A stretch of 64,000 nucleotides of DNA from the NCBI RefSeq assembly GCF_003399625.1, contig NZ_NBXA01000026.1, positions 310,001 to 374,000 on the forward strand, read 5' to 3'. The DNA comes from Subtercola boreus. Its GTDB lineage: Bacteria > Actinomycetota > Actinomycetes > Actinomycetales > Microbacteriaceae. Every line of letters begins with the position of its first letter. Position 1 is the first letter of the stretch. The position numbers were made by a program, and so were the translations under genes. Shown here piece by piece: positions 1 to 64,000 of this stretch. Below the pieces are notes generated by a model. It saw nothing but the letters and a program-made list of their open reading frames with translations. It ran no database searches and was not told where the DNA came from.

Positions 1-282
1 GCGCTGCTGCCCGTCGATCAGCACGAGCTCCTCCGGCGAAGCGGCCGCACCGGAGCCCGGGGCATCCTCGCCCGCGGCTGTCGAGAGGATCGATCCGATG
101 AAGTGCCTGTGGCGATCATCCGAATCGGCCACCGCACGGATGTCGCCGAGCAACTGTTCGCAGCCGCCGATGTCCCACCGGTACTGGCGCTGGTAGACCG
201 GAACGACGATCGACGTCTGGGGGGCGGAGAGCCACTCGACAGTGTTGACCGCCGTGGCTTCGACGTTGGTGGCGCTGGACAT
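1..282 (-). CDS. DUF262 / GmrSD-type protein, N-terminus only (partial)
   Basis: The first 94 residues of a minus-strand gene that runs off the left edge. Visible are the DUF262 hallmarks: QRQYRWD at residues 31-37, a CEQLLGDI helix after it, HFIGSIL, and DGQQR at 90-94, the nucleotide-binding motif of this fold. The family includes GmrSD type IV restriction enzymes, which cut modified DNA, and other ParB-like NTP-dependent proteins. The ATG is preceded by TACGAT (bases 290-295) only 7 bases upstream, so the transcript is probably leaderless, which supports this start. The C-terminal (HNH, DUF1524) half lies outside the window, so restriction activity cannot be judged. Confidence 0.85.
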   Translation of the reverse strand, partial: MSSATNVEATAVNTVEWLSAPQTSIVVPVYQRQYRWDIGGCEQLLGDIRAVADSDDRHRHFIGSILSTAAGEDAPGSGAAASPEELVLIDGQQR

Positions 283-347
283 GGTTCCGATCGTACAGAC
301 ACGTGCAGACACGTTGCGGCGGCCATGGCCCGCACAGGGGCCGGATG

Positions 348-366
348 TTAGGCTGACCTAACCTGG
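348..366 (+). promoter_or_regulatory. DtxR/IdeR-like iron box
   Basis: TTAGGCTGACCTAACCTGG matches the 19-base DtxR/IdeR consensus (TTAGGTTAGCCTAACCTAA) at 14 positions, by my own alignment. It overlaps TAGGCT (349-354), a good actinobacterial -10 hexamer, 59 bases before the next start codon, so an Fe(II)-loaded regulator bound here would block transcription. The site points toward the gene at 413 and lies only 65 bases from the divergent DUF262 start. Confidence 0.6.
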
Positions 367-412
367 ACCTGTTAAAACGTGCTGGTCCAAGACGAAAGGG
401 CAAGATCTCACC

Positions 413-1186
413 ATGGGATACATCACATCTGCCGCTCTGGAAGAAACTGGCTACGTAGTGCTCGACCGCTACAACCAGCAACTCGACCCCACTGAGTGGC
501 TCGACATCGAGTACAACGACTGGAAGTCGTCGGGCGACACCCGCTTCGCTCCCCTCGCCAGCGCCTTCGGGGCGATCGAGTGCAACGGCTTCTGGAACCA
601 CAAGCCGCCGCGCACCGACAAGGACGGCGTCTGGATCGACTCCCAGATCGAGAAGGCACCCAACCTCACGCGTCGCGCGCAGGAGCCGGGTGCGAACGTC
701 GGTCGCTGCCGCGTGATCGAGCTGCAGCCGAACGAGTACGCCGACACCCTCTACAACCTCCACCAGGACGACAACAACCGCCTGAACCCCGATGGCACCG
801 GCTGGGTCGTCCGCGGCTTCTTCAACCTCACGGATGACGCCACCAGCTTCTTCGTGTTGCGGGAGAACCGCACCGACCCGCAGGGTGAGACACGCATCGC
901 GCTGCCCGCCGGTGCGCAGCTGATCGTCGACACCCAGCGTCTCTGGCACGCCGCCACCCACCCCGGCCCCGACCCGCGCTACTGCCTCATCACGTCGTGG
1001 GAGTCGGGCCCCGAGCTCGACGCCTACATCGAGAAGTACAACGGTGTGAACCATGTCGAGAGCGTCGAGGTTCCGCAGGACGTGCTCGACGCAGGCCAGG
1101 CCGAGCAGGCCCGCCGTCTCGCCGCCCGTGCCGCCGCCCTCGCCGCCCGCGGCCAGCGCGAGCAGGCCGTGATGAGCGAGGCCTAA
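413..1186 (+). CDS. putative Fe(II)/2-oxoglutarate-type oxygenase, likely iron-regulated
   Basis: A 257-residue soluble protein of no named family I recognise. It carries the spacing of a non-haem iron facial triad: H117-x-D119, distal H179 in a WHAATH segment, then R189 ten residues later, where 2-oxoglutarate enzymes usually hold the co-substrate. The region between them (RGFFNLT, ALPAGAQLIVDTQRLWH) reads like a double-stranded beta-helix. A helical Ala/Arg-rich tail follows residue 220. GAAAGGG lies about 12 bases before the ATG. An iron box upstream suggests expression under iron limitation, so the product may take part in siderophore, haem or iron-sparing chemistry. Function is inferred from motifs only. 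Confidence 0.6.
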   Translation: MGYITSAALEETGYVVLDRYNQQLDPTEWLDIEYNDWKSSGDTRFAPLASAFGAIECNGFWNHKPPRTDKDGVWIDSQIEKAPNLTRRAQEPGANVGRCRVIELQPNEYADTLYNLHQDDNNRLNPDGTGWVVRGFFNLTDDATSFFVLRENRTDPQGETRIALPAGAQLIVDTQRLWHAATHPGPDPRYCLITSWESGPELDAYIEKYNGVNHVESVEVPQDVLDAGQAEQARRLAARAAALAARGQREQAVMSEA

Positions 1187-1202
1187 GCCTCACTCCCGCT
1201 GC

Positions 1203-1258
1203 CGACTTTCCCGTTTGCGCTCCGGAATGCCCGGATCACCGCGCAAACGGGAAAGTCG
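1203..1258. repeat. perfect 18-bp inverted repeat with nested hairpin
   Basis: Arms CGACTTTCCCGTTTGCGC (1203-1220) and their exact reverse complement (1241-1258) flank a 20-base loop that itself contains TCCGG/CCGGA. It sits between two convergent genes, so it can act as a bidirectional transcription end, but there is no T-run. A palindrome this long and perfect may also be a dispersed intergenic element; similar long palindromes occur at 29465 and 29607. Confidence 0.75.
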
Positions 1259-1282
1259 ACGGGTGTCACGCGCGCGAGCGAG

Positions 1283-2044
1283 CTACTTCACGAAGGCGAT
1301 TCCGACGGCTGCCGCGGTGCGCTTGGCCGCGTGGTGCCGCTGGCCCCGGATCGTCACGATCCCCACGACGGCGACCCACGCCAGGAACGGGAACGTCGCG
1401 AGGGCGGTCACTGCCCCGCCGCCGGCGGAGAACGGATCGGTCGCGCTGGTGCCGTTGAACATCGCCGGCACCGTGACCAGGTTGGAGGCCGCGACCGCGA
1501 ACGCGAACCAGCCTGTCCAGCGGGGTAGGACATCCGAGGCGAACGTCACGTAGCCGGCGGCAGCGACGACCAGCGCCGTCAGCACGCAACCGATCGATCC
1601 GAACATCACGATGTGGCCCTCGGTGAGGGCGCGGATGACCGTTCCGCTGGCCGGCTGCTTCACGGCGTCGAGCGCGGCTCCGGCATCCATCGCATCGCCC
1701 ACCAGAGTGATCGCCACGAACACCAGGCCCGCGCCGTAGCCGAGGTCGGCCACCCACTGCATGTCGTGCCGGGTATGCGTGATCAGCTGGCGGAAGCTCG
1801 CGAGGAACACGATCAGCGCCGCCATCAGGAACGTGTCGAGGAGGATCACGAACAGAGTGGGATTCGCCGCTGCCGTCATGAACTCGGCGAGGGCACCCTC
1901 CTGGGAGAGCTCGGGGCGCGTGCCGACCGTGGTCACCTGCGTCACGAACTCGGCCGCCATCAGGGCCGCGACCGCTATCGCAGAGATGCCTGTCCACCGG
2001 CGCACATCGGGTCTCAGTGTCTCCGCACGAAGTATTCTGACCAT
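1283..2044 (-). CDS. multi-pass membrane protein, unknown function
   Basis: A 253-residue integral membrane protein with about six hydrophobic segments (near residues 15-35, 55-75, 95-115, 140-165, 175-195 and 210-235). It resembles small actinobacterial membrane proteins of the DUF4386 kind in length and layout, but I see no diagnostic motif. The ATG at 2044 follows a purine-rich GAGGGAG/GGGGA stretch. The reading frame stays open upstream to 2407, but that extension is Arg/Gly-rich and covers the next gene, so it was not used. It ends next to the long palindrome at 1203-1258. Confidence 0.65.
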   Translation of the reverse strand: MVRILRAETLRPDVRRWTGISAIAVAALMAAEFVTQVTTVGTRPELSQEGALAEFMTAAANPTLFVILLDTFLMAALIVFLASFRQLITHTRHDMQWVADLGYGAGLVFVAITLVGDAMDAGAALDAVKQPASGTVIRALTEGHIVMFGSIGCVLTALVVAAAGYVTFASDVLPRWTGWFAFAVAASNLVTVPAMFNGTSATDPFSAGGGAVTALATFPFLAWVAVVGIVTIRGQRHHAAKRTAAAVGIAFVK

Positions 2045-2103
2045 TCCCCACACTCCCTCTTCCCGCTGATTCTCACACAGGTTCGGGTGCCGCTTCGGCG
2101 TCG

Positions 2104-2391
2104 TCACGTGCCCGGCGGGAAGCCCCACTGCTGGGCGAACTCGCCGGTGGGCAGTTCGAGCAGGTCCCGGCGCGCCGCGGCGAGCAGTCGTTCGGAATAC
2201 TCCTCGTCCCCGGCTGGCACCAGATGCACGACTCTCGTGTCGTCGACGCTGAAGAAGATGAGGTCGGCGGCTCCGGATGCGCGCCCGACGAACGCGGAGA
2301 CCACAGCCCTCGACCCCCACCCGGTGCGCTTCCAGCCCTCGAGCGAACGCCGGCGGAGCTCCACCCGCCAGATCTCCGCCGCCACCGTCAT
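2104..2391 (-). CDS. small hypothetical protein
   Basis: A 95-residue soluble protein with no family I recognise. The middle reads like a compact alpha/beta domain (LIFFSVDDTRVVHLVPAG, then a helix EEYSERLLAAARRDLLEL), with an aromatic QQWGF near the end. It lies between moeA and the membrane protein on the same strand, 59 bases from the latter. Amino-acid composition is protein-like and differs from the Arg-rich shadows in the other frames, which is the main reason for calling it. No regulatory signal is obvious. Confidence 0.5.
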   Translation of the reverse strand: MTVAAEIWRVELRRRSLEGWKRTGWGSRAVVSAFVGRASGAADLIFFSVDDTRVVHLVPAGDEEYSERLLAAARRDLLELPTGEFAQQWGFPPGT

Positions 2392-2500
2392 GGTTCCAGT
2401 CGAGCATCCTCGGCCGCCCGTCCGGCAGCCCTTGTCATTTACGCTCTGCTGTGGATGGCGGGGATGCGCGGCGACACTTCGGGGCTGCGCGCCAGGCGGA

Positions 2501-3742
2501 TCAGGCGTTCCAGGGGGTCGGGAGGGCGTCGAGGGTCGCGCCCGCGGGGGCGCCCTCTGCAGGGCAGACCAGCAGACCGTCAGCGTCGGCGAGGCCGCGC
2601 ATCATCGCCGAGCCCGTGAAGGCGTTCAGCACGGCCTGACCGTCGACGAGGCGGTACGGGCTCAGCAGAACGGCGCCGGCGCGACCTTCGAGAGCATCGC
2701 GGGTCACAACCGACCGGACCGGCGGCAGTGATTCGCCTGCAGATCCTGCGAGGAGCGGATGCCCGAGAACGACCAGCGCGACCATGGCTGCGAGGGGGTT
2801 GCCGGGCAGACCGAGCAGCAGGCATCCGTCCGGCAGGCGTGCCACCAGCGACGGCCCGCCCGGGCGCATGGCGACCCGGTCGACCAGGAGTTCGGCACCG
2901 AGTTCGCGGAGAGCGTCGTGCAGGTGGTCGACACCGGAGGCCCCGGTGCCGCCCGTGGTCACGATGAGATCGGGGGCTGGCGCACCGCTCTGGGAGTCCC
3001 GAAGGGCACCCAGCAGGTCGGCGAGCGAATCGCGTGATCGCAGCAGCGAGACGACCTCGCCGCCGAAGGATCCGATGAGCGAGGGGAGCGTCACGCCGAA
3101 GCTGTCACGAACGAAACCGGGCCGCGGGATGCCCGACAGCTGCACCTCGTCACCGGTGAGAACGAGCGCCACCCGCGGGCGGGCGCGCACCGGCAGCCCG
3201 TCATGCCCGCACGACGCCGCGACCGCGATGTGGGCCGGGTTCAGTCGGATCCCCCTGTGGAGCACGATGTCTCCCTGCCGCGCCTCCTCCCCGGCCGCGC
3301 GGATGTGATCGCGGCCGACCGCGCCGCTCTCCTCGGTGAGCAGGACGGCGTCGACCGTTCCGCGTTCACTCGGCACCACGCGGTCGGCACCGGCAGGAAC
3401 CAGCCCGCCGGTGACGATGAGCTCGGCCGTGCCGGGCGCGAGCACGGTCGCTGTGAGCGGGGCGGACGACGGATCGGGTTCGGCGGCGGAATCCGTCAGC
3501 GCTCGGCGGCCGGCGGGCACGAGCATCCACGGGCCGTCGCCTGCGACCGCCCAGCCGTCCATCGCCGACGAGGCGTAGTGCGGAACGTCGGCGAGCGCGG
3601 CGATGTCGGTGGCGAGGATGCGAGCGGCGGCAGCGGCGAGCGGAACGACAGCGGCAGGAAGCCGGGCGGGCGCTCGGTGGGCGATGTTCCGGGCAGTCTG
3701 CCAATCGGGGCGGCTGTGCGGGGCGGGCGGCTTCGCGCTCAC
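2501..3742 (-). CDS. moeA: molybdopterin molybdenumtransferase MoeA
   Basis: Inserts molybdate into adenylylated molybdopterin, the last shared step of molybdenum-cofactor synthesis, in the cytosol. The 413-residue length is normal for MoeA. Visible landmarks are SAMDGWAV near 59-66, LTGDEV at 195-200, the MoCF-domain loop TTGGTGASG at 262-270, MRPGGP at 292-297 and GLPGNP at 311-316. It overlaps the upstream DUF6457 gene by 4 bases (ATGA), so the two are translationally coupled. With mobA and fdhD next door it most likely supplies cofactor to the neighbouring formate dehydrogenase. Confidence 0.95.
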   Translation of the reverse strand: MSAKPPAPHSRPDWQTARNIAHRAPARLPAAVVPLAAAAARILATDIAALADVPHYASSAMDGWAVAGDGPWMLVPAGRRALTDSAAEPDPSSAPLTATVLAPGTAELIVTGGLVPAGADRVVPSERGTVDAVLLTEESGAVGRDHIRAAGEEARQGDIVLHRGIRLNPAHIAVAASCGHDGLPVRARPRVALVLTGDEVQLSGIPRPGFVRDSFGVTLPSLIGSFGGEVVSLLRSRDSLADLLGALRDSQSGAPAPDLIVTTGGTGASGVDHLHDALRELGAELLVDRVAMRPGGPSLVARLPDGCLLLGLPGNPLAAMVALVVLGHPLLAGSAGESLPPVRSVVTRDALEGRAGAVLLSPYRLVDGQAVLNAFTGSAMMRGLADADGLLVCPAEGAPAGATLDALPTPWNA

Positions 3743-4122
3743 GACTCGGGCACGGGAGGCGCGGCTGGGGCTGCAGGCGCTGCGGGCTCTGCTGCTGGCT
3801 CAGCCGCACCGTCCGACGCATCCGCCTCGAACGCCTGGCGTTCGGCGAGCAGGATGCGGGTCGCGGCAAGGGCTTCCGCCACAGCCGCGGCGGGATCGGC
3901 GCCCCCTCCCGCCGCACGGCCGGCCGCGAATCCCACGACGAAGGTGGTCAGCGGCGCGGCGGGACGGAGCACCGCATGAGCGGCGTCACCGGCCAATGAG
4001 AGGATGGCCGCGACATCCACGGCCAGGGGTACATCGAGGCCGGCCAGGCGGAGGGCATCCCGGAGATCGGCGGTCCACTCCTCGAGCGTCTCGCGCTGGG
4101 CATCGTCATCGGTGCGGGTCAT
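3739..4122 (-). CDS. DUF6457 family protein
   Basis: A 127-residue acidic protein with the conserved helical core of DUF6457 (LEEWTADLRDALRL, DVAAILSLAGDAAHAV, RPAAPLTTFVVGFAAGRA). The C-terminal 30 residues are a low-complexity Ala/Pro/Glu tail. In Actinobacteria this family is usually found next to molybdenum-cofactor genes, as here: it lies between mobA and moeA and overlaps moeA by 4 bases. Its biochemical role is not known; an accessory role in cofactor maturation is inferred only from this position. Confidence 0.75.
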   Translation of the reverse strand: MTRTDDDAQRETLEEWTADLRDALRLAGLDVPLAVDVAAILSLAGDAAHAVLRPAAPLTTFVVGFAAGRAAGGGADPAAAVAEALAATRILLAERQAFEADASDGAAEPAAEPAAPAAPAAPPVPES

Positions 4123-4195
4123 GGGTGCTCCAGGTGGGTCAGGTGTCAGGTCGTTCGTCGGGTCGCGCCGGATCCACCGCGCACCGGCTCGGTGT

Positions 4196-4858
4196 TCACG
4201 CTAGTCGGATTCCCGCCCGTTCGGCATCGGCCGCAGTGTCGATGTCGTCGGTGGAACCAGGTGGTACGTCGACAGGTTGCGTGCAGAGACCTGCGAACAG
4301 AGAACGGATCGAGAGGTTCTCGAGGTCGCCTGCGGCGCGATGAGAGCCGACCGCCGAGGCCAGAGCGGTGGAGGTGTACAGGGCGGCGAGGGGTTGCATC
4401 CGCCCGTCGGGACTGCGCGCCACGAAGGCATCTGCGGGGGCAGGGGCGGCAAAGGCTGAGGCGGCAGCTGCAGCGGAAGCAGCAGCAGCAGCAGCAGCCA
4501 GCAGCGCGACAACCGCCTCGGTCGCCCACGGCATGTCACAGGCGAGCACCAGCACGAAGTCGGCCGGCGCGGGCGGGGCCCCACCAGCCGTAACCTGTTC
4601 CAGCGCTTCGAGGCCGGCCGCGACCGCCGCTGCAGGGCCCGCGAAGGGCGGGTTCTCGCGCGCGAACAGCACTGCGCGAGCGCCGAGCGCCCCGGCAAGA
4701 GCATCGCGATCACCGACGATGACGCGCCGGCGGGCATCCAGAGCCGCATCCAGCGCCCGCCCGGCCAGGGTCTCGCCATCGAGCAGGAGGAGGGCCTTGG
4801 GCACGCCGCCCAGGCGGGAACTCCGCCCACCGGCCAGCACGATCGCGTCGAAGATCAT
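4196..4858 (-). CDS. mobA: molybdenum cofactor guanylyltransferase (MobA-like)
   Basis: Transfers GMP to Mo-molybdopterin, giving the dinucleotide cofactor used by formate dehydrogenases. The N-terminal nucleotide-binding signature LAGGRSSRLGG with K21 is present, as are VIVGDRD and an ACDMPW metal-binding motif. Between about residues 125 and 150 is a long alanine run encoded by GCA/GCT repeats, absent from usual homologues. The start at 4858 is chosen because TAGGCT lies 7 bases upstream, the leaderless layout common in this window; the frame stays open further but that sequence is the antisense of fdhD. 220 residues, close to family size. It diverges from fdhD. Confidence 0.88.
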   Translation of the reverse strand: MIFDAIVLAGGRSSRLGGVPKALLLLDGETLAGRALDAALDARRRVIVGDRDALAGALGARAVLFARENPPFAGPAAAVAAGLEALEQVTAGGAPPAPADFVLVLACDMPWATEAVVALLAAAAAAASAAAAASAFAAPAPADAFVARSPDGRMQPLAALYTSTALASAVGSHRAAGDLENLSIRSLFAGLCTQPVDVPPGSTDDIDTAADAERAGIRLA

Positions 4859-4948
4859 GGCGTTCAGCCTACGAGGGTGAGCGGATGCACATCCCCAGCC
4901 TGTGCGCGCCGCATTGTGCCGAAGCAGGTTCGGTGATACCTCTGGAGG

Positions 4949-5878
4949 ATGGGCAGAATCACCGTTCGACGCCGTGTGACCCGCGTGACCGTGGGCGAAC
5001 CGGGCCGCTCCCGCGAAGACATTCTCGCTGCCGAGGAACCGCTCGAGATCAGAGTGGGCGGTCGTGCCCTCGCGATCACGATGCGCACTCCCGGCCATGA
5101 CTTCGATCTGGCCGCAGGTTTTCTCGTGTCTGAGGGCGTCATCTGGCGGGGCGACCAGTTCGCGACGGCCAGGTACTGCGCGGGCGCCACCGAAGAGGGA
5201 TTGAACACGTACAACGTGCTCGACGTGGTGCTTGCCGCGGGCGTTGCACCACCGGATCCGAGCCTCGAACGCAACTTCTTCACGACGAGCTCGTGCGGGC
5301 TCTGCGGAAAGGCGAGCATCGACGCCGTGCGCACCCTTTCGAGACACGAGGTGGCCGGCGACCCGCTCGTGGTCTCGTCGGAGCTGCTCGCCTCGTTCCC
5401 CGACGTACTGCGCTCCCACCAGGACGTCTTCGAGAAGACCGGCGGACTGCACGCTGCCGCGCTGTTCGACGGGCGAACGGGCGAGCTGCTGGTGCTCCGT
5501 GAGGATGTGGGGCGGCACAACGCCGTGGACAAGGTGGTCGGCTGGGCCGTCACCGCCGACCGGCTCCCGCTGTCGGGCACCGTGCTGATGGTCTCGGGGC
5601 GAGCCAGCTTCGAGCTGGTGCAGAAGGCATCGATGGCCGGGATCCCGGTGCTGGCCGCCGTATCGGCGCCATCCTCTCTCGCGGCTGAACTGGCGGTCGA
5701 GATGGGGATCACGCTGATCGGATTCCTGCGCGGGTCATCGATGAACGTCTACTCCTGCACAGAGCGTGTCGACGACGGGTTCTCCACAGATTCCGCCGGG
5801 CGTTCCCCTGCGCTGGCACCGACGGCACAGGATGAACGTGCCGAACCCCGACTGCAGCAGAAAGTGACCGCCCGATGA
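4949..5878 (+). CDS. fdhD: formate dehydrogenase sulfurtransferase FdhD
   Basis: Carries sulfur from a cysteine desulfurase to the molybdenum centre of formate dehydrogenase. The catalytic loop CGLCG (C116 and C119) is intact, and so are EEPLEIRV, TPGHDFDLAAGFL, REDVGRHNAVDKV and SGRASFELVQKA. The protein has 309 residues, about 25 more than usual, as a polar C-terminal tail. GGAGG abuts the ATG with no spacer, which is poor for a ribosome site, yet MGRIT is the usual N-terminus in Actinobacteria, so this start was kept. It overlaps the downstream dehydrogenase gene by 4 bases (ATGA), linking enzyme and maturation factor. Confidence 0.95.
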   Translation: MGRITVRRRVTRVTVGEPGRSREDILAAEEPLEIRVGGRALAITMRTPGHDFDLAAGFLVSEGVIWRGDQFATARYCAGATEEGLNTYNVLDVVLAAGVAPPDPSLERNFFTTSSCGLCGKASIDAVRTLSRHEVAGDPLVVSSELLASFPDVLRSHQDVFEKTGGLHAAALFDGRTGELLVLREDVGRHNAVDKVVGWAVTADRLPLSGTVLMVSGRASFELVQKASMAGIPVLAAVSAPSSLAAELAVEMGITLIGFLRGSSMNVYSCTERVDDGFSTDSAGRSPALAPTAQDERAEPRLQQKVTAR

Positions 5879-8181
5879 GCCGTAAGCCTCCCGTCGAAGA
5901 CCCCAACTACGACGACATGACGGTGCACCCGCCCGAGAAGTGGGCGGTGGGTCTTCCCGCGATCTACTCGGCGAGCGAGCCTGCCCTCATCGAGATGGGG
6001 CCGGGGCGGGCGTTCACGCTGCTCACGAAGGTCAACCAGAAAGACGGCTTCGACTGCATGAGCTGTGCGTGGCCCGATCCCGACCACCGCAAGGTGGCCG
6101 AGTTCTGTGAGAACGGGGCGCGGGCCATCACGTGGGAGGCCACGCCCGTCACGGTTCCGACCTCGTTCTGGGCAGAGCACTCGGTGACCGACCTGCTCTC
6201 CAAGAGCGAGTACTGGCTCGGCATGCAGGGGCGCCTCGTCGAACCCGTCTACAAGCCCGCGGGCAGTGACCACTACGAGCCGGTGAGTTGGCAGAAGGCC
6301 TTCAGCCTGATAGCCGACAAGCTGAAGGGGCTGGCCTCCCCCGACGAGGCTGCCTTCTACACGTCGGGTCGGGCTGCGAACGAGACGGCCTTCGTCTACC
6401 AGCTCTTCGTGCGCGCCTTCGGCACGAACAACCTGCCGGACTGCTCGAACATGTGCCACGAGTCCACCGGAACGGCGCTCGGCGAGACGATCGGTGTCGG
6501 CAAGTCGACCATCGCCTACGACGACTTCGAGAACACCGACCTCATCATCATCATGGGCCAGAACCCCGGCACGAACCATCCGCGCATGCTCACGGCTCTC
6601 GAAGACGCGAAGAAGCAGGGCGCGAAGATCGTTGCCGTGAACCCGCTGCCCGAAGCCGGGCTGCTGAGGTACAAGAATCCGCAGACGGCGCGTGGCCTGA
6701 TCGGGCGGGGGACGGCGATCGCCGACCAGTTCGTGCAGATCCGGCTGGGCGGCGACATGGCCCTGCTGCAGGCGCTGTCGAAGCGAGTCCTCGAGGCAGA
6801 GGACCGAAGCCCGGGCACCGTTCTCGACCACGGGTTCCTGCAGACATACACCCAGGGTCTGGATGCCCTGCGGGAGCATCTCGCAGACCTCGACGAAGAC
6901 ACCGTGCTCGAAGCGACCGGGCTGACGAGCGCCGAGATCGACGAGCTCGCCGACCGGTACATCGCTTCCGAGAGAACCATCATCACCTGGGCGATGGGGC
7001 TGACACAGCATCGCAAGTCGGTGGACACCCTCCGGGAGGTCGTGAACCTCCTGCTGCTGCGCGGCAACATCGGGCGCCAGGGGGCCGGAGCGTCGCCCAT
7101 CCGCGGCCACAGCAATGTGCAGGGCGACCGCACGATGGGCATCTGGGAGCAGATGCCCGAGACCTTCCTCGACGCGCTCGACACGGAGTTCGGCATCCGG
7201 TCGCCGCGTGCGCACGGGGTCGACTCGCTGAAGGGCATCGAGGCGATGCAGCGCGGCGAGATCAAGTTCTGGTTCGGCCTCGGCGGAAACCTTGTCGCCG
7301 CTATCTCCGACACCGCCGCGGCAGAAGCGGCGATGCGTGGCACGGAGATGACTGTGCAGGTCTCGACGAAGCTCAACCGCTCGCACGCCGTCATCGGCCG
7401 CGAAGCGCTCATTCTGCCGACGCTCGGTCGCACCGAAGTCGACCTGCAGTCGGCCGGGCCGCAGTTCCTCTCGGTCGAAGACACCGTGTGCGCCGTTCAC
7501 GCCACGCACGGCGCCGTTCCGCCGGTCGCCCCCACGCTCCTGTCCGAGGTGTCCATCGTCACACGATTGGCGCGCGCCGTTCTCGGCGACGACGGTCCCG
7601 TCGACTGGGAAGGGTTCGAGAACGACTACGACACCATCAGGGAGTCCATCTCGCGGGTGGTTCCGGGGTTCGAGAACTTCAACGCCGATGTGCGCCGAAA
7701 GGGCGGTTTCGTTCTGCCGAACGGCCCACGCGACTCGCGCACCTTCAACACCGCCACGGGCAAGGCAATGCTGACGGTGAATCACCTCGAGCCGCTGGAG
7801 CGGCCGGCCGGGCGACTGATCCTCCAGACCATGCGCTCGCATGACCAGTTCAACACGACTATCTACAGCCTGAACGACCGCTACCGCGGCATCAAGAAGG
7901 GCCGGAACGTCGTCTTTGTGAACCCCGACGACATCCGTGAACTCGGGCTGGCCGACGGCGACACGGTCGACATCTTCAGCGAGTGGAAGGATGAACCCGA
8001 CCGGGAACTGCGCGGCTACCGTGTGGTGTCGTACCCCACGGCGAAGGGTTGCGCGGCGGCCTACTTCCCGGAGGCGAACGTGCTCATCCCTCTGGCGAGC
8101 GCCGCCCTCGAGAGCAACACTCCGGTCTCGAAGGCGATCGTGGTGCGGCTCGAGAAGGTGAGCGCGCCGGCCACGGTCTGA
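5875..8181 (+). CDS. FdhF/YdeP-family molybdopterin oxidoreductase (formate dehydrogenase-like)
   Basis: A 768-residue single-subunit molybdopterin enzyme, most likely oxidising formate. C61-x-x-C64 (DCMSCAWPDP) is the short cysteine motif typical of the YdeP branch. NMCHES places Cys194 as candidate molybdenum ligand; no in-frame UGA is needed. RTMGIWEQMP and the C-terminal LILQTMRSHDQFNTTIYSLNDRYRG belong to the dinucleotide-cofactor binding domains. There is no Tat signal, so it is cytosolic. No NuoE/F-like or cytochrome partner is present, so the electron acceptor is unknown. Relatives have been linked to acid resistance (YdeP) as well as formate oxidation. Confidence 0.88.
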   Translation: MSRKPPVEDPNYDDMTVHPPEKWAVGLPAIYSASEPALIEMGPGRAFTLLTKVNQKDGFDCMSCAWPDPDHRKVAEFCENGARAITWEATPVTVPTSFWAEHSVTDLLSKSEYWLGMQGRLVEPVYKPAGSDHYEPVSWQKAFSLIADKLKGLASPDEAAFYTSGRAANETAFVYQLFVRAFGTNNLPDCSNMCHESTGTALGETIGVGKSTIAYDDFENTDLIIIMGQNPGTNHPRMLTALEDAKKQGAKIVAVNPLPEAGLLRYKNPQTARGLIGRGTAIADQFVQIRLGGDMALLQALSKRVLEAEDRSPGTVLDHGFLQTYTQGLDALREHLADLDEDTVLEATGLTSAEIDELADRYIASERTIITWAMGLTQHRKSVDTLREVVNLLLLRGNIGRQGAGASPIRGHSNVQGDRTMGIWEQMPETFLDALDTEFGIRSPRAHGVDSLKGIEAMQRGEIKFWFGLGGNLVAAISDTAAAEAAMRGTEMTVQVSTKLNRSHAVIGREALILPTLGRTEVDLQSAGPQFLSVEDTVCAVHATHGAVPPVAPTLLSEVSIVTRLARAVLGDDGPVDWEGFENDYDTIRESISRVVPGFENFNADVRRKGGFVLPNGPRDSRTFNTATGKAMLTVNHLEPLERPAGRLILQTMRSHDQFNTTIYSLNDRYRGIKKGRNVVFVNPDDIRELGLADGDTVDIFSEWKDEPDRELRGYRVVSYPTAKGCAAAYFPEANVLIPLASAALESNTPVSKAIVVRLEKVSAPATV

Positions 8182-8258
8182 CGGGGCGCTACGCCCCGCC
8201 CACGGCCTGACGGGGTGCCCCGCCCCGCCCACGGCCTGACGGGGGGCGCTACGCGCCG
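8172..8258. repeat. 29-bp direct repeat, three copies, at a convergent gene junction
   Basis: Three imperfect copies of a 29-base unit starting CACGGYCTGACGGGG begin at 8172, 8201 and 8230. Copy 1 contains the stop codon of the dehydrogenase and a GGGGCG-CTA-CGCCCC hairpin (8183-8197); copy 3 contains the stop codon of the convergent DUF1992 gene. The array may act as a GC-rich transcription barrier, or may simply be a slippage product. There is no T-run. Confidence 0.7.
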
Positions 8259-8875
8259 GGGCGGCGTGCCCGGCGACGCTCTCGCCACGGCAGTGCCCGG
8301 TAGGCGGCCTCATCGGCCGCGCGCTGCTGCTCAGAGGCGACGAACCGTGCGTCGCGCCGCTCGCGCCAGCGCTCGATCTCGGCTTCGACGTCCCGCGTGG
8401 CCGTGACGACCGGTGGGCCGCCCTTCAGCTGCCGGCGCGCCTCGACGACCCGGGTATTGAAGTCGTCGAGCAACTCGCGAACCCGCTTCTCGGAGGGTGC
8501 GGCATCCATCTTCTCGTCGAGACCCGCACTCTCACTCCGGAGCGTGAGTGCGGGAGGCCCGAGACCCGTGATGTTCTCGCGTTCGATCTTCTGCTTGATC
8601 CACCAGTCGGGGTCATAGGCGTCATGGAGGTTCTTGAGCGGCTTGCCGGAGCCCGGCAGATTGTCGAACTCGCCCCGGCGCATCGCCTGCTGGATCGAGA
8701 TCTCGACGTACTGCGCGCGAGCTTCCATCGATCGCTGCCCGGAGAGGGCGGTGTCGTCGTCCTCCGCCGCCCCCGCCTCGCCGGCTTCGCGTCTGCCGTC
8801 TCCCGGCAGTGAGCCGTCCGTCTGGTAGCGGGACACGTTCAGGCGCGAATCGCTTCGCTTCCTGCTTCCGGCCAT
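8249..8875 (-). CDS. DUF1992 (DnaJ-homologue subfamily C member 28-like) domain protein
   Basis: A 208-residue soluble protein. The DUF1992 core lies at about residues 55-125: EISIQQAMRRGEFDNLPGSGKPL, then a DPDWWIKQKI helix, a motif shared with the non-J part of DNAJC28. The N-terminal 45 residues are polar and disordered, and the C-terminus is a charged helix ending in Arg-rich sequence. The start at 8875 is supported by TAGGCT 7 bases upstream. The function of this domain is unknown in bacteria. It converges on the formate dehydrogenase gene across a 29-base tandem repeat. Confidence 0.8.
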   Translation of the reverse strand: MAGSRKRSDSRLNVSRYQTDGSLPGDGRREAGEAGAAEDDDTALSGQRSMEARAQYVEISIQQAMRRGEFDNLPGSGKPLKNLHDAYDPDWWIKQKIERENITGLGPPALTLRSESAGLDEKMDAAPSEKRVRELLDDFNTRVVEARRQLKGGPPVVTATRDVEAEIERWRERRDARFVASEQQRAADEAAYRALPWRERRRARRPGA

Positions 8876-8885
8876 GTCTGCCAGC

Positions 8886-9072
8886 CTAGGTTTCGCCTCC
8901 GGCCCGGTCGACCCCCGACGCAGGAGTTTCGCGCTCGGCGAAAGCCGCGCATCCGGGGGCCCGACCGGCCACGGCGTGCACGGCATCGACCGCGAACGCC
9001 AGGCCCGGCACACCGTTCGGCGAGGGGGCACGGGTCATCGGTGCCATCACGAAGCGGTTGCAACCGGGATGG
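8886..9072 (-). pseudogene. remnant of an Old Yellow Enzyme N-terminus
   Basis: The conceptual peptide NRFVMAPMTRAPSPNGVPG (roughly 9010-9062) is the N-terminal strand and loop of NADH:flavin oxidoreductases of the Old Yellow Enzyme family, including the MTR segment. After GVPG the frame continues for about 35 residues without family resemblance and stops at 8886. Upstream there is no plausible start in the same frame. The simplest reading is a gene reduced by deletion to about 20 recognisable codons; a chance match is possible. Confidence 0.45.
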
Positions 9073-9090
9073 CCCCCGTGCACCCGCCGT

Positions 9091-9291
9091 TCAGAGCGTT
9101 CGCGGGTTGCCGTACTCGAAGAAGCCACCGCGCGTGACGGACTGCGTGAGCAGCTCCCAGGCCTCGCCCTGGAACCGGAGGATCCGCTCGGGCTCACCGT
9201 CGGCACCGATCGGCAGAGCGACCTGCACCCCGTGGTCGGCGGTGTTGGTTCCGCGCAGGAGCAGCGCGTACGGAGGGGGAGAGTCGGTCAT
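9091..9291 (-). CDS. small hypothetical protein
   Basis: A 66-residue soluble protein of unknown function. It has a Pro-rich start (MTDSPPPYALLLRGTN), a beta-rich middle (GVQVALPIGADGEPERILRFQGEAWELL) and ends EYGNPRTL. A TACAGT -10 element lies 7 bases before the ATG (revcomp at 9299-9304), so the transcript is probably leaderless, which supports both the call and the start. It sits directly beside the flavin oxidoreductase remnant; no functional link can be made. Confidence 0.55.
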   Translation of the reverse strand: MTDSPPPYALLLRGTNTADHGVQVALPIGADGEPERILRFQGEAWELLTQSVTRGGFFEYGNPRTL

Positions 9292-9369
9292 CCGTCCGAC
9301 TGTACGCCCCTCGCCGACTCGCCATCACCCGACCCGGCGGCCAGCAGCGGCAACAGGCGGCGACGCGGC

Positions 9370-10233
9370 TCAGCGCAGGTACGCGTTCACGATGAGGTCG
9401 CCACGGATCTCCCGCAGACGCTCGAGGATGCGCTCGATCAGCGAGGCCGTCACCCCGCCGGCCACGAGGTCGAACCCGCCGAGCGGCTGAAGCCTGCCGC
9501 AGCGCACCCGGATGACCTCCCAGCCGGCTTCACGAAGCAAACGGTCCTTTCGGCGGTCCGTTGCCTCGCGAGTGCCGACATGTTCGAGCCCGAACTTTCC
9601 GATCGTGTCGTACTCGATCGCGACCTTCAGCTCTGCCAGAACGATGTCGGGCCACACCTCCCGGTGCGCGAAGAACGGCCTCCGCACCTCGACCGCATTC
9701 GCGGCGCGGAGGTCGATGTCGAGCCGTTCGGCGAGCCGGCTGCGCAGGTCGCCCTCGGCGGCGGATGCCGGCCGGGGGGCCCGCCCGCTGTGGAACGCCT
9801 CACCCGCGGCACACTTCGCCAGCGTGGTGCGGGGAGCTGAAGCGACGACAGCTGGTCGCGAAACGGCCCTCCGGGCATCCGGAACCGCCTGCTGGTCGGG
9901 CGGGAGGTGACGGTTGACGATCCGCTTCGGCGCCGCGAGCGCGAGGCACTCGGGGCACCACGACGATCTGCGGCGAACTCCGCCCGGTCTGTGGCGCTGC
10001 TCGTCGGGGGTCGCCACGAACACATGCCCGGCGTCGCACTGCCAGGTGAGGTACACCTCGGCAGCGGGCGGGATCTGAGTGAGAGTGATGTTGCGGTTCA
10101 GGTCGGGGTGGTACTGGCGCACGAGCACGGGGTAGCGCTCCCATTCGGTGCGGTACGCCCCGATCTCGTAGGGCACGTCGCGCTCCTTCGAGCGCTGCCG
10201 CCTCGCCCACCACGCTTCGATGTTCTCTGCCAC
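9370..10233 (-). CDS. zinc-ribbon protein with PD-(D/E)xK-like nuclease C-terminus
   Basis: A 287-residue two-domain protein. At about residues 60-97 is a zinc ribbon of the DUF4379 type: WQC66-x3-H70 and C93-x2-C96, a family with repeated W..C..GH/CP.C motifs. After a linker, residues 165-250 look like a Vsr/DUF559-type nuclease fold: D196 in PDIVL, E207-Y-D209, then DRRKDRLLREAGWEVIRVR. It may bind and cut DNA; whether it acts in repair or defence is not shown by the context. The start is a GTG with TACGAT 6 bases upstream (revcomp 10240-10245), a leaderless layout. It diverges from the secreted nuclease operon. Confidence 0.65.
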   Translation of the reverse strand: MAENIEAWWARRQRSKERDVPYEIGAYRTEWERYPVLVRQYHPDLNRNITLTQIPPAAEVYLTWQCDAGHVFVATPDEQRHRPGGVRRRSSWCPECLALAAPKRIVNRHLPPDQQAVPDARRAVSRPAVVASAPRTTLAKCAAGEAFHSGRAPRPASAAEGDLRSRLAERLDIDLRAANAVEVRRPFFAHREVWPDIVLAELKVAIEYDTIGKFGLEHVGTREATDRRKDRLLREAGWEVIRVRCGRLQPLGGFDLVAGGVTASLIERILERLREIRGDLIVNAYLR

Positions 10234-10317
10234 GGCCAGATCGTAAACCGAACCTCCGACAGCCGACCAGATCAGGGAGAAGTTCTGCGAGGCTCTTGTC
10301 GCTGAGCCTCTTTAATG

Positions 10318-10334
10318 AGGTAATTTCAGGTAAT
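10318..10334 (+). promoter_or_regulatory. AGGTAAT direct repeat, possible regulator site
   Basis: AGGTAAT occurs twice, starting at 10318 and 10328, one helical turn apart, in an AT-rich island of an otherwise GC-rich intergenic region, about 95 bases before the nuclease start. Tandem half-sites in phase are typical of response regulators such as PhoP/PhoB. The sequence does not match a consensus I can name. Confidence 0.35.
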
Positions 10335-10427
10335 GATTTCCTGTGGGAGTCAATCGGTCGGGGGCCTTCGACGTTGCGTCGGAGGGCCGAGTCCATCCAG
10401 CCGATGATTCTCCCGAAAGGGGTCGCA

Positions 10428-12437
10428 GTGCCTCACGATCCATACCAGAAGCGGCCGTCAGGCCTCCACCTCGTGCTGTGCAGCAAGGTTGCCGTCACGA
10501 CGGTGGCGCTCGTGGCCCTCACCGCCGTGGCTCTCGTGGCCCCGGCGCCGCCGGCAGAGGCAGCCTCCGTCTCGATCGCAACAATCCAGGGAACGTCCGC
10601 CTCCAGCCCGCTCGTCGGCAGCTCCGTCACCACGACCGGTTTCGTGACCGCCGCCTATGCCACCGGTGGGCTGAACGGGTACTTCCTGCAGTCGGCCGGC
10701 ACGGGAGGCGCCATCGACCCGCGCACGCATCGCGCTTCCGACGGGCTCTTCGTCTATCTGGCCGGCACCCCCCTCTCCGCACGGATCGGCGACTACCTCC
10801 AGGTGTCGGGCCTCGTCTCGGAGTTCGGCGGGCTCACCCAGCTGTCACCGCCCACTGCCGGCTCGATCGTTCCGCTCGACCCGACCGGCGTGGCTGCACC
10901 CCTGCCCGCAGCGACGAAGTACCCGGGCACGGACAGCGATCGGGAATCCCTCGAAGGGATGCTCATCCAGCCTGCCGGCGACTTCACGGTCACCGGCCTC
11001 CAGTCCGCCGCCCAGTACGGGCAGATCGAGCTCGCCGCTGGCACCGTTCCCCTGGCGGCGCCGACGAGTGTCGGTGCCGTCGGCAGCGCGGAGTACGCGG
11101 CCACCGCCTCGAACAACAGGGCCCGGGCCGTCTGGCTCGACGACGGGGCGACAACCTCGTTCACTTCTGCGTCCGGCTCAGCGAAACCTCTCCCCTATCT
11201 CTCCGGCCCCGCTCGTGTCGGCGCACCCGTCACCTTCACCCGCCCGGTCGTGCTCGACTACCGCAACAGCGCCTGGCGGTTCCAGCCCACGACCGAGGTG
11301 ACCGGCACGAACGAGGCCACCACCTCTCCCGCCCGGTTCGGCGCCACTCGCACAGCGGCGCCGACAGACGTCGGAGGCAGCATCCGCCTGGGCACGTTCA
11401 ACGTGCTGAACTTCTTTCCGACCACAGGTGACGAACGCTCCGGATGCACGTACTTCTCCGACCGCGCGGGCAGTCCCGTCACCGTGAACAACAGCGACGC
11501 CCCGGGCTGCGGAGTGAGGGGCGCAGCGACCCGCGCCCACTTCCTGCAGCAGCAGTCGAAGATCGTGAGTGCGATCCTGGCGTTGGGCGCAGACATCGTG
11601 TCGCTGGAGGAGATCGAGAACTCGGCGAAGCTCGGGATGCCCCGCGACCACGCGCTCGGCGTGCTCGTCGACGCGCTGAATGCGGCCGACCGCCCTGCCG
11701 ACTGGCGCTTCGTGCCCTCCCCCGCCGCGGTTCCCGCCCTCGCAGACGAAGACGTGATCCGAACGGGATTCATCTATCGGTCCTCGGTGGCGGAACCGGT
11801 GGGACCGACGTCGATCCTGGTCGGATCGGCCCCCTTCGACAACGCGAGGGAACCCGACGCTCAGGCATTCCGGCCGGTGTACGCGACCGGCGCGGAGACG
11901 TTCCTGGTGGTCTCGAACCATTTCAAGTCGAAGTCGGGTCCAGACGCCACGGGCGACAACGTCGACACCGGCCAGGGCGCCTTCAACGGCGACCGCACCA
12001 GGCAGGCCCTGGCGCTGCTCGACTTCGCGAAGACGGTGAGCAGAGCGAGCGGCACCGACCGCGTCTTCCTCGTCGGCGACTTCAATGCGCTGTCGCACGA
12101 GGATCCGGTGCTCGCGATCGTGGCGGCCGGGTTCGCCGATCTGGGCGCCGGCACCGGCAAGGCCTCCTACAGCTTCTCCGGGGAGTCGGGATCGATCGAC
12201 CACATCTTCGCCTCCGTCGAGGCGAAGGCCCTGGTCACCGGAACGGACATCTGGAACATCAACTCGGTCGAAGCGCCGGTGCGCCAGTACTCGGCCGCCA
12301 ACGCGAACGTGTCGACCTTCGTGAATCCGAAAGACCCGTTCCGGTCATCCGATCACGACCCGCTCGTCGTCGGTCTCGCTCTGCCGCAGCACACGCCACC
12401 CACCATTCCGAATCCCCCGACTGGAGAATCACGATGA
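10428..12437 (+). CDS. secreted ExeM/NucH-family extracellular endonuclease
   Basis: A 669-residue exported nuclease. The Sec signal peptide spans about residues 1-45 (positive start, long Ala/Val/Leu core, AEA cleavage site). An OB-like DNA-binding region follows (SVSIATIQG to LDYRNSAW), then an endonuclease/exonuclease/phosphatase domain from about residue 300: GTFNVLNFF, ADIVSLEEIEN, SNHFKSKSG, LVGDFNALSHEDP and SSDHDPLVVG hold the metal- and phosphate-binding residues. The GTG at 10428 was chosen because GAAAGGGG lies 5 bases upstream, although the frame is open to 10296. No cell-wall anchor is present. It overlaps the 5'-nucleotidase gene by 4 bases, so the pair would turn extracellular DNA into nucleosides and phosphate. 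Confidence 0.92.
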   Translation: MPHDPYQKRPSGLHLVLCSKVAVTTVALVALTAVALVAPAPPAEAASVSIATIQGTSASSPLVGSSVTTTGFVTAAYATGGLNGYFLQSAGTGGAIDPRTHRASDGLFVYLAGTPLSARIGDYLQVSGLVSEFGGLTQLSPPTAGSIVPLDPTGVAAPLPAATKYPGTDSDRESLEGMLIQPAGDFTVTGLQSAAQYGQIELAAGTVPLAAPTSVGAVGSAEYAATASNNRARAVWLDDGATTSFTSASGSAKPLPYLSGPARVGAPVTFTRPVVLDYRNSAWRFQPTTEVTGTNEATTSPARFGATRTAAPTDVGGSIRLGTFNVLNFFPTTGDERSGCTYFSDRAGSPVTVNNSDAPGCGVRGAATRAHFLQQQSKIVSAILALGADIVSLEEIENSAKLGMPRDHALGVLVDALNAADRPADWRFVPSPAAVPALADEDVIRTGFIYRSSVAEPVGPTSILVGSAPFDNAREPDAQAFRPVYATGAETFLVVSNHFKSKSGPDATGDNVDTGQGAFNGDRTRQALALLDFAKTVSRASGTDRVFLVGDFNALSHEDPVLAIVAAGFADLGAGTGKASYSFSGESGSIDHIFASVEAKALVTGTDIWNINSVEAPVRQYSAANANVSTFVNPKDPFRSSDHDPLVVGLALPQHTPPTIPNPPTGESR

Positions 12438-14704
12438 AACGCGCGCTCGCCCTCACTCTCACTGCAACGCTCGGCCTCACGGGCGCGGCCGGGTTGGGTG
12501 CCGTCGCGGCTCCCAACGCCTCCGCCGCATCGAGCGTCACCATCGACCTTCTGAGCATCAACGACTTCCACGGCAGGCTCTCCGCCGACGGCGTCATCGC
12601 CGGGGCCGCGGTTCTGGCGGGAGCCGTGAACCACTACACGGCTCTGAACCCCGACACCCGGCTGATCTCGGCCGGAGACAACATCGGCGCCTCGACGTTC
12701 ACCTCGTTCATCCAGCAGGACAAACCGACGCTCGACGCTCTGAACTCGATGGGACTCGCTGCGTCTGCACTCGGCAACCACGAATTCGACCGGGGTCGGG
12801 CCGACGTCGATGGGCGCGTGCGCACCGCCGCTGCCTTCCCCTACCTCGCAGCCAACCTCTACGACACGGCCACCGGCCGACCGGCCTACGACCAGTTCTC
12901 CATCTCCGTGATCGACGGCGTCAGAGTGGGCTTCATCGGCGCGGTGACTGAGCAGCTGCCGACTCTGGTCAGCGCAGGATCCCTGCCCGGGCTCGAGGTG
13001 AGGAGCATCGTTCCGGAGGTGAACGCTGTGGCCGACCGACTCTCGGATGGCGACGCTGCCAACGGCGAGGCCGACGTGGTCGTTCTGCTCGTGCACGAGG
13101 GGGCGGCCACCTCCGGCGTGGGATCGTCGACGGACACGTCGACCTTCGGCCGCATCGTGTCAGGCGCCGACGCGAACGTCGATGCCATCGTGTCGGGGCA
13201 CACTCACCAGAGTTACGCCCACACGATTCCGGTACCGGGGTGGCCGGCCGGGCTCGATCGTCCCGTGATCCAGGCCGGGGAATACGGAGAGACGATCGGC
13301 CACCTGTCCGTGGTGGTCGACAGTGCGACCCACCGGCCGCAGGCGATGACTGCAGAGCTGGTGCCCCTCACCAATCCCGACAGGACACCACGATTCACTC
13401 CCGATCCGGCAGTCGCGGGGATCGTCTCGGCGGCCGAGGCCTACGCCTCGGTGCCCGGCTCCGTCACGGTCGGCACCATCACCGCCGACCTGAACAAGGC
13501 GAGGCAGTCCGACGGAAGCGACAACCGGGGCGGCGAATCCACGCTCGGCAATTTCGTGGCCGATGCGCAGCTCGAAGCGACGGCAGACGTCGGCACCCAG
13601 ATCGCGCTGATGAACCCTGGCGGACTGCGGGTCAACCTCACCTACGCTTCGAGCTCCGCCAAGGATCCGGACGGCAATGTGACCTACAGCGAGGCGAACG
13701 CCGTGCAGCCCTTCGCGAGCACCCTCATCGCCCTCGACCTGACAGGCGCCCAGCTGAAGGCCGTGCTGGAACAGCAGTGGCAGCCCGCCGGGAGCGGAAG
13801 ACCGTTCCTCAAGCTCGGAGTGTCGCGCGGCTTCCAGTACCTCTACGATCCGACCTCCCCGAGGGGATCCCGTGTGCTCCGGATGACGCTCGACGGTGCC
13901 GCTCTCAGTGCGACGACGACCTACCGGGTTGTGGCCAACAAGTACCTCGCCGACGGGGGTGACAACTTCACTGCGTTCACGGGCGGCACGAATCGTTCCG
14001 ACACCGGCAGGATCGACCTGGATTCGATGATCGGTTCCTTCACGAAACACCCGGCGGTGAGCCCCGATCTCGCTCAGCGCGCTGTCGGCGTGCACCTGGG
14101 CGCCAGTGCCAGGGGCGGTCTCGCCCCGGGCGACACCGTCACGATGGCCCTGTCCTCCTTGCTCTTCAGCGGTGGTGAGGCTCCCGCCGGCAGCGTCGAA
14201 GTGCTCTACCGCGGGGCGGTCATCGCCCGGTCAGCCATCGACCGTGCCGTGGTGGACACGACCGACGAGGTGGGTCGCGCCACCGTCACCGCAACTCTTC
14301 CGGGCGATGGCGAGGCAGGCAGCGCCGCGCTGACCGTGCGGGTGCCTGCGACCGGAACGTCGATCGATGTGCCCATCACAGTGCGGGCAGTACCCCCGCT
14401 GGCCGCTTCCGCGCTGACGGACGGTAACGCTCAGAACTTCGGCGTGGTGAGCATCTCGCCTGTTTCGGCAGCGGCGGGAACCACGGTGCAGGTTCAGATC
14501 ACGGGGCACGAGGGTCGTACCGTGAGGGTCGTCGGCTACGCACCGCAGACCCCTCTGACGACCGGAATCGTCGCAGGTGGCCGCGTGGGGGTGCGGATCC
14601 CTGCGGGCTACAGCCCCGGCGTGCATCCCCTCGCCGTCTACGCGGGCGACGGTTCGCTGATCGGGTGGGCATCGGTCACCGTCGCGGCGCGCGGACGCCT
14701 GTGA
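12434..14704 (+). CDS. secreted bifunctional metallophosphatase / 5'-nucleotidase
   Basis: A 756-residue exported enzyme that removes phosphate from nucleotides. The signal peptide covers about residues 1-32. The metallophosphatase domain shows SINDFHGRL (D44, H46), SAGDNIGASTF, LGNHEFDRG and VSGHTHQSY; the 5'-nucleotidase C-terminal substrate domain starts near residue 345 (TLGNFVADAQ, LMNPGGLRVNL). An Ig-like beta domain follows after about residue 560. No sorting motif or membrane anchor is seen at the end, so it is probably released. The ATG overlaps the stop of the nuclease gene (ATGA). Co-expression with the nuclease suggests phosphate or nucleoside scavenging. Confidence 0.93.
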   Translation: MKRALALTLTATLGLTGAAGLGAVAAPNASAASSVTIDLLSINDFHGRLSADGVIAGAAVLAGAVNHYTALNPDTRLISAGDNIGASTFTSFIQQDKPTLDALNSMGLAASALGNHEFDRGRADVDGRVRTAAAFPYLAANLYDTATGRPAYDQFSISVIDGVRVGFIGAVTEQLPTLVSAGSLPGLEVRSIVPEVNAVADRLSDGDAANGEADVVVLLVHEGAATSGVGSSTDTSTFGRIVSGADANVDAIVSGHTHQSYAHTIPVPGWPAGLDRPVIQAGEYGETIGHLSVVVDSATHRPQAMTAELVPLTNPDRTPRFTPDPAVAGIVSAAEAYASVPGSVTVGTITADLNKARQSDGSDNRGGESTLGNFVADAQLEATADVGTQIALMNPGGLRVNLTYASSSAKDPDGNVTYSEANAVQPFASTLIALDLTGAQLKAVLEQQWQPAGSGRPFLKLGVSRGFQYLYDPTSPRGSRVLRMTLDGAALSATTTYRVVANKYLADGGDNFTAFTGGTNRSDTGRIDLDSMIGSFTKHPAVSPDLAQRAVGVHLGASARGGLAPGDTVTMALSSLLFSGGEAPAGSVEVLYRGAVIARSAIDRAVVDTTDEVGRATVTATLPGDGEAGSAALTVRVPATGTSIDVPITVRAVPPLAASALTDGNAQNFGVVSISPVSAAAGTTVQVQITGHEGRTVRVVGYAPQTPLTTGIVAGGRVGVRIPAGYSPGVHPLAVYAGDGSLIGWASVTVAARGRL

Positions 14705-14715
14705 CGGCCGGGTCC

Positions 14716-15669
14716 TCAGTCCGGGCGGTTGAGCGAGTCCGGGCGGTTGAGCGCCCGGAGTGCGCGGTCAGACGAGCCGCCGATCCCCCACTTCGTCGAG
14801 AGGGCATGAATGGTCGAGAGCTGCTCGGAGGCGAAGGCGGAGCTCGAGCCTGGGGCGGTGCTGGAGTCGAGATCCAGGTTCCGCACGACCTCCACCACTC
14901 GCGGTGCCACCGCGAGATAGTCGCTCGCCGCAGCGAGCCTCGCCCGAACCGAAGCCGACAGTGCAGCAGCGGGATCGGCCGCCGCCGCAACGATGCCCGC
15001 GAGGTCGCCGTGTTCCGCGAGCAGGGTCGCGGCGGTCTTCTCTCCGATGCCCACGACGCCGGGCAGTCCGTCGGAAGCGTCACCCCGCATCACGGCGAAG
15101 TCGACGTACTGACGGGGCGAGATCCCATACTTCGACACGATCACCTCATCGGTGACGAGTTCGAGGCGGCTCATTCCGCGCGCCGTGTAGATGACGCGGA
15201 CCTGGGCACGATCATCCACCAGCTGGAAGAGATCGCGATCACCGGTGACCACGTCGACCGGGCCTGTCGCCCGAGTCGCGAGAGTGCCGATCACGTCGTC
15301 GGCCTCGTGGTCGGTTGCCCCGACGATCGGGATGCCGAAGGCCGAGAGAACCTCCCTGATCAGAGGAATCTGCTGCGTCAGGTGCTCGGGGACCTCCTCG
15401 ACGTCGACTCCCCCGGCGACCTCCTGCAGAACGCGGTGCTGTTTGTATGACGGAATCAGGCGCACCCGCCACGTGGGCCGCCACGCGTCGTCCCAACAGG
15501 CGACGACAGCGGTGGGCGAGAAGTCCGCCACCAGCTTGGCGATCATGTCGAGCAGGCCACGCACGGCGTTGACCGGGGAGCCGTCGGGCGCCCGAACCGT
15601 GTCCGGCACGCCGTGGAAGGCGCGGAAGTAGAGCGAAGCGGTGTCGAGGAGCATCAGTCGCCCAGTCAT
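14716..15669 (-). CDS. 5'-3' exonuclease (DNA polymerase I N-terminal-like)
   Basis: A 317-residue FEN-type nuclease that removes 5' flaps or RNA primers. Matches to the family include LLDTASLYFRAFHG, VVACWDDAWRPTWR (Arg-rich helical arch), ADDVIGTLA and VVTGDRDLFQLVDD with metal-binding Asp residues, and the helix-hairpin-helix-type MRGDASDGLPGVVGIGEKTA. It is a stand-alone copy without polymerase domain. The last residues repeat (NRPDSLNRPD) because an 18-base direct repeat covers the 3' end near 14728-14762. Start chosen at 15669; a second in-frame ATG at 15657 is possible. It converges on the 5'-nucleotidase with an 11-base gap. Confidence 0.92.
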   Translation of the reverse strand: MTGRLMLLDTASLYFRAFHGVPDTVRAPDGSPVNAVRGLLDMIAKLVADFSPTAVVACWDDAWRPTWRVRLIPSYKQHRVLQEVAGGVDVEEVPEHLTQQIPLIREVLSAFGIPIVGATDHEADDVIGTLATRATGPVDVVTGDRDLFQLVDDRAQVRVIYTARGMSRLELVTDEVIVSKYGISPRQYVDFAVMRGDASDGLPGVVGIGEKTAATLLAEHGDLAGIVAAAADPAAALSASVRARLAAASDYLAVAPRVVEVVRNLDLDSSTAPGSSSAFASEQLSTIHALSTKWGIGGSSDRALRALNRPDSLNRPD

Positions 15670-15762
15670 GAGCCGATCATCCCACGCCGGGCCGCCGCGC
15701 ACCCGCTCGCGTACCAGGCCCAGCGGAGCGGTTTAGGCTTGAACCGCACCCAGGAGGAGCCG

Positions 15763-16794
15763 ATGACCGACAGAAGCAGCAGCAACCGCCCGCTCGTGAA
15801 GCTCGGCTTCCTCACCATCGGGTTCTTCGACGAGCACGACCCGATCGGCGGCCACGAGAGCACCCTCCAGATCATCGAACTGGGTGAGCAGCTGGGCTTC
15901 GACAGCGCGTGGCTGCGGGATCGCCACCTGCAGTTCGGCATCTCGTCACCCCTAGCCGTGCTTGCCGCCGCGACACAGCGAACGAGCCGTATCGAGTTGG
16001 GCACCGCGGTCATCCCGCTCGGATTCGAGAACCCGTTCCGTCTCGCGGAAGACCTGGCGACCGTGGATGTGCTCAGCCGTGGGCGCCTGAATCCGGGTAT
16101 CAGCGTGGGAGCGCCGACCCACTTCGAGGCCATTCGAGAGCACCTGTACCCCGATTCGTGGCAGAACGAGAACTTCAGTCACGAGCGGGCGGAGCGTCTG
16201 CTGGCGAACCTCCGCGGCGAAACGGTGAGCACCTTCACCGGAACCGAGGGCATCGAGGCCTACTCTTCGCGCATCCAGCCGTTCGCGGCGGGTCTTGCCG
16301 ATCGCGTCTGGTTCGGCGCCGCCGGGCTCTCGTCGGCGGCCTGGGCAGGTGAGCACGCGCTCAACCTGCTGTCGAGCAGCGTGGTGCGAGCGGAGGAGGA
16401 CGACGACTTCGCCCGCATCCAACGGGCACAGATCGACCTGTTCCGCTCGAGACATCCGCTCGGCGACGCAGCGCGCGCCTCCCAGGGACTCGTCGTCATC
16501 CCAACCGACAGCGCCAGCCCCGAGCAGGCCGCGAAGTACCGCGCGTACGCCGACGGCCGTTTCGAACGCACCCTCACCCCCCAGGGACCCGGTCGCATGC
16601 TGTTCGCCCCCGACATCGTCGGCAGTTCGACGGAGATCGCGGATGCCCTTCACGCGCATGCCGGGTTCCAGGCTGTCGACGAGGTGGTGTTCGCCCTGCC
16701 GTTCTCGTTCGAGCACGAGGACTACGTGCAGATCCTCACCGACATCGCGACGCGGCTGGCACCGCTGCTCGGCTGGGCTCCCGCCGGCGCCTGA
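15763..16794 (+). CDS. LLM class flavin-dependent oxidoreductase
   Basis: A 343-residue luciferase-like monooxygenase, TIM-barrel fold, using FMN or F420. Typical segments are KLGFLTIGFF at the start, IIELGEQLGFDSAWLRDRHL, TSRIELGTAVIPLGFENPFRLAEDLATVDVLSRGRLNPGISVG, and LSSAAWAGEHALNLLSS. An AGGAGG ribosome site lies 5-6 bases before the ATG and TTAGGCTT about 30 bases upstream is a good -10 box. It is followed in the same direction by an F420-type PPOX protein. The substrate is unknown. Confidence 0.88.
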   Translation: MTDRSSSNRPLVKLGFLTIGFFDEHDPIGGHESTLQIIELGEQLGFDSAWLRDRHLQFGISSPLAVLAAATQRTSRIELGTAVIPLGFENPFRLAEDLATVDVLSRGRLNPGISVGAPTHFEAIREHLYPDSWQNENFSHERAERLLANLRGETVSTFTGTEGIEAYSSRIQPFAAGLADRVWFGAAGLSSAAWAGEHALNLLSSSVVRAEEDDDFARIQRAQIDLFRSRHPLGDAARASQGLVVIPTDSASPEQAAKYRAYADGRFERTLTPQGPGRMLFAPDIVGSSTEIADALHAHAGFQAVDEVVFALPFSFEHEDYVQILTDIATRLAPLLGWAPAGA

Positions 16795-16859
16795 CGCCCG
16801 GTGGCCGATGCGGGGCCCGAGCCCGTGACAGCGTCGGGCGCTTCTGGCAGTCTGGGCGC

Positions 16860-17252
16860 ATGACAGCTGAGATTCCCGCGGACTACGTCCGCCTGCTCGA
16901 AGACCCCAACTACGGCGCGCTCGGTACGGTTCGCCCCGACAACACCGTGCAGGTGAACCCGATGTGGTTCCTCTTCGATGGCGAGACGCTGCGCTTCACC
17001 CACACCACGAAGCGCGCGAAATACCGCAACCTCATGCAGAACCCCTCGATGAGCCTCGCGGTCATCGACCCGCAGAACCCGTTCCGCTACCTGGAGGTGC
17101 GCGGCCGGTTGTCCGAGGTCGTCCCCGACCCCACCGGCGCGTTCTATGTCGTGCTCGGCAAACGGTGTGGCAACCCCGAGCAGACGCCGCCGCCCGACTC
17201 GGCCGACCGCGTCGTCCTCGTGATGAGCATCGACCGAACGACCCAGCAGTAA
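16860..17252 (+). CDS. PPOX-class F420-dependent oxidoreductase
   Basis: A 130-residue split-barrel flavin/deazaflavin protein. Family features are LLEDPNYGALGTVRPDNTVQVNPMWFLFDGETLRF, the TTKRAKYRNLMQNPSMSLAVID segment that contacts the cofactor phosphate, and FRYLEVRGRLSEV. Such proteins reduce small molecules or biliverdin-type compounds with F420H2 or FMN. CAGTCT lies 6 bases before the ATG and may be a weak leaderless -10. It lies between an LLM oxidoreductase and an AlaRS-like gene on the same strand, 65 and 102 bases away. Confidence 0.88.
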   Translation: MTAEIPADYVRLLEDPNYGALGTVRPDNTVQVNPMWFLFDGETLRFTHTTKRAKYRNLMQNPSMSLAVIDPQNPFRYLEVRGRLSEVVPDPTGAFYVVLGKRCGNPEQTPPPDSADRVVLVMSIDRTTQQ

Positions 17253-17354
17253 CGAGGCACCTGCCGACACCGGCAACGACCGAGCACCAGCGGAGCCGCC
17301 CACGCTCGGTACGAACATCCTGCAGCGCATCACGACTACATCACGGGGGACCCC

Positions 17355-18770
17355 ATGGACGCACACGACATCCGAAACGCCTACCTGGCCTACCAACGCG
17401 ACCGGGGGCACGTGCAGATCGCGCGCGCGAACCTCGTGCCGCGGGGCGACGGCAGCACGCTCTTCACGGGCAGCGGCATGCAGGCCCTGCTCCCCTATCT
17501 GCTCGGCGAGCACCACCCCGACGGGATCCGGCTGACCGACAGCCAGCCGTGCCTCCGCGCCCAGGACATCGAGGAGGTCGGCGACAACCGCCACACCACG
17601 TTCTTCGAGATGCTCGGCAACTGGAGCCTCGGCGACTACTTCAAAGAGCACCAGATCCGCGCGTTCTTCACCTTCCTGGTGGATGTCGTCGGACTCGACC
17701 CGACGAAACTCGCAGTGAGCTGCTTCATCGGTGACGACCAGTACGGCATCCCGCGCGACGACGAGGCCGCCGCGATCTGGCAGGCCGTCTTCGCCGAACG
17801 CGGAATCGAGGCGGGTATCGCCGTCGTGGGCAGCCAGGCCGACGGGGATGCCCGTGGGGTCGAACCCGGCGAGAAGATCTTCTTCTACGATTCCGGCGAG
17901 AACTGGTGGAGCCGCGGCGGAAGCCTGCTCGGCACCCCGCTCGGCGACCCCTGCGGGCCCGACAGCGAGGTCTTCTACGACTTCGGCCCCGACCACCACG
18001 ACGCGAGCTTCGGCAAGGCGCACCCGGCGAGCGACAGCGGCCAGTTCATGGAGATCGGCAACCAGGTCTTCATGCAGTACCGCCGCGAGCAGAACGGCTC
18101 CTTCACCCCGCTCGACCAGCGGAACGTCGACTTCGGTGGGGGTTTGGAGCGCATCGCCGCCGCAGCCCTGGACACACCCGATGTGTATCGCATCAGCCTG
18201 CTGTGGCCGATTGTCCAGACGCTCGAGCGCCTGTCGGGCGCCTCGTACGAGGCCGATCCTAAGCCGTTCCGCATCATCGCCGACCACCTGCGGGGTGCCG
18301 TCTTCCTCGCGGTCGACGGCGTGCGGCCCTCCAACAAGGAGCAGGGTTACGTGATGCGCCGACTGCTTCGGCGCGCCATCCGCACCGCCTACTCGATCGA
18401 TCTGCGCGACACGTTCTTCGAGGGTGTGGTCGGCCAGATCGCCGACCTCTATGAGAACGACTACCCCGAGATCCGAACGTCGCGCGAGGAGATCGTGGCG
18501 GTGTTGCTGCGGGAGGAGAAGTCGTTCCGGCGCACCCTCGAGGCAGGTCTCCGGATGATCGGGGGGTTCTCCGGGCGCACTCTGACGGGCGAAGACATCT
18601 TCCGGCTCTCCGACACCAACGGTTTTCCGAGGGAACTCAGCATCGAAGAGGCCGAGCGACTCGGCATCCCCGTCGAGGAGCGCTGGGCGGAGGGCTACGA
18701 CGCAGCACTCCGGGTGCAGCAGGAGCGTTCGCGGGGCGCTTCGCACCTCGGCGCGGCCGACCCCGCTTAG
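17355..18770 (+). CDS. alanyl-tRNA synthetase-like protein without editing domain
   Basis: A 471-residue protein that lines up with the N-terminal half of alanyl-tRNA synthetase. Motif 2 (FFEMLGNWSLGDYFK, residues 83-97) and motif 3 (GGGLERIA, 261-268) of the class II catalytic core are present, followed by the tRNA-recognition helices (FRIIADHLRGAVFLAVDGV, YVMRRLLRRAIR) and DTNGFP. It ends where the editing domain would begin, so it has neither the editing HxxxH site nor DHHA1. Normal bacterial AlaRS has about 875 residues. It is probably a paralogue with a side function (amino-acid activation or tRNA-dependent chemistry); a degraded copy is unlikely since the frame is intact. GGGGGA precedes the ATG. 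Confidence 0.88.
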   Translation: MDAHDIRNAYLAYQRDRGHVQIARANLVPRGDGSTLFTGSGMQALLPYLLGEHHPDGIRLTDSQPCLRAQDIEEVGDNRHTTFFEMLGNWSLGDYFKEHQIRAFFTFLVDVVGLDPTKLAVSCFIGDDQYGIPRDDEAAAIWQAVFAERGIEAGIAVVGSQADGDARGVEPGEKIFFYDSGENWWSRGGSLLGTPLGDPCGPDSEVFYDFGPDHHDASFGKAHPASDSGQFMEIGNQVFMQYRREQNGSFTPLDQRNVDFGGGLERIAAAALDTPDVYRISLLWPIVQTLERLSGASYEADPKPFRIIADHLRGAVFLAVDGVRPSNKEQGYVMRRLLRRAIRTAYSIDLRDTFFEGVVGQIADLYENDYPEIRTSREEIVAVLLREEKSFRRTLEAGLRMIGGFSGRTLTGEDIFRLSDTNGFPRELSIEEAERLGIPVEERWAEGYDAALRVQQERSRGASHLGAADPA

Positions 18771-18894
18771 CGCCGCCACCACGCCCGGGAGGAGGTGGGG
18801 CGATCCTCCGCCGTATTCGCGTCGGTTGGGCTGAGCTCCTCCCGAACGAGCGGTCCCTTGCCTATCCCGGCGGGCGGAGCGCGGCGCGGCGGCG

Positions 18895-19584
18895 TCAGTC
18901 CGCGAAGAGGCCGCCGAGCGCGGTGTTCGCGGGGTCGTTCCGGAGCGCGTCGAGGGCGCGGGCGTACACGCCCCGCTTGATCGCGCGGAGGGTGGCCGCG
19001 TCCTTGCCGACGAGCGAGGCGGCCAGCGCAATAGCGCGGTCGGTGACGGCGTCGGCCGGGGCGATCTCATCGACGATGCCGGCTCGGAGGGCATCCGGAG
19101 CCGTGTACCGCGTTCCGAACAGCATCGCGTCACGGGCCGCCTGCGGGGTGAGCTTTCCCGCAACGAGGTCGGCCATGCCCGGCGTGAATGGCACGGTGAT
19201 GTCGATCTCGGGAAAGCACAGGAAGCCGCGATCCTCCCGCATGATGCGGTAGTCGTGGGCGATCGCGAGCATGGCGCCGGCCGCGTAGCAGTGACCCTGG
19301 ATCGCGGCGACGGTCGGCAGGCTCGACTCGAGGGCGCGGGCGAAGAGTTCGTGTACGTCGCCGAGGAGAGCGGCCGCTTCGGCGCGATGGGTGGTGATCC
19401 AGTCGAGGTCGAGGCCGTTGGAGAAGAACTTGCCGGTGCCCGAGGTCACGAGAGCAGCGGGGCCGGGCGCGGACTCCGCCTCGTCGAGCAGCCTGAGGTA
19501 GTCCCCCACCCAGCCCGGATTGAAGCGGTTCTCGGTCTCGTCGAGGCGGATGACGAACACCTCGCCGATGCGTTCGAGCTTCAT
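18895..19584 (-). CDS. enoyl-CoA hydratase/isomerase family protein
   Basis: A 229-residue crotonase-fold protein, slightly shorter than the usual 250-260. Features are VTSGTGKFFSNGLDL (acyl-CoA binding), AAIQGHCYAAGAMLAIAHDYRIM with the oxyanion-hole segment, and FPEIDITVPFTPGMADLVAGKL. The usual catalytic Glu pair of hydratases is not obvious, so isomerase or another CoA chemistry is possible. Start taken at 19584 because AAGGGGA lies 6 bases upstream; the frame is open to 19614. Single-gene unit; 120 bases downstream hold no recognisable feature apart from GC-rich sequence. Confidence 0.85.
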   Translation of the reverse strand: MKLERIGEVFVIRLDETENRFNPGWVGDYLRLLDEAESAPGPAALVTSGTGKFFSNGLDLDWITTHRAEAAALLGDVHELFARALESSLPTVAAIQGHCYAAGAMLAIAHDYRIMREDRGFLCFPEIDITVPFTPGMADLVAGKLTPQAARDAMLFGTRYTAPDALRAGIVDEIAPADAVTDRAIALAASLVGKDAATLRAIKRGVYARALDALRNDPANTALGGLFAD

Positions 19585-19704
19585 GGCATTCCCCTTGTCG
19601 ACGGTGTCCGTCATGCAACCGTAGCGGCTGCCTTCGGCTCGCGGATGCCCGGCTGCACCATCTCACCGCACCCTCCTTCGCGGCCCGCGACCCCGCGAGC
19701 CCGG

Positions 19705-20676
19705 TTACGCCTTGGCGAACTGCTCGGCGTCGAACTGCGGGTCGGAGGCGCCGGGCGCGAGCGGTTCCGCCGCCTGCTTCTCGGAGCGCACGAATCCGAT
19801 GCCGACCAGAATGAGCGCGCCGCCGATCAGCTGCCCCACCGAGAGGGCTTCGCCGAGCAGGAGCCAGGCGTAGAACGTGGCGGCGACCACCTCGAGCAAC
19901 CCGACGAACGACGCCAGGCGGGAGCCGAGCATCCCACTCGCCGCAATGCTCGTCGCGTAGGCGATCGCGGTGCTGATGACGCCGACGATGAGCAGCGGAA
20001 TCCACCAGGGCGCTTCACCGCCGAGCAGGCCGACCTGGCCGAAGGTGGCCGTGAACGGCACGGCGCCGGTGAGACCGACCGCCCCGAGCACGACTCCGCC
20101 GAGGAGCAGCCCGAATCCGGCGAGCGCCACTGCGGGCAGGCCGTCAGCGGGTCGGGCGGCGATCACGTAGTAGAGGGCGCAGCCGACCATGGCGATGAGG
20201 GCGAAGATGATCCCCAGGGCATCCATCGGCCCGCCGCCGCCCGGCGAGACCACGAGTACGAGACCGACCAGCGCGATCACCGATCCGATGAGAACGACAA
20301 CCTTGGGCCGGCGGCGGGTGATGACCCAGACGCTCGCGACCAGGAGCAGGGGCGCCATGTACTCGACCAGGATGCCCGTGCCGACCGGAATGCGCTGGAT
20401 GGCCGCGAAGTAGACCAACTGGGTGCCGGCGACGCCCACCAGTGCCATCGCGAGTACCCGCCAGCGGCCGCGCCAGAGCGCCGACCAGCGTCCGCGAAGT
20501 GAGAGGAGAGCGAAGGGAAGGAGAACGATTCCGCCGATCAGGGCACGCACGGTCACGGCGGCGGCCGGGCTCCAGCCCGCCTCGAGCAGCGGTTTGATGA
20601 AAGCCCCGGATGCTCCGAATGTGGCCGCGGCGAGGATCGCGACAGCGAGCCCCTTCGACATCGACGTCTTCGCCAT
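19705..20676 (-). CDS. EamA/RhaT-family transporter
   Basis: A 323-residue ten-helix exporter of the drug/metabolite transporter superfamily, with two EamA repeats (about residues 5-140 and 155-290). Typical features are ATFGASGAFIKPLLEAGWSP, RALIGGIVLLPFALL, and IPVGTGILVEYMAPLLLVAS. It probably exports amino acids or other metabolites; the substrate cannot be read. Start chosen at 20676, 6 bases after GTGAGG; upstream ATG (20682) and GTG (20688) are alternatives. It diverges from a CGNR zinc-finger protein that could regulate it. Confidence 0.88.
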   Translation of the reverse strand: MAKTSMSKGLAVAILAAATFGASGAFIKPLLEAGWSPAAAVTVRALIGGIVLLPFALLSLRGRWSALWRGRWRVLAMALVGVAGTQLVYFAAIQRIPVGTGILVEYMAPLLLVASVWVITRRRPKVVVLIGSVIALVGLVLVVSPGGGGPMDALGIIFALIAMVGCALYYVIAARPADGLPAVALAGFGLLLGGVVLGAVGLTGAVPFTATFGQVGLLGGEAPWWIPLLIVGVISTAIAYATSIAASGMLGSRLASFVGLLEVVAATFYAWLLLGEALSVGQLIGGALILVGIGFVRSEKQAAEPLAPGASDPQFDAEQFAKA

Positions 20677-20747
20677 GCTCATCCTCACCGCTCTTCTCGC
20701 TCACACCCTCTTCATGACGCTAGTGTTGCTCACAGTAAGGAGTCAAA

Positions 20748-21299
20748 TTGCATTTTGCCCCTGACACCGAAGACACTCTGAGCTTCGCGGTCGACGTCAT
20801 GAACACTGTCGCTGGCGCGACGAAGAGCGGCCTCGACGAGCTCGCAACACCCCTCCAGCTCGGCACCATCCTGACCTCCTGGCAGTACACCGGCCGCATC
20901 GACCTCGACGACCTCGAGCTCGCGGAGGTGCGCGCCACACGCGCCAGGCTCCGCCGGGTCTGGATGCTCGCCCGCACCGACGCGGTCACAGAAGTGAACG
21001 CGATGCTCTCCGACGCGCGCGCACTCCCGCAGCTCGTGCGGCACGACACGCTCGACTGGCACCTGCACGCCACGGACCCCGAGGCGCCCCTGGCCGAGCG
21101 AATCCGGGTGGAGGTCGCACTGGCTCTCGTCGACGTGATCCGCTCGAACGAGAACGGGCGGCTGCGGGCGTGCGCTGCCGACGATTGCGATGGGCTGCTG
21201 CTCGACCTGTCGCGGAACGGTTCGAAGCGCTTCTGCAGCGTGCGCTGCGGCAACCGGATGAACATGGTGGCGTTCCGCGGGCGCGCCGCCGACGCGTAG
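20748..21299 (+). CDS. CGNR zinc-finger protein (possible regulator)
   Basis: A 183-residue protein with an N-terminal ABATE-type helical domain (residues 5-130) and a C-terminal CGNR zinc finger (C-AADDC-DGLLLDLSRNGSKRFCSVRCGNR). Members are usually transcription regulators that bind a stress-related ligand through the ABATE domain. The start is an unusual TTG, supported by AAGGAG 6 bases upstream. It diverges from the EamA exporter with a 71-base gap, so control of that exporter is likely. Confidence 0.88.
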   Translation: MHFAPDTEDTLSFAVDVMNTVAGATKSGLDELATPLQLGTILTSWQYTGRIDLDDLELAEVRATRARLRRVWMLARTDAVTEVNAMLSDARALPQLVRHDTLDWHLHATDPEAPLAERIRVEVALALVDVIRSNENGRLRACAADDCDGLLLDLSRNGSKRFCSVRCGNRMNMVAFRGRAADA

Positions 21300-21310
21300 C
21301 GCCCCGGGAC

Positions 21311-21718
21311 TCACGCGCGGAACGCGCTCCGTACGAGGTCGAGCGCCTCGTCGGCGTCGAAGCCCAGGTGCCGGGCCCTCTGGGCGAAGGCGAGGGCCGC
21401 CGCGTGGCCCTCGCGCATCCGCGGGTCGCCCGATGCAGCCACGAAGGATCCGCTGCGGCCCCGGGTCTCGATGATGCCGTCCGCCTCGAGTTCGCGGTAG
21501 CTCCGCGCCACGGTGTTCACGGCCACCCCGAGCTCCTCGGCGAGGGCGCGCACCGTGGGGAGCTTGGATCCGGGAACCAGGATGCCCGACTGCACAGCCT
21601 CGGCGACCTGGCGTCGCACCTGCTCGAACGGCGGCTCCGAACCGGACGCATCGAGGCGCACCGCGAACCCGCCCCGCCCACCCGACTCTGCACCCGAAGG
21701 CCCGCCCGACTCTGCCAT
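21311..21718 (-). CDS. GntR-family regulator (YtrA-like)
   Basis: A 135-residue protein made of a GntR winged helix (PPFEQVRRQVAEAVQSGIL, LPTVRALAEELGVAVNTVARSYRELEADGIIETRGRSGSFV) and a short C-terminal helical tail, as in the YtrA subgroup that lacks a ligand domain. The start at 21718 is backed by TACCGT 6 bases upstream (revcomp 21725-21730), a leaderless layout. The bases before it (about 21738-21795) hold three GC-rich copies of a 17-19-base unit. YtrA-type regulators often control ABC exporters, but none is adjacent; its target is unknown. Confidence 0.88.
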   Translation of the reverse strand: MAESGGPSGAESGGRGGFAVRLDASGSEPPFEQVRRQVAEAVQSGILVPGSKLPTVRALAEELGVAVNTVARSYRELEADGIIETRGRSGSFVAASGDPRMREGHAAALAFAQRARHLGFDADEALDLVRSAFRA

Positions 21719-21863
21719 GCCGACACGGTACCGCACCGCCGCCGGCGTGCACCGACACCCCGGCGGGCACCGACCCCCCGGCCGGCACCCAGAGAAGTCC
21801 GGGGGCGCCTGGCTGGAGGGTCGAACGGGAATAGCCACACACCCCCGTGCTGTTACTTCTCAC

Positions 21864-22514
21864 ATGACAACAATCGGAATCATCGGAGCAGGACACATCG
21901 GCAGCCAGGTCGCACGCGCGGCGATCGCGGCAGGCTACGACATCGTGATCAGCAACTCGCGCGGTCCGGAGACGCTCGCCGACCTCGTGGCCGACCTCGG
22001 CCCGAAGGCCCGCGCCTCCACCGCCGCGGAAGCCGCCGAGGCCGGCGACTTCGCCGTCGTGACGGTTCCACTGAAGGCCTACGAGTCCGTGCCCGTCGCA
22101 CCGCTCGCCGGCAAGATCGTGATCGACACGAACAACTACTACTTCGAACGCGACGGCCGCATCGCCGCCCTCGACAACGGCCTCGACACCGTCTCCAGCA
22201 TGCTGCAGCGGCACCTGTCCGACAGCAAGGTCGCCAAGGGGTTCAACCACATCAAGTCGGATGACATCACCACCGACGGCACACCGGCCGGCACCGAGAA
22301 CCGCCGTGCACTCGCGACCGCAAGCGATTTCGAGGAGGCCGCCGAGCTCGTGACGAACCTCTACGACGAGCTCGGCTTCGACACCGTGAACGTCGGCCCG
22401 CTCTCGGAGAGCTGGCGGGTCGAGCGCGACCAGCCCGCGTACGTGGTGCGCCAGAACAGGCACGAGCTGGTCGAGAACCTGACCAAGGGCGTGCGCGCGA
22501 CCGCGACGGCCTGA
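21864..22514 (+). CDS. NADPH-dependent F420 reductase-like protein
   Basis: A 216-residue Rossmann-fold protein. GIIGAGHIGSQVAR at residues 4-17 is the dinucleotide-binding loop, SNSRGPETL follows as the NADP phosphate site, and VVTVPLKAYESVP, VIDTNNYYFERDG and KGFNHIKSDD fit the NADP/F420 oxidoreductase coenzyme-F420-binding family. It probably moves hydride between NADP and F420 or a related small substrate. No ribosome site is clear before the ATG. It diverges from the GntR regulator across about 145 bases. F420-type enzymes at 15763 and 16860 fit this call. Confidence 0.82.
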   Translation: MTTIGIIGAGHIGSQVARAAIAAGYDIVISNSRGPETLADLVADLGPKARASTAAEAAEAGDFAVVTVPLKAYESVPVAPLAGKIVIDTNNYYFERDGRIAALDNGLDTVSSMLQRHLSDSKVAKGFNHIKSDDITTDGTPAGTENRRALATASDFEEAAELVTNLYDELGFDTVNVGPLSESWRVERDQPAYVVRQNRHELVENLTKGVRATATA

Positions 22515-22524
22515 TCCGTTCGGA

Positions 22525-23553
22525 TCACGCTTCGACTGGCGGGTGCCCCGGTGACGGGGTGCCCGCCTTCTGCGTCGGCAACGGCTCCGGATGCCCACCA
22601 GCACTCCCCGCGCGCGGCACCGGATGACCAACCGCATTCCCCGCTCGCGGCTCCGGATGCACGTCCGCACTGCCCTCGCGCGGCACCGGATGCCCGGCGC
22701 GCCCACCCCGGCTCACGGCCACCACCCCCACTATGACGATCACCCCGCCGGCCATCTCGACCACCGTCGGCACCTCGCCGAGCCAGAGGTACGCGATCAG
22801 CACCGCGACCGGCGGCACGAGGTAAAGCAGCGACGTCGACGTGACGACGGGGAGCCGCGCCACGGCGTAGCCCCACAGCACGAACCCGAGCGCCGACGGG
22901 AAGACACCGAGGTACCCGGCCGCTAGCCATGCCCCCGGTGCCGCCGAGCTGAGTTGCTGCCAGCCGAGGGGAACGAAGGGCAGCGTCATGATGGTTCCGG
23001 CGACCATCGCGTAGGTCGCGACCTCGAGCCCGGAATAGCGGCGCAGCAGCGGCTTGGTGAGCGGGTGGTAGATGCCCTGCACGAGCATGGCGCCCACGAC
23101 GATCCAGACCGATGCCGAGAGGCTGACCCCCGCCCGCGAGAGGCAGACCAGCAGAACGCCGGCCAGGGCGATCGCGCTGCCGATCATCCGGAGCGCCGTC
23201 AACCGTTCTCCGAACAGCACGGCTGCCAGCGCCGCCGAGACGAGGGGCGCGGCCACCACGATGATGCTGGCGGTTCCCGCGGGAACCGTGTGCTCGCCGG
23301 CGTTCAGCAGCAGTTGGTACGCGGTCATCCCGAAGAATGCGCTGGCGACGATCAGGGGAAGGTCGCGCCGAAGGGGCAGCCGGACCGCCATCAGCGGCGC
23401 CACGACCAGCAACACGGCGGCGGCGATCACGAGACGCGCGGCCGAGAGTCCCACCACTCCGAGCTCGGGGGTAGCGACCTGGATGGCGGGGAAGGCGCTC
23501 GCCCAGAGAACGACCACCGCCAGCCCCGCACCCACCACCTTCGCTGCTGTCAT
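22525..23553 (-). CDS. EamA-family transporter with repetitive C-terminal tail
   Basis: A 342-residue exporter of the drug/metabolite transporter group. Two five-helix EamA repeats cover residues 1-280 (VVVLWASAFPAIQVATPELG, LLLNAGEHTVPAGTASIIVV, YLVPPVAVLIAYLWLGE). The last 55 residues, after the final helix, are an unusual soluble tail of 11-residue repeats beginning HPxPR. Start placed at 23553; an ATG at 23589 is possible. It diverges from the LysR gene, with a palindrome between them (23605-23621), so the LysR protein probably controls this exporter. Confidence 0.85.
   Translation of the reverse strand: MTAAKVVGAGLAVVVLWASAFPAIQVATPELGVVGLSAARLVIAAAVLLVVAPLMAVRLPLRRDLPLIVASAFFGMTAYQLLLNAGEHTVPAGTASIIVVAAPLVSAALAAVLFGERLTALRMIGSAIALAGVLLVCLSRAGVSLSASVWIVVGAMLVQGIYHPLTKPLLRRYSGLEVATYAMVAGTIMTLPFVPLGWQQLSSAAPGAWLAAGYLGVFPSALGFVLWGYAVARLPVVTSTSLLYLVPPVAVLIAYLWLGEVPTVVEMAGGVIVIVGVVAVSRGGRAGHPVPREGSADVHPEPRAGNAVGHPVPRAGSAGGHPEPLPTQKAGTPSPGHPPVEA
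22585..22700. repeat. 33-bp tandem repeat coding an HPxPR tail
   Basis: About three and a half in-frame copies of a 33-base unit encode HPVPREGSADV, HPEPRAGNAVG, HPVPRAGSAGG and HPEPLP at the C-terminus of the EamA transporter. Copies differ by several substitutions, mostly conserving the HPxPR core. The period is a multiple of three, so copy-number change would not break the frame. Confidence 0.75.
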
Positions 23554-23604
23554 GATCCGATTCTGCTCGACCGCATCACTCAGCACCATTTACTTTTCGT
23601 TCAC

Positions 23605-23621
23605 TCAATCGTAATGATTGA
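23605..23621. promoter_or_regulatory. palindromic operator between LysR and EamA genes
   Basis: TCAATC-GTAAT-GATTGA is a perfect 6-base inverted repeat with a 5-base spacer. It lies in the 67-base gap between the divergent genes and touches the LysR start codon. LysR-type regulators bind interrupted T-n11-A palindromes; TCAATCGTAATGATTGA satisfies this (T23605 ... A23621 with nested T/A pairs). The AT-rich composition stands out from its surroundings. Confidence 0.6.
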
Positions 23622-24655
23622 TGATGCTCGATGTCAGAAAGCTCCGGATGCTCGCAGAACTCGACGAGCGAGGCACGATCGCGGCCGTCGCAGACGCCCT
23701 GCACCTGACCGCGCCCGGCATCTCGATGCAGCTCGCGGCGCTCGAACGGGACGTCGGCGTGCAGCTGACCGAGCGGCACGGACGACGAATCCTGGTGACC
23801 CCCGCCGGACGGGTGCTGGCCCGGCACGCTCGCGACATCGGCGACCTGCTCGCCGTGGCCGAGATGGAGGCCTCAGCGCTCCGGGAGGGCTCCCGCGGAA
23901 CGTACCGGATCGGCGCGTTCCCGACGGCGGCCCGCAGCTATGTCGCCGAGGCATGGCGCGCGCTGGCCGAGGCGGCCGAGCCGGCCAAGCCCACGAAGAG
24001 GGCCGAGCCGGCCGAGCCGGGCATCCAGCTCCGCCTCACCGAGAGTGAACCGTCGATCTCCCTGCCCGCGCTGGCGGCCGGGGAGGTGGAGCTTGCGGTG
24101 ACGCACTCGTACTCGAACATGCCGCCGCTCACGTCTGAGGGCCTCATCAGCACGCCGCTCGGCAGCGAACACGTCGTGCTTGCTTTGCGCTCAGACGACC
24201 GGATGCTCGGGGGAACCGAACCGGACGCCACCGCAACGTCAGCAGCACCAACACCCGCCACAGCACCAGCCCCCGTCGACCTCGCCGCCTTCGCCCGGCA
24301 CGACTGGGTTCTCCCGCACCGCGAATGGTCCTGCCGCGAAATGGTGGAACGCGCCTGCGGCATCGCCGGTTTCGAACCGCGGGCCGTCGCCTGGGCCACC
24401 GACTTCAGCGTGCAACTCTCGCTCGTCGCATCCGTCGGAGCCGTCGCCCTCATCCCCCGCCTCGGCGTCGCCGCCCTGCCGCCGGGGGTGGTGATCCGGG
24501 AGCTCGACACCCCCGTGCTCCGACACCATTTCGCGGTCATCCGCCGCGCAGCATCCGCCGACCGGGGTCTTCGCCGGGTGCGAACGCAGCTGGAACGAAC
24601 GGCATCCACCCGGCTCGAGCCGGTAGGGTTTCAGCCCATGGGAGACTCCGAATGA
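23621..24655 (+). CDS. LysR-family transcription regulator
   Basis: A 344-residue LysR regulator. The N-terminal winged helix (LRMLAELDERGTIAAVADALHLTAPGISMQLAALERDVGVQLTERHGRR) is complete, followed by the effector domain (GTYRIGAFPTAARSYVAEAW). Two low-complexity linkers rich in Ala/Pro/Lys and Ala/Thr/Pro (about residues 120-130 and 198-215) lengthen the protein beyond the usual 300. Tandem ATGs at 23621 and 23624 (and TTG 23618) make the exact start uncertain. It diverges from an EamA exporter, as LysE/ArgP-type pairs do, and overlaps gntK by 4 bases. Confidence 0.9.
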   Translation: MMLDVRKLRMLAELDERGTIAAVADALHLTAPGISMQLAALERDVGVQLTERHGRRILVTPAGRVLARHARDIGDLLAVAEMEASALREGSRGTYRIGAFPTAARSYVAEAWRALAEAAEPAKPTKRAEPAEPGIQLRLTESEPSISLPALAAGEVELAVTHSYSNMPPLTSEGLISTPLGSEHVVLALRSDDRMLGGTEPDATATSAAPTPATAPAPVDLAAFARHDWVLPHREWSCREMVERACGIAGFEPRAVAWATDFSVQLSLVASVGAVALIPRLGVAALPPGVVIRELDTPVLRHHFAVIRRAASADRGLRRVRTQLERTASTRLEPVGFQPMGDSE

Positions 24656-25152
24656 CGCCGCTCATCGTTGTCGCGGGCGTGTCGGGCGCCGGCAAGTCGA
24701 CCATCGGTCTCGCCGTCGCAGAGCAGCTCGGTATCCCGTTCGCCGACGCCGATTCCCTGCACTCGGCCGAGAACGTCGCCAAGATGGCCGGCGGCACACC
24801 GCTCACCGACGAGGATCGCGCACCGTGGCTCGTGCGCATCGGGGTAGAACTGCAGCAGGGCCGCAACGACGGCCTCGTGCTGGCGTGCTCCGCCCTTCGC
24901 CGCCGTTACCGCGACACCATCAGGGAGGCCGCTCCCGACACCTTCTTCGTCACTCTGACCGGCTCGCGCAGCCTGCTCGAGAAACGCCTTGGCGCCCGCA
25001 CGAACCACTTCATGTCGGCCGCTCTCCTGGATTCCCAGCTCGCCGCCTTCGAGCCTCTGGACCCGGATGAACGGGGCATCAGCCTCTCGATCGACGCCGA
25101 CGTGCCGACCCTCGTTGCCCAGACCGTTGCGGCTGCCACGGCGTCGCGGTAA
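24652..25152 (+). CDS. gntK: gluconokinase
   Basis: Phosphorylates gluconate to 6-phosphogluconate for the pentose phosphate or Entner-Doudoroff route. The 166-residue length is standard. The P-loop GVSGAGKST is at residues 9-17, followed by FADADSLHSAENVAKMAGGTPLTDEDRAPWL and CSALRRRYRD, all typical of GntK. The ATG overlaps the LysR stop (ATGA), an unusual pairing since no gluconate permease is nearby. The bases from 25153 to 25254 hold nothing recognisable. Confidence 0.92.
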   Translation: MTPLIVVAGVSGAGKSTIGLAVAEQLGIPFADADSLHSAENVAKMAGGTPLTDEDRAPWLVRIGVELQQGRNDGLVLACSALRRRYRDTIREAAPDTFFVTLTGSRSLLEKRLGARTNHFMSAALLDSQLAAFEPLDPDERGISLSIDADVPTLVAQTVAAATASR

Positions 25153-25272
25153 CCACACGCACCGGCGGCAGCAACCGTCCATCATTCCACGGCAACCCAC
25201 GCCCGAGCGGCGGCAACCGGCGCCCTCCGCAAGGGGTGCCGCCATCCCAGCGCGCGCGGCTACGCTCGGGGC

Positions 25273-25962
25273 ATGACGAACCTCGAAGGTGCAGTGGTGC
25301 TGGTGCTCGGAGCGTCGGGCGGACTCGGCGGCAGGATCGCGAGCCGCCTGTCGGATGCGGGCGCGACCGTGGTGCGCGCCGCGCGCAACCCCGCGACGCT
25401 GGCCGGTCCCGATGCCTTCCTGGCCGACCTGCGGGCGCCCGAATCGGCGGATTCCCTGCTGCTGGCCGCCGCTGCCGCCCATCCCGAGCACCTCGATGGC
25501 ATCGTGATCGCAGCGGGCGCCGTGGCGTTCGGGCCCGTCGGCGATCTCGACGACGAGACCCTCGATGCGCTCTTCGCGGTGAACACGACAGCGCCGATCC
25601 GGCTGATCCGCAGTGCACTCCCGCGGCTGGCGGAATCCGCCGCCGCCGACCGCAAGCCGTTCGTCGTGACGATCAGCGGCATCGTCGCCGAGTCCCCCAC
25701 GGCCGGCATGGCGGCCTACTCCGCCTCGAAGGCCGGTCTGGCCGCCTTCGTGCAGGCGGCGTCCCGGGAGCTCCGGCGGGCGGGCGTGCGGGTTCTGGAT
25801 GCCAGGCCCGGGCACACCGAGACCGAACTGTCGCGGCATCCGCTCGCCGGCACCGCGCCCGCGTTTCCCGCAGGCCTCGACCCCGACGCTGTCGCAGACC
25901 GGATCGTGCAGGCGATCGTCGCCGACGAGAAGGATCTGCCGAGTTCGGCCTTCCAGGCGTAG
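25273..25962 (+). CDS. short-chain dehydrogenase/reductase
   Basis: A 229-residue SDR enzyme. The NAD(P)-binding loop GASGGLGG is at residues 13-20, the NAG-like motif is replaced by AAGAV, and the catalytic YSASK motif with upstream Ser (TISGIV) is present. The C-terminus is short. TACGCT (25261-25266) stands 6 bases before the ATG, a leaderless promoter. Substrate unknown. Confidence 0.9.
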   Translation: MTNLEGAVVLVLGASGGLGGRIASRLSDAGATVVRAARNPATLAGPDAFLADLRAPESADSLLLAAAAAHPEHLDGIVIAAGAVAFGPVGDLDDETLDALFAVNTTAPIRLIRSALPRLAESAAADRKPFVVTISGIVAESPTAGMAAYSASKAGLAAFVQAASRELRRAGVRVLDARPGHTETELSRHPLAGTAPAFPAGLDPDAVADRIVQAIVADEKDLPSSAFQA

Positions 25963-26158
25963 GGAATCCTCGGCGCACCGCGCCGGTTCTGTGCACTTTT
26001 CCCAGACGACGCTTTCCGGCCGTGATGGATCCGGTTGCCACCGATTCCGAAGCGTTTTGACACGCAGACCTCCGAAGACTGGCGCGAAGGTGCCTGCGGG
26101 CACTACTGTCTGTCTATCCCGGTGACACCGGTGAACCGCCAAAAGAGAGTGGTGCCCG

Positions 26159-27931
26159 ATGACAACAGCCCCCGCACGAGGCAGCACCGATGTCGAGAGC
26201 AAGGGGCTGAAGGGTGGCGCCCTCGGTCTCGTCGGCAGCGTGGTGGTGGGCGTCGCCTCGACCGCCCCGGCCTATTCGCTGGCCGCGAGTCTCGGTTTCA
26301 TCGTCGCCTCCGGAGGTTCACTGCTCGCCGGAGTGAAGTCTCCCGGAATCATCCTGCTGGCCTTCGTGCCGATGTACTTCATCGCCGTCGCCTACCAGGA
26401 ACTCAACAAGGCCGAACCCGACTGCGGCACCACCTTCACCTGGGCCTCGCGGGCGTTCGGACCGAAGACAGGATGGATGGGCGGCTGGGGCATCATCGCC
26501 GCCGACGTGATCGTCATGGCGAACCTCGCGCAGATCGCGGGGTCGTACTCGTTCACCCTGGTCGGCAAGCTCTTCAACGACGACGCGATCAGCGCCCTCT
26601 CCGGTGATGTGTTCTGGTCCACGGTGGCGGGTCTCGCCTGGATCGCCATCATGACCTACATCTGCTACCGCGGTATCGAGGTCTCCGCCCGGCTCCAATA
26701 TGCTCTTCTCGGCATAGAGGTCGTGATCCTCGTCGTCTTCGCCGTGTTCGCGCTGGTGAAGGTCTACACCGGCACCGCCGAGAGCTACTCCCTGACTCCG
26801 GATATCTCGTGGTTCCTGCCGTTCGACCTCGACTTCAGTACGGTGATCGCCCCGGCCATCCTCACCGCCGTCTTCATCTACTGGGGTTGGGACACCGCCG
26901 TCTCCATCAACGAGGAGAGCGACGACCCGGGCCGCACCCCCGGTCGCGCCGCCATCATCTCGACCCTGCTGCTGCTCGTGACCTACGCCCTGGTAGCCGT
27001 CGCCACCATCGCCTTCGCCGGTGTGGGAACCGACGGGGTGGGCCTCGGAAACCCTGAGAACGCCAGCGACGTCTTCAGCGCGATCGGCCCCGACCTGTTC
27101 GGCGACTCGGCATTCGGCGGCATCATGCTGGCGCTGCTCTACATCTCGATCCTGACGTCGGCGTCGGCGTCGACGCAGACCACGATCCTGCCGACGGCCC
27201 GAACCGCGCTCTCGATGGCTGTCTACAAAGCGGTTCCCGAGAGCTTCGCGAAGATCCACCCGAAGTTCCTCACCCCGACCTGGTCGACGGTCGGCATGGG
27301 CATCATCTCGGCCGCGTTCTACCTGCTGTTCACCCTCATCTCACCCACGCTGCTGAGTGCGCTGATCGGATCGGTCGGGCTTCTGATCGCGTTCTACTAC
27401 GGCCTCACGGGTTTCGCCTGCGTCTGGTACTACCGCCGCACGCTCACGGCGACGTTCCGCGACTTCATGATGCGCGGGGTGATACCGCTGCTCGGCGGGC
27501 TCATGCTCACAGCCGTCTTCGTCTTCGGCCTCATCCAGTACGCGCTGCCCGACTGGCTGACCGACGAGAACGACGAGAACGTGACGATCTTCGGCATCGG
27601 TGCGGTTGCGGTCGTCGGCGTGGGATCTCTCGTGCTGGGCGTCATCCTGATGCTGATCATGCGCTGGCGGAGCCCCGCCTTCTTCAAGGGCCAGACGCTC
27701 GAGCGCCGGAGCGACCTGATCCTGGCCGGCGAGCACTACCCGGTGGGCATCCGGCTGCCCGACTCGGAGGAGACCACGGTGATCGCCCGCGACCTGTCGA
27801 ACCTTCCCACCGGGCTCATCGCGGTCGACCTCGAAACGGGAAAGCGGTTCCAGAAGAAGAAGCGGGGCGCGCCCGACACCACGGATGCTCCGGATGCTCC
27901 GGATGCTCCCTCCGGCGACTCCACTCCGTAG
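26159..27931 (+). CDS. APC-family amino acid/polyamine permease
   Basis: A 590-residue integral membrane transporter with about 12 helices. Family features are GLVGSVVVGVASTAPAYSLAASLG in helix 1, KAEPDCGTTFTWASRAFGPKTGWMGGW in helix 3, and AVFIYWGWDTAVSINEES in helix 6. The cytosolic C-terminal tail carries repeated APD triplets from GGATGCTCC DNA repeats. It probably imports amino acids or amines by proton symport. The 196-base upstream gap contains a perfect TTGACA (26057-26062) but no convincing -10 at the right distance. Monocistronic. Confidence 0.9.
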   Translation: MTTAPARGSTDVESKGLKGGALGLVGSVVVGVASTAPAYSLAASLGFIVASGGSLLAGVKSPGIILLAFVPMYFIAVAYQELNKAEPDCGTTFTWASRAFGPKTGWMGGWGIIAADVIVMANLAQIAGSYSFTLVGKLFNDDAISALSGDVFWSTVAGLAWIAIMTYICYRGIEVSARLQYALLGIEVVILVVFAVFALVKVYTGTAESYSLTPDISWFLPFDLDFSTVIAPAILTAVFIYWGWDTAVSINEESDDPGRTPGRAAIISTLLLLVTYALVAVATIAFAGVGTDGVGLGNPENASDVFSAIGPDLFGDSAFGGIMLALLYISILTSASASTQTTILPTARTALSMAVYKAVPESFAKIHPKFLTPTWSTVGMGIISAAFYLLFTLISPTLLSALIGSVGLLIAFYYGLTGFACVWYYRRTLTATFRDFMMRGVIPLLGGLMLTAVFVFGLIQYALPDWLTDENDENVTIFGIGAVAVVGVGSLVLGVILMLIMRWRSPAFFKGQTLERRSDLILAGEHYPVGIRLPDSEETTVIARDLSNLPTGLIAVDLETGKRFQKKKRGAPDTTDAPDAPDAPSGDSTP

Positions 27932-28108
27932 GCTCTCCTCGATCGTGCTGCGTCTGCCGCCCGCGTTACGCGGCACCGAGGGGCAGCGCGATTGCGATGC
28001 CCGCATACCTGGCGGGGGCCGATCGCGTCACTCACCTCGGAGAGCGCCGTCGCAGACCTCCGCACAGCGTGACTCACCCGCCGTTCCGGGCAGGAATGCC
28101 GTCGGCGT

Positions 28109-28777
28109 TCACCAGGTGCCGGGCGGCGAAGCGATGACCGGCACCGGTGTGTACGACCAGTGTGCCCCGTTCGCGTAGTGGCTCGACGCCCACGGTGACG
28201 CCCAGATGGCGCTCTCGATCTGGGCCGTCGGAGCCGAGGCGGCGAACCCGGCGACGATCGCCGAATAGCCGCCCACGCTGTGCAGGGCCTCCGCGCAGTT
28301 CGCCGCCGCGGTGACCAGGGTGTCGTAGCTGCCGAAGCCGCTGCCGCCGCCCGAGCCCCAGCCGTTGTTCAGCGGATTGTTGCGGTTCCACCAGTCGGGT
28401 GGACCGTTCTCCTGCCGCATCCAGCGCATCATCACGGTCACGTTCGACTCGGTCATCGGGAACCCGGCGAGAAACAGCACGAGCGTGGCCCAGTCCTTGT
28501 TGGTGCTTCCGGCGGAGAGAGTCTTCACCCCCGCCGTGGCCGAATAGTCGTCGCGGGTCACCGTCACCCCTGCCGCATCCCCGGGAACCGTCACGATCTG
28601 CAGCGACCCCTGGGCGCTGGTCTGCACGTAGCCGTAGGCGTCGCTCGAACCCGGAGCCTGCGGAGGGGGCGCGAGCGAGACCAGGGCGACGAGAGCGAAG
28701 GCCGACACACCGGCGGCGACGGCGAGCAGGCGGGTCACCCGTCGGCCGTGCAGGTGGGCGGCTGTCACGGCCCTCAC
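28109..28777 (-). CDS. secreted protein, possibly lysozyme-superfamily
   Basis: A 222-residue exported protein. A signal peptide or N-terminal anchor covers residues 12-42 (RR, then a hydrophobic core). The mature part contains MMRWMRQENGPPDWWNRNNPLNNGW, then SYDTLVTAAANCAEAL and YSAIVAGF, a layout like glucosaminidase/lysozyme-type proteins in which a Glu precedes an NPL motif and substrate-cleft helices follow. Similar proteins occur next to phage or cell-wall genes. Catalysis is not proven; the Glu in RQEN is the only candidate. It overlaps the upstream GNAT gene by 4 bases. Confidence 0.5.
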   Translation of the reverse strand: MRAVTAAHLHGRRVTRLLAVAAGVSAFALVALVSLAPPPQAPGSSDAYGYVQTSAQGSLQIVTVPGDAAGVTVTRDDYSATAGVKTLSAGSTNKDWATLVLFLAGFPMTESNVTVMMRWMRQENGPPDWWNRNNPLNNGWGSGGGSGFGSYDTLVTAAANCAEALHSVGGYSAIVAGFAASAPTAQIESAIWASPWASSHYANGAHWSYTPVPVIASPPGTW

Positions 28778-29364
28778 GCCGGGCGCTCGTCGAGGAGCTC
28801 ACCGAGGCGCTCGTCGAGGCCGCGGCGCACGTCCGGCCACTCCGCCTCGAGCACCGAGAAGTAGGCCGTGTCGCCGCGGCTGCCGTCGGGCGAGGAACGG
28901 TGCGAGCGGAGCACCCCTTCCGGCACCGCTCCGAGACGCTGGATGGCGGCGGCGCTCCGCGTGTTGCGCGCATCGCAGCGAAGCGCCACCCTCGCGACAC
29001 CGAGCTCGTCGAACGCGTGGCCGAAGAGCAGGCGTTTAGCCGCGGGATTGGTGCGTCCGCCCCAGAACTCCCGGCCGTACCAGGTGCTGCCGACCTCGAT
29101 GCGTCGCTGCGCAGCCGAGTACTCGTAGAAGCTCGTGGTGCCGCGCACGGTTCCGTCGTCGCCGAGCAGCACGAAGGCGAATGTGCCGGGCGCCTGGAGC
29201 TGGGCGTCGATGTGTGCGGCGTAGGCGTCGGCATCCAGGGGCCGTGGTGACGTCATCCCCGCCCAGAGCGCGTCGTCGGTGAGGGCCTGCAGCGCCTCGG
29301 CGTGCGCCGTCGTCACCGGTTCGAGCCGGATGCCGTACCCCGCCAGGTGGATCTCGTGCCGCAC
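28774..29364 (-). CDS. GNAT-family N-acetyltransferase
   Basis: A 196-residue acetyltransferase of the ribosomal-protein/RimJ-like subgroup. Features are IRLEPVTTAHAEAL at the start, RRIEVGSTWYGREFWGGRTNPAAKRLLFGHAFDELGVARVALRCDARNTRSAAAIQRLGAVPEGVLR, which forms the acetyl-CoA site, and a C-terminal acidic helix. The GTG start at 29364 follows AGAGGG by 7-8 bases; an ATG five bases upstream is out of frame. Upstream lies a repeat-rich gap of about 420 bases. Confidence 0.88.
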   Translation of the reverse strand: MRHEIHLAGYGIRLEPVTTAHAEALQALTDDALWAGMTSPRPLDADAYAAHIDAQLQAPGTFAFVLLGDDGTVRGTTSFYEYSAAQRRIEVGSTWYGREFWGGRTNPAAKRLLFGHAFDELGVARVALRCDARNTRSAAAIQRLGAVPEGVLRSHRSSPDGSRGDTAYFSVLEAEWPDVRRGLDERLGELLDERPA

Positions 29365-29464
29365 GTCATCGCCCTCTCGTCGCTCTGCTCCCAGCGTACG
29401 CGCGCCTCCTTCCTTCCCCGTCCCACCGCCGCCGCCGCCGCCCGCTGCGGTCGCAGCCAACGGC

Positions 29465-29527
29465 CATCGACTGGGGAGTTGCGGTCGGTTCGGGGATGGC
29501 TTACCGACCGGAACTCCCCAGTCGATG
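29465..29527. repeat. 25-bp inverted repeat (one mismatch)
   Basis: Arms at 29465-29489 and 29503-29527 are reverse complements apart from one base, with a 13-base loop. The outer part reads CATCGACTGGGGAGTT. No T-run follows on either strand. It lies in the 419-base gap (29365-29783) that holds two palindromes and a tandem array but no convincing gene; the rest of the gap is GC-rich sequence in which I see nothing more. Confidence 0.8.
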
Positions 29528-29606
29528 AAGCGGAGGGGCGGGGCGGGCGGCGGCGGGGCGGGCGGCCGCGCCGCCGCATCACCGCAGTCGCACGCTTCCG
29601 CGCACG

Positions 29607-29650
29607 TTTGTCGCTTCCGCGCCTGCGCGCGCACGCGCGAAGGCGACAAA
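29607..29650. repeat. imperfect inverted repeat
   Basis: TTTGTCGC (29607-29614) and GCGACAAA (29643-29650) are exact complements; the sequence inside continues to pair partly (TTCCGCGC against GCGCGAA). It is the second palindrome of the same gap and, like the others at 1203 and 29465, lacks a T-run. Confidence 0.6.
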
Positions 29651-29714
29651 TGGGCGCGATTCCCTGGCGACGCGGGGTCAGCGCGGCGCGCGGGGGCACG
29701 GATGACGCCGCTCG

Positions 29715-29786
29715 GCGAGCGCGTCAGCGAGCGCGTCAGCGAGCGCGTCAGCGAGCGCGTCAGCGAGCGCGTCAGCGAGCGCGTCA
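29715..29786. repeat. 12-bp tandem repeat, six perfect copies
   Basis: GCGAGCGCGTCA is repeated six times without change. The last copy ends on the stop codon (TGA on the minus strand) of the cysteine-synthase-like gene. Because 12 is a multiple of three, each copy carries an in-frame TGA, so the gene is followed by six stops in a row. The gene's final codons (RLAR) resemble a degenerate seventh copy. Confidence 0.9.
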
Positions 29787-30842
29787 GCGGGCGAGGCGCT
29801 CGCGGAGCGCCTCGAGGGGCGGTGCCACGTCGAAGCCCTGCGCCGCCACCCAGCCCGCGTCGTAGTACGTGTCCGAGTAGCGGTCGCCGCCGTCGCAGAG
29901 CAGCGTGACGATGCTGCCGGTCTCGCCGCGCGCCACCATGTCCCGGGCCAGGTCGAGCGCCACCACGAGGTTCGTGCCCGTCGAGGGGCCGGGCGCCCGG
30001 CCGAGCACGTCGGAGACCACGGTCATCGCGGCGATGGACGTCGCATCCGGCACCGTCTGCACCCAGTCGATCACCGACGGCAGGAACGAGAGCTCCACGC
30101 GCGGCCGCCCGATGCCCTCGATGCGGGAGCCTCGCCCCGTGACATCCGTTCGCCCGGTTCGCCACGCCTCCTCGAAGACCGACCCCTCGGGGTCGCCGAC
30201 CGCCACGCGCGTGGCGACTCCGGCGTACCGGGCGTAGCGGGCGATGGTCGCTGTGGTGCCGCCGGTGCCGGCGCCCGAGACGATCCAGGTGGGCTCGGGA
30301 TGCCGCTCCCCCGCCATCTGCTCGAAGATCGAACAGGCGATGTTGTTGTTCCCGCGCCAGTCGGTCGCGACGGCTGCGTTCGTGAACTGGTCGAGGTAGT
30401 AGCCGCTCGACTCCCGCGCGATGCGCTCGGCCTCGGCGTACACCTCGCCGGCTGTCGCAACCAGCACGCATCGGCCGCCATAGCCCTCGATCAGCTCGAT
30501 CTTGCGGCGGCTGGTCGAGGCCGCCATCACGGCCACGAAGTCGAGCCCGAGCATCCGGGCGAAGTAGGCCTCAGACACGGCGGTCGAGCCACTGGATGCC
30601 TCGACCACCGTCGTGCCCGCACCGATCCGCCCGCCGACGAGGCCGTAGATGAACAGCGACTTGGCGAGGCGGTGCTTGAGGGAGCCCGTCGGATGCGACG
30701 ACTCGTCTTTGAAGTACAGGTCGACGCCCCAATCGGCCGGTACGGGGAAGCGCAGCAGGTGCGTGTCGGCGCTCCGGGTGCTGTCGGCTTTCAGCTCGCG
30801 AATGGCCTCGGTGATCCAGCGGCGGTCGGGTGCGATGGTCAC
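29784..30842 (-). CDS. PLP-dependent cysteine synthase-like enzyme
   Basis: A 352-residue fold-type II PLP enzyme. The Schiff-base lysine is K56 in [12 protein letters not shown], the substrate loop is [20 protein letters not shown], and the phosphate-binding loop is [29 protein letters not shown] near the end is characteristic of L-cysteine desulfhydrase/cysteine synthase-like proteins. It could make or degrade cysteine or act on a related beta-substituted amino acid. The GTG start at 30842 follows GGAGGA by 6 bases and overlaps the stop of the LAATG gene (GTGA). Its 3' end lies in a 12-base tandem repeat. Confidence 0.88.
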
Positions 30843-31168
30843 GGTGGATCCTCCGGCTGTCTGGTGCGGGGTGCTGCGTTCGGCAGTGCGGTGTGCGAGA
30901 TACGCGTTGCGACGCACGACAGCCAGTATCCCAGCAGGGCGGCCCTCGCCGGGTCGGGGGACTGACGCCGCGAGTGCCGCACTCGCCGGCGAGCGGCCAC
31001 GATGCCCAGCGCGCCGAGGAACGCGAGCAGAGCCGCGAGGAGCGCCCAAGGCTCCGCATCGCTGCCCGTGGCGGCGAGCTGTCCGCCCGCTGCGCTGCCC
31101 GCCGGCAGCACGACGGGCTGCGCGGGCGCGCAGGCTGAGACAAGCGACCCGCGGGCAGTGGCGTGCAC
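30839..31168 (-). CDS. small LAATG sorting-signal protein or truncated surface protein
   Basis: A 109-residue frame starting at GTG. In the middle is QLAATG, then a hydrophobic helix ([21 protein letters not shown]) and RRRVRHSRR, the arrangement of a class E sortase (LAxTG) cell-wall signal. There is no N-terminal signal peptide, and 41 residues follow the basic tail, which is abnormal. So this may be the remains of a larger anchored protein, or the frame may be misread. Against that, its stop overlaps the next gene's GTG by 4 bases, as in a real operon. Upstream, the frame closes at about 31195. Confidence 0.45.
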
Positions 31169-31207
31169 CCCCCGATGGGTGAACCCCGCGGCGGGCTCCC
31201 GTCATGG

Positions 31208-31255
31208 GACCCGAATCGCGCCACCGCGACCCGGTTGGGACAGTTCGGGTCTTTT
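31208..31255. terminator. possible terminator of the ABC operon
   Basis: GACCCGAA (31208-31215) pairs with TTCGGGTC (31244-31251), and TTTT follows on the plus strand (AAAA leads in on the minus strand). It lies 17 bases beyond the stop of the ABC ATPase gene. For that minus-strand operon the T-run is on the wrong side, so it would end transcription only weakly, or from the plus strand. Confidence 0.4.
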
Positions 31256-31271
31256 CGCGGAGGCGGAGGGG

Positions 31272-32453
31272 TCAGGCCGCGGGCGTGGCCGACACGCAGG
31301 CGCCGCCGAAGCGCAGGTGCACCTGCTCGCCCGTGGCGGGTCGCACGCCCACCCCGTGCTGCACGTCGACGAGAACCCCGTCGGGCAGACGCACGGTGGA
31401 GCGGCGGATCGAGCCGAGGAAGCTGGTCGAGACGACCGTGCCCACGAGCACCGGAGCGGGGCCGGTCAGGGCGGGAGTGCCACTGAGCGGATCCGCCGCC
31501 ACAGCCGAGGTGCCCGGCGACACGATCTCGAGGTCCTCGGGCCGCACGTACACCGTCACCGGTCCCGGCGCCACCGTCGGGTCGAGCAGGGGCAGCTCGA
31601 CCCCGTACACGAGGGCGTAGCCGCCCGACGCCACCCCGGGCAGGCGGTTGCTGAGACCCACGAACTCCGACACGAATGTCGTCGCGGGCTGGGTGTAGAG
31701 ACTCTCGGGGGTGCCGATCTGCTCGATCGTGCCGGCGCGCATCACGGCGACCCGGTCGGCCACCGCCAGCGCCTCCTCCTGGTCGTGCGTCACGAACAGG
31801 GTGGTGATTCCGAGTTCGGTCTGAATGCGCCGGATCTCGTCCCGCAGCTGCACCCGCACCTTGGCGTCGAGCGCCGAGAGCGGCTCGTCGAGCAGCAGCA
31901 CGCGCGGCCGCGTCACGAGCGCGCGGGCGAGCGCGACCCTCTGCTGCTGCCCGCCGGACAGCTGGTGGGCGTAGCGATCGCCGAAGCCGCCCAGGCCGAC
32001 CATCTCGAGGGCTTCGAGCGCCCGCGTGCGGCGGAGAGTCGCGGGAACCTTGCGCATCCGGAGCCCGAATTCGACATTCCGCGCGGCGTCGAGATGAGGG
32101 AACAGGGAATACGACTGGAAGACCATGCCGAGGTCACGCCGGTTCGTCGGCTGGTCGGTCACGTCGACCCCGCCGATCGCGACGCCGCCGCTCGTGACGC
32201 TCTCGAGCCCGGCCACCGAGCGGAGGGCCGTGGTCTTGCCGCAGCCCGAGGGGCCGAGCAGCGCCACGAATTCGCCCGGACGCACGTGCAGGTTCAGCGA
32301 GTCCAGGGCGAGCGTGCCGGTGCCGTAGTCCTTCACCACGTCGATGAGCTCGACGGATGCGCCTCCGCTCGGCACTGGCCCAGCTGAGGCGGCGGTGGTG
32401 GCAGCGGCGGCGCCGGCGTGAGCGGATGAAGCGACAGAGGTCACGGGTGTCAA
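31272..32453 (-). CDS. ABC importer ATP-binding protein
   Basis: A 393-residue ATPase of the spermidine/iron/phosphonate (PotA/FbpC-like) class. Walker A GPSGCGKT is at residues 67-74, followed by the Q-loop (MVFQSYSLFPHL), LSGGQQQRVALARAL signature, Walker B VLLLDEP and THDQEEAL. A TOBE-type regulatory domain with VYVRPEDLEIV fills the C-terminus. An Ala-rich 30-residue N-terminal extension precedes the domain. The gene overlaps the permease gene upstream by 4 bases. It powers the two permeases at 32450 and 33307. Confidence 0.93.
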   Translation of the reverse strand: MTPVTSVASSAHAGAAAATTAASAGPVPSGGASVELIDVVKDYGTGTLALDSLNLHVRPGEFVALLGPSGCGKTTALRSVAGLESVTSGGVAIGGVDVTDQPTNRRDLGMVFQSYSLFPHLDAARNVEFGLRMRKVPATLRRTRALEALEMVGLGGFGDRYAHQLSGGQQQRVALARALVTRPRVLLLDEPLSALDAKVRVQLRDEIRRIQTELGITTLFVTHDQEEALAVADRVAVMRAGTIEQIGTPESLYTQPATTFVSEFVGLSNRLPGVASGGYALVYGVELPLLDPTVAPGPVTVYVRPEDLEIVSPGTSAVAADPLSGTPALTGPAPVLVGTVVSTSFLGSIRRSTVRLPDGVLVDVQHGVGVRPATGEQVHLRFGGACVSATPAA

Positions 32454-33310
32454 TTCTTTCTTCGGCCGACGCCGACGGTGCTGAGCCTGCCGATGAGCAG
32501 CAGGAGGACAAAAGCGAAGCCGAGCGCGAGCAGCGAGAAGATGACCGCGACGTACGGGTCGCTCTTCGAGATCAGCACCAGCGCCGTCTGGAGGTTGACG
32601 CGATTGAGCAGCGACGCGATCGTGAATTCCCCGAGCACCACAGCGACCGAGATGAAGGCCGCCGCGAGCATCCCGCGCCGCAGGTTCGGCAGGATGACCC
32701 GGAAGAGCACCGTGGCCCAGCCCGCCCCGAGCGACCGCGCGGCCTCACTGAGCGTGATGACGTCGACCGTTCCGAGGTTCGCCTGGATGGCGCGGTACGC
32801 ATACGGCAGCACGGTCACCCCGTAGGCGAAGCCGAGCGACCAGATCGAGCTGCCGGTGACCTTCACGACCACGCTGTACACGGGAACCAGGCCGACGACC
32901 AGCACGATCGCCGGCACGGTGATGGGCACGATGCAGACGAACTCCAGCACGCGCCGCAGCCGCGGAAAGCTCAGCTCGACGAGCACCATGGTGGGCAACA
33001 GCAGAACGAGCACCAGCAGCACGGTCACGACGACCAGCACACCGGAGTTGCCGAGCGCCGTCACGAGCGGCGCGTACTTCGTGTTGACAGCCGGGTCGGT
33101 GAGACCCGTCCAGTGGCTGAGAGTGTACGAACCGCTCAACCCGTCGCGGAAGGTGAACTGGATCATCGCCACGATCGGGATCGCGAACACGAGCCCGACG
33201 AGGCTCAGGATGATCGTGCGGGTCAGCCGCGAGGGCGCCGCCCCCACCCGTGGTGCGCCCGTGCGGGCCCGTGGTGCGGTACCACGGGCATCCACCCGCG
33301 CCCCGCTCAT
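32450..33310 (-). CDS. ABC transporter permease (second subunit)
   Basis: A 286-residue membrane protein with six predicted helices and the EAA loop (EAARSLGAGWATVLFRVILPNLRRG) that docks to the ATPase. The N-terminal 30 residues are Arg/Ala-rich and cytosolic. Overlaps on both sides with neighbouring genes (4 bases each) put it in a tightly coupled operon: binding protein, permease 1, permease 2, ATPase. Confidence 0.92.
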   Translation of the reverse strand: MSGARVDARGTAPRARTGAPRVGAAPSRLTRTIILSLVGLVFAIPIVAMIQFTFRDGLSGSYTLSHWTGLTDPAVNTKYAPLVTALGNSGVLVVVTVLLVLVLLLPTMVLVELSFPRLRRVLEFVCIVPITVPAIVLVVGLVPVYSVVVKVTGSSIWSLGFAYGVTVLPYAYRAIQANLGTVDVITLSEAARSLGAGWATVLFRVILPNLRRGMLAAAFISVAVVLGEFTIASLLNRVNLQTALVLISKSDPYVAVIFSLLALGFAFVLLLLIGRLSTVGVGRRKN

Positions 33311-34152
33311 CGCTGCCACCTCGCCGTGCGCGACTGCAGCAGCGAATAGCCGAACATGAGCACGACCATCACCACGATCATCCCGAACGCCAGAGCGCCC
33401 GCCATGTTCGCGCGCCCGAGCACCGTCTCGCTGATCAGCGCCGACCGGATCTGCAGCGGAACGATCTGCGAACCCTGGCTGATCAGCGCGGCGGCCGTCG
33501 CATACGACGAGAACGCGTTGGCGAACAGCAGCAGCAGGCTGCCGAGGAACGACGGCAGGAGGATCGGGCCGGCGATCCGCACCCAGTAGGTGAACCGGCT
33601 GCCGCCCAGGCTGGAGTTGGCCTCGGCCCACTGCGGCTTCAGGCCCTCGAGCGCGGGCATGAACGTGATGACCATGAGCGGCACCTGGAAGTAGAGGTAG
33701 GGAAGCAGCAGGCCAGGCACCTGGTAGAGCCAGACGCCGTCGCCGTAGATGTCGAATCCGGCATCCTTCAGCCAGACCGTGATGACGCCCTGCACGCCGA
33801 TCGTCGCGATGAACGCGAAGGCGAGCATCACCCCGCCGAACTGCGCGAGCACGCTGGAGGCCGAATTGACGGTTGATCGGAGCGGCCCGTCAGGCCTGGT
33901 GCCGAGCAGGGCGTAGCAGACGAGTGCTCCGACCACGGCCCCGATCACGGCGGTGACGCCTGAGACCCAGAACGAGCTGAGAAAGGTCTGCAGGATCTGG
34001 GGGGAGAAGAGCGCACCCACGTTGTCGAGGGTGAACGCCCCCGCCTTGTCGAAGAAGCCCGTCGTGATCGCCAGCACCGAGGGGATCGCAAGGAACAGCA
34101 GAACGTACAGCGCGAACGGTGTGAGGCCGAGAACGGCGAGCTTCTTCGTCAT
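33307..34152 (-). CDS. ABC transporter permease (first subunit)
   Basis: A 281-residue membrane protein of the binding-protein-dependent inner-membrane family, with six helices and an EAA-like loop near residues 185-215 (EANSSLGGSRFTYWVRIAGPILLPSF). Its partner is the permease encoded next, with which it overlaps by 4 bases. The pair is of the heterodimeric type used for polyamines, iron, thiamine or phosphonates. Confidence 0.92.
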   Translation of the reverse strand: MTKKLAVLGLTPFALYVLLFLAIPSVLAITTGFFDKAGAFTLDNVGALFSPQILQTFLSSFWVSGVTAVIGAVVGALVCYALLGTRPDGPLRSTVNSASSVLAQFGGVMLAFAFIATIGVQGVITVWLKDAGFDIYGDGVWLYQVPGLLLPYLYFQVPLMVITFMPALEGLKPQWAEANSSLGGSRFTYWVRIAGPILLPSFLGSLLLLFANAFSSYATAAALISQGSQIVPLQIRSALISETVLGRANMAGALAFGMIVVMVVLMFGYSLLQSRTARWQR

Positions 34153-34173
34153 GGTGTGGAGGCGTTCCTCTGC

Positions 34174-35304
34174 TTACTGGATCGCCGCGGCCCAGTTGGT
34201 CGACAGAAGAGCGGCGGCAGCGGTGCTCTGGTCGGAGGTCGGCGAGACGAAGGTGTCGGGCATCTTGCCGACCGCGGCCTCAGCTGCGGCATCCACCGTG
34301 CCAGCCGTCGTCATCGAGCTGAGCAGCACCGGGAACGCTCCCGCTGCGAGGTACAGGTTCTGAGCATCCGGGCTGTAGAGGAACTCCTGCCAGAGGCGGG
34401 CGGCCGCGGGATGCGGGGCGTCCTTGCTGATCGCCTGGTTGTAGTAGCTGCCGTAGGCCGTGCCGGGCAGAATCGTGGTCTTCCAGCCCGGGGTCGCCGC
34501 TGCGGCCGCGAGGTTGTTGTAGCTCCAGTCGAAGACGACCGCGGTCTCGCCCGAGGCGATCGTGGCCGGCGTCGGGTCGACCGTGAGAAAGTTGCCGGCC
34601 TTGTTCAACTTCTGGAAGAAGTCGATCCCGGGCTGGAAGTCGTCGAGCGTTCCACCCGACTGCACAGCGGCGAGTCCGACAGCGGCGAAGGCTGCGCCGG
34701 CCTGGGTCGGGTCGCCGTTGATCGCGACCTTGCCCTTGTAGTCGGCACCGAGCAGGTCGTCGAGCTTCGCCGGGGCGGTCTTGATGACGTTCGAGTTGTA
34801 GCCGATCGACATGAGACCGGTGTAGTCGTTGACCCAGAGGCCGGTCGACTCCTTGTTCTCGTCGGGGATGTCGCCCCAGGCGGACACCTTGTAGGGAGCG
34901 AACTTGTCGGTGTTGGCGAGCGCGACCGCCGGGCCGACATCCACCACATCGGGTGCGGTGTCCTGGCCGGCGAGGCTTGTGATCGCGGTGATCTCCTCGG
35001 CGCTGGATGCATCGGGGCTCGCCGAATTCACGGTGATCCCGTACTTCGCCTTGAAGGCCTCGATGATCTTGCCGTAGTTGGCCCAGTCGTCGGGGAGGGC
35101 GATGACGTTGAGCGATCCCTCGGCCTTGGCCGCGGCGGCGAGCCCGTCGAGGTCGCCGAACGCCGAGGCGCTGGTGGCGGTCTTGGCGTCGACGGCAGAG
35201 GCAGAACCGCCGGTGGTCGAGGCGGTCGAGGAGCAGGCGGTCAGCGCGAGGGCAGCGACCGCGAGTGCGGCGATTCCCATCGTGCTGCGACGAAAAGTGA
35301 ACAA
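34174..35304 (-). CDS. ABC transporter substrate-binding lipoprotein
   Basis: A 376-residue extracellular binding protein. The lipoprotein signal is RR at residues 5-6, a hydrophobic core, then LTAC with C24 as lipid-modified cysteine. The rest is a two-lobed type II binding protein (LNVIALPDDWANYGKIIEAFKAKYG, VVFDWSYNNLA, DAPHPAAARLWQEFLYSPDAQ), close to the PotD/FbpA/ThiB class. The start is TTG, supported by GGAGGA just upstream; an internal ATG at 35280 would drop the basic n-region. The ligand cannot be read. Its divergent neighbour (VOC protein) gives no clue. Confidence 0.9.
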   Translation of the reverse strand: MFTFRRSTMGIAALAVAALALTACSSTASTTGGSASAVDAKTATSASAFGDLDGLAAAAKAEGSLNVIALPDDWANYGKIIEAFKAKYGITVNSASPDASSAEEITAITSLAGQDTAPDVVDVGPAVALANTDKFAPYKVSAWGDIPDENKESTGLWVNDYTGLMSIGYNSNVIKTAPAKLDDLLGADYKGKVAINGDPTQAGAAFAAVGLAAVQSGGTLDDFQPGIDFFQKLNKAGNFLTVDPTPATIASGETAVVFDWSYNNLAAAAATPGWKTTILPGTAYGSYYNQAISKDAPHPAAARLWQEFLYSPDAQNLYLAAGAFPVLLSSMTTAGTVDAAAEAAVGKMPDTFVSPTSDQSTAAAALLSTNWAAAIQ

Positions 35305-35519
35305 GATTCCTCCGGTACATCGCTGGTGGTGCCCGCGTGGGAGTGCAGGCTGCTGGGCCACCGGGGCGACATCCACACGTTAGGAGGAGGGCGCGTACGG
35401 GCCGCAGAGCGCTCGGAGACAGCAGGTGAAGAACGCCTTAACGGATGCCCCCGCGACGACCGACGCGGACCCGACCGTTCCCGTTGCGACCATGCGCATT
35501 CGGGGGCAGGGTGTTCGTC

Positions 35520-35936
35520 ATGTCCTCCTTCATTTCGCACACCACCGTCGACTGCACCGACGCCTACGCCCTCTCGACCTGGTGGAAGGCCACGCTCGGC
35601 TACACCGACCTCGCCGACGACCCCAACGGGCCGGGAGACGAGGAGTGCATGATCCGCGATCCCGAGTCGGGCCAGATGCTTCTCTTCGTCGAGACACCCG
35701 ACGCCGTCGAGACGAAACAGCGTGCCGGCAAGAACCGGATCCACTTCGACCTCCGACCTCGTCACCTCCCGCAGCAGGAGGAGGTCGACGCCCTGGTGAG
35801 CCGGGGCGCTTCGGTTGTCGCCGATCTTCGCGGAAAGTACGGGCCGGGCACCGGATGGGTCGTGCTCGCCGATCCCGAAGACAACGAGTTCTGCGTGCTG
35901 CGGTCCGAGGCCGAACGAGCGGAGGCGGGGGCCTAG
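35520..35936 (+). CDS. VOC-family (glyoxalase/dioxygenase fold) protein
   Basis: A 138-residue VOC-fold protein. Two beta-alpha-beta-beta-beta units are visible: HTTVDCTDAYALSTWWKATLGYT and IHFDLRPRHLPQQEEVDALVSRGASVVADLRG, ending WVVLADPEDNEFCVLRS. The metal/ligand side chains (H7, the Glu in ECMI, H90 area, E in NEFC) are typical. It could be a glyoxalase, resistance or extradiol-type protein. GGGGGCAGGG precedes the ATG by 9 or more bases. The 215 bases upstream (35305-35519) contain only the divergent promoter region, with no clear motif. Confidence 0.85.
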   Translation: MSSFISHTTVDCTDAYALSTWWKATLGYTDLADDPNGPGDEECMIRDPESGQMLLFVETPDAVETKQRAGKNRIHFDLRPRHLPQQEEVDALVSRGASVVADLRGKYGPGTGWVVLADPEDNEFCVLRSEAERAEAGA

Positions 35937-35998
35937 GGCATCTGCACCCATGGCGCAAGCCTCGGGGCAGATACCGTTCGTGGGGTACAAAAGAGTGC

Positions 35999-36331
35999 AT
36001 GGACAGAATCCACTATTCGGGCGATTCGATCCTGACAGGATCGGAGATCGCCAGGGCGCTGCTCGACTACGCCGGGGCCCTTGCGGCCAGCACTGGGTCG
36101 GAGACCGTCGTCATCCCGTGCCTGCACGACAATGGCACCATCGGCAGCGTGCGACTGCTGGTCGGCCCGGCGAGCCAGATCATCTCGGCGTCCGAGTACA
36201 GCGAGCACGCCGAGCTGGTCGACGACGCCCTGGTGGCCGAGTTCGACCGGCACACCGCCCGCCTGCGGAGCACCAATGTGGCGGGCCCCGCAGATCCGAT
36301 TGCCTACACTGAAGAATTCGACGACCTCTAG
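35999..36331 (+). CDS. hypothetical protein
   Basis: A 110-residue soluble acidic protein of no family I recognise. An alpha/beta fold is suggested: helix SEIARALLDYAGALAAS, strand ETVVIPCLHDNG, strand VRLLVGPASQIISASE, and a C-terminal helix. TACAAA (35986-35991) is 7 bases before the ATG, consistent with a leaderless start. It precedes the lipid kinase by 9 bases on the same strand and is probably in its operon. Confidence 0.65.
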   Translation: MDRIHYSGDSILTGSEIARALLDYAGALAASTGSETVVIPCLHDNGTIGSVRLLVGPASQIISASEYSEHAELVDDALVAEFDRHTARLRSTNVAGPADPIAYTEEFDDL

Positions 36332-36340
36332 GAGACCCGC

Positions 36341-37321
36341 GTGCCCGACGCCACCCCCGCCGCCACCCGAGTAGCCGCTGTTGTCTACAACCCGATCAAG
36401 GTCGATGTCGACCTGCTGAAGACGATCGTGGCCGCCGAATCCTCCGCTGCAGGCTGGGGCGAGTCGCTCTTCTTCGAGACCACCGTCGAGGATGTGGGCC
36501 AGGATGCCACGAAGAAAGCTCTCGAGGCGGGTGTCGACCTCGTGCTCGCAGCGGGCGGCGACGGCACCGTCCGTGCGGTGACGGAAGCCCTGCGGGGCAG
36601 CGGAGTCGCGCTCGCACTCCTGCCGTCGGGCACCGGCAACCTCCTCGCCCGCAACCTGGATCTCACCCTGAACGATCTCGAGCACTCCGTGCATACCGCC
36701 TTCACGGGCACGAACCGGTCGATCGACCTCGGAGTGATCGACATCGAGAGGCAGGGCGGCAAACGGGACAGGCACGTCTTCGTTGTGATGGCCGGCATGG
36801 GCATCGACGCGAAGATGATCCAGAACACCGACGACGACCTCAAGGCGAAAGCCGGCTGGGCGGCGTACGTCCGTGCCATCGTGACCTCGCTCCGCGACCC
36901 CGAAGAGCTGCACCTTCGATTCCGGAAGGATGACGGGCCGGTGGTGCGGGAGAAGGCGAACACGCTCATCATCGGCAACTGCGGGTCACTGCCGGCGAAC
37001 ATCCTGCTCATGCCCGACGCTGTCGTCGACGACGGCTCGCTCGACCTCCTCGTCATGCGGCCGGGCGGCGTGCTCGGCTGGCTCCGCATCTGGACGAAGG
37101 TCGCCTGGGTCAACGGTGTGGTGCGTCGCACGAAGCTCGGCCGGACTCTCGTCGGCGAGCACCGCAACGACCACGAACTCGAGTACAGCACCGTGAAGAA
37201 GTTCACGGCCCGCCTGTCCCGGCCCGAGGAGATCGAGCTCGACGGCGACGCTTTCGGTCGTGCCACGGCCTTCAACGCCTGGGTGGAACCGAGCGCGCTC
37301 GACGTGCGGGTGCCCGCCTAG
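36341..37321 (+). CDS. diacylglycerol kinase family lipid kinase
   Basis: A 326-residue lipid kinase (DAGK catalytic domain, YegS/DgkB type). The nucleotide-binding loop AAGGDGTV is at residues 70-77 and PSGTGNLLARNL at about 95-106; FVVMAGMGIDA and the C-terminal IELDGDAF follow. It phosphorylates diacylglycerol or another lipid at the membrane. GTG start at 36341, with GGAGA 5 bases upstream, 9 bases after the preceding gene. Confidence 0.92.
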   Translation: MPDATPAATRVAAVVYNPIKVDVDLLKTIVAAESSAAGWGESLFFETTVEDVGQDATKKALEAGVDLVLAAGGDGTVRAVTEALRGSGVALALLPSGTGNLLARNLDLTLNDLEHSVHTAFTGTNRSIDLGVIDIERQGGKRDRHVFVVMAGMGIDAKMIQNTDDDLKAKAGWAAYVRAIVTSLRDPEELHLRFRKDDGPVVREKANTLIIGNCGSLPANILLMPDAVVDDGSLDLLVMRPGGVLGWLRIWTKVAWVNGVVRRTKLGRTLVGEHRNDHELEYSTVKKFTARLSRPEEIELDGDAFGRATAFNAWVEPSALDVRVPA

Positions 37322-37381
37322 TTTCGACCGCCGATCGTGTCGAGCTCCCCCCGGGCATCCTCCGGGAGCACCACACAGCCG

Positions 37382-38497
37382 CTATGCGTGCGTCTGCGCT
37401 GCCACCACGAACAGAACCGCCGGGCCACCGAGCAGCACGATGAGACCCGCGGCCTGCGTGATCCGCCGCCATACGGTCGCTCGCGTCTGGATGCGCTGGA
37501 CCTGCTCGCCGGCGCCGCTCGTGCCACGGGGGCCGCCGTACCGCGAAGCCGAGCGCGTGACCTTCCGGCCGACCGTGTTCATCACATCGGCCACCGCCTG
37601 CCACCAGCTCGGATCGATGAGCACGTCGAAGTAACCCCGCGTGTAGAGGTAGAGCCGGTCATCCACGATCTCGACGTCGAAACGGGAGGCGTTGTCGATC
37701 AGGAGGGCCATCACATCGGGCGTCAGAACGTAGAGCGCCTCCTGCTGGGCTCCTTCGCGGGCGTAGGTGTCGAAATGTCTGTCGAAGTCGCCCTCGAGTC
37801 GCACCCGTTCACCGCCAGCGACGGAGAACGGCATAGCGGCCCCGCTGCGCTGCGAATGCAGCCAGATGTTCGGCATCGACCGCGGAAGCGGGATCTCCGC
37901 GAAGACCCAGTCCTGGGTTCTCGCCCGTTCGGAGAAAAGAAAGTACTGCACGTGCCCAACGCGCACACGCGGGCTGTCTGACACCAGGAGCGGCGCAACG
38001 ACGACGGCCCGGCCTCCGGGAGGAGCGAACATCGTGCCGGGGAAACCCGGCACCGAGGTGCCGGCCGCCCGCACGCTCGCGACGGAGGCTTCCCACTCGA
38101 GCTTCACGCGCATCCGATTGGCGCGCGCGAACCGGCGGAGCAGGAACAGCCCGGTCAGCTGATAGTCGAGCCGCCGGTACGGCAGGAGCCCCACGATCGG
38201 AGCGACCACGAGCGCGACGCCCGCGAACAGCAGGAACAACACCACGAAGCGGGACCTGGATGTCGGCAGGAACGAATCGGCCTGGAAGACCCGGAGCCCC
38301 AGCAGCACCAGCGTGTTGAGTGCGAAACCGACCACAAGCGTGGCCGCGGCGAGAAACGTGACGCTGGTTCGTAGACGCTTCTGCCAGAGCGCCGGGTTGT
38401 CAGCCGCCCAGTACCGCTCGATCTCCTTCGCCGGCGGGAGACGCTCCAGCCCGGTCGTGTCGAAGACGGCGAGATCGGGAACTGCTGCAGGAGCCAT
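37382..38497 (-). CDS. membrane protein, DUF3137-like
   Basis: A 371-residue protein with two hydrophobic helices near residues 45-70 and 85-105, a large soluble domain, and a final helix near 350-368. The soluble part (LEGDFDRHFDTYAREGAQQEALYVLTPDVMALLIDNASRFDVEIVDDRLYLYTRG) resembles DUF3137 proteins, which have this segment after a DF..F..Y motif. Function is unknown. TAGGCT (revcomp 38504-38509) lies 6 bases before the ATG, a leaderless promoter. Confidence 0.75.
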   Translation of the reverse strand: MAPAAVPDLAVFDTTGLERLPPAKEIERYWAADNPALWQKRLRTSVTFLAAATLVVGFALNTLVLLGLRVFQADSFLPTSRSRFVVLFLLFAGVALVVAPIVGLLPYRRLDYQLTGLFLLRRFARANRMRVKLEWEASVASVRAAGTSVPGFPGTMFAPPGGRAVVVAPLLVSDSPRVRVGHVQYFLFSERARTQDWVFAEIPLPRSMPNIWLHSQRSGAAMPFSVAGGERVRLEGDFDRHFDTYAREGAQQEALYVLTPDVMALLIDNASRFDVEIVDDRLYLYTRGYFDVLIDPSWWQAVADVMNTVGRKVTRSASRYGGPRGTSGAGEQVQRIQTRATVWRRITQAAGLIVLLGGPAVLFVVAAQTHA

Positions 38498-38521
38498 CCG
38501 CTCAGCCTAAATCCACATCGC

Positions 38522-39322
38522 TCACGCCGAGGGACGCCCTCGCCCCGCCGTATGCCGGATCTCGAGCGGCCCTGCCTCTGGGCGCAGGATGATCTTGGCC
38601 AGGTAGAGCGGCCGGGAGCTCAGATGCACCGTCTGAGTCACGATCAGAACAGGCGAGGTGGGGCGCATCCCCAGCAGCCTCGCGCGAACCACCCCCGGCG
38701 TGCCCACGCTCAGCTCTGAGCGGCCAGCGCCCAGGGCCGGCCCGAGCTCGGCCGTCAGGGCGCCGAGGCAGGTGAGCTCCCGATCGAGGTTCTCGACGGT
38801 GCGCTCTACCTGTGCGCCGAAAGCGCGGAGGTTCCCGCCTGCCGGCAGATGCTCCTGCACCAGGGCGAGCGGATCTCCGTTGCTCGACAGCAGGGTCTCG
38901 ATGAACAGGCTCGGCGACGTGGGCGCGGTGCCGAGGCCTTCGGCGATGAACGACGCCGATTCCTGCTGCAGCGTCACCTCGGTGCGGCTGAGCGAGAGGT
39001 CAGGAAACCGGTCGGCCAGGATCTGCTCCATCGGGCGCAGCCGCTCGAAGCCGACGGGCGGCTGGGCGGCAGCGACGACACGGCCGATCCCCCGACGGGA
39101 TCGAAGGAGCCCGTCCTCTTCGAGCAGCAGGAGTGCTTCCCGCACGACGGTGCGGCTGACCTCCATCGCGTCGCCGAGTTCGCTCTCGCTCGGGAGCAGC
39201 GATTCCGGTGGCAGGGCACCCGAACGCACGGCGCCCGCGATGCGGTCGTAGACCTCCACGCGAAGCGGTACTCCCGGCCGCGGAGTGATGGGGCCCCTCA
39301 GAACTTTCACGTGGCCATCCAA
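38522..39322 (-). CDS. GntR-family regulator with UTRA domain
   Basis: A 266-residue HutC-type regulator: a winged helix at about 15-85 (LRVEVYDRIAGAVRSGALPPESLLPSESELGDAMEVSRTVVREALLLLEEDGLLRSRRGIGRVV) and a C-terminal UTRA ligand domain ending VTQTVHLSSRPLYLAKIILRP. The start is TTG at 39322 or GTG at 39310; neither has a good ribosome site. It diverges from an MFS transporter across 27 bases that contain a palindrome, so autoregulation with the transporter is likely. Confidence 0.88.
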   Translation of the reverse strand: MDGHVKVLRGPITPRPGVPLRVEVYDRIAGAVRSGALPPESLLPSESELGDAMEVSRTVVREALLLLEEDGLLRSRRGIGRVVAAAQPPVGFERLRPMEQILADRFPDLSLSRTEVTLQQESASFIAEGLGTAPTSPSLFIETLLSSNGDPLALVQEHLPAGGNLRAFGAQVERTVENLDRELTCLGALTAELGPALGAGRSELSVGTPGVVRARLLGMRPTSPVLIVTQTVHLSSRPLYLAKIILRPEAGPLEIRHTAGRGRPSA

Positions 39323-39334
39323 TCATATGTATGT

Positions 39335-39345
39335 GTCAGACTGAC
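39335..39345. promoter_or_regulatory. short palindrome between GntR and MFS genes
   Basis: GTCAG-A-CTGAC is a perfect 5-base palindrome in the 27-base gap between the divergent GntR and MFS genes, 5 bases before the MFS start codon. Its position suits an operator for the adjacent GntR protein. GntR operators are usually short palindromes of this size. Confidence 0.5.
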
Positions 39346-39349
39346 CTGT

Positions 39350-40561
39350 ATGACAAGCTCGTCCTACCCACTCGTCTCGGTGCTCCGGGCCCGCCACACC
39401 GGGTACCTCCTGTTCACGTCGCTCCTCGGGCGGCTCCCCGGTGCGATGGCGGCGCTCGCGATCGTGCAGCTCGTGCGGTCCACGAGCGGGGACTTCGCTT
39501 TCGCCGGGCTCATCACGGCGGTCTACGTCATAGCGGGCGCGGCGGGACAGCCGCTTCTGGGCCGGCTCATCGACAGGCTCGGCCAGGTCGCTGTTCTCGC
39601 CATCAGCGGCGTCCTGAGCTTCCTGGCGTTCACCGGCATGGCACTGACGCTCGACCCGGCGCCGGGAGCCGCCGTGGCACTGGCCGCAGCCGCGGGGCTC
39701 TTCACACCGCCGCTCGAGCCGGCCCTCCGCGCACTGTGGCCGCGCCTGGTGCGCCCGGGCCCGCAACTGAAAGCGGCCTTCAGCCTGGATGCCGGGGCCC
39801 AGGAGATCATCTTCATCGTCGGTCCCCTGCTGACGGTCGCCGGCATCGCCCTCTTCGGCCCGATCGGCAACCTGCTGTTCGCCGGCGGGCTGGGCCTGAT
39901 CGGTGCGCTCGCGTTCATCCTCAATCCTGCTCCGTGGGCCGCTTCGACGGATCGGCAGAGCGACCTCACCCGGTCCGCCAGGGTGCGGTCGCCCATCCTG
40001 ATGCCCGCCATCGCACGGGTCACCGTTTTCACGTTCGGCATCGGCCTCCCCGTCGGGGCACTCACCATCGTCGCGACCGCCTCCGAGGCGGCTCGATCAG
40101 GCACAGGGCTCCCCGGGCTCGCCGGGTGGATCCTCGCCGTGAACGCTGTCGGTGCCCTGGTCGGCGCGACGGTGGTCGGGATCCGGCCGCTCGGCTCGAC
40201 GCCCGCACGTCTGCTCACCCTCTGCGGCACTCTTCTCGCTGTCGGGTACCTCCCGCTCGCCGTCACGGCACTGCCGACGTGGGCCTACCTCCTCGCCGCG
40301 GGCATCTCGGGACTGATGCTCCCTCCAACGCTCGGCCAGGTCTTCGAACGCGTCTCGCAGCTCAGCGCGCCTGCCGCCCTCACGGAGGCGAACGGCTGGA
40401 TCGTCAGCGGCATGACTCTCGGAATCGGCACCGGCACACTCGCGGCCGGCATTGCGGTCGGCGCCTCGGGCACCGCGGCGATCACGTGGATCGTGCTCGC
40501 CGCCTCCGCGCTCACAGCGCTGCTCTCGCTGGTCGTACGACCGGGCAGACGCCACCGCTGA
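39350..40561 (+). CDS. MFS transporter
   Basis: A 403-residue major facilitator protein with about 12 helices; the first loop carries the conserved LGRLIDRLGQ-like motif A (residues 62-71) and the domain duplication is clear. It resembles actinobacterial drug/metabolite exporters. The ATG at 39350 is 27 bases from the divergent GntR start, whose product probably controls it. No ribosome site is strong. Confidence 0.9.
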   Translation: MTSSSYPLVSVLRARHTGYLLFTSLLGRLPGAMAALAIVQLVRSTSGDFAFAGLITAVYVIAGAAGQPLLGRLIDRLGQVAVLAISGVLSFLAFTGMALTLDPAPGAAVALAAAAGLFTPPLEPALRALWPRLVRPGPQLKAAFSLDAGAQEIIFIVGPLLTVAGIALFGPIGNLLFAGGLGLIGALAFILNPAPWAASTDRQSDLTRSARVRSPILMPAIARVTVFTFGIGLPVGALTIVATASEAARSGTGLPGLAGWILAVNAVGALVGATVVGIRPLGSTPARLLTLCGTLLAVGYLPLAVTALPTWAYLLAAGISGLMLPPTLGQVFERVSQLSAPAALTEANGWIVSGMTLGIGTGTLAAGIAVGASGTAAITWIVLAASALTALLSLVVRPGRRHR

Positions 40562-40580
40562 CGTCCCCTTCGCGGCCCAC

Positions 40581-40895
40581 CTACCGATTCGGTTCGCCGG
40601 CGATCTCCCGGAGCGCTGCCAGATGGGCCGCCCAGGCGGAGCGCCCCAGACGGGTGAGGGTGAGGGAGGTGCGCGGCATCTTGCCGACGAACGACTTGCC
40701 CACGGAGAGGTACCCCGCGGACTCCAGCGACGAGACCTGCTTGCTCAGCGCCGAGTCGGTGATCTCGACCGCGTCCCGCACCTCCCCGAATCCGAGCGTG
40801 CCAGCGCGGTCGAGCGCTGCCACGATCGAGAAGCGAACGGGGTTCTGCAGAAGATCATCGAGCCGGTGCCGTGGATGCTGCTCGAGGGCGGTCAC
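40581..40895 (-). CDS. winged-helix transcription regulator
   Basis: A 104-residue protein that is essentially one winged helix: LDDLLQNPVRFSIVAALDRAGTLGFGEVRDAVEITDSALSKQVSSLESAGYLSVGKSFVGKMPRTSLTLTRLG. It resembles the PadR/MarR-like HTH_27 (DNA-binding winged) proteins that pair with small membrane proteins. GTG start at 40895 overlaps the stop of the preceding gene (GTGA), so regulator and membrane protein are made together. A repeated palindrome upstream of that gene (41353-41383) is the likely target. Confidence 0.88.
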   Translation of the reverse strand: MTALEQHPRHRLDDLLQNPVRFSIVAALDRAGTLGFGEVRDAVEITDSALSKQVSSLESAGYLSVGKSFVGKMPRTSLTLTRLGRSAWAAHLAALREIAGEPNR

Positions 40896-41323
40896 GAACG
40901 AGCCTCGCGTGCCGCGCAAATCATCGCCACCACGAGCACGAGTCCGGATGCGATGCCGGCCAGGAGAACAGATCCGTGCGCCCAGATGGCGACGGCGAGT
41001 GCCGCAGCGTACGCGATGAACCAGCTCACGATGTACCCCGTCCAGCGGCGGCTGCGAGAGAACGCCGATCGGCCCTGGATACTCGCCATGAAGAAGATCA
41101 GGAGCGCGAACACCACAGCGAGCGTGCCGACGTAGGCGAGCCCGAAGGCGTCTCCTGCGGTCAACGCCATCGCGAACGTTCCCATCGACGTCGCCACGCC
41201 GAGCGCGAGAATGAATGCGATGTAGGGCCAGCGGGTGGCGTTGTGCGCGGAGCGACTCAGCCGATCTGCCTTGTCGAGGAGGCGCTGGGCCTCCGTGGCG
41301 GTCATGGTGGGTGTGGTGTCCAT
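40892..41323 (-). CDS. small four-helix membrane protein
   Basis: A 143-residue protein with a 30-residue polar N-terminal helix (TATEAQRLLDKADRLSR) and four hydrophobic segments (about 32-50, 58-78, 95-113 and 118-136). Function unknown; such proteins are commonly co-encoded with a PadR-like regulator as here. AAAGGA lies about 7 bases before the ATG. Divergent from nothing: its upstream gap to 41417 holds a palindromic repeat. Confidence 0.8.
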   Translation of the reverse strand: MDTTPTMTATEAQRLLDKADRLSRSAHNATRWPYIAFILALGVATSMGTFAMALTAGDAFGLAYVGTLAVVFALLIFFMASIQGRSAFSRSRRWTGYIVSWFIAYAAALAVAIWAHGSVLLAGIASGLVLVVAMICAAREARS

Positions 41324-41352
41324 TCGTGATCCTTTCGCCTGGTCCCATCATC

Positions 41353-41383
41353 GCAACTACTTACCGCTTTCGCAAGTACTTGC
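41353..41383. promoter_or_regulatory. repeated GCAASTACTT operator-like site
   Basis: GCAACTACTT (41353-41362) and GCAAGTACTT (41372-41381) are direct repeats 19 bases apart; the second is part of a perfect palindrome GCAAGT-ACTTGC (41372-41383). The site lies 30 to 60 bases before the start of the membrane-protein and winged-helix operon, which is where an autoregulatory operator is expected. Confidence 0.6.
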
Positions 41384-41416
41384 ATACGCTCTGCATGGGC
41401 AGCCGGGCGCTCGGGG

Positions 41417-42568
41417 TCAGCAGGCGGTGGGACTGCTTCGACAGGCGGACGCCCAGGCTGTGACCGCGACGTCGGCATTCTGGATGAGATCGCCGGTCAT
41501 CGGCAGCGCCACCCGTTCCGCGCCGGGGTACGGGGCGAGGTGGAGGTAGGCGACCGTGTGGTCGGGGTCCCTGGGTTGGGCATCCCAGCCGAGCCGGGCG
41601 GTCACCGACTGGCCGGCACTCAGGATGATCGGGGCAGGGCCCGGGTCATCGGAGGTGAAGGATCCGCCGTGCACGAGGTGCAGGGCGAGCAGGAAGTCGT
41701 TCGCGTCGGCGAACGCGAGGTCGGGATACCCGTTCAGCACGCAGTCGACCCCGGTGTGGTTGGTCGCCAGCAGCTGGAGGGAACGATGGCCGGCCGCACC
41801 ATCGACTGCGCCGGCCTCCAGGGCGAGTTGGTCGTCGCTGCACCACTGCGGGTCGACGACGGGTGATCCCTCAGCGACCAGCGGAACGGCGGGTCCCGTC
41901 GGCTGAACGATCGGTGCGGGGTCGGACGGATCGGCGGGCACGCTGTACCCCGTGAGCGATGACGAGACGACCACTCCCAGAACGGACACCGCAGCGACCG
42001 CCCCGACGAGCATCCGTGAGACACGCCCAAGTTTCCGCGCGGATGCCCGGGACGAGAGCCCGGCTCCATCCGCCCCGGCGAGCAGCACGGCCGGGATCCA
42101 GCCCCACACGAGGCCCCAGAGAACGCCCGACCGGATGGCGTCGGGGAAGCCGTCGAACGCGTTCCAGACGCGGCTCGGCGGCCAGTCGTGGAGAGTCTGC
42201 CCGAGGGCCAGGGCGAAGCCCACGAGGGCGGCCGCGAGGAGGGCTGTGAACCACGCTGTCACCGTGCGGCTCAAGCGACTGGTGACGCGATCCGATCCGG
42301 ATTCCGCGCCCGGAAACCGGCCCGCTGCCAGTCGCGAAGCGATGACGATCAGCGCGCCGACCGCCACGGCGGACACGATGGGGGTGACGACGTTCCAGGG
42401 CGGATCGGAGACCCAGGTCACCGAGCGGACCGCGGCGGGGAACACGAGGTCGGCAAGCGACGACGGCAGTGTGCTCTTGAAGGTCAGCGCGATGTTCAGC
42501 CCGTTGACGAGCATCCAGAGCGCAGCAGCGACGACGCCCGCCAGGAGGGGCTTCCCGTCGCGAGTCAT
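41417..42568 (-). CDS. membrane protein with DUF4232 extracellular domain
   Basis: A 383-residue protein with about five transmembrane segments in the first 210 residues and an external C-terminal DUF4232 domain (from about 225): WCSDDQLALEAGAVDGAAGHRSLQLLATNHTGVDCVLNGYPDLAF is the family core with two cysteines. Function unknown. The ATG overlaps the Xre gene stop (ATGA), so it is the third gene of a DUF2975, Xre, DUF4232 operon. Confidence 0.85.
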   Translation of the reverse strand: MTRDGKPLLAGVVAAALWMLVNGLNIALTFKSTLPSSLADLVFPAAVRSVTWVSDPPWNVVTPIVSAVAVGALIVIASRLAAGRFPGAESGSDRVTSRLSRTVTAWFTALLAAALVGFALALGQTLHDWPPSRVWNAFDGFPDAIRSGVLWGLVWGWIPAVLLAGADGAGLSSRASARKLGRVSRMLVGAVAAVSVLGVVVSSSLTGYSVPADPSDPAPIVQPTGPAVPLVAEGSPVVDPQWCSDDQLALEAGAVDGAAGHRSLQLLATNHTGVDCVLNGYPDLAFADANDFLLALHLVHGGSFTSDDPGPAPIILSAGQSVTARLGWDAQPRDPDHTVAYLHLAPYPGAERVALPMTGDLIQNADVAVTAWASACRSSPTAC

Positions 42569-42774
42569 TCGTCGGGCACGTAGCTGAGGATGTCACCGGG
42601 CTGGCAGCCGAGCGCCTCGCAGATCGCGTCGAGGGTGGTGAACCGGATCGCTTTGGCGCGCCCGTTCTTCAGGATCGACACGTTCGCCACGGCGAGGTCG
42701 ATCGCTGTGGCGAGTTCGGTGACGGACATCTTGCGTTTGGCAAGTTCCACGTCGAGGTTGATGACGATCGGCAT
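42565..42774 (-). CDS. small Xre-family (YozG-like) regulator
   Basis: A 69-residue single-domain helix-turn-helix protein: ELAKRKMSVTELATAIDLAVANVSILKNGRAKAIRFTTLDAICEALGCQPGDILSYV. Such proteins nearly always follow a DUF2975 membrane-protein gene, as here. Its ATG overlaps the DUF2975 stop by one base (TGATG) and its stop overlaps the next start by 4 bases. It probably represses its own operon. Confidence 0.92.
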   Translation of the reverse strand: MPIVINLDVELAKRKMSVTELATAIDLAVANVSILKNGRAKAIRFTTLDAICEALGCQPGDILSYVPDE

Positions 42775-43253
42775 CAGATGACCTCGGCCAGTTCGGACTG
42801 GTACTGGATCGCGGTCTGCAACAGACGCCGCATGACCACCACGACGAGCGCCAGCGCGACGGCCACGCCCACGGCCGCCGCTGCAACCACGGCCAGCACC
42901 GCCTCGGCCTCGTGCGACGGCTGCGTCTGGCTGACGAGGAAGTAGACGAACCCGCAGGCCGCGAACACGGCGGCGAGGCCGAGAGCGGCGATCGCCGTGT
43001 TGGTCCACCGGTCGGCACGGGTGCGGGCGTCGAAGATCGACGTGTCGCGAACCATGCCCGCGAGCATCCAGACGCTGATCAGCACGGCCTCGACACACAG
43101 CGCACCGGCGACGATGAGGCAGACCAAAACGACACCGGACACACCCCCGACGATCGGCGCGGCCAGCGAGCCCGCCCAGACCTGCACAGCGACACACGCA
43201 CCGAAGAGCGCGACGAGCAACACGCGGAGGAACACATCGACAAACCCGGTCAT
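42774..43253 (-). CDS. DUF2975 membrane protein
   Basis: A 159-residue protein with four hydrophobic segments, the DUF2975 layout, with DARTRADRWTNTAIAALGLA between helices 2 and 3 as conserved loop. It is coupled to the Xre gene by a one-base stop/start overlap, the common arrangement for this pair. The ATG at 43253 was preferred over an earlier in-frame start at 43304, which only adds Tyr/Arg-rich sequence. Function unknown. Confidence 0.85.
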   Translation of the reverse strand: MTGFVDVFLRVLLVALFGACVAVQVWAGSLAAPIVGGVSGVVLVCLIVAGALCVEAVLISVWMLAGMVRDTSIFDARTRADRWTNTAIAALGLAAVFAACGFVYFLVSQTQPSHEAEAVLAVVAAAAVGVAVALALVVVVMRRLLQTAIQYQSELAEVI

Positions 43254-43355
43254 GGGGAGAGCATATCGAAGATCGCGCGCTCTGTATCGATAGTCAATAT
43301 TCAAGGGTCGGCTCTCGCCCGGATGGTGCCTGCGGCCCGCGTTAGCCTGACGTCT

Positions 43356-44147
43356 ATGACTTCAGCCGAAAAGTACCTCCGCGCCTACGACGAACAGTTG
43401 CGAACCGACGCCGAAACGCCGAGCGCGGTCAGCGTGACGCGGCTGGGTCCGCTGCGCCTCGTCACGTTCGCTGGCGGCCGCGGATTCATCACCTACCGCG
43501 ACCTCGGAGACGCTGATGCAGGCCGGATGGCCGAACTCGTCGCAGACGGCCTGGAGCACTTCCGGGCCGATCCCGAGATCTCAGGCGTCGAGTGGAAGAC
43601 CCGCGGGCACGACCGCGCACCGGGGCTCCGGGAAGCCCTGGTCGCCAACGGATTCGAACCGGACGAACCCGAGTCCATCATGATCGGACCCCTCGATGCA
43701 CTGTGCGAGAACGCCCCCGTGCCGAGCGGCGTGACCCTGCGTCGCGTTGCCAGCGAGGGCGAGGTGCGGGCGATGAGCGCCATGGTCGACGAAGCATTCG
43801 GCGACAGCGTCGACACTCGGATCGCGGATGCCCTGGTCGCGCGACTGGAGCGCGGTGACGGGATGGAACTCTGGGTGGCGGAGACCGACGGAGCGATGGT
43901 CTGCGGCGGCCGGCTCGAACCCGTGCCGGGCACGGACTTCGTCGGCATCTGGGGCGGTGCGACGCTTCCGGCCTACCGGGGTCGAGGGATCTACCGGGCG
44001 CTGACGGCCGCGCGAGCCCGGTCGGCGCTCGACGCGGACAAGAAGCTCGTGCACAGCGACTCGACCGAAGACTCCCGGCCGATTCTCGAGCGATCCGGGC
44101 TCGTGAAGGTGTCAACGACCACACCCTTCAACTGGACGCGCCGATGA
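43356..44147 (+). CDS. GNAT-family N-acetyltransferase
   Basis: A 263-residue protein with a C-terminal GNAT domain (about 125-255): GVTLRRVASEGEVRAMSAMVDEAFG, GMELWVAETDGAMVCGGRLEPV, and FVGIWGGATLPAYRGRGIYRALTAARA, which holds the acetyl-CoA Q/RxxGxG/A-type loop (RGRGIY). The N-terminal 120 residues form a second, degenerate GNAT-like half. TAGCCT (43343-43348) is 7 bases before the ATG (leaderless). Confidence 0.88.
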   Translation: MTSAEKYLRAYDEQLRTDAETPSAVSVTRLGPLRLVTFAGGRGFITYRDLGDADAGRMAELVADGLEHFRADPEISGVEWKTRGHDRAPGLREALVANGFEPDEPESIMIGPLDALCENAPVPSGVTLRRVASEGEVRAMSAMVDEAFGDSVDTRIADALVARLERGDGMELWVAETDGAMVCGGRLEPVPGTDFVGIWGGATLPAYRGRGIYRALTAARARSALDADKKLVHSDSTEDSRPILERSGLVKVSTTTPFNWTRR

Positions 44148-44160
44148 CCGTCCGCGCTCT

Positions 44161-44409
44161 CTAGAACCGGTCGATTCTCGTCTCGGGGCGCGCCTTCCGT
44201 CGCCTCCGCACGATGAACCCTGCCGCTCCGGCGAGAATCGCGACGGCGACGGTGATGAGCAGGGCGACCCAGGAGGTGTCGCCGATGCTGGCGAGGTCTC
44301 CGGACGCCGACCCTCCACCGGCCCCAGAGGACAGCGTCGAGCAGCCGGCCAGCAGGAGGGTGAGGGCGACGACAGTGATCGTGCGGGCGAGGCGGCCGGA
44401 CGGGCCCAT
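44161..44409 (-). CDS. small lipoprotein with C-terminal helix
   Basis: An 82-residue protein. The N-terminus is a lipoprotein signal (ARTITVVALTLLLAGC, C23), followed by a Gly/Ser-rich segment, a transmembrane helix (WVALLITVAVAILAGAAGFIV) and an RRRRKARPETR cytosolic end. It is probably anchored twice, which is unusual for so small a protein. Alternatively the end is a sorting-type tail, but no LPxTG or LAxTG motif is present. Unknown function. Confidence 0.6.
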   Translation of the reverse strand: MGPSGRLARTITVVALTLLLAGCSTLSSGAGGGSASGDLASIGDTSWVALLITVAVAILAGAAGFIVRRRRKARPETRIDRF

Positions 44410-44527
44410 GGTGACTCCTGGAGCGGAACGGGTTCAGTGGAAGGGCGAAAGCCGACCACAGTGGTGAGCCAAGTCAGTGTGCCGGGCCGCTTCGGCCTCC
44501 GACAAGATCCTCTTGCGGACACGTCCG

Positions 44528-45544
44528 CTAGAGGGCGGCGGTGCCATTCGCGGTCGACGAGTCGGCGGCCCACGCCACGCCGAGTGCGAAGAGGGTCGAG
44601 ACGCCGTAGTGCTCCATGGCGGATGCGATCCTGCGCCTGCCGGTTCGGGGGTTGATGCCCACCCGGCGTGAGGCGGTGTCGAGGGTGATGCCGGTGCGCA
44701 TGAGTCTGAGCAGCGGCGTCCAGGTGTTGCCGGCTGGCTCGGCCGGCTCGGCCTTCTGCCACAGCTCCTCGAAATACTGTGTCGCCATTCCCGCGAGCGC
44801 AGCGTTCCGAATGCCGAGCACGCTGGTGGGACGACTCTCTCCCCACTCGAACGGAACGGCGAGGTGGTCACCATCCACCCAGAACCAGCTCGACGGAGCA
44901 TCCAGCAGCCGGTATTCGACACCGGCGGCGCGGTAGTTCTTCATGCGGAGGATGGCAGCCTCATCGTCGGCCGCCCAGGTCGGCATGATGACACGTACGG
45001 CGTCTTTGGCTGCCAGTGCGCGGCCGAACTGTTCGGCGCGTTCGGGTGACGGGTGGAGGAAGCGGTCGACCTCCGGCAGCACAGCGTCGAGCGTTCCGCC
45101 GTCACGGCGCACGACGTCGTACCAGAGGTCCTCGCTGGCGTGACGGCCGTGGCGGGTGATCACCGGAACAGGATCGGACGAGGTCTCCCCCACCGACCAG
45201 TTCCGCAGCATCTCCGGTAGGTCGACGACGATCTGTTCGAGCGCAGCCAGAGCCTCATGGGCGTCCCGGCGAAGTGCCGCCGACCGCTCCGAAACCGCTT
45301 GGGCGGCCCAGAGCGCCGGGTTGTCATACGCCAGTTCGTCACCGTCCCCGCCGAGAAGTCCTCGTTCGCGCAGGTCGAGGACCTCCGCCCGCGCCTCGGC
45401 CTCCGTCAGGTGGGAGAGTGAGGCGAGCTCCCGCACCGTCGTCGGGCGCCCGCGGTAGATGATGGCGAGAAGAGTGTCGTCGTGCATCCGGGCCCCATGC
45501 CTGTCGAGGGGGCCACCGGTCTCCGGCGCCACCTCGTTCATCAT
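44528..45544 (-). CDS. TrmB-like/LuxR-like transcription regulator
   Basis: A 338-residue protein. An N-terminal winged helix (TTVRELASLSHLTEAEARAEVLDLRERGLL), a central PLD-like sensor region (LWYDVVRRDGG, AVRVIMPTWAADDEAAILRMKNYRAAGVEYRLLDAPSSWFWVDGDHLAVPFEWGE) and a C-terminal helix-turn-helix (LLRLMRTGITLDTASRRVGINPRTGRRRIASAMEHYG) are seen. This fits the actinobacterial TrmB/LuxR family found near natural-product genes. Two ATGs in tandem at 45544 and 45541. It diverges from the patatin gene, its likely target. Confidence 0.8.
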   Translation of the reverse strand: MMNEVAPETGGPLDRHGARMHDDTLLAIIYRGRPTTVRELASLSHLTEAEARAEVLDLRERGLLGGDGDELAYDNPALWAAQAVSERSAALRRDAHEALAALEQIVVDLPEMLRNWSVGETSSDPVPVITRHGRHASEDLWYDVVRRDGGTLDAVLPEVDRFLHPSPERAEQFGRALAAKDAVRVIMPTWAADDEAAILRMKNYRAAGVEYRLLDAPSSWFWVDGDHLAVPFEWGESRPTSVLGIRNAALAGMATQYFEELWQKAEPAEPAGNTWTPLLRLMRTGITLDTASRRVGINPRTGRRRIASAMEHYGVSTLFALGVAWAADSSTANGTAAL

Positions 45545-45607
45545 GCCGGTGGGCCCCCGCAGCCGCAAACCTCCGCACCCCTCTGCTGCGAGGAGTAGCG
45601 TTGGAGC

Positions 45608-46510
45608 ATGAGCGACGAAGACACCCGGCCCGACCAGAGCGGCCCGCGCCGCGCCATCGTTCTGAGCGGAGGCGGCGTTGCCGGTATCGCGTGGGAGACC
45701 GGGCTGCTGACCGGGCTGCTGAAGCACGGCATCGACCTGCAGGCCGCCGATGTGATCGTCGGAACGTCGGCCGGATCGGTCGTCGGGGTCAACCTCCGCG
45801 CCGGAACCCTCGACGACACCTTCGCCGCCCTGATGGCCGACAGCGACGAGGATCGCCCCGTGGCAGACCCCTCGCCTGCGGGAGCCGAGGATCGCGACCT
45901 CTCCCGCACGATGAAGGCCATCATGGCGGGCATCGCGAGCACCGAGGGCGAGGCGGCCGCCAGGCGCACGATCGGCGAGCTGGCCCTCGAGGACTACCAG
46001 CGATCCGACGACAGGGAGAGCCTGGCCCGTATCGCTCCCCTTCTGCCCAGCGAAGAGTGGCCAGAGGGCGAACTCCGTATCACCGCCGTGGAGGCCGAGA
46101 CCGGTCACTTCACCGTCTTCGACCGCGATTCGGATGCCGAACTCACGAGCGCGGTCGCCGCCAGTTGCGCCGTGCCGGGGGTCTTCAAGCCGATCACCAT
46201 CGGCGGCCATCCGTACATGGACGGCGGAATGCGCTCGTCAGCGAACGCCGACGTCGCCGCCGACTGCGCGAGCATCCTGGTGATCGCCTGCTCCCCCGAG
46301 CCCCCCGTCAGCGGCACCGGCCCGACCCTGCCCGTCACCATCGACACCCTCAGGGGCATCAGCGACGTGTTCGTCGTCGAGGCCGATGAAGAGAGCACGC
46401 TCGCGTTCGGAGAGAACCCCCTCCTGATGCACACACGGCGTGCCTCCGCGGAGGCCGGTCGGCGCCAGGCCGATCTCGTCGTCGAGGCCGTGCGGGCCTT
46501 CTGGGGCTGA
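45608..46510 (+). CDS. patatin-like phospholipase family protein
   Basis: A 300-residue esterase. The oxyanion loop GGGVAG is at residues 21-26, the nucleophile is Ser54 in GTSAGS (52-57), and the partner Asp is D205 in DGG. It lacks a signal peptide, so it acts inside or at the membrane on phospholipids or lipid esters. TAGCGT (45596-45601) stands 6 bases before the ATG, a leaderless promoter. The gap to the divergent regulator is 63 bases. Confidence 0.92.
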   Translation: MSDEDTRPDQSGPRRAIVLSGGGVAGIAWETGLLTGLLKHGIDLQAADVIVGTSAGSVVGVNLRAGTLDDTFAALMADSDEDRPVADPSPAGAEDRDLSRTMKAIMAGIASTEGEAAARRTIGELALEDYQRSDDRESLARIAPLLPSEEWPEGELRITAVEAETGHFTVFDRDSDAELTSAVAASCAVPGVFKPITIGGHPYMDGGMRSSANADVAADCASILVIACSPEPPVSGTGPTLPVTIDTLRGISDVFVVEADEESTLAFGENPLLMHTRRASAEAGRRQADLVVEAVRAFWG

Positions 46511-46524
46511 TCGCCGGCGAGGTC

Positions 46525-47244
46525 TCAGCGCGTTCCTCCATAGGCGGACGGGACGAGGTCGAGCTGAGGCTCGCCGCTCTCGACCAGCTCGAGGATCGCC
46601 TCAGCCACCCGCTCGGGCTCATCGAAGACCGCCCCGGCCGTCATCGTCTCGGCATCAGCGCGGCCTGCTCTGATGGAGCTCAGGAACTCCGTGCTCGTCG
46701 CGAAGGGGATCATCGTGGAGACGACGATCCCGGTGCCCTCGAGCTCATTCCGGGCGACGGCCGACAGACGTTCGAGCGCGATCTTCGACGCGACGTAGCC
46801 GCCCGTTCCCGGAACATCGGCGAAAGTCGTCCCTGAGCTGACGTTGACGATGGCGCCGGAACCCTGCAGGCGCATGACCGGCAGCACGGCCTGCATCGTC
46901 GAGAGCGGTGCCACCAGATTCAGCTCGAGGATGCCGCGGAAGTCATCCAGCGAGAGCTGTTCCACTCCAGCCTGCACACCCTGGCCGGCGTTGTTGATGA
47001 GCACGTCGACGCGCCCGAACGCGTCGAGCGTGGCCTGCCCCAGGGCGGCCACCTGAGCGGGATCGGTGACATCACAGCGCACCCCGAGCGCCCTGTCGAG
47101 CTGATCGGCGAGCTCCCGCACGCGATCCTCACGCCGGGCGGCCAGAACCACCCGCGCTCCCGCAGCAGAGGCGGCTCGCGCGGTCGCGGCTCCGATACCG
47201 GATGACGCACCCGTGATGATGACCACGGAATCCTTGATCTTCAT
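46525..47244 (-). CDS. short-chain dehydrogenase/reductase
   Basis: A 239-residue classical SDR. TGASSGIG is at residues 10-17, NNAGQG in the fourth strand region, Ser-YVASK catalytic set (IVNVSSGTTFADVPGTGGYVASK). GAGGAGAAGA lies before the ATG, which fits a normal leader. It diverges from a TetR gene over a perfect 14-base inverted repeat (47284-47315), so it is probably under that regulator and may detoxify or make the regulator's ligand. Confidence 0.92.
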   Translation of the reverse strand: MKIKDSVVIITGASSGIGAATARAASAAGARVVLAARREDRVRELADQLDRALGVRCDVTDPAQVAALGQATLDAFGRVDVLINNAGQGVQAGVEQLSLDDFRGILELNLVAPLSTMQAVLPVMRLQGSGAIVNVSSGTTFADVPGTGGYVASKIALERLSAVARNELEGTGIVVSTMIPFATSTEFLSSIRAGRADAETMTAGAVFDEPERVAEAILELVESGEPQLDLVPSAYGGTR

Positions 47245-47283
47245 TCTCTTCTCCTCGTTCCCGGCAACCGTTCGACTGCACAC

Positions 47284-47315
47284 CCTATTACGCTACTCCT
47301 CAGTAGCGTAATAGG
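47284..47315. promoter_or_regulatory. TetR-type operator, perfect 14-bp inverted repeat
   Basis: CCTATTACGCTACT (47284-47297) and its exact reverse complement AGTAGCGTAATAGG (47302-47315) with a 4-base spacer lie between the divergent SDR and TetR starts. The right arm overlaps the likely -35 region of the TetR promoter (its -10 is TACCGT at 47328-47333), so binding should block both genes. Confidence 0.82.
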
Positions 47316-47339
47316 TGTTCCTTCGGGTACCGTGGCCTC

Positions 47340-47978
47340 ATGGCCAGCGAAACCCCGCCGACAGGCACCACGAAGACGACCGATCCGCACGCCGGCCGTC
47401 CGTACGATCGCTCCGGTGACGCGCTGATCCTGGCCGCGACCCTCGACCTGCTCGCCGAACGCAGCTACGAACGCGTCACGCTGGATGACGTGGCGGCCCG
47501 CACTGGGAAGGCGAAGACCACCATCTATCGCCGGTGGGCCACGAAAGACGACCTCGTGCTCGCCGCGACCCGCTCGATCGGGCAGCCCCCCGAAGTCGCA
47601 GAGCTTCCCGACGAAGGCACGTTGCGGTCGGACCTGCTCGCCGTCGTCGATTCACCCTGGCTCGGCGGGCCCGCCCGGCGGATCGTGATCTTCGCGGGCC
47701 TCCTCTCCGCCGCGCGAAGCTCCCCGGCGCTGTCCGACGCGATCCGCCTCGAGATCACGGAGCCGTATGTCGACGTGTACCGGCGCATCCTCGAACGCGC
47801 CATCGACCGCGGAGAGATCCCCCCGCAGCTGGCGTCCCGTGTGCCGATCCTGGCCGACGTCATCCCCGCGATGAGTTCCCACCGTTCGAGCACCAGCGGC
47901 GGAGTCATCCACCGGGACTTCTTCGTGGCCGTGATCGACGACGTCCTCCTCCCGGCGCTCGGCGCCGGCGCCACCTAG
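47340..47978 (+). CDS. TetR/AcrR-family regulator
   Basis: A 212-residue repressor. The helix-turn-helix covers about 28-75: ILAATLDLLAERSYERVTLDDVAARTGKAKTTIYRRWATKDDLVLAA, followed by a helical ligand domain of the TetR_C_16 style (SPWLGGPARRIVIFAGLLSAA). The first 25 residues are a polar extension. A leaderless -10 (TACCGT) is 6 bases before the ATG. It is divergent from an SDR gene across a palindromic operator. Confidence 0.93.
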   Translation: MASETPPTGTTKTTDPHAGRPYDRSGDALILAATLDLLAERSYERVTLDDVAARTGKAKTTIYRRWATKDDLVLAATRSIGQPPEVAELPDEGTLRSDLLAVVDSPWLGGPARRIVIFAGLLSAARSSPALSDAIRLEITEPYVDVYRRILERAIDRGEIPPQLASRVPILADVIPAMSSHRSSTSGGVIHRDFFVAVIDDVLLPALGAGAT

Positions 47979-47988
47979 CGCGGGCCTG

Positions 47989-48528
47989 TCAGCGGAAGTC
48001 GGCGGCGCGGGTGACGGTCGCGAAGCTTCCGTCGAGAGCCGCCAGGAACGCGGCGTGCACGCTCGCCCCCGGAACGGTCGTCTCTCCGAGGCGCAGGTCG
48101 GGCGCAGCGCAGGCATCGGAGATCACGGTGCAGGTGAAGCCGAGTTCGTGGGCGGCCCTGGTGGTGGAATCGATGCACATGCTGCTCATCATTCCGACGA
48201 TCACCAGATCGGTGACTCCCGCGCCATCGAGGATGCCCTGGAGCCCCGTGCCGAGGAAACTGTTCGGCTCGTGCTTCTCGAGGACCGTTTCACCTTCGAG
48301 GGGTTCGACGCTCGGGTGAAAGGCTGTTCCGGGCGTTCCAGGCAGGAAGAATGTCGCATCGGAGTCCGTGGCGACGTGAAAGATGTGAACGACGGGTTCG
48401 CCCGAGAGGCGGAACGCGTTCAGGACGGTGCGCGCGGCTGCGGCCGCGGCCTCCGGCTCGACAAGAGGGAACGCGCCTCCGGGAAAGTAGTCGAGCTGGA
48501 TGTCAACGAGAAGAAGAGCACGGGCCAT
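47989..48528 (-). CDS. isochorismatase-like cysteine hydrolase
   Basis: A 179-residue hydrolase of the isochorismatase/nicotinamidase fold. The catalytic triad is D9 (VDIQLDYF), K85 (LEKHEPNSF) and C118 (MMSSMCIDSTTRAA). Such enzymes cleave amides or vinyl ethers, e.g. nicotinamide or N-carbamoyl compounds; the substrate is open. GGAGGC abuts the ATG, so the ribosome site is too close or the message is leaderless. It converges on the TetR gene and diverges from the metallophosphoesterase gene. Confidence 0.9.
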   Translation of the reverse strand: MARALLLVDIQLDYFPGGAFPLVEPEAAAAAARTVLNAFRLSGEPVVHIFHVATDSDATFFLPGTPGTAFHPSVEPLEGETVLEKHEPNSFLGTGLQGILDGAGVTDLVIVGMMSSMCIDSTTRAAHELGFTCTVISDACAAPDLRLGETTVPGASVHAAFLAALDGSFATVTRAADFR

Positions 48529-48694
48529 GCCTCCAGTATGGGGCAGCACGCGAACGGAAGGTCGACCTCCCGGATCCTGCCCGCGGCGCCCGATGTTCAT
48601 GCGGTTGCAACACCCCATTCCTGTGCGTCTGCGAAGGTTCAGGGGCTCTTGATTGAGAGTTACCTGACAGACGATGCAGCCCACAAGGAATCAC

Positions 48695-51169
48695 ATGCCT
48701 TTCGCAGTCACCCGTCCATTCTCGTCAGCCGGAAGGATCCGTCTCGGCGCAGCCGTCGTGATCGGCGCCGTCGGCCTGTCTCTGCTCGCGGGCGTTCCCG
48801 CAGCCGACGCCGCCCCGGCAGCCCAGGCCGCTCCTGCCGACGATCTCGGCTCGCGCTTCACGCTGGCGGTCCTGCCCGACACGCAGTTCTACTCGCGATA
48901 CTCCGCCGACCAGTTCCAGCCCCGCTACGGCAAAGACCCGTTCCAGGTGCAGACAGAGTGGCTCACGAAGAACCGTGACGCGCTCAACATCCCGTTCGTC
49001 ACCGGCCTCGGGGACATCGTCGACCAGTCGTGGCAGGAGAACGAGTGGGTCGCCGCCGACAACGCGATCAAGACCCTCGACGACGCCGATCTCCCGTACT
49101 CGACGGCACCCGGCAACCACGACGTGCGGGACTCCAACGACGACCTCGACGACACCTCCTACGACCTCAGCCAGGAGCCGTTCCTGAAATGGTTCGGACC
49201 CGACCGGGCGAAGGAGGTTTCGACGTATGAGGGCAGCGATCCCACCGGCATGAGCCAGTACCACCTGTTCGAGGCCGAGGGCCAGCAGTACATGGTGCTC
49301 GCCCTCAGCTGGCGCGTGTCGGATGCGACGATCGCCTGGGCCGATTCGGTGATCGATGCGCACCCGACGGTCCCGGTCATCCTCACCACCCACCAGGTGA
49401 TCGACATCGATTCCGATGCCATCTCGCCGAAGGAGACCGAATACGGTCTCGAGCTCTGGGACAAGCTGATCACGACCAACGACCAGATCTTCCTCACCAT
49501 CAACGGGCACTTCCACGGCGAATCCCACCTCGTGAAGACGAACGACTTCGGCCACTCCGTCACCCAGATCGTGATCGACTACCAGATGGCCTACGAGGGT
49601 GGCGATGGCTACCTCGGCCTGTTCGAATTCGACCTCAGCAACAACAGCATCAACGTGCAGACCGCCTCACCCTGGGTCACCTGGAAGCCGCAGGAGACGC
49701 TCACCAGCTACGACCAGCCCTTCCTCGAGGGCGTCAACCAGCAGTTCGAGGTGCCTATGGACTTCGCGGCACGCTTCGAGAGCTTCGACCCCGCCTTCAC
49801 GATCGGCGCTGGGACCCAGCCCTCTCTCTCGGACAAGGCACGCGACATCCTGCTCGACGGCTTCACCGGGCCCGACCCGACCTCCACCGAAGCACCCGGC
49901 AACACCGAGGACTACGTCGATGTCGCAGGCACGCTCGCTCACTGGCGCTTCACCGGAGACTCCGGAGTGGTGGCTGAGGGCCAGACGGTGACGGATGTCG
50001 CGGGCGGCAACGACCTCGCCAGAGCCAGCATCGCCGACTCGGGTGCGGCGAACGCCGAGGTCGGAGACGTCACCATCGGCTCCGACCACGCCTACCTGTC
50101 GTCGGATGATGCGAGCGTCTGCTTCGCGAACGCCGATCGCAACGACTCGCGGTACAGCTACCTCGCCACGGCGAGTGACGCCCCGGTCAACAACGAATCG
50201 TTCGACAACGGCTACACGATCGAGTCGTTCCTGAAGATCGACCCCTCGTGGACCGCAGACGACAACCAGTGGATGATGGCGCTCATCCGGGCCGGCAACC
50301 GCAATGAGATGCCCGGCGTTCCCTACGACCAGTGGGGCAACGGCGGACCGGTCGTTCTGGGCGTGTCGAACCTGAAAGAGTTCCAGTGGAGCGTGATCCC
50401 GAACGAACCCGGTCTCGGCGACCGGGTCAACTGGTCTGGTGAGATCCAGCTCGACACCTGGATGCACGTGGCGATCATCAACGATCCGGCCGATCGCACC
50501 ACCACCATGTACGTCAATGGCGCTCCGGTGCTTCGCAATGCAACCGACACCGTGGGCCAGAGCTTCGTACCGGATGCCCCGTGGCTGATGGGCGCGGGCA
50601 TGGACCGCAACACCCCGGGAGCAGGCTGGAACGGCTGCATCGGAGAGACGCGGATCGTCGATCACGTCATCGACCAGTCCCAGTGGCTGACCGCTCGCGC
50701 CGACCTGACCACCCTCACCCTCACCGACGCACCCGAGGGATCACTGCCTGCCCAGACACGGTTGACGACGTTCTCGGGAACGGGGCACCCCGGCGCCGAG
50801 GTGCGGATGGCCGGCAGCATCGCGGGCACCGACGTCATCGACGAAGACGGAACCTGGTCGATCGTGCTCCCGGAGGCCTTGCCCTCCGGCGCCTATGAGG
50901 CGTCGGTCGTGCAGGCACTGGGAACCCGCGAATCGGATCCGGTGGCCTTCGACTTCGACATCGAAGGTGTCGCCGAAGCCCCTGCACCGAGCACCGGAGC
51001 GTCGGACCCGACCATCGCCATCGGTGGCGGCGCGCACTCGGAGACACTGGCGAACACCGGAGCCGAGCTGCCCGCAGTCGGGATCGCCTCGGCGCTCCTG
51101 CTGCTGACGGCCGGCGGCGCACTGCTGATGCACGTGAGGCGCCGACGCGCATCACGGGCCTCGGGGTAA
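48695..51169 (+). CDS. cell-wall-anchored metallophosphoesterase with LamG-like domain
   Basis: An 824-residue surface enzyme. Signal peptide about residues 1-42. Metallophosphatase domain about 55-330: AVLPDTQFYSR, VTGLGDIVDQS, TAPGNHDVRDS, TTHQVI and NGHFHGESH carry the metal ligands. A LamG/concanavalin-type beta sandwich follows (about 410-640: LAHWRFTGDSG, YTIESFLKIDP, TWMHVAIINDPADRTTTMYVNGAPVLRN), then an Ig-like domain, ETLANTG (LAxTG sortase E motif), a hydrophobic helix and RRRRASRASG. ATG at 48695 follows AAGGA by 5 bases; an upstream ATG at 48674 is less likely. Substrate unknown, probably surface or extracellular phosphodiesters. Confidence 0.92.
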   Translation: MPFAVTRPFSSAGRIRLGAAVVIGAVGLSLLAGVPAADAAPAAQAAPADDLGSRFTLAVLPDTQFYSRYSADQFQPRYGKDPFQVQTEWLTKNRDALNIPFVTGLGDIVDQSWQENEWVAADNAIKTLDDADLPYSTAPGNHDVRDSNDDLDDTSYDLSQEPFLKWFGPDRAKEVSTYEGSDPTGMSQYHLFEAEGQQYMVLALSWRVSDATIAWADSVIDAHPTVPVILTTHQVIDIDSDAISPKETEYGLELWDKLITTNDQIFLTINGHFHGESHLVKTNDFGHSVTQIVIDYQMAYEGGDGYLGLFEFDLSNNSINVQTASPWVTWKPQETLTSYDQPFLEGVNQQFEVPMDFAARFESFDPAFTIGAGTQPSLSDKARDILLDGFTGPDPTSTEAPGNTEDYVDVAGTLAHWRFTGDSGVVAEGQTVTDVAGGNDLARASIADSGAANAEVGDVTIGSDHAYLSSDDASVCFANADRNDSRYSYLATASDAPVNNESFDNGYTIESFLKIDPSWTADDNQWMMALIRAGNRNEMPGVPYDQWGNGGPVVLGVSNLKEFQWSVIPNEPGLGDRVNWSGEIQLDTWMHVAIINDPADRTTTMYVNGAPVLRNATDTVGQSFVPDAPWLMGAGMDRNTPGAGWNGCIGETRIVDHVIDQSQWLTARADLTTLTLTDAPEGSLPAQTRLTTFSGTGHPGAEVRMAGSIAGTDVIDEDGTWSIVLPEALPSGAYEASVVQALGTRESDPVAFDFDIEGVAEAPAPSTGASDPTIAIGGGAHSETLANTGAELPAVGIASALLLLTAGGALLMHVRRRRASRASG

Positions 51170-51269
51170 CAGACCGCCCGCCGATACGTCGGCTCGTCGG
51201 CTCGTTCGGTCCTGAACGTGCCTTGCGCGCCAGAAGCCGTAAATGTATTGTTTACATGTGCAAGCAAAC

Positions 51270-51866
51270 ATGACACAGCTTCTGGCGCTGCTTCGGCAGC
51301 AGTCGGACGCTCTTCGCGCTGCGCCAGTGCGAAACGATCCGGACGACCGCACCCGGCTCATCCTGGACGCCATCGAGATGCGGGCCACCTCGGAACAGAT
51401 CGTGGTGGCCGCCGTCCGGCAGGCACGAGAAGACGGAACGAGCTGGCAGGAGATCGGTGACGCACTGGGCGTCACCCGACAGGCGGCGTTCCAGCGATAC
51501 GGCAAGTCGATCGATCCACGAACAGGAGCACCCATGAACACCACACCCCTTCCCGAGGCCATCGGCTTGGCCAACACGGTGATCGACGACCTCGCGGCGG
51601 GCAGATGGGGTGACGTCGCCGCCCGGTTCGATCCGAAGATGCGGGAGGGATTGCCTGTCGACGCCCTCAGCGCGGCGTGGGCGCAGATCGTCGGCCAGGC
51701 AGGATCCTTCGAGGCGCAGGGAGCGACCGAATCCGCGCGGGCGGCGGACGTGACGATCACGAACACGCCTCTGGCCTTCGAGGCGGGTGACTTCATCGCG
51801 AGAATCACCTTCCGCGATGACCAGACCATCGCGGGCCTGTACATCCTCGACCCGAAGTCGGCGTGA
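51270..51866 (+). CDS. helix-turn-helix and DUF3887 domain protein
   Basis: A 198-residue protein. The N-terminus (about 25-95) is a helix-turn-helix region: AVRQAREDGTSWQEIGDALGVTRQAAFQRYGK, seen in Actinobacteria as a non-specific DNA-binding head. The C-terminal half (about 105-198) has the DUF3887 layout (DDLAAGRWGDVAARFDPKMREGLPVDALSAAWAQIVGQAGSF). Start uncertain: ATG 51270, GTG 51258 and ATG 51243 are in frame. Just upstream, ATGTA-TTGTT-TACAT (51243-51257) is a palindrome that could be its own operator. It overlaps the next gene by 4 bases. Confidence 0.75.
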   Translation: MTQLLALLRQQSDALRAAPVRNDPDDRTRLILDAIEMRATSEQIVVAAVRQAREDGTSWQEIGDALGVTRQAAFQRYGKSIDPRTGAPMNTTPLPEAIGLANTVIDDLAAGRWGDVAARFDPKMREGLPVDALSAAWAQIVGQAGSFEAQGATESARAADVTITNTPLAFEAGDFIARITFRDDQTIAGLYILDPKSA

Positions 51867-52261
51867 CGCCCCGACGCCGCGGAACGGTCGACACGGTGAT
51901 CACCGACACCGTTCTCGCGATCACTCCGCGCGGTCGGTGGAAGTTCTTCAGCCTGCGGCGCCGCCTCGAGATACCGCATGCGGCTGTCATCTCGGCGCGC
52001 GTCGTGCCGGATCCGACCCTCGTGGTGCCGGTTCGGATCCGGGTTGGCGGAACGGGAACGCTGACCCTTCGCGCCGGATACATGCGCGGCAGAACAGGCC
52101 GGTCGTGGTGGTGCTACCGCTACGGGCAGCCCGCCGTTGTCGTGACCGTCGACCTCCCCCGGCTCACCGACCTGGTCATCATCACCGATGACAACGCAGC
52201 GACCGTCGACGCGCTCAGCGCGCGAAGGGGAAACGCCGTGAGCTCAGCCGAGCAGGCGTGA
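51863..52261 (+). CDS. hypothetical protein
   Basis: A 132-residue beta-rich protein with no family I recognise: it begins with an Arg-rich segment, then ITPRGRWKFFSLRRRLEIPHAAVISARVV and SWWCYRYGQPAVVVTVDLPRLTDLVIITDD, which suggest a PH-like or DUF3093-type beta fold. Start GTG overlaps the stop of the HTH/DUF3887 gene (GTGA), so the two form an operon. Its last 18 bases overlap the end of the convergent FAD oxidase gene. Confidence 0.7.
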   Translation: MTPRRRGTVDTVITDTVLAITPRGRWKFFSLRRRLEIPHAAVISARVVPDPTLVVPVRIRVGGTGTLTLRAGYMRGRTGRSWWCYRYGQPAVVVTVDLPRLTDLVIITDDNAATVDALSARRGNAVSSAEQA

Positions 52262-53575
52262 CCGGAGGAAGCGGTGCTGCGGGTCGATGACGTCTGCGAT
52301 GGATCCGGCTCGCGCACGGAGGTCTTCGGAAAGAGCGTGAGGCACGTGGGGGGCGCCTTCGATCCAGGAGCCGGGGGCGGTGCCCGCGTCGGCGCTCGAC
52401 CACACCGATCGGAGCCGGACGAAGGTGGCATCGATACGGTCGCGCGAAAAGAGGTCGAGCGACCCGACAGCATGGTAGATGAAGTGACCGGGCGGGGCGA
52501 CGACCGCCCCGTCTCGCGTCGAGGCCGGGGCGCCGGCGAGGTGGCGGAGTTCGACCATCACGACCGCCGCGTCATCCGTGAGCGCCTCGGAGAACAACTG
52601 CGCGGCGATCTGCGGGGTCGAGGCATCGAGCCAGCGGGCATCGCCGACGGCCGGTGTGGCGGCCGGAGGGTCGAGGTGGATGCGCGCGAGCCCGGCCGCA
52701 TCGGTGGGGCCCCACGTGTTCATCACGGGCTCCGCGATGTCGCACAGGGCCTCGATCAGGGGAAGAGCCGAGGCGGGGCCGTCCGGGTCGGCAAGGGCGA
52801 GGTGCAGGGCCGGCTTTCCGCGGAGCTCCTCGGGGAACGCGGGCAGCGGCGGAACGTGGAGCACCGAGAGGCTCGAGGACACGCCTGCGCCGACGGAGGA
52901 GATCACGCGGGACCACACGGCGACGAGTTCGGGAAGCGCGTCGACCGGCCAGAGGAGCGCGCCGGCGTGGAGGTCGGGAGCCGGCACGAGGTCGAATTCC
53001 AGGGTGTGCGCGATGCCGACACCGCCTGCTCCGCGGAACGACCAGATCGCCTCACGGTCCACTTCGTCTTCGGCGTCATCGCGGGCGATGCGGAGCCGGC
53101 CGTCGCTGTCGACGTAGTGCACGGCGCGGAGGGAACCGCTCGCGAGCCCGTCACGGCGGGCGAGCCATCCGATCCCGCCACCGAAGGTGTACCCGGAGAC
53201 GGCGACGGATGGTGCGGAGCCGGCGAGCCCGAGGAGCCCGTGCTTCTGGGCCTCTCGATTCACCGCCGACCACGTGGCACCGGCTCCCACCCGAGCGGTG
53301 CGGGCATCCGGATCGATCGACACCTCCGTCAGTGCCGATGTGTCGAAGATCACCACACTCTCGTCGACGAGCGCTCCCGCCCCGTGGCCAGTGGCCTGCG
53401 GGACGACCCGGAGCGGCCTTCCGACAGAGCGTTCCAGCGCGGCGACTTCGCGCAGGGCGACGGGCAGGTCTGCGGCGGTGCCGATGATCGCTACGCGGAC
53501 GGGATGCTGGCTGACGGAAGAGGTGTGGGGGCGGGTTACTGCAGCGTAGCGGGGGTCGTTCTCGTCGAGGAGCAT
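52244..53575 (-). CDS. FAD-binding (PCMH-type) oxidoreductase
   Basis: A 443-residue flavoprotein of the FAD-linked oxidase type (berberine-bridge-like). The N-terminal FAD domain (about 25-200) has VVPQATGHGAGALVDESVVIFDTSALTEVSIDPDARTARVGAGATWSAV and GYTFGGGIGWLARRDGLA, the covalent-attachment and pyrophosphate loops. The C-terminal substrate region is unusual in lacking an obvious BBE segment (N-Y motif) but ends DPQHRFLRSRLLG. It could oxidise sugars, alcohols or aromatic natural products. Single gene, 18-base tail-to-tail overlap with the gene before it. Confidence 0.88.
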   Translation of the reverse strand: MLLDENDPRYAAVTRPHTSSVSQHPVRVAIIGTAADLPVALREVAALERSVGRPLRVVPQATGHGAGALVDESVVIFDTSALTEVSIDPDARTARVGAGATWSAVNREAQKHGLLGLAGSAPSVAVSGYTFGGGIGWLARRDGLASGSLRAVHYVDSDGRLRIARDDAEDEVDREAIWSFRGAGGVGIAHTLEFDLVPAPDLHAGALLWPVDALPELVAVWSRVISSVGAGVSSSLSVLHVPPLPAFPEELRGKPALHLALADPDGPASALPLIEALCDIAEPVMNTWGPTDAAGLARIHLDPPAATPAVGDARWLDASTPQIAAQLFSEALTDDAAVVMVELRHLAGAPASTRDGAVVAPPGHFIYHAVGSLDLFSRDRIDATFVRLRSVWSSADAGTAPGSWIEGAPHVPHALSEDLRARAGSIADVIDPQHRFLRSRLLG

Positions 53576-53603
53576 GAGGAGCCTTTATATGTTCGAGGGT
53601 CGG

Positions 53604-54086
53604 TCAGAGCAGGATGAGGGCGATCGCCAACGCAAGCAGCGCCAGGCCCTGGAGAGAGGCCCTCAGCACGATGATGCGATCCCATCCCGCCTGGAGCGCA
53701 CGAGTGTTGCTGAGCGTCTCCCCACGATCAGCTGCCGCCGTCAGGATCCGGTTGATCGGGGCACTGACGCGCGTGTAGAGCACGAGCCAGATGACCAGCA
53801 GAACGAAGGCGACGCCGGACGCGACGGCCGCGTCGGGGGCGCCCGCGAAGGCCGCCAGAACGGCGGAAGCCGCGGAGCCCACCAACCCGATCACCCCGGG
53901 GACGGGCATCCGCCTGTCTCCGTAGCGATGCACGTTGCCCATCACCGTGGCCAGCGCTGCGTCATCGACGCGTGCGAGAGCCGGGCGCAGAACCAGAGCG
54001 CAGAACGCATCCGTTCCGAAGACGACGCCCACTCCGACGACGGCGGCGATGGCGGCACTGGCGGCGATCACTGTTTCTGAGTTCAT
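53604..54086 (-). CDS. four-helix membrane protein, DUF1772-like
   Basis: A 160-residue membrane protein with four hydrophobic segments (about 5-25, 65-85, 88-106, 140-158) and the TR-apolar-APINR motif (LYTRVSAPINRIL) typical of DUF1772 (anthrone oxygenase-like) proteins; ALQAGWDRI follows. Some members of that family oxidise aromatic polyketides, most have no known role. It diverges from a TetR gene whose operator lies in its promoter (54111-54121), so it is probably induced by that regulator's ligand. Confidence 0.82.
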   Translation of the reverse strand: MNSETVIAASAAIAAVVGVGVVFGTDAFCALVLRPALARVDDAALATVMGNVHRYGDRRMPVPGVIGLVGSAASAVLAAFAGAPDAAVASGVAFVLLVIWLVLYTRVSAPINRILTAAADRGETLSNTRALQAGWDRIIVLRASLQGLALLALAIALILL

Positions 54087-54110
54087 GATTCCTTCTCGTT
54101 CCCTGAGTGC

Positions 54111-54121
54111 TAGCAGTGCTA
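54111..54121. promoter_or_regulatory. operator half of a duplicated TetR site
   Basis: TAGCA-G-TGCTA is a perfect palindrome 25 bases upstream of the DUF1772-like gene. A near-identical palindrome is found at 54179-54189 on the other side of the same divergent promoter region. Confidence 0.72.
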
Positions 54122-54178
54122 ACTTCTGATGACGCTAGTCCGTGGGATCGACCGCGTCAATAGCGACGCTTTGAAGGC

Positions 54179-54189
54179 TAGCGCTGCTA
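54179..54189. promoter_or_regulatory. operator half of a duplicated TetR site
   Basis: TAGC-GCT-GCTA is a palindrome overlapping the -10 element (TACAGT, 54188-54193) of the TetR gene at 54199. With the copy at 54111 it gives one operator per divergent promoter, consensus TAGCRSTGCTA, spaced 68 bases apart. Confidence 0.72.
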
Positions 54190-54198
54190 CAGTGACGT

Positions 54199-54792
54199 AT
54201 GGGCATCGAAGAACGCCGTGCGCGCAACCAGGAAGCACGTCGGCGTCTGATCACGGAGACGGCGCGAGCGATCGCCGAGCGAGAGGGCTGGGGAGCCGTG
54301 ACCACGCGGCGACTGTCGGCAGAGATCGAATACAGCCAGCCCGTCATCTACAAGCACTTCAGTTCGCTCGACGACATCACCGACGCGGTGGCGCTGGAAG
54401 GCTTCGCAGAACTTGCCGAGGCCCTCCGGGAGGCGCGACTGGCCGCAGGCGCGCCTGGGTCTGTGGCTGCTTCGGATGCCGTGCACGCCGTGGCGATTCG
54501 CTACGCGACATTCGCCACCGACTCTCCGGCGCTCTACGAAGCAATGTTCACCCGGGCCTCCCGCCTGCCCTTCGGTGAGGGCGCCCACCCGGAGCCGTCG
54601 GCCGCCTTCGCCGAGTTGAGGGCGTCAATCGCGCCGAGAGCCGGCGATGACGATCTCGAGCTCCTCACCGAGGCGCTCTGGGCGGCACTCCACGGACTCA
54701 TCACCCTCAACACCAACGCCCGGCTCCGACCCGAGCACCAGAGTGCCCGGATCGACCTCATCGTCAACCGGATCGTGCCGTACGCCTCCTGA
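54199..54792 (+). CDS. TetR/AcrR-family regulator
   Basis: A 197-residue repressor. Helix-turn-helix about 12-58: RRLITETARAIAEREGWGAVTTRRLSAEIEYSQPVIYKHFSSLDDITDAV, then a TetR C-terminal helical domain (LEGFAELAEALREARLAA, AVAIRYATFATDSPALYEAMF) resembling WHG-type domains. A -10 (TACAGT) is 5 bases before the ATG, consistent with a leaderless message; the operator overlaps it. The divergent DUF1772-like membrane protein is its likely target. Confidence 0.92.
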   Translation: MGIEERRARNQEARRRLITETARAIAEREGWGAVTTRRLSAEIEYSQPVIYKHFSSLDDITDAVALEGFAELAEALREARLAAGAPGSVAASDAVHAVAIRYATFATDSPALYEAMFTRASRLPFGEGAHPEPSAAFAELRASIAPRAGDDDLELLTEALWAALHGLITLNTNARLRPEHQSARIDLIVNRIVPYAS

Positions 54793-54832
54793 CCGGTCTC
54801 TCAACGGATGCTGAGGCACCTGTTCGGTGCGA

Positions 54833-56278
54833 TCACTGCGGAAGGATGACGGTGAACGTCGTGCGGGCGGGCATCGAGTTGACGGTGAGCGTGCCCTCTG
54901 CCGCCTCGACGATCTCCGAGGCGATCGCCAGTCCGAGCCCCGCTCCCCCGGTGTCCCGCGAACGCGACTCATCGAGCCGAACGAAGGGTTCGAAGATCCG
55001 TGCCTGGTCGTCGCCCGGAATCGGCGCGCCATCGTTCGCGATCTCGATCCACACCGCTGACGTGTCGCCGTCGACCTCCAGCTGGATGCGGACGGAGGTG
55101 CGAGCGTGCCGGAAGGCGTTGTCGAGCAGATTGACGAGCACCTGACGGAGCTCCCGGGTCCCGAGCCACACCGACGCCGCTTCGGTCGGCGCCGGATGCT
55201 CCAGCCGAACGTCGGTGCGTGAAGACCGGGCCGCGACATCCGCCAGGGCGTCCCGCAGAACGGCCGTGGCGTCGGTGCGCATCCCCGGCTCCGGCGACTG
55301 GCCGGCACCGGCTGCCGCGAGTTCGAGGAGGTCGTGCGCGAGGCCCTCGAGACGTCGGGCTTCCGCGCGAACGTGGGCCAGCGTCCACTCTGCCGAGATC
55401 GCATCGGGGTGAGCCTCGGCGACGTCGAGGGCCGTGAGGAGCGACGAGATGGGGCTCCGCAGTTCGTGGGCAGCATCCGCGGTGAAACGCTTCTGCCGGA
55501 GGGCCGACTCATCGATCCTGGTGAACAGCGCGTTGAGGGTCGTGGCCAGGGCCCTCAGCTCGTCATCGGAGTCGGGGACGGCAACCCGGGCACCATCGGG
55601 GGTCCCCGGGATCGCATCGGCCGCGCGCCGCATCTCATCGACAGGACGGAGGGATCGGCTCGCGGTTATCAGCGCCGTGCCCGCCAACAGCACGACTGCC
55701 AGGACCACTCCCGCCCAGAGGAACGGATCGATGGCGGCCACGGCCTGGTCCGCGGCCGTCGTGGTGACGAAGACGTAGGCCCGATACGCCGTGAGGTCGA
55801 GGTCGGCGACCGGACCACCCGGAAGATCTCCGTCTGCGCCGACGAGGATGCTCGACGCCCGGAGCGTGCTGCTGACCGCGGTCAGGGTCTGCCCCGCCAG
55901 CGGCCCCGCCGGGATCGTGGCCGTGAACACTTCTCCCCCTCGCTGCGATGCTTCGCCGGTCGGAGGGGGCATGATCGGGCCTCCGCTCTCCGCCTCCACG
56001 ATCTCCGGGGACGAAGAGATTCTCGCCCCATCGGTGCGGACGAGTTCGTAGGGCAGAGACCCGAACGCACCCGACAGGCGCACGTTCTGGCGGGTCGCGT
56101 CGATGATCTGGGAGGCTTGAACCGCGGCCAACTGCTCTGTCGCGGTCATCTGGGCCGAATGCAGGCCCGCGCGCACCAGGAGCGCTCCGCTCACCAGCAG
56201 GACCGAGGCGAGGATGCCCGCGATCAGCGCGATGCGCACCGCGATGGTGAGACGGCCGAGCAGGCGCACGGCCGTCAT
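54833..56278 (-). CDS. sensor histidine kinase
   Basis: A 481-residue two-component sensor. Two transmembrane helices (about 15-40 and 185-205) enclose an external sensor domain of about 145 residues; a HAMP domain follows (ASRSLRPVDEMRRAADAIP), then DHp with the phosphorylated His in FTADAAHELRSPISSLLTALD, and HATPase (LVNLLDNAFRHARTSV, GGAGLGLAI). Its ATG overlaps the end of the response regulator gene (ATGA), so the two are a cognate pair. The signal is unknown. Confidence 0.93.
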   Translation of the reverse strand: MTAVRLLGRLTIAVRIALIAGILASVLLVSGALLVRAGLHSAQMTATEQLAAVQASQIIDATRQNVRLSGAFGSLPYELVRTDGARISSSPEIVEAESGGPIMPPPTGEASQRGGEVFTATIPAGPLAGQTLTAVSSTLRASSILVGADGDLPGGPVADLDLTAYRAYVFVTTTAADQAVAAIDPFLWAGVVLAVVLLAGTALITASRSLRPVDEMRRAADAIPGTPDGARVAVPDSDDELRALATTLNALFTRIDESALRQKRFTADAAHELRSPISSLLTALDVAEAHPDAISAEWTLAHVRAEARRLEGLAHDLLELAAAGAGQSPEPGMRTDATAVLRDALADVAARSSRTDVRLEHPAPTEAASVWLGTRELRQVLVNLLDNAFRHARTSVRIQLEVDGDTSAVWIEIANDGAPIPGDDQARIFEPFVRLDESRSRDTGGAGLGLAIASEIVEAAEGTLTVNSMPARTTFTVILPQ

Positions 56279-56979
56279 CCGGAGCTTTCGGCGTGACGGT
56301 CGGCCGCGGGGCGATCGTCGACGAGGCGATAGCCGGCACCGCGGACGGTCTCGAGGGAACGCCGACGGAACGGTGCGTCGATTTTGCGGCGCAGCACGCT
56401 GACCCTCGCCCCGACGAGGTTCACGTCTTCCGCTTCGCCCGGCCAGACCTCCCCGAGCAGGGTCGCCTTAGACACCACGGTGCCCGCGGCCCGGATCAAC
56501 GTCTCGAGGATGTCCCGTTCACGCCCGCTGAGGTCGATCGGCGTTCCTGCGCGCCGAACCCGCCGTCGGGCGACATCCAGAACGAGGTCGCCGACGGAGA
56601 TCTCGTTCTCGGCGATTGCAGCGGGGCGGCGGAGAAGGGAACGGATGCGCGCGACCAACACGGGGTAGCTGAAGGGCTTTCGCAGGTAGTCGTCCGCCCC
56701 GCTCTCCAGGGCCTCGACCTCGTCGAACTCGCCGTTCTTGGCGGTGAGCACAATGACCGGCGTAATGACGCCCTCCGCGCGCAACCGGGCACAGACCGCG
56801 AAGCCGCTGAGCTGCGGCAGCATCAGGTCGAGAACGATCACGGAATAGGCGCCGGTCGCTGCCATCAGGTAGCCGGAGCGCCCGTCGTAGACGGTATCCA
56901 CTGTGAAACCTTCGGCGGTGAGCCCGACGGAGAGAATTCCGGCGAAGGCCCGCTCGTCATCGACGACCAGGATGCGCAT
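56275..56979 (-). CDS. OmpR-family response regulator
   Basis: A 234-residue regulator. Receiver domain 1-120: ILVVDDERAF, phospho-acceptor Asp in VIVLDLMLPQLSGF, TAKNGEFD and the K in YLRKPFSYP. The C-terminal winged helix (about 140-225) has LSGRERDILETLIRAAGTVVSKATLLGEVWPG and RRRSLETVRGAGYRLV, as in OmpR/PhoB. Start at MRILVV (56979), since upstream in-frame codons belong to no domain. First gene of the regulator-sensor operon. Confidence 0.93.
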   Translation of the reverse strand: MRILVVDDERAFAGILSVGLTAEGFTVDTVYDGRSGYLMAATGAYSVIVLDLMLPQLSGFAVCARLRAEGVITPVIVLTAKNGEFDEVEALESGADDYLRKPFSYPVLVARIRSLLRRPAAIAENEISVGDLVLDVARRRVRRAGTPIDLSGRERDILETLIRAAGTVVSKATLLGEVWPGEAEDVNLVGARVSVLRRKIDAPFRRRSLETVRGAGYRLVDDRPAADRHAESSG

Positions 56980-57073
56980 TGCCCCAGTCTCCCACCCCGC
57001 GCCCCGAACGAACCTGACGGGAAAGTCAGGGCGCGTCAGTAAGAGGTCAGCAACCCGCGCCCACCCTCGGAAC

Positions 57074-58525
57074 ATGGCCCACCGACATCCACCCGCCGCC
57101 CCTTCCGCCCAGGATGTTCGCCGCGCCCGAATCCGAGGGGCGATTCTGTTCGACAGTGCGCGCTGTCTGGGTTGGGGAAGTGCGGTGGTGTTCGCCGTGC
57201 TCTTCGCAACCCTCTCCCTCCGTCGACACGCCCAGCTGTTGACCTCGGGGTATGACCTCGGAATCTTCGACCAGGGGGTGCGTGCCTACTCCGAAGGGAG
57301 ACTGCCGTCATCGCTGTTGAAGGGCATCGACTATCCGCTGCTGGGTGACCACTTCTCGCCGCTCCTGGCTACCCTCGCTCCCCTGTACCTCGCCCTCCCC
57401 GGCCCCGAGACGCTGCTCGTCGCGCAGGCCGTTCTGGTCGCCGCCGGAGTCGTACCCCTCACGATCTGGGCTGCCCGCAGCCTGGGTCTCCGAACGGCGC
57501 TCGTGGTCGCGGTCAGCTACGGACTGTCGAGCGGCCTTCTGCACGCGATCGCCTTCGACTTCCACGAGATCGCGTTCGCGGTTCCCCTTCTCTCCTTCTC
57601 CCTCACGGCGCTCGGCAACCGGCGATTCCCGGTTGCGGTGCTCTGGGCCGCACCGCTGGTTCTGGTCAAGGAGGACCTCGGATTGACGGTGGCGGGGATC
57701 GGCGCTCTGATCGCGGTCACGGCGGGCCGATCCGGTCGGCCCGGGCGATGCCTCGGGGTCCTGACAGGCCTGTTCGGCGTGGCCGCAACCGTGCTGGAGA
57801 GCTACGTTGTGATTCCTCTCTCCAACCCTGTCGGCCAGAACAGCTACACCGGGCAGCTCGGGCCGGGCGGCGCCATCGCCCAGCTCGTGACCCTCATGTC
57901 CAACGACCTCAAGGTGACCACCGCTCTGACACTGCTGGTGCCGACAGCGTTCATCGCGTTGCGCTCGCCCATCGTGCTTCTGGTCATCCCGACCCTGGCG
58001 TGGCGGTTCCTCTCCGAGAACCCCGGCTACTGGGGGAACGCGTTCCACTATGACGCTGTACTCGTGCCCATCGTGACGGCCGCCTTCATCGACGGGCTCG
58101 TCCGGCTGTCGAGAGCGTCGCAATGGACAGCCGCCGCGCACCGGCTCGTTCTCGTGGCAAGCCTGGCGGCCACGGCCGCACTTCTTGCCGTGTCTCCGCT
58201 GGCACAGCTTCTCTCCCCCACTCTGTGGCAGCCCACGGCACACGTGACAGCGGCCCGCAGCGTGCTGGCGAAGATTCCCGACGGCGCCACCGTCGCGGCG
58301 TCGAACTCCCTCGCCCCGCAGCTCACCGGCAGAACCGAGGTCAGCCTTCTCGGCATCCTCCCGATCGAAACCAGCCAGCCCCGATTCATCGTCGCCGACA
58401 CCTCCATCCCTCACCAGTTCCCCCTCGACGCCGACGCTCTCACCAGCCTCGTCTCCTCAGCGCAGGCCGCCGGCTACCGCATCGTCGACGTCTCGGACGG
58501 CGTGACGCTTCTCGCGCGCCCCTGA
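57074..58525 (+). CDS. DUF2079 multi-pass membrane protein (GT-C-like)
   Basis: A 483-residue protein with about ten membrane segments. The signature GYDLGIFDQGVRAYSEGRLP ... LGDHFSPLLATLAPLY near residues 55-95, with TTAFDFHEIAF-like AFDFHEIAFAVPLL later, is that of DUF2079, which resembles glycosyltransferase-C enzymes. The external C-terminal loop (residues 400-480) is soluble. It may move or attach sugars at the membrane. It lies 94 bases from the divergent response regulator, so possibly controlled by it. Confidence 0.85.
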   Translation: MAHRHPPAAPSAQDVRRARIRGAILFDSARCLGWGSAVVFAVLFATLSLRRHAQLLTSGYDLGIFDQGVRAYSEGRLPSSLLKGIDYPLLGDHFSPLLATLAPLYLALPGPETLLVAQAVLVAAGVVPLTIWAARSLGLRTALVVAVSYGLSSGLLHAIAFDFHEIAFAVPLLSFSLTALGNRRFPVAVLWAAPLVLVKEDLGLTVAGIGALIAVTAGRSGRPGRCLGVLTGLFGVAATVLESYVVIPLSNPVGQNSYTGQLGPGGAIAQLVTLMSNDLKVTTALTLLVPTAFIALRSPIVLLVIPTLAWRFLSENPGYWGNAFHYDAVLVPIVTAAFIDGLVRLSRASQWTAAAHRLVLVASLAATAALLAVSPLAQLLSPTLWQPTAHVTAARSVLAKIPDGATVAASNSLAPQLTGRTEVSLLGILPIETSQPRFIVADTSIPHQFPLDADALTSLVSSAQAAGYRIVDVSDGVTLLARP

Positions 58526-58569
58526 CACCCGAGTGGCTCAAAACCCGGCTTCGGTGGCAAGATCGTCAG

Positions 58570-58953
58570 GTGGATCAGAACCCTGTGGAACGCGTCACGC
58601 TCGCCTCTCTCGACCTCGGCGACGCCGCACGATTCAGCGCTGTCGATGTGCGCCGGATCACCATTGCCCCGAGCATCCATCCCGGGGCGCACTGGCACGA
58701 CGGGCCCGTCTTCGGCGTCGTCGAATCCGGATCGGTCCACTTCCGGGTCGGCGACCAGGACGAGGTGATCCTCCGCTCGGGAGACACCTTCTTCGAGCCC
58801 GGCAACGCAACCATTACCCGATTCGATGCCACGAACGAAGGCGTCACGTTCCTCGCCTGGTTCCCCCACCCGACCGGGGCCGACCCGGAACTGACCATGG
58901 GCGAGTTCCCCCCACAAGACAGCACCACCCCGACGGCGCCTCGCGCCCGATGA
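58570..58953 (+). CDS. cupin-domain protein
   Basis: A 127-residue cupin. Motif 1 (HPGAHWHDGPVFGVVESGSVHFRVG) and motif 2 (GDTFFEPGNATITRF) are both visible, with H39 and H41 as likely metal ligands. It may bind a metal and act as a small oxygenase, or only as a ligand-binding module. The GTG start has no clear ribosome site. It follows the DUF2079 gene by 44 bases on the same strand. Confidence 0.82.
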   Translation: MDQNPVERVTLASLDLGDAARFSAVDVRRITIAPSIHPGAHWHDGPVFGVVESGSVHFRVGDQDEVILRSGDTFFEPGNATITRFDATNEGVTFLAWFPHPTGADPELTMGEFPPQDSTTPTAPRAR

Positions 58954-59008
58954 GCACCGAAGAAGGCCGGAACGCTGACGCGGCGGGCGCGCGATGAAGG
59001 ATTCCAGG

Positions 59009-59236
59009 ATGACGAACCCGAGCCCCGTCGACGACATCCCGATCGGCGGGGAGATGATCCGCCTGGGGCAGTTCCTGAAGTTCGCAGGGCTCCTCGACTC
59101 CGGCGGCCTCGTCAAGGACGCCATCGCAGACGGCCGTGTGAGCGTGAACGGAGAGATCGACAGGCGCCGGGGGCGACAGCTGCAGCCCGGCGACATCGTC
59201 GGTTTCGGGGGGCGTCGGTTCCGCGTCTGCCCCTGA
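59009..59236 (+). CDS. S4-like RNA-binding protein
   Basis: A 75-residue protein consisting of an S4 domain (IRLGQFLKFAGLLDSGGLVKDAIADGRVSVNGEIDRRRGRQLQPGDIVGF), like Hsp15 or YbcJ-type proteins that bind RNA, e.g. ribosomal complexes. Start at 59009, 7 bases after AAGGA; an ATG at 58994 is also in frame. It is 55 bases after the cupin gene. Confidence 0.9.
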   Translation: MTNPSPVDDIPIGGEMIRLGQFLKFAGLLDSGGLVKDAIADGRVSVNGEIDRRRGRQLQPGDIVGFGGRRFRVCP

Positions 59237-59255
59237 GGCTTCGGCCGCCGGTGTT

Positions 59256-59465
59256 CTAGCGGCCTCGACGCGTTCGACGGAGTCCGAGCACGATCAGGAT
59301 GACGCCGACCACCGCGACGACGACACCGATGTACAACCACATGCGGTCACCGGTCATCGAACTGCCGGGGATGAGGTTCGCGCCCTGGCCGGCGAACACG
59401 GCGCCCACGATGAGTGCGATGGCGCCGACGACGATGAGTGCGATTCGGGAGACACGGTTGTCCAT
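59256..59465 (-). CDS. small two-helix membrane protein
   Basis: A 69-residue protein with two transmembrane helices (about 8-28 and 42-62), a short polar loop (NLIPGSSMTGDRM), and RRTRRGR at the end. No family I recognise. The gene is transcribed opposite to the S4 gene and DUF5519 gene on both sides; convergent with the former by 19 bases. Confidence 0.7.
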   Translation of the reverse strand: MDNRVSRIALIVVGAIALIVGAVFAGQGANLIPGSSMTGDRMWLYIGVVVAVVGVILIVLGLRRTRRGR

Positions 59466-59498
59466 GAGCCCAATCTACCGCCGCGGTAGCGTTGTCGG

Positions 59499-59954
59499 GT
59501 GAACGAACCGAAAGGAACGGGCGGGCGACCGGAGGTCTCCCGCGAAGGGCCCCAGAGGCAGCTGACGGAACGATCCCCGGCCGCGCTGTGGGGTCGGCTG
59601 GTGGGCGCGGTCTTCGAACTGGATGGCGTGGTCGAGGGTCACAGCCAGGTCTCGCCGCCATCATCCAGAGCCGTCTTCCTGGCCGACCAGCTGGTCGAAC
59701 GTGCGCCGGAGACGTCGCTGGCGCCCGGCAGGCGGCTCGAGCCTGTGCATCTGCACGGGGTCACGGACACGAGCATCCACCTCTGCCTGCCCGCCGAGCG
59801 GGGCGCCGAACTCACCGACCTGGGATGGGGCGAACCCCACCAGTACGAGGATTTCGGCACCGAGTTCATGATCTATGGCCCGCGCGACGAGCGGGAGCTG
59901 ACGTTCGTCCTCTCCGTGGTTCGCGAGAGCATCGGGTTCGCTCGCGGCCTCTGA
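59499..59954 (+). CDS. DUF5519 (luciferase-domain) protein
   Basis: A 151-residue soluble protein. The DUF5519 core is at about 80-150: LEPVHLHGVTDTSIHLCLPAERGAELTDLGWGEPHQYEDFGTEFMIYGPRDERELTFV. Despite its nickname it has no proven luciferase activity. Start GTG at 59499, with TAGCGT (59487-59492) 6 bases upstream; the message is therefore probably leaderless. Confidence 0.85.
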   Translation: MNEPKGTGGRPEVSREGPQRQLTERSPAALWGRLVGAVFELDGVVEGHSQVSPPSSRAVFLADQLVERAPETSLAPGRRLEPVHLHGVTDTSIHLCLPAERGAELTDLGWGEPHQYEDFGTEFMIYGPRDERELTFVLSVVRESIGFARGL

Positions 59955-59987
59955 CACCCCCCGAGCCATTCCTCGTGCGCACGGGCG

Positions 59988-60794
59988 TCAGAGCGCGGCG
60001 CGCCAGGGATCGGTGAGGATGCTGCCCACCTCGGCGAGCACGTTCGACCCGAGCTCCCCGTCGACAAGGCGATGGTCGAACGTGAGGGCGAACTGCGCCA
60101 CCTGCCGCACGACGACCTCGTCTGCCACGACCCACGGCATCGGCCTGATCCGGCCGAAGGCGAGGATGGCCGCCTCGCCGGGAGGGAGGATCGGGGTTGC
60201 CGCGTCGATGCCGAGCGCACCGATGTTCGTGATCGTGATCGTTCCGTGCGCGAGCGCCGCCGGAGCCGTGGTGCCTGCTCTGGCCGTCGCCACCAGGTCG
60301 GCGAGACTCTCGGCCAGTTCGCGAAGGCCCAGGCGCCCCGCATCCTTGATGTTCGGCACGAGCAGTCCGCGCTCAGTGGCAGCGGCTATCCCGAGATTGA
60401 TGTCGTGCTTGATGACGATCTCCTGGGCCGCTTCGTCCCACGACGCATTGATGCCGGGGAACCTCTTCGCGGCGACGACCAGGGCCCGCGACACGAGCAG
60501 GAGCGGGGTGACCCGCACGCCCTGCCAGCCGCGATCGGCACGGAGTTCGGCGACGACGTCGAGCGTGGAGGTGACGTCGACAGTCAGCCATTCGGTGACG
60601 TGCGGTGCGGTGAACGCGGATGCGGTGACGGCCGCCGCGGTCGCCTTCCGAATGCCACGGATGGGAACCCGCGTCTCGGCGAAGGGCCGCGCACCCGCCA
60701 CCACCCCGGCCACGGCGGACTCCCGGATCGGGAGGTGGAATCGCCGGCTCGCCGCGACGCTCGGCCCGCTGCCGACCAGCACCGAGGTCGTCAT
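59988..60794 (-). CDS. bkdC: 2-oxoacid dehydrogenase E2, catalytic domain only
   Basis: A 268-residue acyltransferase. The catalytic core is whole: RVPIRGIRKATAAAVTASAFTAPHVTEWLTVDVT, VTPLLLVSRALVVAAKRFPGINA, and the active-site H241-x3-D245 in FDHRLVDG. However, bacterial E2 normally has 400 or more residues with a lipoyl domain and a peripheral subunit-binding domain; here neither is present. The first 17 residues (TTSVLVGSGPS) read like the linker after a lipoyl domain, as if those two domains were lost by deletion. Its ATG overlaps the stop of the E1-beta gene by 4 bases. Whether it can work without a lipoyl domain is open. Confidence 0.85.
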   Translation of the reverse strand: MTTSVLVGSGPSVAASRRFHLPIRESAVAGVVAGARPFAETRVPIRGIRKATAAAVTASAFTAPHVTEWLTVDVTSTLDVVAELRADRGWQGVRVTPLLLVSRALVVAAKRFPGINASWDEAAQEIVIKHDINLGIAAATERGLLVPNIKDAGRLGLRELAESLADLVATARAGTTAPAALAHGTITITNIGALGIDAATPILPPGEAAILAFGRIRPMPWVVADEVVVRQVAQFALTFDHRLVDGELGSNVLAEVGSILTDPWRAAL

Positions 60795-61774
60795 GAGGCG
60801 ACCTGGAACGACAGCGAGCGGTCGATCGCGACGAGCACGCGGTCGATGTCAGGCAGGAACTCGTTCTCGACGCCGGCTGGAGGGTACGGGATGTTGTACC
60901 CGCCGACTCGCAGAACAGGCGACTTCAGGTCGGCGAAGCAGTGCTCGGTGATGGTGGCGGCGATCTCGGCCCCGATGCCGCCGAACGTGCTCGCTTCATG
61001 AACGACCACGACACGTCCGCTCCGCTTCGCGGCGTCGAGGAGGGTGGGCAGGTCGAGCGGCGACAGGCTCCGCAGATCGAGAACGCCGACTGAGTAGCCG
61101 TCCTCGTGCGCTGCCGCCGCCGCCGCGAGCGCCAGCGCAACGCTCGGCCCGTGCGCCACCAGGAGGGCGTCGTCGCCGCGCCCGAGCATCCGCGAACCGT
61201 GGAGGGGCAGATCTGCGTGCGGTTCGACCTGGCCCTTGTCCCAATACCGTCGTTTCGGTTCGAAGAAGATCACCGGGTCCTCGCTGGCGATGGCCTGCTG
61301 GATCATCCAGAACGCGTCGTTCGGATTCGAACACGACACCACCCGGAGTCCGGCGGTGTGCGCGAAGTAGGCCTCGTTCGACTCGCTGTGGTGCTCGACC
61401 GCACCGATGCCGCCGCCACCCGGGATGCGGATCACGATGGGCAGCGTGAGGCGTCCCCCGGATCGCGCGCGGAGCTTCGCCAGCTGGCTCACGATCTGGT
61501 CGAAGGCCGGGTAGACGAAGCCGTCGAACTGGATCTCGCAGACCGGCCGGAACCCCCGGAGGGCCAGCCCGATGGCCGTGCCCACGATCCCCGATTCGGC
61601 GAGAGGCGTGTCGATGACCCTGTTCGCCCCGAACTGCTTCTGCAGCCCGTCGGTGACGCGGAAGACCCCGCCGAGGCGCCCGATGTCCTCACCCATCAGG
61701 ACGACACGCTCATCTGCCTCCAGGGCGCGGCGGAGACCGGCGTTGAGGGCTCCGCCCAGAGTCATGGTCTCCAT
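60791..61774 (-). CDS. bkdB: 2-oxoacid dehydrogenase E1 component, beta subunit
   Basis: A 327-residue TPP-enzyme subunit of a branched-chain 2-oxoacid (or pyruvate) dehydrogenase complex. VVLMGEDIGRLGGVFRVTDGLQKQFG with the conserved Glu, PLAESGIVGTAIGLALRGFRPVCEIQF and GGGIGAVEHHSESNEAYFAHTAGLRVV are typical of E1 beta. It pairs with E1 alpha encoded one base upstream and overlaps the E2 gene by 4 bases. Confidence 0.93.
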   Translation of the reverse strand: METMTLGGALNAGLRRALEADERVVLMGEDIGRLGGVFRVTDGLQKQFGANRVIDTPLAESGIVGTAIGLALRGFRPVCEIQFDGFVYPAFDQIVSQLAKLRARSGGRLTLPIVIRIPGGGGIGAVEHHSESNEAYFAHTAGLRVVSCSNPNDAFWMIQQAIASEDPVIFFEPKRRYWDKGQVEPHADLPLHGSRMLGRGDDALLVAHGPSVALALAAAAAAHEDGYSVGVLDLRSLSPLDLPTLLDAAKRSGRVVVVHEASTFGGIGAEIAATITEHCFADLKSPVLRVGGYNIPYPPAGVENEFLPDIDRVLVAIDRSLSFQVAS

Positions 61775-61775
61775 G

Positions 61776-62906
61776 TCACACCCCCGCGTCCAGCATCGAG
61801 GTGAGCGCGCAGAATTCGGCTCGCTCGCGTTCCATCACGGGATGCGGTTCGGCATAGACGTTGCCGAACAGTTCCTCGAAGCGGGGCCGCTCGATCGAGA
61901 GGCAGGCGGAGCGGATGTCGCGGGCGAAGTCATCCGATTCCGCACGCAGCCCGGCGAAGAACTGCTCCGCCGTGCCGAGCTCACCGAGCAGCTTGGCCAT
62001 GCGGGAGATCGGATCGCGGCCGCCCCAGAGCGTCACCTCGTCGGCGCCCCGATAGCGCCCCGGGTCGTCCGAGCTGCTGTGGCCCGCCATCCGGTATGTC
62101 TGGGCTTCGATGAACGCCGGCCCCCGGCCGGAGCGCACGTGCAGGGCGGCCGCCTCGGTGACAGCGTGCACCGCGAGAACGTCGTTGCCGTCGACATGCC
62201 AGGCGGGCATCCCGAAACCCGCCGCCCGCTGGTGCAGTGGCGCTCCCATCTGCGACGAGGACGGGGTGGATATGGCCCACTGGTTGTTCTGGCAGAAGAA
62301 CACCACCGGCAGCTTCATCGCCGCCGCCCAGTTGAGGGCCTCGTTCACGTCGCCCTGGCTCGCCGCGCCGTCGCCGAAGTAGGTGAGCACGATGTCGTCG
62401 GTGCCGGCCAGCCGGGACCCTGCGGCAAACCCGGTGGCGTGCAGGGTCTGGGTGCCCAGAACGAGCGAGTAGAGGTGGAACCGCCTGGCCGAGCCGTCCC
62501 AGCCGGCGTGGCTCGCCCCGCGCCACGGGGAGAGCAGCTCCGATGCCGTCACGCCGCGGGAGAGAGCTGCGGCGTGCTCGCGGTAGCTCGGGAAGACCAT
62601 GTCGGCCGCATCCAGAGCCCTGATCGATCCGACCTGCGCCGCCTCCTGGCCCGCGCACTGCAGCCAGAGATTCAGTTCGCCCTGCCGCTGCAGCGCGAGC
62701 GCTTCGACATCCAGTCGCCGGGCCAGCACCATCTCCCGGTAGAGGGACTGGGCGAATCCGACATCCACACCGCGGCTCTGCCCCAGCTCGGTGAGGGTGC
62801 CGTCGCTCTGCACGAATCGGATGACGTCACGTTCGGGTGTCGGAATGGACTGTGGTTCGAGCTCGGGCGCGATGCGCTCGAGCGATGCAACATCTTTGTT
62901 GCTCAT
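61776..62906 (-). CDS. bkdA: 2-oxoacid dehydrogenase E1 component, alpha subunit
   Basis: A 376-residue TPP-dependent subunit. The TPP motif runs from GDG at 178-180 to NN at 207-208, and YRMAGHSSSDDPGRYRG near residues 290-306 is the phosphorylation-loop equivalent. Most likely substrate: branched-chain 2-oxoacids from valine, leucine and isoleucine, giving precursors of branched fatty acids. First gene of the operon; AGAAGAG lies 7-8 bases upstream of the ATG. The 162-base gap upstream (62907-63068) holds no clear motif. Confidence 0.93.
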   Translation of the reverse strand: MSNKDVASLERIAPELEPQSIPTPERDVIRFVQSDGTLTELGQSRGVDVGFAQSLYREMVLARRLDVEALALQRQGELNLWLQCAGQEAAQVGSIRALDAADMVFPSYREHAAALSRGVTASELLSPWRGASHAGWDGSARRFHLYSLVLGTQTLHATGFAAGSRLAGTDDIVLTYFGDGAASQGDVNEALNWAAAMKLPVVFFCQNNQWAISTPSSSQMGAPLHQRAAGFGMPAWHVDGNDVLAVHAVTEAAALHVRSGRGPAFIEAQTYRMAGHSSSDDPGRYRGADEVTLWGGRDPISRMAKLLGELGTAEQFFAGLRAESDDFARDIRSACLSIERPRFEELFGNVYAEPHPVMERERAEFCALTSMLDAGV

Positions 62907-63068
62907 GGTGTTCTCTTCTGCCGGTAGGCGCGAGTCGTAACGGTCTCAGAACTTGTGGTCCCGATCGAACGGCGATGAGTTCGCCGTACAGCACCATTTG
63001 AACACTCGTCACGGATTTCCGCCAGAGCCCATCGTTACGGGCGACATGAGCGGACGATCGGCCCCCTG

Positions 63069-64000
63069 TCAGCGCGGGCCGATGGCCCCGGAGATCTGCG
63101 GGCCGACGATCGACTCCAGGGTGCGCGAGAACTCGAGCGTCATGTGGTTGCTGCCGAAATAGACGATCAGCCCGCCGATCACAACGTGGCACACGGTGGC
63201 GTCGCAGAACGTGTCCGTCAGGTCCACCAGCGAGACGCCGGGCGTCTGGGCCGCCGCGATCGCCAGCGGATCCTGTGCGGGATCGAGCGTCGCCATGGCC
63301 TTCGGCACCGCGCAGGGGTCGTCGTCTGTGAGGTGCAGCGCGACACACTGGGGAACATCCTCCTTCTGCTGGTCGGCGTTGGGCAGGTCGCGGAGCGCGA
63401 TGACGCGCTTTCCGGAGGCGAGCAACGGCTGCCATGCCTGCTCGAAGTCGGCCGGGGCGATCGCCCGCCCCCCGAGGACAGGCGGGGGTTCGAGGTAGCT
63501 GCGGGTGAAGTCCGTGAAGAGCACAGCGGTGATCGCCGGGTTCTGGTTCACGCTGTCGAGCACAGCCCTGCCCCAGTCGGTGCACGACCGGATCCGGTCG
63601 GGCACGTCGTAGCCGGGATTCGCCACCCCCTCAGCTCCTGTGCCGCTGCACCACGACTTCAGGTAGGTGACGAAGTGGATGTGGTTGGCCTGCCCGTACT
63701 CGTCGAGCGGGGTCAGGTACTGGCCCGCATGCGAGTCGCCGATCAACGCGACGGTGGATGTCGGTGTGCTGACATCCCCGATGTCGCAGGTCATGACCGC
63801 ATCCGCCATGATCGTCTGCTTGCAGTCATCGACGGACTGCACGCCACGGCCGATGTCGGTCTCCGCCGAGGCCGGGTTCGTGAGGCTGGTCACCGCGAAC
63901 GGTGTCGCACAGTGGTTCTGGCTGAGTGCGGCTGGCGCTCCCGTGCATCCCGGGTCGCTCCGGATGGCCGCGTCGACGCTCGCCGAATACTGGGAGTTCT
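63069..64000 (-). CDS. SGNH-hydrolase domain of an OafA-like acyltransferase (partial)
   Basis: The C-terminal 310 residues of a gene that continues beyond the right edge. The SGNH fold is shown by VALIGDSHAGQYL (block I with catalytic Ser), ALRDLPNADQQ and the terminal YFGSNHMTLEFSRTL. Such domains follow a ten-helix acyltransferase-3 domain in proteins that acylate cell-wall sugars or lipids. The block V Asp usually found three residues before the catalytic His is not seen (GSNH), so activity may be changed. Two Cys pairs suggest an extracytosolic location. Confidence 0.82.
   Translation of the reverse strand, partial: NSQYSASVDAAIRSDPGCTGAPAALSQNHCATPFAVTSLTNPASAETDIGRGVQSVDDCKQTIMADAVMTCDIGDVSTPTSTVALIGDSHAGQYLTPLDEYGQANHIHFVTYLKSWCSGTGAEGVANPGYDVPDRIRSCTDWGRAVLDSVNQNPAITAVLFTDFTRSYLEPPPVLGGRAIAPADFEQAWQPLLASGKRVIALRDLPNADQQKEDVPQCVALHLTDDDPCAVPKAMATLDPAQDPLAIAAAQTPGVSLVDLTDTFCDATVCHVVIGGLIVYFGSNHMTLEFSRTLESIVGPQISGAIGPR

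Follow-up and report, generated by a model that had tools for sequence, protein, structure and literature searches.

A 2-oxoacid dehydrogenase operon in Subtercola whose E2 appears to have lost its lipoyl domain through a 333-bp in-frame deletion

In the 2-oxoacid dehydrogenase cycle, E1 loads the acyl group onto a lipoyl-lysine, from which E2 moves it on to CoA. Truncated E2 cores such as tE2p are laboratory preparations, not natural proteins. According to excerpts of PMC8146983, the yeast tE2p core still assembles without the lipoyl and E1-binding domains. Excerpts of PMC10415282, PMC8146983 and PMC7568260 describe OdhA as relying on another E2 for lipoyl groups, and the same excerpts of PMC10415282 present the way in which the lipoyl arms of one E2 serve the active sites of another enzyme as an open question for OdhA. 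A small set of searches among open-licence PMC papers brought up no account of an E2 that naturally occurs unfused and lacks a lipoyl domain.

We analysed an operon in a 64,000-nucleotide stretch of Subtercola DNA (hereafter the window), in which E1 alpha, E1 beta and E2 form open, adjacent frames on the minus strand from 62906 to 59988. E1 alpha (61776..62906, minus strand; 376 aa) is a thiamine-diphosphate 2-oxoacid dehydrogenase subunit, matching the Pfam profile E1_dh (PF00676) with 236 bits over profile positions 1–269 of 300. E1 beta (60791..61774, minus strand; 327 aa) carries PF02779 and PF02780 (Transket_pyr and Transketolase_C), and its stop overlaps the E2 start by 4 bp in the sequence (60791..60794, minus strand). 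The operon is an accessory 2-oxoacid dehydrogenase set (E1 alpha, E1 beta and E2) of the pyruvate or branched-chain type. Every NCBIfam match fell below its cut-off, and the best for all three proteins were pyruvate dehydrogenase subunits; for E1 alpha, TIGR03181 (pyruvate dehydrogenase E1 alpha) scored 381 bits with a model cut-off of 411. The nearest solved E2 by sequence was the pyruvate-type 1b5s of Geobacillus (152 bits), and the branched-chain E2 6zzn of Mycobacterium tuberculosis, at 129 bits, came next behind 1b5s and its related entries; by fold, the M. tuberculosis branched-chain entries 3l60 and 6zzn ranked second and third. A branched-chain label for the operon was considered and dropped, as the family models do not bear it out. 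Outside the operon, the window encodes a small S4-domain protein of 80 aa on the plus strand (58994-59236; PF13275, 82 bits), and upstream lies a minus-strand frame for an Acyl_transf_3 and SGNH membrane protein (63069-65201 in window numbering), which extends past the window end at 64000.

The E2 frame (59988..60794, minus strand; 268 aa) encodes a truncated acyltransferase consisting of the catalytic domain only, as indicated by its sole Pfam match and its predicted fold. That match is PF00198 (235 bits; residues 39–266, 59997..60680, minus strand); neither the lipoyl domain (PF00364) nor the E3-binding domain (PF02817) was matched by Pfam at E up to 1, a range in which the filters remove most matches above about 0.1. 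The original prediction that E2 starts at the catalytic domain behind a linker-like stub is borne out: the N-terminal 35 residues (60690..60794, minus strand) are disordered, with pLDDT below 50, align with the linker of the E2 of the related S. boreus P27479, and appear to be mostly what is left of the linker that joined the lipoyl domain to the catalytic one. Of the features of a full-length E2, the CAT-like acyltransferase domain and the E1 alpha and E1 beta neighbours are present; the lipoyl and peripheral subunit-binding domains are absent. A hidden upstream start or a frameshift in E2 was rejected: E1 beta overlaps the E2 start, which leaves no space for a lipoyl domain between the two.

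The catalytic domain contains the motif DHRLVDG (residues 240–246; 60057..60077, minus strand), which includes the catalytic histidine, and D240, H241, R242, D245 and G246 are invariant in an 81-row alignment of E2s. In the AlphaFold2 model (mean pLDDT 84.8, pTM 0.80), residues 1–35 fall below 50 and most of the remainder is well modelled. A fold search demonstrated that the model agrees with solved E2 cores, and the top solved matches, which include 3l60 and 6zzn, were E2s or E2 cores. The remaining E2 should still fold as an acyltransferase core and be translated behind E1 beta.

The best relative, the sister species Subtercola boreus P27479, belongs to the same genus and carries an operon syntenic with that of the window. 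Identity reaches 94.7% for E1 alpha, 96% for E1 beta and 90% for the common part of E2. The gene directly downstream of the operon is common to both (93%), and the acyltransferase/SGNH-type gene lies upstream in both, 162 bp from E1 alpha in the window versus about 3.1 kb in S. boreus P27479. The original prediction had proposed a search of orthologous operons for a longer E2, and S. boreus P27479 provides one at the same locus: its E2 (L070) has 377 aa and an intact lipoyl domain (65 bits). At the DNA level, the two are separated by a single 333-bp gap of 111 whole codons, in frame, at about codon 4 of E2; in the aligned stretch, which covers 451 bp of the window, there is just one further internal gap, of 6 bp, in the linker. 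The deletion junction falls at 60783..60786 (minus strand) by DNA comparison, the exact base not being determinable, and the absent 333 bp correspond to the lipoyl domain and linker of the S. boreus E2. From this comparison, the lipoyl domain looks to have been lost by a lineage-specific in-frame deletion in the window's lineage.

The distribution of domains among relatives bears on the order of the losses. Alignment A3 comprised 81 E2s, namely the window and the best 80 loci of a longer scan, which therefore sample near relatives and no more; the lipoyl domain (PF00364) was present in 80 of the 81, with the window as the sole exception. PF02817 was detected at E ≤ 1e-5 in 76 of the 81. The five E2s without it at that threshold (the window, L070 of S. 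boreus, L071, L072 and L082) form one clade both in the E2 tree (99/96) and in the E1 beta tree (100/100), each of which took 20 of the 80 best loci. The subunit-binding domain is clear in L076, L079 and L095 (50–56 bits) and in the E2 on contig C1 of the window's own genome (38 bits), lies below the Pfam cut-off of 23.7 bits in L071 (Aeromicrobium, 22.3), L072 (Rhodococcus MAG, 16.4) and L082 (Arthrobacter, 20.7), and was not found in individual Pfam scans of the E2s of S. boreus P27479 and the window.

By comparison of relatives, the losses took place in two steps: the tethering domain decayed before the lipoyl domain was excised, the latter in the window's lineage. The subunit-binding loss is placed earlier because S. 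boreus already lacks a recognisable copy of this domain, three related operons are sub-threshold and the five form one clade. The original prediction that E2 had lost both its lipoyl and its subunit-binding domain is correct in that both are absent; a joint loss does not fit, as the 333-bp gap covers only the lipoyl domain and linker. In L071, L072 and L082, whose lipoyl domain is intact, the subunit-binding domain (residues about 135–190) is sub-threshold, and E3/E1 binding may be altered in these proteins.

Wider comparisons used genome collections with one genome per species. Among 394 genomes drawn from the class, 120 E2 matches were obtained at E ≤ 1e-82, and 274 of the genomes gave no match at that threshold. 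Stop-to-stop frames shorter than 426 aa, a length measure that is no test for domains, occurred among the 120 matches only in the window (286 aa) and in G464:C467 (324 aa). The latter was rejected as a second short E2, being cut by the end of its 22,369-bp contig. Within the genus, E1 alpha was detected at E ≤ 1e-100 in only 2 of 12 genomes, those of the window and of S. boreus P27479, which indicates that the operon is dispensable.

The window's own genome, a draft of 4.12 Mb in 95 contigs with 98.7% completeness, encodes five E2-type catalytic domains: one each on C32, C1 and C21, that of the window, and an OdhA-type fusion on C22, which is a separate gene and has no lipoyl domain. The proposed check for a second E2 in the genome thus yielded three, since the E2s on C32, C1 and C21 are full-length, with lipoyl and E3-binding domains. 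The paralogous operon on C1 is complete, and the C21 E2 is closely preceded, on its upstream side, by an Lpd-type frame with Pyr_redox_2 and Pyr_redox_dim. A stand-alone lipoyl protein, the other option raised by the original prediction, did not turn up: no E2-type protein of this kind was found in the draft genome with PF00364 or the S. boreus lipoyl domain as query. These queries matched the three E2s and two other frames of 1151 and 654 aa, which we take to be biotin-dependent carboxylases. GcvH is present in the genome; it serves glycine cleavage. The three full-length E2s are possible lipoyl donors, above all the C1 E2, whose lipoyl domain is the nearest in the genome to that of the S. 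boreus E2 (58% identical). On C32 (G000:C32), a fused E1 alpha-beta of 794 aa adjoins the 595-aa E2 frame with lipoyl and E3-binding domains (L013:10217-12598 and 8631-10415, minus strand), and a zinc-binding alcohol dehydrogenase domain lies some 5 kb from this pair (L013:1333-3264, minus strand).

Between the window and S. boreus, dN/dS was 0.16 for E1 alpha, 0.085 for E1 beta and 0.17 for the E2 catalytic part (bootstrap range 0.09–0.30), values that include the time before the deletion, which most of the divergence may predate. With 0.17 against 0.16, E2 is not clearly laxer than E1 alpha. The catalytic part of the C1 paralogue is far more constrained (dN/dS 0.011); as E1 alpha is about as lax as E2 and C1 much tighter, selection may be relaxed on the accessory operon as a whole. 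The end branch of E2 is three times as long in the window as in S. boreus (0.066 versus 0.022), and that of E1 beta is half as long (0.016 versus 0.031).

Across 79 relatives, 108 columns of E2, 121 of E1 alpha and 142 of E1 beta are conserved to at least 95%. Window-only departures at these columns occurred at 4 of 108 in E2, 0 of 121 in E1 alpha and 0 of 142 in E1 beta; S. boreus-only departures numbered 0, 1 and 1, and departures common to both 7, 11 and 12, respectively. Set against E1 alpha and E1 beta together, the window-only excess in E2 (4/108 versus 0/263) gives a Fisher p of 0.007, for a contrast chosen after the fact. Lineage-specific E2 changes (window:S. boreus) were 7:1, 8:0 and 8:2 with single outgroups (two-sided p 0.07, 0.008 and 0.11), the 8:0 count, obtained with outgroup L072, being the sole nominally significant one. 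With the three outgroups taken jointly the count was 8:3 (p 0.23), which compared with 9:10 for E1 alpha and E1 beta gives p 0.26, and polarisation by the relatives at large gave 7:5 (p 0.77). The excess of changes on the window E2 branch depends on the outgroup and vanishes at 7:5. Some of the replaced residues also vary elsewhere: where the window has E in place of P, the Geobacillus E2 has D, and where N is replaced by P in the window, P also occurs in a Streptomyces E2. Clear decay of E2 is not established: the signal points to this subunit (four departures in the window and none in S. boreus at the 108 columns), with two contrasts nominally significant (8:0; 4/108 versus 0/263) and the other tests not.

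The truncation is real at the sequence level, and the most fitting interpretation is that a domain was recently deleted from an operon that is dispensable. The ancestral E2 would first have lost its recognisable E3/E1-binding domain, and the 333-bp in-frame deletion would then have removed the lipoyl domain and linker; the short E2, without a lipoyl-lysine, could neither be charged by its own E1 nor be re-oxidised by Lpd unaided. Lacking a lipoyl domain, the operon is unable to run through the cycle alone, and it is presumably no longer an autonomous enzyme. We consider this whole account probable, though well short of certain: a 333-bp deletion of the E2 lipoyl domain after loss of the binding domain, leaving an accessory operon that is no autonomous enzyme and most likely has little or no function. 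Taken by itself, the statement that the operon has little or no present function is about an even call. The account draws on the lipoyl domain kept by the sister operon at this locus, the complete C1 paralogue and the longer window E2 branch; counting against loss of function are the three open frames, the low dN/dS and the intact E2 catalytic motif. The deletion also preserves the reading frame exactly, an outcome that selection for a functional catalytic domain would demand, although chance alone would give it one time in three.

Residual activity through the lipoyl domains of paralogous E2s is the main alternative, a serious one that nevertheless falls somewhat short of an even chance. Its concrete form, to which we give similar weight by analogy, is that the short E2 would form a catalytic trimer fed in trans by a lipoyl domain belonging to one of the full-length paralogues, most likely the C1 E2, with Lpd re-oxidising the borrowed arm. 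Such borrowing is possible in principle because OdhA already lives on the lipoyl groups of another protein; the experimental precedent, in excerpts of PMC8146983 and PMC7568260, is the need of C. glutamicum OdhA for the lipoyl groups of AceF. Besides the short E2, the window's genome encodes three E2s that carry lipoyl and E3-binding domains, together with an Lpd-type frame and an OdhA-type fusion devoid of a lipoyl domain, the resemblance between the C1 lipoyl domain and that of the S. boreus E2 points the same way, and the frames and catalytic motif are intact. However, there is no sign of adaptation to sharing, the window E2 branch is longer than that of its sister while the E1 beta branch is not, and without a recognisable subunit-binding domain E1 has no obvious tether to a foreign arm. 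We lean slightly towards decay over borrowing. That a free-standing E2 core shed its tether, then its lipoyl arm, and now uses the arm of a paralogue, which would display a stepwise route to an OdhA-like hybrid within one genus, strikes us as rather unlikely.

An assembly or sequencing error, in which the organism possesses the 333 bp and the draft dropped them, is unlikely. The assembly is a draft of 95 contigs and the deletion was seen in one genome only, but the longest match between the two S. boreus breakpoint regions (50 bp each) spans just 6 bp, out of register; the 15-mers and 21-mers across the junction each occur once within the window; and, with the S. boreus lipoyl domain as query, the rest of the assembly gives no close copy, the best match being the C1 domain. 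The refuting case named in the original prediction, a sequence error fusing two frames, is likewise not indicated, as 111 whole codons are missing and the junction words are single in the window. Least likely of all, and very improbable, is a new role for the short protein, for instance as an acyltransferase acting on its own or as a cap in the structure of another complex: fold and motif of the catalytic domain are kept, but the gene is still the third of an E1 alpha–E1 beta operon with a 4-bp overlap with E1 beta, and the listed neighbouring frames, few of them domain-scanned, suggest no other partner.

Sister species that differ by one 333-bp lipoyl deletion would offer a simple natural test of whether an E2 core can function with an arm lent by another protein; should the core be unable to do so, the locus is an ordinary case of early decay in an accessory operon. 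Canonical actinobacterial E2s (Streptomyces L076 and Knoellia L079) have the same gene order and acyltransferase domain as the window, with about 65% identity in the matched part, but possess a lipoyl domain and a subunit-binding domain, the latter at 52.8 and 50.1 bits, whereas the window E2 has neither. The S. boreus P27479 E2 resembles that of the window in its orthologous operon at the locus and in having no recognisable subunit-binding domain, and differs in having kept its lipoyl domain. Like the window E2, yeast tE2p consists of the catalytic core and has neither lipoyl nor E1-binding domains. An acyltransferase domain with no lipoyl domain of its own also occurs in OdhA/KGD of Corynebacterium and Mycobacterium; unlike the window E2, this domain is fused to E1o and belongs to the normal actinobacterial 2-oxoglutarate dehydrogenase. 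The window E2, in contrast, is a free 268-aa frame with no fusion to the N-terminal side of E1o, and the lipoyl domain persists in its close relatives. We regard this E2 as an unusual, testable case of truncation in nature rather than a new type of system.
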